Source: a virus
Virus record (IMG/VR): IMGVR_UViG_3300032053_000546
Span: 1 to 23,119 of that record
Reading direction: 5' to 3' (one strand)
Length of the DNA: 23,119 bases
Part shown: positions 1 through 23,119 of the stretch, one piece after another
How the letters are laid out: each line of letters starts with the position of its first letter
Position numbering within the stretch: the first letter of the stretch is position 1
Notes under the pieces: generated by a model
Databases searched by the model: none
What the model was told of the DNA's origin: nothing
What the model saw: the letters and a program-made list of their open reading frames with translations, nothing else
Position numbers and translations under genes: made by a program

Positions 1-6645: not shown

Positions 6646-6654
6646 GGAAAGTAA

Positions 6655-8706
6655 ATGGCTCATGAAATTACACTCATAGGAAAATTCATTGTAGCACGAG
6701 CTAAGAACGCAGATACGGCTGGTGATCCATACAATCCTACGAAAGAAAGTCCATTGGAGCTCGATCTCCCTAATCACGATCTGACCTTCTCTCATCCTTC
6801 CCCATTGCCACCACCACCTAAGGTTGAGCTCGGTGCACCAGGTGGCCTTCCTCCCCCTCCAGCGGTTATTCTATCTATACCAGCTGTATTACCGCCTGAG
6901 AAAGCACCGCCACAGTCGGTGCCGGCAGTTCTTCCACCGGAATTAGCTCCACCTCATTCTATTCCGTCTTCTTTGCCGCCTCCACCAGCTACTATAAATC
7001 TATTACCGGCGCCTCTTCCTCTGCCGCCAGCTACGACAAAGTTGCTGCCTTCACCTCTTCCTCTACCACCAACCACAACAAAATTGTTGCCTTCGCCTCT
7101 TCCTCTGCCACCAGCTACAACGAAATTGCTTCCATCATTGTTACCTGCGCCTCCAGCTACTATAAACTTGCTTCCGTCATTGTTACCCTTACCTCCAGCT
7201 ACTGCAAAATCTATACCAGCGCAACTTCCTGCAGCTCCTGGTTTCATTCGTCCAAAACAACAAACGATAGTGTATGGGAAACTTGACCCTCAAATTGATA
7301 CAACTCCGGGTGAGGCACCAGATCCAACAAAAGTTTCTGCGCTCGATTTGAAAACAAACACCACACCAGGTAAAGATCCAGATCCTAAAAAAGTTAATCC
7401 GCAAGCTACTCCTAGCTCTGGGTATTCCATACTTGGGGAAACATACTCTCCGATGCTTGGTGCAGCAGATCCAGGTTCATTAGCAACTGATCCGTTTTTG
7501 CACGAGAGACAAATAGAGAGACTCGCCAGAACAGATCCAGGCAAGGTTGCGCTTCATGCACTGACTCAGGTAGGACTTTTTGCTCAGAACGTGTATGGCA
7601 CTGTATGGAATCCTGCTCTTATACTTCCGCCACCAATTGGACAATTTTTCTTGAAACCAGCGCTTGATCTTGGTGATGGATCCAAAGATAAGCAAGTTCA
7701 AATTGGCGAACTCGTTAATTTTGTTCTAAGTAATACACCTAATACGACGGGGAAAAATCTTGTTAAACCAGACTACAAGACTAACAACCAAGATCTTGCA
7801 GTGATAAAAGAAAGACAGGGCATCACTAGAGGACTTTCTGCAGCTTTCGATAATATTGCCAACAATGCTAGTAATCTTTTCAAGAGTGGTGGTGGAACAC
7901 CAGCCGAAGATCCGATTAAAACATCTGGTGTAGCATTTGAAAACGGCATCATACCGATGAAATTGAAAGGCGATAATAAGTTCGGATTTAGAGTCTTCGC
8001 TGGAGGACAGCCAGGAGCAGAAGATACTTCAGCAGATTCTGTTTATGTGCCACTATGTTTCACAGATCTACGTCCCGTGGGGGACGTATACAGAACGGTT
8101 TACTTTAGACCAATCATAACGAGTCTTGCTGAGTCTCTTTCTCCAGAATGGAACAAATCGCAATACTTTGGAAGAGTAGATCCAGTCGCAACATACATGT
8201 CTACAACACGAACAATCTCTCTAGGATTCGATCTCGTCGCATTTGGACCAGAAGATGTGAGGACTATTTATCAAAAGCTTCATTGGCTTTCTTCTCTTAC
8301 ATATCCAGAGTTGGATAAGAATCTCTCGTATAGATCAGGTCCTGTAGTACGTATGAGAATTGGAGATGTGGTAAATGCTATAGGAAGTGAAGGTGCATAC
8401 GGATTGCCTGGTATTATAGAGAACCTCAATTTTGATTTTACAGATTCTCTCTGGGAACTTAAAGAAAATTTCAAACTTCCTAGACATGTAAAAGTAAGTC
8501 TGACATTCACTGTGCTTCATGACGGACCTGTTGGTAGAGGGAAGGAAGGCAACTTCGGAGTGCTTGGGCAGATTAATCAGCAGGGCACCGATATTAGAAT
8601 ATCTGATATAGGAGAATCAAATATAGCAAGAGAGGACGGATTCAGAAAGTTTGGCAGCGGACAAGAGGTAACCTACGAAACCCTTAAGGAATCCGACGAG
8701 AAATAA
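6655..8706 (+). CDS. Baseplate/tube-cap-like protein with proline-rich repeat region
   Basis: The 683-residue protein has three parts. Residues 1-45 are an ordinary N-terminus. Residues 46-200 are extremely Pro/Leu-rich and include six tandem 14-residue units. Residues 460-660 look globular, with TVYFRPIITSLAESLSPEW, FGRVDPVATYMSTTRTISL and VVRMRIGDVV followed by LPGIIENLNFDF. This pattern recurs in tail tube initiator or cap proteins of contractile tails (T4 gp48/gp54 neighbourhood). Residues 205-450 are low-complexity linker with two TTPG.APDP/KDPDP-type repeats. GAGGAAAG directly before the ATG is a strong binding site. Its place between the tape measure and LysM genes supports a baseplate role. 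The proline tract may form a stiff polyproline-II rod. Confidence 0.65.
   Translation: MAHEITLIGKFIVARAKNADTAGDPYNPTKESPLELDLPNHDLTFSHPSPLPPPPKVELGAPGGLPPPPAVILSIPAVLPPEKAPPQSVPAVLPPELAPPHSIPSSLPPPPATINLLPAPLPLPPATTKLLPSPLPLPPTTTKLLPSPLPLPPATTKLLPSLLPAPPATINLLPSLLPLPPATAKSIPAQLPAAPGFIRPKQQTIVYGKLDPQIDTTPGEAPDPTKVSALDLKTNTTPGKDPDPKKVNPQATPSSGYSILGETYSPMLGAADPGSLATDPFLHERQIERLARTDPGKVALHALTQVGLFAQNVYGTVWNPALILPPPIGQFFLKPALDLGDGSKDKQVQIGELVNFVLSNTPNTTGKNLVKPDYKTNNQDLAVIKERQGITRGLSAAFDNIANNASNLFKSGGGTPAEDPIKTSGVAFENGIIPMKLKGDNKFGFRVFAGGQPGAEDTSADSVYVPLCFTDLRPVGDVYRTVYFRPIITSLAESLSPEWNKSQYFGRVDPVATYMSTTRTISLGFDLVAFGPEDVRTIYQKLHWLSSLTYPELDKNLSYRSGPVVRMRIGDVVNAIGSEGAYGLPGIIENLNFDFTDSLWELKENFKLPRHVKVSLTFTVLHDGPVGRGKEGNFGVLGQINQQGTDIRISDIGESNIAREDGFRKFGSGQEVTYETLKESDEK
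6988..7239 (+). repeat. Six tandem 42-base (14-residue) proline-rich repeats
   Basis: In-frame units start at 6988, 7030, 7072, 7114, 7156 and 7198. The residue consensus is ATTKLLPSPLPLPP, with variants such as ATINLLPAPLPLPP and ATINLLPSLLPLPP. The last unit (ATAKSIPAQLPAAP) is diverged. Two related shorter units (AVLPPEKAPPQSVP and similar) precede the array. Units differ at synonymous positions, so the array is not a recent perfect expansion, yet length change by recombination is easy because the period is a multiple of three. Confidence 0.9.
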
Positions 8707-8708
8707 CA

Positions 8709-9023
8709 ATGGCTAAAAGTAGATATTCAGATACTGGTGTAATAGACGGCAACGCCTACAGAAGTTTTAGGTTGCCGAAACTTGCCGCGGGATTAAAGAA
8801 TGTAGACCTTCTGGCTGGGGTACAAACAATAGAGTATGTCTTTAAGGCTGGTGATAGGTTGGATCATTTGGCAGCCAAGTTTTTAGGAGATGACCAATAC
8901 TGGTGGGTAATATCTCTAGTAAACAATATCAATTATCCATTTGCGTCTGGTGGACTTATTCCTGGTAAGGCTCTAAAAATTCCAGTTCATGCTATAGATG
9001 TCATTAATAAAATCATAAGGTGA
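8709..9023 (+). CDS. LysM-like baseplate wedge protein (T4 gp53-like)
   Basis: The 104-residue product contains a single LysM-like module: YVFKAGDRLDHLAAKFLGDD, then QYWWVISLVNNINYP, ending GKALKIPV. The order YxxKxGDxLxxLAxxF....WxxIxxxN....GxxLxIP is shared by T4 gp53, gpX-type tail proteins and Afp7-type adaptors, which clamp the baseplate around the central hub. It is shorter than T4 gp53 (196 residues) and contains little beyond the module. The gene starts two bases after the preceding stop and is followed three bases later by the next gene, so it is part of a translationally coupled baseplate operon. Confidence 0.75.
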   Translation: MAKSRYSDTGVIDGNAYRSFRLPKLAAGLKNVDLLAGVQTIEYVFKAGDRLDHLAAKFLGDDQYWWVISLVNNINYPFASGGLIPGKALKIPVHAIDVINKIIR

Positions 9024-9026
9024 CAA

Positions 9027-10943
9027 ATGGCTAAAGAGTTCAAAGATGCAGGCCCTAATGACAAACCTGTTCGCCAAGTACCTGTCTCTGAGGCCCTACA
9101 AGCACTAGAACAAATAACAGCTGCGGATAAGGCTCAAGCTGTTCCATATGCTTTGCTATGGGAAATAAATCAAACGACAGGTGAACCGATGCACGGTAAA
9201 GACGGGATCCCATCCAACCCTCTTTCTCTTATTCTTACTCAATCTCCAAAGTTTGGAGCGTCTATTAATAATGTGGACAAATCTAGATTTAGAGAGAGAG
9301 CACCAGTTTCGCTCGAAAGAATTAGCATTAAGACAGAAAACCCAAGAGGGTTAATTATTATTCGTACTGTTAATCTATCTTTCGTTGTTCACAAACCAGA
9401 TGTAATTTTTGAAAAGCATATAGATGAAGATAGGAAGCATCTCACAGATCAAGATTCGTGGTCTTCTTTAATAACTCCCGGTGAGACTTTTGCCTTGGAA
9501 TATGGTTGGGCGTCATCTACTCATGTTAAAAACGGTATATTAAATGGAGAAGGTGTTGCCAATACTAAACCTGGTACAAGCGGCCCTCAAACAGCACCTG
9601 GTAAAGAGTTCATAAAATTTATAGTTGTTAATTACACGTTCAATATTAAGCAGAACAACGAGATTCATTTTAACATTTCTGGATATGAATTAGGTGCGTT
9701 TAGTATGAAGCAGACATTCGTTGCAGAAAAAAGCAGAGAATTGACTAAAAGTGAAAAAAAGAGAGGCTATAAGAATGCACCAGACGCTTATGGTGAATCT
9801 GGGAAAAATCTTAAAGACATTATCAAAAAATTGCAAGATAAAGTGGCAGACCCAGGTGTGACTCAGAACGATAGAAAAAGACGTAACAAGATGGTTAAAA
9901 TGAAAGACCTGTTTAATGTTGTCTTTGCTCCTAAACTTGCAGATGCTTTCAAAGGTGCAGGATTCAATTTAACTGGATTATTTTGGGGTAATATCAACAG
10001 TAGAGCCGGTACCGCTGTTCCAAAATACGTTGGCAAAGGCGGAACATCAATAGGTGATTTTCAAATTCCGCTAATAGATATAGAAAGCATTTTTGTTAAA
10101 CTCATCAATGAAGGAACGAACATGAACGTATATAACTTCATGGAACCATTCCTCAGAATACTTAACGATTCTGCCGTGTGGACTCAAAAAGGCAAACCAG
10201 AAAAACATACCATCCCAAACATTGTTTTGAAAGCTTCTCATCTTGGATCAAAGACAGGGGAAAGTAAGCAGAAGGTAGACATTTATATTTATGATGCCAA
10301 AGATGAGTATGTAAAATTTACATCCGATGAATACGAAAAGGGAAATGAAAATCTCACCCGCGATAAGGTTAGAGAAAAAGTCGAAGCCAAGGGTATTCCA
10401 TTTGTGTCATTAGCAAATGGAAACTCTTACATACAAGATACTAGCTTCCAAGTAGAACAAGATCCACACATGCAAGGTATCATGCAAAGAAAATATTACG
10501 GAAACAACCATTCAGATCGTTCAGATAAGACAAGCAGCCCTGATGTAAAAACAAAAGAGAACTCAGCGGCTGCAATTCAAACAATTTTTTCTGCAAACAT
10601 CACAGGTAAGATCACTATGATTGGAAACTTTGTCATGGGTCAATTCGGTCTCGTGTGGATGGATTTCGGAGTAAAACAATGGGATGGATTGTTCAGAGTG
10701 TACGATAGAGAAGACGTCATCGAAAGAGGAAACTTCACAACCACAATGAACATTAGATCTGAAGGAACAGATCCACTTGGAACTCAAGGTCGACCTCGTC
10801 CTGCTGATTCTGTTAAGGAGCCAAAAAAGGTTGGCAAGAAGAAAAACATTCCTAAAGTGATGTACATTGAAGATGAAAAAACGAAAACTAGCAGGCCTGC
10901 CACTCAATCTGAGGCTGCATCGTCGTTGACGTCTCATATTTAA
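9027..10943 (+). CDS. Large baseplate hub candidate (gp27/gpD-like)
   Basis: The 638-residue protein has strands such as LIIIRTVNLSFVVHKPDVIF and TPGETFALEYGWASS near residues 105-170, a Lys-rich central segment (235-290), and a C-terminal strand pattern YIQDTSFQVEQDPHMQ, FGVKQWDGLFRVYDREDVIE and RGNFTTTMNIRSEGTDP. The last resembles the end of hub domains in gp27/gpD proteins, where a strand that fixes the spike is followed by G.F.T.l.l.R. The last 45 residues are basic and disordered. The neighbourhood (tape measure, cap-like, LysM, then this) is the usual place for the hub. No lysozyme domain is visible. Binding site AAGGTGA precedes the ATG. A wedge protein is the main alternative. Confidence 0.55.
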   Translation: MAKEFKDAGPNDKPVRQVPVSEALQALEQITAADKAQAVPYALLWEINQTTGEPMHGKDGIPSNPLSLILTQSPKFGASINNVDKSRFRERAPVSLERISIKTENPRGLIIIRTVNLSFVVHKPDVIFEKHIDEDRKHLTDQDSWSSLITPGETFALEYGWASSTHVKNGILNGEGVANTKPGTSGPQTAPGKEFIKFIVVNYTFNIKQNNEIHFNISGYELGAFSMKQTFVAEKSRELTKSEKKRGYKNAPDAYGESGKNLKDIIKKLQDKVADPGVTQNDRKRRNKMVKMKDLFNVVFAPKLADAFKGAGFNLTGLFWGNINSRAGTAVPKYVGKGGTSIGDFQIPLIDIESIFVKLINEGTNMNVYNFMEPFLRILNDSAVWTQKGKPEKHTIPNIVLKASHLGSKTGESKQKVDIYIYDAKDEYVKFTSDEYEKGNENLTRDKVREKVEAKGIPFVSLANGNSYIQDTSFQVEQDPHMQGIMQRKYYGNNHSDRSDKTSSPDVKTKENSAAAIQTIFSANITGKITMIGNFVMGQFGLVWMDFGVKQWDGLFRVYDREDVIERGNFTTTMNIRSEGTDPLGTQGRPRPADSVKEPKKVGKKKNIPKVMYIEDEKTKTSRPATQSEAASSLTSHI

Positions 10944-10958
10944 CTTTATCCAATTTTG

Positions 10959-10967
10959 TGTTATAAT
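10959..10967 (+). promoter_or_regulatory. Extended -10 promoter before the DNA polymerase gene
   Basis: TGTTATAAT matches the extended -10 consensus TGnTATAAT exactly. A loose TTTAAC lies at 10939-10944 with a 17-base spacer. Transcription would begin at about 10974, which is the ATG of the polymerase gene, so the message may be leaderless. The only binding-site-like sequence, GGA (10968-10970), is too close to that ATG. The element sits in the short gap between the hub and polymerase genes and would let replication genes be expressed separately from late genes. Confidence 0.5.
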
Positions 10968-10973
10968 GGATAA

Positions 10974-12362
10974 ATGGGCGCGACTTTCATCGACGGATAC
11001 CTCGATAGATCAAAGAGTCTTGAGGTTTTTTCGGGCGAAACATACATGTCATATACAAATGGAGTAAAGGAATACTCCATTGATGTGACAGATAAGTTGG
11101 TGTGTTTTGATGCGAGAAAGTTGTATGCCACTGGATTATCACATGAGAAGATGATATATGATCTCAAACTACTCTATGAGTGTGATGGTGAACTTTCTCG
11201 TCTAGTAAGAAGTATAGACATCCAAAGTCGTGGTGACTATTTAGAACTTGAGAAACGTTTCTCTGCACACACCAAAGCTATTTCTGCCGCTAAGGTAGAT
11301 GTAGAAAAAATTCCTTTGAAGGAACTTATTCCAGATGATTTGAGAATAAGCTACATGAATGCACGCCTATTGGTCATGCAACAGCTTTGGGAAAAGTTGT
11401 CTCCTGAAACTATAGTCAAATATGAGAGTACTGTCTTTCCCGTGTTCAAAGATATTTTGCAGATGGAGTCTTCAGGAATAAAGATAGACGAGGTATATGT
11501 AGATGCTCAGCTGAAGAGAAATGATTTAGCTTCCCACGAAACAAAATTCTTTCAGCATATCAAGGGAAACATCAAGAACGGATTTGTCAAGACACGTATC
11601 TGTCCGGTTGGATCAAAGACGTGGCGACTAAGAGTAGAGAGTGGATTCAACTGCATGGCTATACCTCATGGCGTAGCCAGGCGAGCCATTGTCAGTCGCT
11701 TCGAAGGTGGTAAGATAGCGACATTGGACTTCAATGCTGTTGATTATAGGTGCCTGGTTAAGGCTGTAAATAGCGCAGAATTAAATGTTGTATATGACGG
11801 ACAACGTGACTTTCATGCAGCAACAGCGAATGTATTTGGAGTAGTAACACCAGAGCTTCGCGAACAGGTAAAGAAGATAACATATGCTCATATCTACGGA
11901 AGTTCTATCGATACACTACAAAAGCTCACACGTCTACCTCAGGCTAGATTGAACGAGATGATAAAGGTTCTAGATGAAAGGTTCGCTCCCATTACAAAAT
12001 TTAGAAGGGAACTAAGTGACAAGGCAAGAAAGGAAGGGTTTGTAGTCACACCTGCCGGTCATAAGATAGACATCGATAAGAGAGATCATGACGGAAAGAT
12101 AATTGGTCTATTCGCCCAGACATTTAGTTCGTCTATTTTGAATGCTTCATTGAAGATAGCATTACAATTGCTTCATTTTTATAAACTAGATAAAGATTCT
12201 AAAAGTAAGATAATCTTCACTGTTCACGATGAAATAGTTGTAGACGTTCATCCAGAAGAAGAAGGCATCGTTGGTCTCATGAAAAAATTCATAGAGGCCA
12301 TCACAGGGTTCGTAGTCAAACAAAAGGAAGGAAAGAGTTATGGAGAAGCAACTGACGGCTGA
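10974..12362 (+). CDS. Compact family A DNA polymerase
   Basis: The 462-residue protein carries all family A polymerase catalytic motifs: motif A TLDFNAVDYR with D252, an RDFHAATA helix, motif B REQVKKITYAHIYG (R296, K300, Y304, Y308, G309), and motif C VHDE (H418, D419, E420). The palm and fingers are complete, but the N-terminal 160 residues show no intact 3'-5' exonuclease acidic motifs, only a faint degenerate-exonuclease look. The thumb, between QMESSGIKID (near 163-172) and residue 203, is very short. Motif A has Asp257 where E. coli Pol I has the steric-gate Glu710, and Tyr304 replaces Phe762. The gene overlaps the HD gene by 23 bases. Likely roles are replication, repair or translesion synthesis. 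Confidence 0.85.
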   Translation: MGATFIDGYLDRSKSLEVFSGETYMSYTNGVKEYSIDVTDKLVCFDARKLYATGLSHEKMIYDLKLLYECDGELSRLVRSIDIQSRGDYLELEKRFSAHTKAISAAKVDVEKIPLKELIPDDLRISYMNARLLVMQQLWEKLSPETIVKYESTVFPVFKDILQMESSGIKIDEVYVDAQLKRNDLASHETKFFQHIKGNIKNGFVKTRICPVGSKTWRLRVESGFNCMAIPHGVARRAIVSRFEGGKIATLDFNAVDYRCLVKAVNSAELNVVYDGQRDFHAATANVFGVVTPELREQVKKITYAHIYGSSIDTLQKLTRLPQARLNEMIKVLDERFAPITKFRRELSDKARKEGFVVTPAGHKIDIDKRDHDGKIIGLFAQTFSSSILNASLKIALQLLHFYKLDKDSKSKIIFTVHDEIVVDVHPEEEGIVGLMKKFIEAITGFVVKQKEGKSYGEATDG

Positions 12363-12948
12363 GGAGTTGATGGCAGAGGTAGGTATCTTCAATAGCCTTG
12401 TCGAGATTATGCCAGAACCACGTCGGAGCCTCGTGAAAGCCATGATGGATGGTCAGGTGGGGCAGTCATATTTCGTTGCTCCTGCATCCTCGAGGGAGGA
12501 ATTCCACAGTTGCTTTCCCGGAGGATTACTTGTTCATTCTCTTAATGTTGTCAAGAACTTGAGAAGACTAGTCAAGGCACTATGCCCAGGGAAATATAAC
12601 GATGCCACAGTGGCTTTCGTGGGTCTATTTCATGATCTGGGTAAGGTAGGAGATGGAAAGGAAGAGTACTACGTTCCGAATCAATCCGATTGGCATAAGC
12701 AGAAAGGTATGCTTTATGAGATTAACAAAAACTGTGTCTGGATGCCAACCTCAGAACGAGGTCTTTATATTCTCCAGAAGAACGGAATAGAGGTCACCTC
12801 CGACGAATATCTTGCCATTAGGTTGAATGATGGGCAATATGATGAGACAAATAAGGGATACCGTATGAAAGAACCTGGACTTGCACTTCTGGTTCATTGG
12901 GCAGATATGTGGTCATGTCAGCTCGAGAAAACATCTACCATAGACTAA
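12340..12948 (+). CDS. HD-domain metal-dependent phosphohydrolase
   Basis: The 202-residue protein has the HD superfamily residues H66 (GGLLVHSLNVV), H98-D99 (GLFHDLGKVGDG) and D189 (LLVHWADMWS), which bind catalytic metal ions. Such proteins hydrolyse phosphate esters of nucleotides or nucleic acids. The segment IRLNDGQYDETNKGY before the last motif is typical of a phage-associated HD family. It has no fused GAF, EAL or RelA domain. The start lies inside the polymerase gene after AAGGAAGGAAAGAG, a very strong binding site, so the two are probably co-translated. A nucleotide-pool or dNTPase-like role beside a polymerase is plausible; the substrate is unknown. Confidence 0.82.
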   Translation: MEKQLTAEELMAEVGIFNSLVEIMPEPRRSLVKAMMDGQVGQSYFVAPASSREEFHSCFPGGLLVHSLNVVKNLRRLVKALCPGKYNDATVAFVGLFHDLGKVGDGKEEYYVPNQSDWHKQKGMLYEINKNCVWMPTSERGLYILQKNGIEVTSDEYLAIRLNDGQYDETNKGYRMKEPGLALLVHWADMWSCQLEKTSTID

Positions 12949-13012
12949 AAGGAAATAGTCGCTCTACTTAATCTGTGAAGCCCGCCCTTTCTATGTCCAT
13001 GGGAGTTATTTA

Positions 13013-13537
13013 ATGAAGATTAAGAGATCTGTTTTAGAGAAGATTATTCGTGAAGAATTGGTCAATCACATTCGTGAGATGACCGAAGCTCCGAAAGATG
13101 ATAAAAAGAAAAAGGTTGCAGCGGTTGTAGATGCTTCAGCAGAAAAGAAGCAAAAAGAAAAACCAGATGGTAAGGGCGAAGAAACCCCGACTAAGCCATC
13201 CGTCGGTCAAGAAATTCAAAAGGCGTCTCCAAACAACAAAGAGGATCCGCCTGAACTTCCTGTGGGAAGCGAACCTAAAGCAGATGCAGATCTCGAAACA
13301 GATGTGGCAGATCCAGAAGATGAAGAGGATGCCGCTGATGTGACTGGTGGTAAAATTGCCGACGAGGTAAGTGGTAAGACCATCCAGAGTGTAACTATGG
13401 AACCGAAATCAAAAATTCTTCCGGGTGCCCAAGAGATTACACTCACATTTAGAGAGATTCCCGATCCTCTAAAGATTCTTATTACAAAGTCTGGACAAGT
13501 CAAATTCCACTTTAAGGGTCTTCATAACGAACTATGA
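13013..13537 (+). CDS. Acidic, largely disordered phage protein of unknown function
   Basis: The 174-residue product begins with a short amphipathic helix, MKIKRSVLEKIIREEL, an N-terminal pattern I associate with phage proteins of unknown role. Residues 25-125 are Lys/Glu/Asp/Pro-rich and probably unstructured. The last 45 residues (EITLTFREIPDPLKILITKS and beyond) look like a small beta domain. GGGAGTT lies eight bases before the ATG. Its TGA overlaps the next gene's ATG (ATGA), so translation is coupled. A scaffold-like or virion accessory role is possible but unsupported. Confidence 0.7.
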   Translation: MKIKRSVLEKIIREELVNHIREMTEAPKDDKKKKVAAVVDASAEKKQKEKPDGKGEETPTKPSVGQEIQKASPNNKEDPPELPVGSEPKADADLETDVADPEDEEDAADVTGGKIADEVSGKTIQSVTMEPKSKILPGAQEITLTFREIPDPLKILITKSGQVKFHFKGLHNEL

Positions 13538-13863
13538 CCACACCAAAGATGATGCAGGTGTTCTCTGAAGCTGTGGATATTAAGAAGCTTCACAAGCCAG
13601 AAGACCTGATAGCACAGACTAAAGAGATGGCCGTCGAGACCGACGCGTCAGTGGCAGCCCTCCTGAAGTTTCTCGATGTACACAAGAAGGACACAGATTG
13701 GCCCGAGTATATTAAGGCTCGTATTCCTATGATCAGGTCTGCGTTAAAGAATATGAGCACCCAAACCCAGGCATTACTAGACATGCTACAGAAGTTTAAG
13801 GGAGCGCTGCCAGCAGAAGAAGCTGCCAATCAGCCTGCAGGGAAGACTTTCGAGGGCCAGTAA
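13534..13863 (+). CDS. Small helical protein with N-terminal PKM motif
   Basis: The 109-residue product is mainly alpha helical and of mixed charge, with no membrane segment. I do not recognise the family. Residues 4-9 read PKMMQVF, similar to C-terminal PKMTNVF and PKMTEIF in the next two genes. The start overlaps the previous stop as ATGA, and the TAA is followed immediately by the next ATG, so the four genes 13013-14716 form a tight operon. A structural or head-packaged role is only a guess. Confidence 0.75.
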   Translation: MTTPKMMQVFSEAVDIKKLHKPEDLIAQTKEMAVETDASVAALLKFLDVHKKDTDWPEYIKARIPMIRSALKNMSTQTQALLDMLQKFKGALPAEEAANQPAGKTFEGQ

Positions 13864-14394
13864 ATGCCGTTTAAGTCTAACGCTCAGAGAAAGTGGATGT
13901 TCGTTCATCATCCTAAGATGGCGAAACGTTGGGCTAAACACACAGATGAAAGCGATAGTGCGGAGGGGTTTGAGGTTGGTGAAATTCGCCATGACATGGA
14001 TCCATTAGGGATGAGAGAGATGCCTCACATGGCTGCCGATATGGACATGCATGGAAAACATGTTACGGTGGTTGATCTTCAAGTGGAAAAATATCCTCTC
14101 TCAAGAGAGGAAAAAAGCAGACTCTTTAGGGCATTTGCAAAATCTGGATTTGTTGGTGAACTAGATGGTGAATTTTTCCATTTCAAACCAGATTATACAA
14201 TAGACGTTGTAGATCAAGTGGCAGCAAGAAAGCTTGCTAGACTTCCCGTAGGATGGGATAAGTTGATGGTAACAGAAGCTCACATGGGGAACAAATATAT
14301 ACCAGATGAAGAAGATACGATGCTGAGTCACAAAGCTGTTTGTGGTGACGATGAAGTACCGAAGATGACAAATGTTTTTCTAACTAAGAGGTAA
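13864..14394 (+). CDS. Unknown protein with phage-type SNAQRKWMFVHHP N-terminus
   Basis: The 176-residue product starts MPFKSNAQRKWMFVHHPKMA, a short basic and aromatic motif common in small phage proteins, generally of unknown function. Residues 35-65 are Met/His-rich (GMREMPHMAADMDMHGKH) and could bind metal. Residues 65-150 look like a compact alpha/beta domain. The C-terminus ends VPKMTNVFLTKR, matching the end of the next protein (SPKMTEIFKIR). Start and stop are set by the immediately adjoining genes. No enzyme motif is seen. Confidence 0.75.
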   Translation: MPFKSNAQRKWMFVHHPKMAKRWAKHTDESDSAEGFEVGEIRHDMDPLGMREMPHMAADMDMHGKHVTVVDLQVEKYPLSREEKSRLFRAFAKSGFVGELDGEFFHFKPDYTIDVVDQVAARKLARLPVGWDKLMVTEAHMGNKYIPDEEDTMLSHKAVCGDDEVPKMTNVFLTKR

Positions 14395-14398
14395 TCAA

Positions 14399-14716
14399 AT
14401 GCCAGGAATAAGCCACGGTCTCCCAGGAAGTCAAGGTGTAAAAGGATTAAGTTTCAAAGAATTTAAGGAAGATCATCCAGATGTTGCAGATTCTTTTCTA
14501 GATATATTTCCTAAACAACGCGGTGGCGTCAATGATGGACTCCCCTCACAATTAATTGATAAAGTAAAGTTCGATGTTTTAGAAACTCCACAACACGAAG
14601 CAAGTTTCGAAGCACGTGTGAACGGTAAGCGAATTGCTACATATCTTGGAATTAATGCAGAATGGGTGTCTGATGCAGGCTCACCCAAAATGACAGAGAT
14701 CTTTAAAATTAGATAA
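14399..14716 (+). CDS. Small unrecognised protein ending in PKMTEIFKIR
   Basis: The 105-residue product is soluble, with a Gly-rich start (MPGISHGLPGSQG), a helix HPDVADSFLDIFPK and a beta-rich centre (VKFDVLETPQHEASFEARV). Its last ten residues share PKMT.(V/I)F with the preceding protein. AGAGG lies just upstream of the ATG, overlapping the previous stop region. No family is recognised. It closes the small-gene operon ahead of the FtsZ-like gene. Confidence 0.75.
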   Translation: MPGISHGLPGSQGVKGLSFKEFKEDHPDVADSFLDIFPKQRGGVNDGLPSQLIDKVKFDVLETPQHEASFEARVNGKRIATYLGINAEWVSDAGSPKMTEIFKIR

Positions 14717-14740
14717 TGTTTTCTTAAAAGGAAGTGAAAA

Positions 14741-15931
14741 ATGTCTGACTTGAATCTACCAGAAATTCCGCTTGAAGCAGAAGTACCTTCCGATGTAGAA
14801 GATGTACGTGATGAATCACTCGGAGCAGCTTCTTATGCTTTTATTGGCTCCGGGCAGGGAGGCGGAAGACTCGCTGAAGCGTTTTACAGGCTGGGGTATA
14901 AGAAGACTATTTGCGTTAATACCGCGAAACAAGATCTTGCTAGCTTAAGTTTACCAGACGAACAAAAGATTCTTATTCCGGCTGGCGAACAAGGTGCTGG
15001 AAAAGATATGAGAATTGGCGAAGAGGCAGCAGCCAATGCACAACAACAAGTTTTTGAGCTCATCAAGAAGAAGTTCGGTAGTGTAGATCACATTTTCGTT
15101 TGTCTTGGTGCTGGTGGTGGAAGTGGAGGGGGTTCGAGTCTAGTGCTAATTGAGACAGCGAAGAAACTTCTTACATCATTGGGCGTAGATAATGTAGATC
15201 AGAAGGTTGGTGTGGTAATGTCTCTACCAACAAACGGGGAATGTGCCTCACCGAACGTTGCTCGCAATGCCCAGTTCCTTGCAAGCGCTCTGACCAAATA
15301 CGCCTCAGAGAAACTAATCAGTCCACTCATTGTCGTCGACAACGACAAAATTCAGAAGATGTATCCGCGACTTACTGTCAAGGAATTCTGGCCAACTGTT
15401 AATGCCACAGTGGCAGGATTATTCCACGTCTTCAATTTGATCCCTACCAAAGACACCCCGTATACTACATTCGATGCTGCTGATTATGGTTCGATCATGC
15501 GAGCTGGAGGATGTATGATAATGGGAGTGACGTCGGTAAAGGACTTGAAAGACGCGAACGGCATTTCTTCTGCCATCAGGGGAAACTTAGAAAAGACACT
15601 TCTAGCTGAGGGCTTCGATCTCCGTACTGCCACCCATGCAGCAGCTATAGTGCTTGGTGGTAAAAGTATCTTTGAGCAGACGCCGGGGCTCATGGGGGCC
15701 ATCGAGGGTGGATTAGATACCCTTGCCATGATGACTGGTAAAGCAATGGTGCATCGAGGCATCTACGAGGACGACAAGGATCGTCTTGCGGTGTATACTC
15801 TTGTCGGTGGACTCGCATCTCCAGATAAAAGAATCAAAGCTCTTGGACGTCATCAAGCTCCTAAAGGAGATGAAAAAACAGAATCAAATATGCCTGCTCC
15901 AAAATTTGGAAGCAGACTTTATGATGAGTGA
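14741..15931 (+). CDS. FtsZ/tubulin-family GTPase
   Basis: The 396-residue protein shows the tubulin/FtsZ GTP-binding loops in order: T1 FIGSGQGGGRLAEA (34-47), a CVNTAKQDL strand-loop (58-66), T3 GEQGAGKDMRIGEEAA (82-97), the tubulin signature loop GAGGGSGGGS (123-132), and the T7 loop FDAADYGSIMRAGG with D245 and D248 aligned to the FtsZ catalytic aspartates. It is therefore expected to bind GTP and polymerise. An acidic 28-residue N-terminal extension precedes the fold, and the Lys-rich tail lacks an obvious FtsA/ZipA-binding peptide. The sequence reads as more FtsZ-like than the PhuZ proteins. It could position phage DNA or a replication compartment, or disturb host division. AAGGAAG precedes the ATG. 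Confidence 0.9.
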   Translation: MSDLNLPEIPLEAEVPSDVEDVRDESLGAASYAFIGSGQGGGRLAEAFYRLGYKKTICVNTAKQDLASLSLPDEQKILIPAGEQGAGKDMRIGEEAAANAQQQVFELIKKKFGSVDHIFVCLGAGGGSGGGSSLVLIETAKKLLTSLGVDNVDQKVGVVMSLPTNGECASPNVARNAQFLASALTKYASEKLISPLIVVDNDKIQKMYPRLTVKEFWPTVNATVAGLFHVFNLIPTKDTPYTTFDAADYGSIMRAGGCMIMGVTSVKDLKDANGISSAIRGNLEKTLLAEGFDLRTATHAAAIVLGGKSIFEQTPGLMGAIEGGLDTLAMMTGKAMVHRGIYEDDKDRLAVYTLVGGLASPDKRIKALGRHQAPKGDEKTESNMPAPKFGSRLYDE

Positions 15932-15948
15932 AATAAAGGACTACCGAT

Positions 15949-16317
15949 ATGCCAAAGAAACAACTTGACGCCGATATATTGATAGCCAAACTTGATCTTT
16001 TCAAGGATCATCTTGATGCTCATATGGTAGAAGTAAAAGGAACTCTTGTTAGGGTAGACGAGAGACTCGACACCTTATCTACCACCAGCGGCAAACAGCA
16101 AGTTATATTGGAAGAACATGTAAGACGAACAGATCTTCTTGAGAAAAAGTTGAACGATGATGTCAAAACCATCGATGAAAAAATAGAACCAATTAAGACT
16201 CATGTAACACAAGTAAAGTTTCTTCTGAAAATTGCTGCCGCCATTGCTGCTGCAGGTGGTCTTGGTGGTGTTGGTGTGGGTATTAAGCAACTTATTGGTA
16301 TTTTGTTTGATCAATAA
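15949..16317 (+). CDS. Coiled-coil protein with C-terminal membrane segment
   Basis: The 122-residue product has about 80 residues of charged coiled coil (LDLFKDHLDAHMVEVKGTLV onward, heptad-like) followed by one hydrophobic, Ala/Gly-rich segment (FLLKIAAAIAAAGGLGGVGV, starting near residue 88) and the short tail ILFDQ. The architecture resembles XhlA-type haemolysin/holin accessory proteins and other tail-anchored phage proteins. It has no signal peptide. It lies 17 bases after the FtsZ-like stop and 14 before the polyprotein start. A lysis role or a membrane anchor for the neighbouring GTPase are both possible; neither is shown. Confidence 0.7.
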   Translation: MPKKQLDADILIAKLDLFKDHLDAHMVEVKGTLVRVDERLDTLSTTSGKQQVILEEHVRRTDLLEKKLNDDVKTIDEKIEPIKTHVTQVKFLLKIAAAIAAAGGLGGVGVGIKQLIGILFDQ

Positions 16318-16331
16318 TCAAGAGGCAACTT

Positions 16332-19300
16332 ATGTCCAAGCAGAAGTTTCGCCCACCAAATGAAACTCAAGGTGCGGGATTTAGAGGTCCGCAGGGATTT
16401 CCAGTTCCGTCAGATATGAAAGTTAATTTTGGCGACGAGAAGGAAGTCGACAAAGAATATGATGCAAGTATCGACTCAGTTCTTGAGGATACTATCACAG
16501 ATTTGCTTGATGCAAAGAAAACAGATCTTGTGAAAATTAGTCAGCTGCCAGACTTTGTTGAACCAAAATCTCCATTGGATATAGTTGTTCGTAATATTGT
16601 GGATGGAATGCTAGGAGAGGGTGGTGCTGCCGTCAATGGTGACAGGATACCTCGTGAGCATATTGCGTCTACCATAGAGAGTTTCAAGAGCACTGTTCTA
16701 TCTAAGATAAAGTACAAATCGGTAAAGCCTATAGGATCCACAGGTAAAAAAGTATCAAGTGGAGACCTAGACCTGGGTCTCGATACAGACCTGACACTCG
16801 ATCAGGTAGCAGAGATAATCAAGTCGCTTGGTCTTGAGTTCAAAGCAAATAAGGGGCTAGGAGAAGTAAGCATCAAGTTCCCACAGATGGATCCTGAAGG
16901 GAAGGAAACTGGGAAATTTGCACAGGTAGATCTCATGATTGGTCCAGAAGCATGGACGCAGTTTCAGTATTACGGACCGGGAGATGAAGAATCAAAGTAT
17001 TCAGGTGTCCATGTTCGCGGAATAGTTAACGCAATAATAAACGTAATAACTGGTCACTCAGTTAGTCCAGCTCGTGGTATTTTTAGAAAGGACGACCCAG
17101 ATAAGAAATACATGCAGGACCCTCAGCACGCCGTTTCTCTGATTTCAAAAGGAAGCTCTGAACCGTGGACTGTTAAAGACCTTAGTCAGCCATTCGAAAA
17201 AATTTGGGACAAAACAAAGCGTTCATTCAAACCTGACGAGTTGGCGAAAATAAAAGAATACTACTTGGGTTTTATGAAATCTACCAAGCGTGAAGTTCCA
17301 AGTGAGCTTGGTGAAGCTGCCGGCGACAAACCTAGCGATCTTCCTGGTGGAATTGCGCATCTAGAAGATATGAAGCCAGACGAATTCATGCGCTTCCTAG
17401 AGAAATATAAAGACCTTCCTTTGAACGGCGGGCTCGAAGTATCTGAGAAGGTCGATGGCTCTGCACGTGTGAGCTTTGGTGTAGAAAATGGCAAAGTGTG
17501 GACACAGTCAAAGAACGGTCCAAAGAAGACAGATGCTTCTCAGTATGGTGATAAGTCTATGTTCCAGGCTTTGAAAGCTGGTCACCAAGCTCTCACTTCA
17601 AAAGAAAAAGAGATTGTCGGCGCCTGGCCAAAAGATATTGCGTTTCTAGTTGCCGAAGTATTGTATACAAAAATACCAAATTCAATAGAATATGGACCCA
17701 ACGTCATTATGGTGCATGGTGTCCATAAGGCTGATGGAAGCGTTGTGCCAGAGTCCGAAGGGAAGAAGATTGTTGATGCCATTACATCTGCCGCTGGTGG
17801 AAAATTGTCAGATGGCAAAGATGAATGGAAGTTCGAATATAAACGCATCGTAAATCCAGAAGATGTTATGGTAGATGTGAAGGAAGAGTTCTCTTCCATT
17901 TCAGAAATTTATAACGAACTAAAGAAATTAGAACCTAATAAGTTAAAAGCTATCGGCAAAGTTCCATATAATGCCTCGCTTAAGAAGTTTAAAGATATTC
18001 AGCTAGCCCTCAAGAAGAAGTTGATTGGGCAACTGCGTAAGCAAAAGTCTGTCTACGGACCAGAGGGTGGGGATGTTGAAGGACTTGTGTTTCGCGACCT
18101 TGAAACAGGAGACATGACAAAGCTTGTAGATAAGGATTACTTCACCAAACTAAACAATTTCCTCTGGAACTATAGGAAGATGTTGGATGCTGGTGTGAAG
18201 ATTGGCGACAAGTGGGAATTCGGGATTATGCAGAAGTTTCGTAATGCCATTGCCGATAATGTGGTTGGTGCACCCGCTGCAAAGATGCAGAGCTTTGTTA
18301 GTACACTGAAGAAGTTTGGAACAGATATCAAATATCCACCTGCTGCGAACACACCAGAGAAGAGAGCCGATTATCTTCTGTCTCAGTATATCAAGAAGAA
18401 CGATCTAATGAAGGGTGATTTTGTTTCTGGATTCAAGAAGGAACTCGTTAGCATAAGAAAAGAGTTTGATAAACTCAGTGCAAAGTGGAACTCCAAAAAG
18501 AAGGGGCAACTTGTCCACCATGTAAAGGATGACGAAGGAAACATTATCAAGACTGTCAAGATGGATCCTATCATAAAATCAAGGACAGATGAGTCTTTCA
18601 AAGGTATGGAAGATTTTCTCAATGGTGTCACCAAAGGTCTTGATCAAGCACAAAAGATGCGTGGCGAATTGACAAAGAGGACTGCTCTTCTCAAACTGAT
18701 GATGGGGCCAGGAAGGTTCGGTAAACTAGCCGCTGATCAACCTGAAGAAGAATTGGGTGAAGCTACCTCTGCTAGCCACGAAGCAGAGAGATCTGCGTCC
18801 GGATCAGGTAAGAGAGTCCAGCGTACAACTGATATAGTTTCGAAGTTCAGGGAAAAGCTTCTTGCTCGAGGCGTCAAGTTGTCAGATAATCCAGAGCATC
18901 TCGGCACCGGAACAAAAGGTACCGCGTTGGCTCTTGACGATGGCAACGTTCTGAAAGTTACAGAAGACGAAAACGAGGCTCTCGCATCGAATAAGATAAA
19001 GATGAAAGGAAAGAAGCTCAATCACGTCGTCAACATTCTAGATGTGTTCAAGTTTCCCGGGCCTGAAGGACTATTCGGTATAGTTCAAGAGAAGCTCACC
19101 CCTATACCAGGGTCACATACTATCCAGGCGGCGGCGACAGGTGAGGCGGCCGAACTGAACAAAGCATTCGTAAAGACATTCATGTACGATGCTCTTGATG
19201 CTGCTCCAGGTCCCTGGGAGGTAGTGATAAAATTAATCCTCAGGATCTACAAAACAAAGTTGACCAGCATAGGAGCAGACAAAGGTGCTCAGATGCAGAA

Positions 19301-22300
19301 AGATTTCGCAGAAGGAATACGCCTGTTAAAGCAGTACAAGGTGAATGAGATGGTTGATGAACTATTTAAGAGTGGAATAGAGTTCACCGATTATCATTCT
19401 GCAAACATTATGAAGCGATCTGACGGGACACCGGTTGTAACAGACCTGGGATATTCAGATGTTCACGGTGGTATTCTGCCAGACGTCCTCGAGAAGGATC
19501 TGAAGGAAAACATCGAGGGCGAGCAGGTTGCTCCTATACTTCAGATGTACGTTCCGAAGCTCAAGAAGAGGGGCATCAACGTAAAGAAGATAAAGATCCT
19601 TGGGTCTGGTTGGAACGGTGTCGCGTTTGACATCGGTGACCAGGTTCTCAAGATGACAGAGGACCAGTCAGAAGCCAAAGCAAGCATGCATATCAAGGGG
19701 AAGGAGCTTAAGCATATAGGGAACATCTATGACGTCTTCCAGTTTCCAGAACCGAATGATACATGGTATGGTATACTCCAGGAGAACCTGACACAGTTGT
19801 CTACGACAGAGAAGACGGCTTTGACAAGGGCATTCAACCTTGTCGCCAGGTTCTTCAACTATTCAGATATGGGTGCCGGCCAAAAAAATCCTGACTATGT
19901 GAACTTTATCTGGCATACTCCATGGGACGAGCTAAAGAAGAGGGTGACCAAAAATGTACAAAACGGTGGTAGCGAAGAGGTAGAAGCTATGCTGCCTAAA
20001 GTGTTCGATACTCTTGAGAAGGCCAAGATACCAGATATGTTCAAGGAGCTTGACAAGGCAGGGGTAAAATATGGTGACGTGCATGTGGACAACATTATGA
20101 AAAGAGGATCTGACTACGTGGTTATAGATCTTGGTGGAGCATCGCAGTCTGCCGGAGCGACTCCTCCTATCCTTGAAGATGTGGTTGAGAGTGTCCTCGA
20201 AGGACTCAGAGAGGGACATGCAGATCAGGTAGGGGTTACATTGGGCAGATTCCAACCGTTTCACCGAGGTCATGCCACCATCATTAGAGACCTTGCCAAG
20301 AAATTCAACAAGGTAATTGTCATCGTAGCTGGCAATTCTAAAGATAAGAAGAATCCTTTTTCATTCGAGACACGCGTAGACTTAATGAAGAAGTCACTGC
20401 CAGATGTTATGTCTAAAGTAGAAATACATAAAGCACAATTCGGAGGAAAAGGAAGTGGTTATATTCCAGGAGTTATCTCTGACATCATTACAAACAAGCA
20501 ATCTACTTTAGATAAAGATACTGCGATTCAAGTGTTGGTTGGTGAGGACCGTGTTGAAGATATAAAGAAACAAATGGCCCACGCTCTTCAAACAAAAGAA
20601 AAAGAAGCCTCTTCATCACCTGTCGTCGGCGCTACATCACAAGTTTACTTTGACCCGTCACTTGCCACAGTCGGTGCTCTGCCAGGAGTTAAGAATGATG
20701 ATGATGCAGATAGGATCTCAGGAACAAGAGTAAGAGAAGCTTTGGCAAATGATGATGAGGATTCTGTAAAGCAAATGATGGACCCTCACCTTGTTTCGAA
20801 TCCAGCAGAGTTTGAAAGATTATATATTCAAATGAAAAAAGAACTCGCTGCAAATCAACCTACTAAGAAGTCTTCAAATGTCTCGACAGTTGGCGCACAA
20901 CCAGTGAAAGAAGCTCTGGGTTCGCATATGTCTCCGGCCGATATAGAAGACATCCTAGATGACAACCAGCAAGCTCTTTTCAATCATCGCCCACGTTCTA
21001 TCGATGTAAAGCGACGTAGGGCTCTAGGTCAGGGAAAAGATGGCGTTGCATATGATGTTGGTGGAAACATTGTTCTCAAGGTTACGACTGATACTCCTGA
21101 AGCTGTCACATCATTTGGCATCAAAGGAAAATCATTAGAGAGTATTGTTCACATCTATGACGTGTTCCGCTTTGATCTAGAAAAACAAGCACCAGAGAAC
21201 CCTATGGGCGCGCGGCGTGGTAATCTTTCCGGACCGCTGTACGGGATAGTCACTGAAAAACTTATTCCACTTTCACAGGAAGAGGCTAAAGAGTTTGATG
21301 AGTCTATTGCATATGCTATGGATCCAGATTACAAGTCTATTACACGGTCCTTTATAAAACAAGGAGATTGGCCAGGTCTGATGAACGCTATAAAGACCAA
21401 AGTTATACCATCTGCACATAAGAACGAAGCGCAAGAAGAAGATTCTCAATCTACGAAACCGGCGCGGATAAGAACAACACAACCTTCTTCACCATTTAAT
21501 AAGAATTATAAAGCTCCCGACAAGCTCGCACCGGCAAATAATCTATTAGGAAATGAAGATCATGATCAGCTCGCTAAGGATGTAGAAGAAACATTGACAA
21601 GATTTAACCTTCCTGGTATCATGAAAGACCTCAAGACGGCAGGAATAGAGTTCGTAGATTTCCACAGCGGAAATATAATGAAGAGGGGAGGTAAGTACGT
21701 AATAAACGATCTTGGCAGATCTGATTCTACGTCTACAGCCCAACCTCCGAAGCTGAAGACGGAGGACGTGATAGTGGACGTGTTCCAAAAACTGTTTGAG
21801 GATGCTTTCACCGGACTTGGTAGATCAGGGACAGGAATGAAAGCTGGTAGTTCACAATGGTCTACAGCAAGCAAGAAAGGTAAAAATGTAGATGATCAAT
21901 TATACAGCAAGTTTTCAGAACCATTTCATCGAGGAACTGCAAACGTAGTAACAGACGAACCCGTTATTGATGAAGCAGGTGAACAGGGTAACCTAGGTCT
22001 GTCTGGTATCGATAAACAAAAACATACTCCTGTAAAAGAAAATGTATGGAATCCATGGACACCTGCCACAGATACAGTTCCATTTGATCCAGCAAATGGT
22101 AAAAGCAGTGCTGGTAGAGGCGAAACAAAACTGGCGGCAGAGCTTGAAATTCGAGGAAAGAAAATTGGAAACATAGTTGGTACGCAGTCTTATGACCTCG
22201 ATGTCGATGGTGAGAAATGGGAAGTAAAAGAATACGGACCTATTAGAATAGAAGCCTCAGGTCAAGCGGCAGCACAAAAGACATTGAATTTCTTTATGGG

Positions 22301-23119: not shown

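Follow-up and report, generated by a model that had tools for sequence, protein, structure and literature searches.

Phages and other mobile elements encode polyvalent proteins, single polypeptides in which 2 to 15 biochemically unrelated domains are joined, about 36% of them with an embedded zincin-like peptidase that is, in the portions of that survey drawn on here, not obligatory (PMC5512222). In phage T4, gp21 removes N-terminal peptides of the internal head proteins IPI-III and Alt, as given in the part of the account used (PMC9958956). For the cyanophage S-CREM2, mass spectrometry yielded 52 virion proteins, a cytidylyltransferase and a kinase among them, with carry-over in the CsCl preparation raised as possible by the authors in the sections consulted (PMC10665884). 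The subject here is a giant open reading frame, P0001, from an uncultured virus, and its relatives. We put at roughly seven in ten the probability that P0001 specifies an internal head protein of the polyvalent sort from a T4-related myovirus, which is cleaved in the prohead and then packaged and delivered to serve as an RNA-repair/takeover kit.

The giant frame and its surroundings

The window (the whole stretch of DNA analysed, 23,119 nucleotides) is the entire stored virus record, a linear metagenomic fragment. Within it lies the following frame.

16332..23117, + strand: P0001, a giant open reading frame of at least 2262 amino acids with no stop before the 3′ contig end

From the ATG at 16332, with AAGAGG six bases 5′ of it, 2262 codons run without a stop to 23117 at the contig end, which bears out the single stop-free frame of at least 2262 residues reported in the first-pass annotation; since the record ends inside the frame, the protein has at least 2262 amino acids. 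The contig represents part of a myovirus genome, and a T4-type tail tube (182-673) and a T4 baseplate protein (2561-3385) encoded on it are above Pfam cut-offs. Gene 10974 of the window specifies a family A polymerase and gene 12340 an HD protein. Head genes are absent from the window, hence the phage's own protease is unseen.

Relatives did not come easily. In tblastn of the whole of P0001 (E up to 0.001) against 50,697 phage records the NadM-like domain was the only part matched, in 21 records; for the neighbouring protein (9027-10940) no match was found, and a first scan with the whole of P0001 returned no relatives. They were recovered with domain pieces and alignments instead of the whole protein. 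Seven further polyproteins of this kind were found in viral contigs. Five have both ends closed (L081, 2507 aa; L083, 1905 aa; L156, 2017 aa; L004, 1222 aa; L003, 1178 aa), and two, L082 and L155, are open at the 5′ end and have a stop codon (L079, L080 and L153 look to be the same phage as L082). Window genes 6655, 9027, 10974, 12340 and 13013 have blastp matches in contigs G026, G027, G002 and G028, in all of which a polyprotein adjoins the shared genes (five phages including the window), and the tail tube and baseplate proteins have blastp matches in G026 and G002 only.

That the giant frame is an assembly chimera or a read-through artefact might be suspected from its occurrence in a linear metagenomic fragment where it is open at the end. 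Against this are the flanking genes common to relatives and the recurrence of such fusions in seven more polyproteins, which come from different contigs and samples and of which five are complete; as the fusions occur in independent contigs, P0001 is not an assembly chimera, and an artefact of either type is highly improbable.

Seven enzyme-like modules

P0001 contains seven enzyme-like domains. Two are nucleotidyltransferases, one of Pol-beta type (NTase) and one NadM-like of HIGH type; three are kinase-like; and the others are an RNA-ligase fold and a PD-(D/E)XK-like segment. Domain ends were taken from profiles with seeds chosen by the author, and the E-values of these profiles, built on these same proteins, served for borders only.

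16620..17306, + strand: Pol-beta-type NTase module, residues ~97-325 (profile borders, AlphaFold)
17352..18725, + strand: ATP-type RNA-ligase module with conserved C-terminal extension, residues 341-798 (profiles, Pfam, AlphaFold)
18846..19457, + strand: kinase-like module 1, residues 839-1042 (K875, D1020/N1025, D1038)
19548..20141, + strand: kinase-like module 2, residues 1073-1270 (K1107, D1249/N1254, D1266)
20223..20846, + strand: HIGH-superfamily NadM-like nucleotidyltransferase, residues 1298-1505 (Pfam, PHROG, profiles)
20964..21722, + strand: kinase-like module 3, residues 1545-1797 (K1583, D1776/N1781, D1793)
22104..22901, + strand: PD-(D/E)XK-like segment, residues 1925-2190 (motif E1931, D1955, E1964-V-K1966)

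The motif residues searched for, chosen by general knowledge of these enzyme families, were found in all seven, against six of seven with intact catalytic residues in the first-pass annotation. In P0001 itself the NadM-like domain alone passes a Pfam cut-off. The seven-domain content proposed in the first-pass annotation is upheld to differing extents, with modelled folds for the NTase and ligase, Pfam for the NadM-like enzyme, recognisable kinases in the relative L083, and a motif for the nuclease.

In the NTase module, whose start was placed at an E|GG site dealt with below, the motif residues are G135-S136...D145-x-D147 and D200. An AlphaFold model of residues 97-810, made with 18 sequences, has a pLDDT of 84.5, and VIA-align places its NTase part with the CD-NTase CdnG (Z 9.3, rmsd 2.3, 93 residues) and with CutA (Z 9.1). 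A PDB profile search with the NTase gave nothing firm (best CdnE, 0.13), and the RlaP model is absent among the 10 Pfam families matched by 10 NTase members at E up to 1. The ligase motif in P0001 comprises K373-x-D-G, E442, E583-G and K597, and K373, D375-G376, E442, E583-G584 and K597 are invariant in 10/10 aligned ligases. When excised, the ligase matches RNA_lig_T4_1 at 2.6e-4, short of the cut-off of that model; RNA_lig_T4_1 is found in 4/10 ligase members and RNA_ligase in 4/10. Its model is comparable to Naegleria RNA ligase (VIA-align Z 11.6, rmsd 3.6, 190 residues), T4 Rnl1 (Z 10.9) and T4 Rnl2 (Z 10.8), and a PDB profile search with the ligase gave none. Both folds are confidently modelled, and the enzyme folds predicted for these two segments at the outset were recovered by AlphaFold and VIA-align. 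By its modelled fold the ligase belongs to the RNA type, though a fold does not prove substrate. A single scan of GTDB found no relative of the ligase, which fits lytic phages, one test only being involved.

The three kinase-like segments can be aligned with each other and have in common a lysine, D-x-H-x-x-N and D-L-G. Kinases of L083 are above Pfam cut-offs (APH 1.1e-8, ABC1 3.3e-8), and a PDB profile search with the kinase gave nothing firm (YopO, 0.026). The NadM-like domain, with Pfam CTP_transf_like at 2.8e-12 and PHROG cytidyltransferase at 3.7e-18, has both the HxGH and the ISxTxxR motifs of NadM, as H1311-R-G-H1314 and I1462-S-G-T-R-V-R1468; no Nudix model of Pfam or PHROG matches P0001. 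According to the part used of one study, every phage with NadM has NadV (PMC9503650). PF04095 (NadV) was in 0/12 records picked for the NadM-like gene, a set of mostly fragments that includes two full-length cultured genomes, and in 2/2 records picked for ligase plus NTase. NadM without NadV is unusual, a soft lead given that most of the 12 records are fragmentary, and the HIGH-type enzyme may be for use of host NMN or have another role. An alignment of the PD-(D/E)XK-like segment of the window with those of three relatives, 4 sequences in all, has E1931, D1955 and E1964-x-K1966 unchanged throughout. Its structure model is unusable (pLDDT 40.2), so the assignment is by motif alone, and a PDB profile search with it gave nothing firm (myosin fusion constructs).

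Shuffled modules and separate genes

Module order and content differ among the relatives. L081 has an InPase domain (PF18823, 1.9e-33) and L156 a transglycosylase (SLT lysozyme-type, 6.4e-27). ART-like and 2H-like parts were spotted, by eye only, in L081, L082, L083 and L003.

Similar enzymes are also encoded apart. At L012 ligase, NadM and NTase are three adjacent genes, the ligase being from a second family, and ligase and NTase are separate genes at L159, L163, L164, L166, L169 and L172. Other arrangements are a ligase-NTase fusion at L167/L168 and a NadM-ligase fusion adjoining an NTase in seven loci (L173-L178 and L180), of which L174-L178 and L180 look like repeat views of one phage, probably leaving few distinct phages. 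Among cultured phages with a fusion the nearest is Microcystis phage Mel-JY01, whose NadM-ligase ORF spans 11243-13162. That such enzymes are normally separate phage genes, as claimed earlier, is thus borne out by L012, L159 and others, and while relatives with separate genes had been linked to the frame being a chimera, the separate genes exist and the chimera does not, the fusions being in independent contigs. In 54 of 79 further NTase loci the author's profiles detect no ligase, NadM or kinase nearby, so the enzyme set is a loose one and not obligatory.

Proximity of ligase and NTase genes in several loci is also what would be expected if P0001 were an uncut multifunctional enzyme expressed from an early or middle gene, with fusion serving co-regulation or channelling, in which case the Glu sites considered next would be there by chance in flexible linkers. 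An RNA-repair fusion would suit channelling. However, kinases, nuclease and ligase do not form one pathway and the gene adjoins structural genes in five phages; overall this explanation is unlikely, and other evidence bearing on it is taken up where it arises.

Cleavage-type sites in the linkers

T4 gp21 has the cleavage consensus I/L-x-E. A gp21-related protease, that of SPN3US, cuts after A-x-E with serine preferred at P1′, by the portion of the source used (PMC10052503). Sites of comparable type are predicted in P0001 as follows.

16611..16622, + strand: predicted site LGE96|G before the NTase fold, where standalone NTase leaders end
17307..17318, + strand: predicted site LGE328|A in the NTase/ligase linker, a low-pLDDT linker
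18753..18764, + strand: predicted site LGE810|A between ligase and kinase 1 (motif scan)
19500..19511, + strand: weaker candidate LKE1059|N between kinases 1 and 2 (relaxed P1′ only)
20169..20216, + strand: candidate cluster ILE1282, VVE1286, VLE1290, LRE1294|G, 5′ of the NadM-like module (motif scan)
20904..20915, + strand: predicted site VKE1527|A between the NadM-like module and kinase 3 (motif scan)
21792..21803, + strand: weaker candidate LFE1823|D past kinase 3 (relaxed P1′ only)
21966..21977, + strand: predicted site IDE1881|A ahead of the PD-(D/E)XK-like segment (motif scan)
22032..22043, + strand: weaker candidate VKE1903|N ahead of the PD-(D/E)XK-like segment (relaxed P1′ only)

The linker with LGE328|A corresponds to low-confidence residues 232-242 of the AlphaFold model and is probably disordered. 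Over the eight polyproteins, 50 of 86 occurrences of hydrophobic-x-E|[AGS] are in linkers against 23 expected (p=0.0002, the floor of the circular-shift test), and p stays <=0.0004 with domain ends moved by -15 to +10 residues or with profile-defined domains only. For P0001 alone 8/13 sites are in linkers (p=0.009); singly, L082, L083 and L155 have linker enrichment at p <0.05, and L081 (p=0.20), L156 (p=0.07), L003 (p=0.07) and L004 (p=0.67) are not significant. A scan of all 20 residues at P1 gave clear enrichment for Glu (p=0.002, the lowest value that 500 shifts allow) and weak enrichment for Met (8/16 in linkers, p=0.02). The controls polar-x-E|[AGS] (20/97 in linkers) and hydrophobic-x-[DQNK]|[AGS] (48/213 in linkers) have no enrichment. 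Any Glu is slightly enriched in linkers (309/1108, p=0.014), as is any E|[AGS] (78/245, p=0.019). The slight excess of Glu as such is as an uncut enzyme with chance sites would have it, but the hydrophobic-x-Glu enrichment is much stronger and the matched controls show none.

With relaxed P1′ [AGSTNDQ], 39/42 junctions of the eight polyproteins have a site, and 30/42 with [AGS], versus 26% and 15%, respectively, of same-length stretches inside domains, counts in which some domain ends were placed by eye and the junctions are not independent, the polyproteins being mutually related. Linkers have 13.6 sites per 1000 residues, as compared with 3.2 for domains and 4.05 for the 313 other ORFs of the contigs, which come from a simple longest-first caller and are in part spurious. 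At the level of sequence, the polyprotein junctions have a gp21-type cleavage motif, with cutting itself a prediction. No HExxH or HExxxH peptidase motif is present in any of the eight polyproteins. A leader-helix matrix was also tried as a junction marker and rejected (5/12 matches in linkers, p=0.16, zero in P0001).

Leaders on the separate enzymes

Among NTase, ligase and NadM genes, alone or fused, 48/125 have a site in residues 5-35, compared with 225/1628 other ORFs of the same loci (rows collapsed by the first 50 residues, with related rows remaining; the other ORFs were again called longest-first and include spurious ones). For residues 36-66 the excess is gone (10/125 versus 192/1628). 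Many NTase leaders end E|GG, and directly before the NTase fold are LGE|GG in P0001, LTE|GG in L082 and VLE|GG in L156. The 45 parsed NTase ORFs comprise 29 with hydrophobic-x-E|[AGS][GS] within 75 residues before the catalytic motif, 11 that start MGGN, as if pre-cut, and 5 with neither; 29 more were dropped, their catalytic motif not being located by pattern. The second ligase family has a conserved start, G-H-[ML]-x-H-P, and in 42/42 distinct ORFs, 40 of them fusions, hydrophobic-x-E|[GA]G directly precedes it, a site noticed by eye before counting. A gene close to P0001 has a leader of its own.

13013..13537, + strand: neighbour gene whose capsid-targeting-like leader ends MTE|A (counterparts compared)

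The leaders of its counterparts end FFE|A (G026), MSE|A (G027) and LYE|A (G002).

A T4-like leader is absent from the N-terminus of P0001 itself and from that of L003, and L083, L156 and many separate homologues have a leader with a site; the separately encoded NTase in L267 is one homologue with a leader. That P0001 is without one is again as expected of an uncut enzyme, against which is the presence of leaders on the separately encoded homologues. A further alternative is packaging of the whole protein and its injection uncut, as with N4 virion RNA polymerase, the sites being little or never used. There is precedent, N4 and plasmid proteins, in the sections used of the polyvalent protein survey (PMC5512222), yet sites occur at 39/42 junctions and sit where the leaders of the separate enzymes end, and we consider whole packaging improbable, rather more so than the uncut intracellular enzyme. 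The simplest history, as far as sequences can tell it, would be that genes already tagged with leaders became fused and retained their cut sites. More probable than not, in our estimate, is the extension of this to a true polyprotein strategy in some T4-related phages, in which formerly separate leader-tagged head proteins, now concatenated with their sites retained, would be cut in the prohead to an equimolar kit of RNA-repair, nucleotide, kinase and nuclease enzymes, with module order shuffled between phages.

Prohead protease and virion contents

Peptidase_S77, marking a T4-type prohead protease, was detected in 15/28 and in 5/15 records searched. It is present in the three longest polyprotein contigs, G002 (1.5e-33), G026 (7.8e-29) and G027 (5.6e-36), and was not found in the shorter polyprotein records G001, G003, G028, G029, G031 and G032 (11 to 44 kb). 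Candidates for the major capsid protein, selected by eye, have LIKE|S in G002 and LLNE|Q in G026 before the conserved part.

Relevant virion evidence is from S-CREM2, whose cytidylyltransferase matches NadM profiles (3e-10 and 3e-8) and whose kinase is a weak match to the kinase profile (5e-4). The former starts MKNFSSFLTE|A and the latter MKRFDAFLTE|E. With the SAM hydrolase and Cas9-annotated virion proteins, which have T4-like leaders too, all four named non-structural, non-lysis virion proteins have such a leader in their first 30 residues. The leader pattern occurs in 6/28 virion proteins outside the structural list versus 6/124 unlisted ORFs (p=0.0097), and in 1/24 structural virion proteins. 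That virions contain both a kinase and a NadM-like enzyme, according to the published S-CREM2 mass spectrometry, is also at odds with P0001 being an uncut enzyme that acts only within the cell.

The first-pass annotation had suggested a shared fate in the capsid for the joined enzymes. For this the support is indirect, from junction sites (39/42), leaders (48/125), the protease of relatives and the S-CREM2 virion proteins identified by mass spectrometry; on these indications P0001 is probably packaged.

A possible route from prohead to host

Under the internal head protein reading, a polyprotein expressed late, as seems likely, would go into the prohead core, where a T4 gp21-type prohead protease would cut after hydrophobic-x-Glu in the inter-module linkers, in parallel with leader removal from ordinary internal head proteins. 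The freed enzymes would remain in the head and presumably reach the cell with the DNA. There the NTase and RNA ligase could repair RNA that defence nucleases of the host have cut, probably tRNA; the NadM-like enzyme might serve nucleotide or NAD chemistry, the kinases might modify host targets, and the nuclease-like part might act on nucleic acid. The anti-defence role is inference.

If correct, RNA repair, NAD-type chemistry and kinases would be tied to the first minutes of infection, the time when host nucleases strike. Hydrophobic-x-Glu|small at the border of a leader or a module may be a rule that flags head-travelling phage enzymes, and giant unannotated frames adjoining structural genes in uncultured phages would have an account. 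Tailed phages would gain a maturation-protease polyprotein strategy, with the prohead protease, if the strategy is real, filling the role that embedded or picornavirus-type proteases have elsewhere.

Comparison with known systems

The class of polyvalent proteins, as characterised in the parts of its description used, fits P0001 (PMC5512222). Like P0001, its members have many unrelated enzyme domains and are thought to be packaged and delivered; kinase and Pol-beta NTase domains are common to both, with InPase and lysozyme-type domains in the relatives. In that description the Pol-beta NTases are of a minimal form and mainly from firmicute elements, and P0001 differs by its RNA ligase and NadM modules and by being without an embedded zincin motif (PMC5512222). 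It differs too by junction sites of prohead-protease type and by the existence of leader-tagged separate homologues. The combination of RNA ligase and NadM-like modules, lack of a peptidase motif, junction sites and leader-tagged separate homologues is apparently new, and in open-access papers no description was found of processing sites at polyprotein module borders.

In jumbo phages, too, an NTase (RlaP) is paired with an RNA ligase of ATP type (Rnl), to counter defences that cut tRNA; for these RNA-repair sets neither packaging nor a polyprotein is described in the portion of the source used (PMC7824862). The likeness to T4 internal head proteins is in the T4-type protease of relatives and the similar leaders on separate homologues, though the T4 proteins are single and small, whereas P0001 has about seven modules, several sites and no N-terminal leader. 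The virion kinase and NMN-adenylyltransferase-like protein of S-CREM2-type cyanophages, going by the sections used of that work, belong to the same superfamilies as modules of P0001 and have the same leader type, and are separate genes (PMC10665884).

Other genes of the window

Several features accompany the polyprotein gene:

2311-2465: tRNA-Ile, anticodon aat, beside an unusual tRNA-like call whose anticodon has two bases
6655-8706: gene of the structural run whose N-terminal third contains a long proline-rich repeat (PPPATTKLLPSPLPL and variants)
10974-12362: family A DNA polymerase-like gene, just 462 aa long, within the structural run (8.5e-24)
14741-15931: Tubulin/FtsZ-TubZ-like GTPase gene, close to the polyprotein (Pfam Tubulin, 8.7e-11)

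The polymerase-like gene has blastp matches in four phage records that carry a related polyprotein, G002, G026, G027 and G028. Relatives of the GTPase gene were found by blastp in G026 (64% identity) and G027 (27%), with no match in G002 or in the examined part of G028. In G002 and G026, the candidate capsid proteins appear by eye to be gp23-like, not PhiKZ-like. Both tRNA calls are flanked by structural genes. Short segments, PKMTEIFKIR, PKMTNVFLTKR and PLLTEVFKIKEG among them, are common to several small genes (694-1479, 13864-14394 and 14399-14716), and are possibly another packaging or processing signal.

Fusions and associated genes in other phages

A second type of giant fusion occurs in uncultured phages (loci L016, L017, L024, L025, L038, L062 and others), in which a NadM-like N-terminus is followed by a variable middle, with a zincin-like stretch, HEMVH, in the case of L038, and then by a different RNA-ligase-like C-terminus. 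NadV-type phosphoribosyltransferases are encoded, together with a ligase and an NTase, in the long phage records G035 and G036 (loci L166 and L168; 8.1e-49 and 2.8e-30, respectively), and were found in none of 12 records, mostly fragments, picked for a NadM-like gene.

The protein gp12 of cyanophage S-CREM2 (L286, 7704-10313) is annotated as a CRISPR-associated Cas9-like endonuclease. The virion protein list within PMC10665884 includes it, and its first 30 residues hold a T4-type leader, LRFASFMAE/A (slash, predicted prohead-protease cut). Packaging of a Cas9-like nuclease in S-CREM2 particles, if that is what occurs, would be odd.
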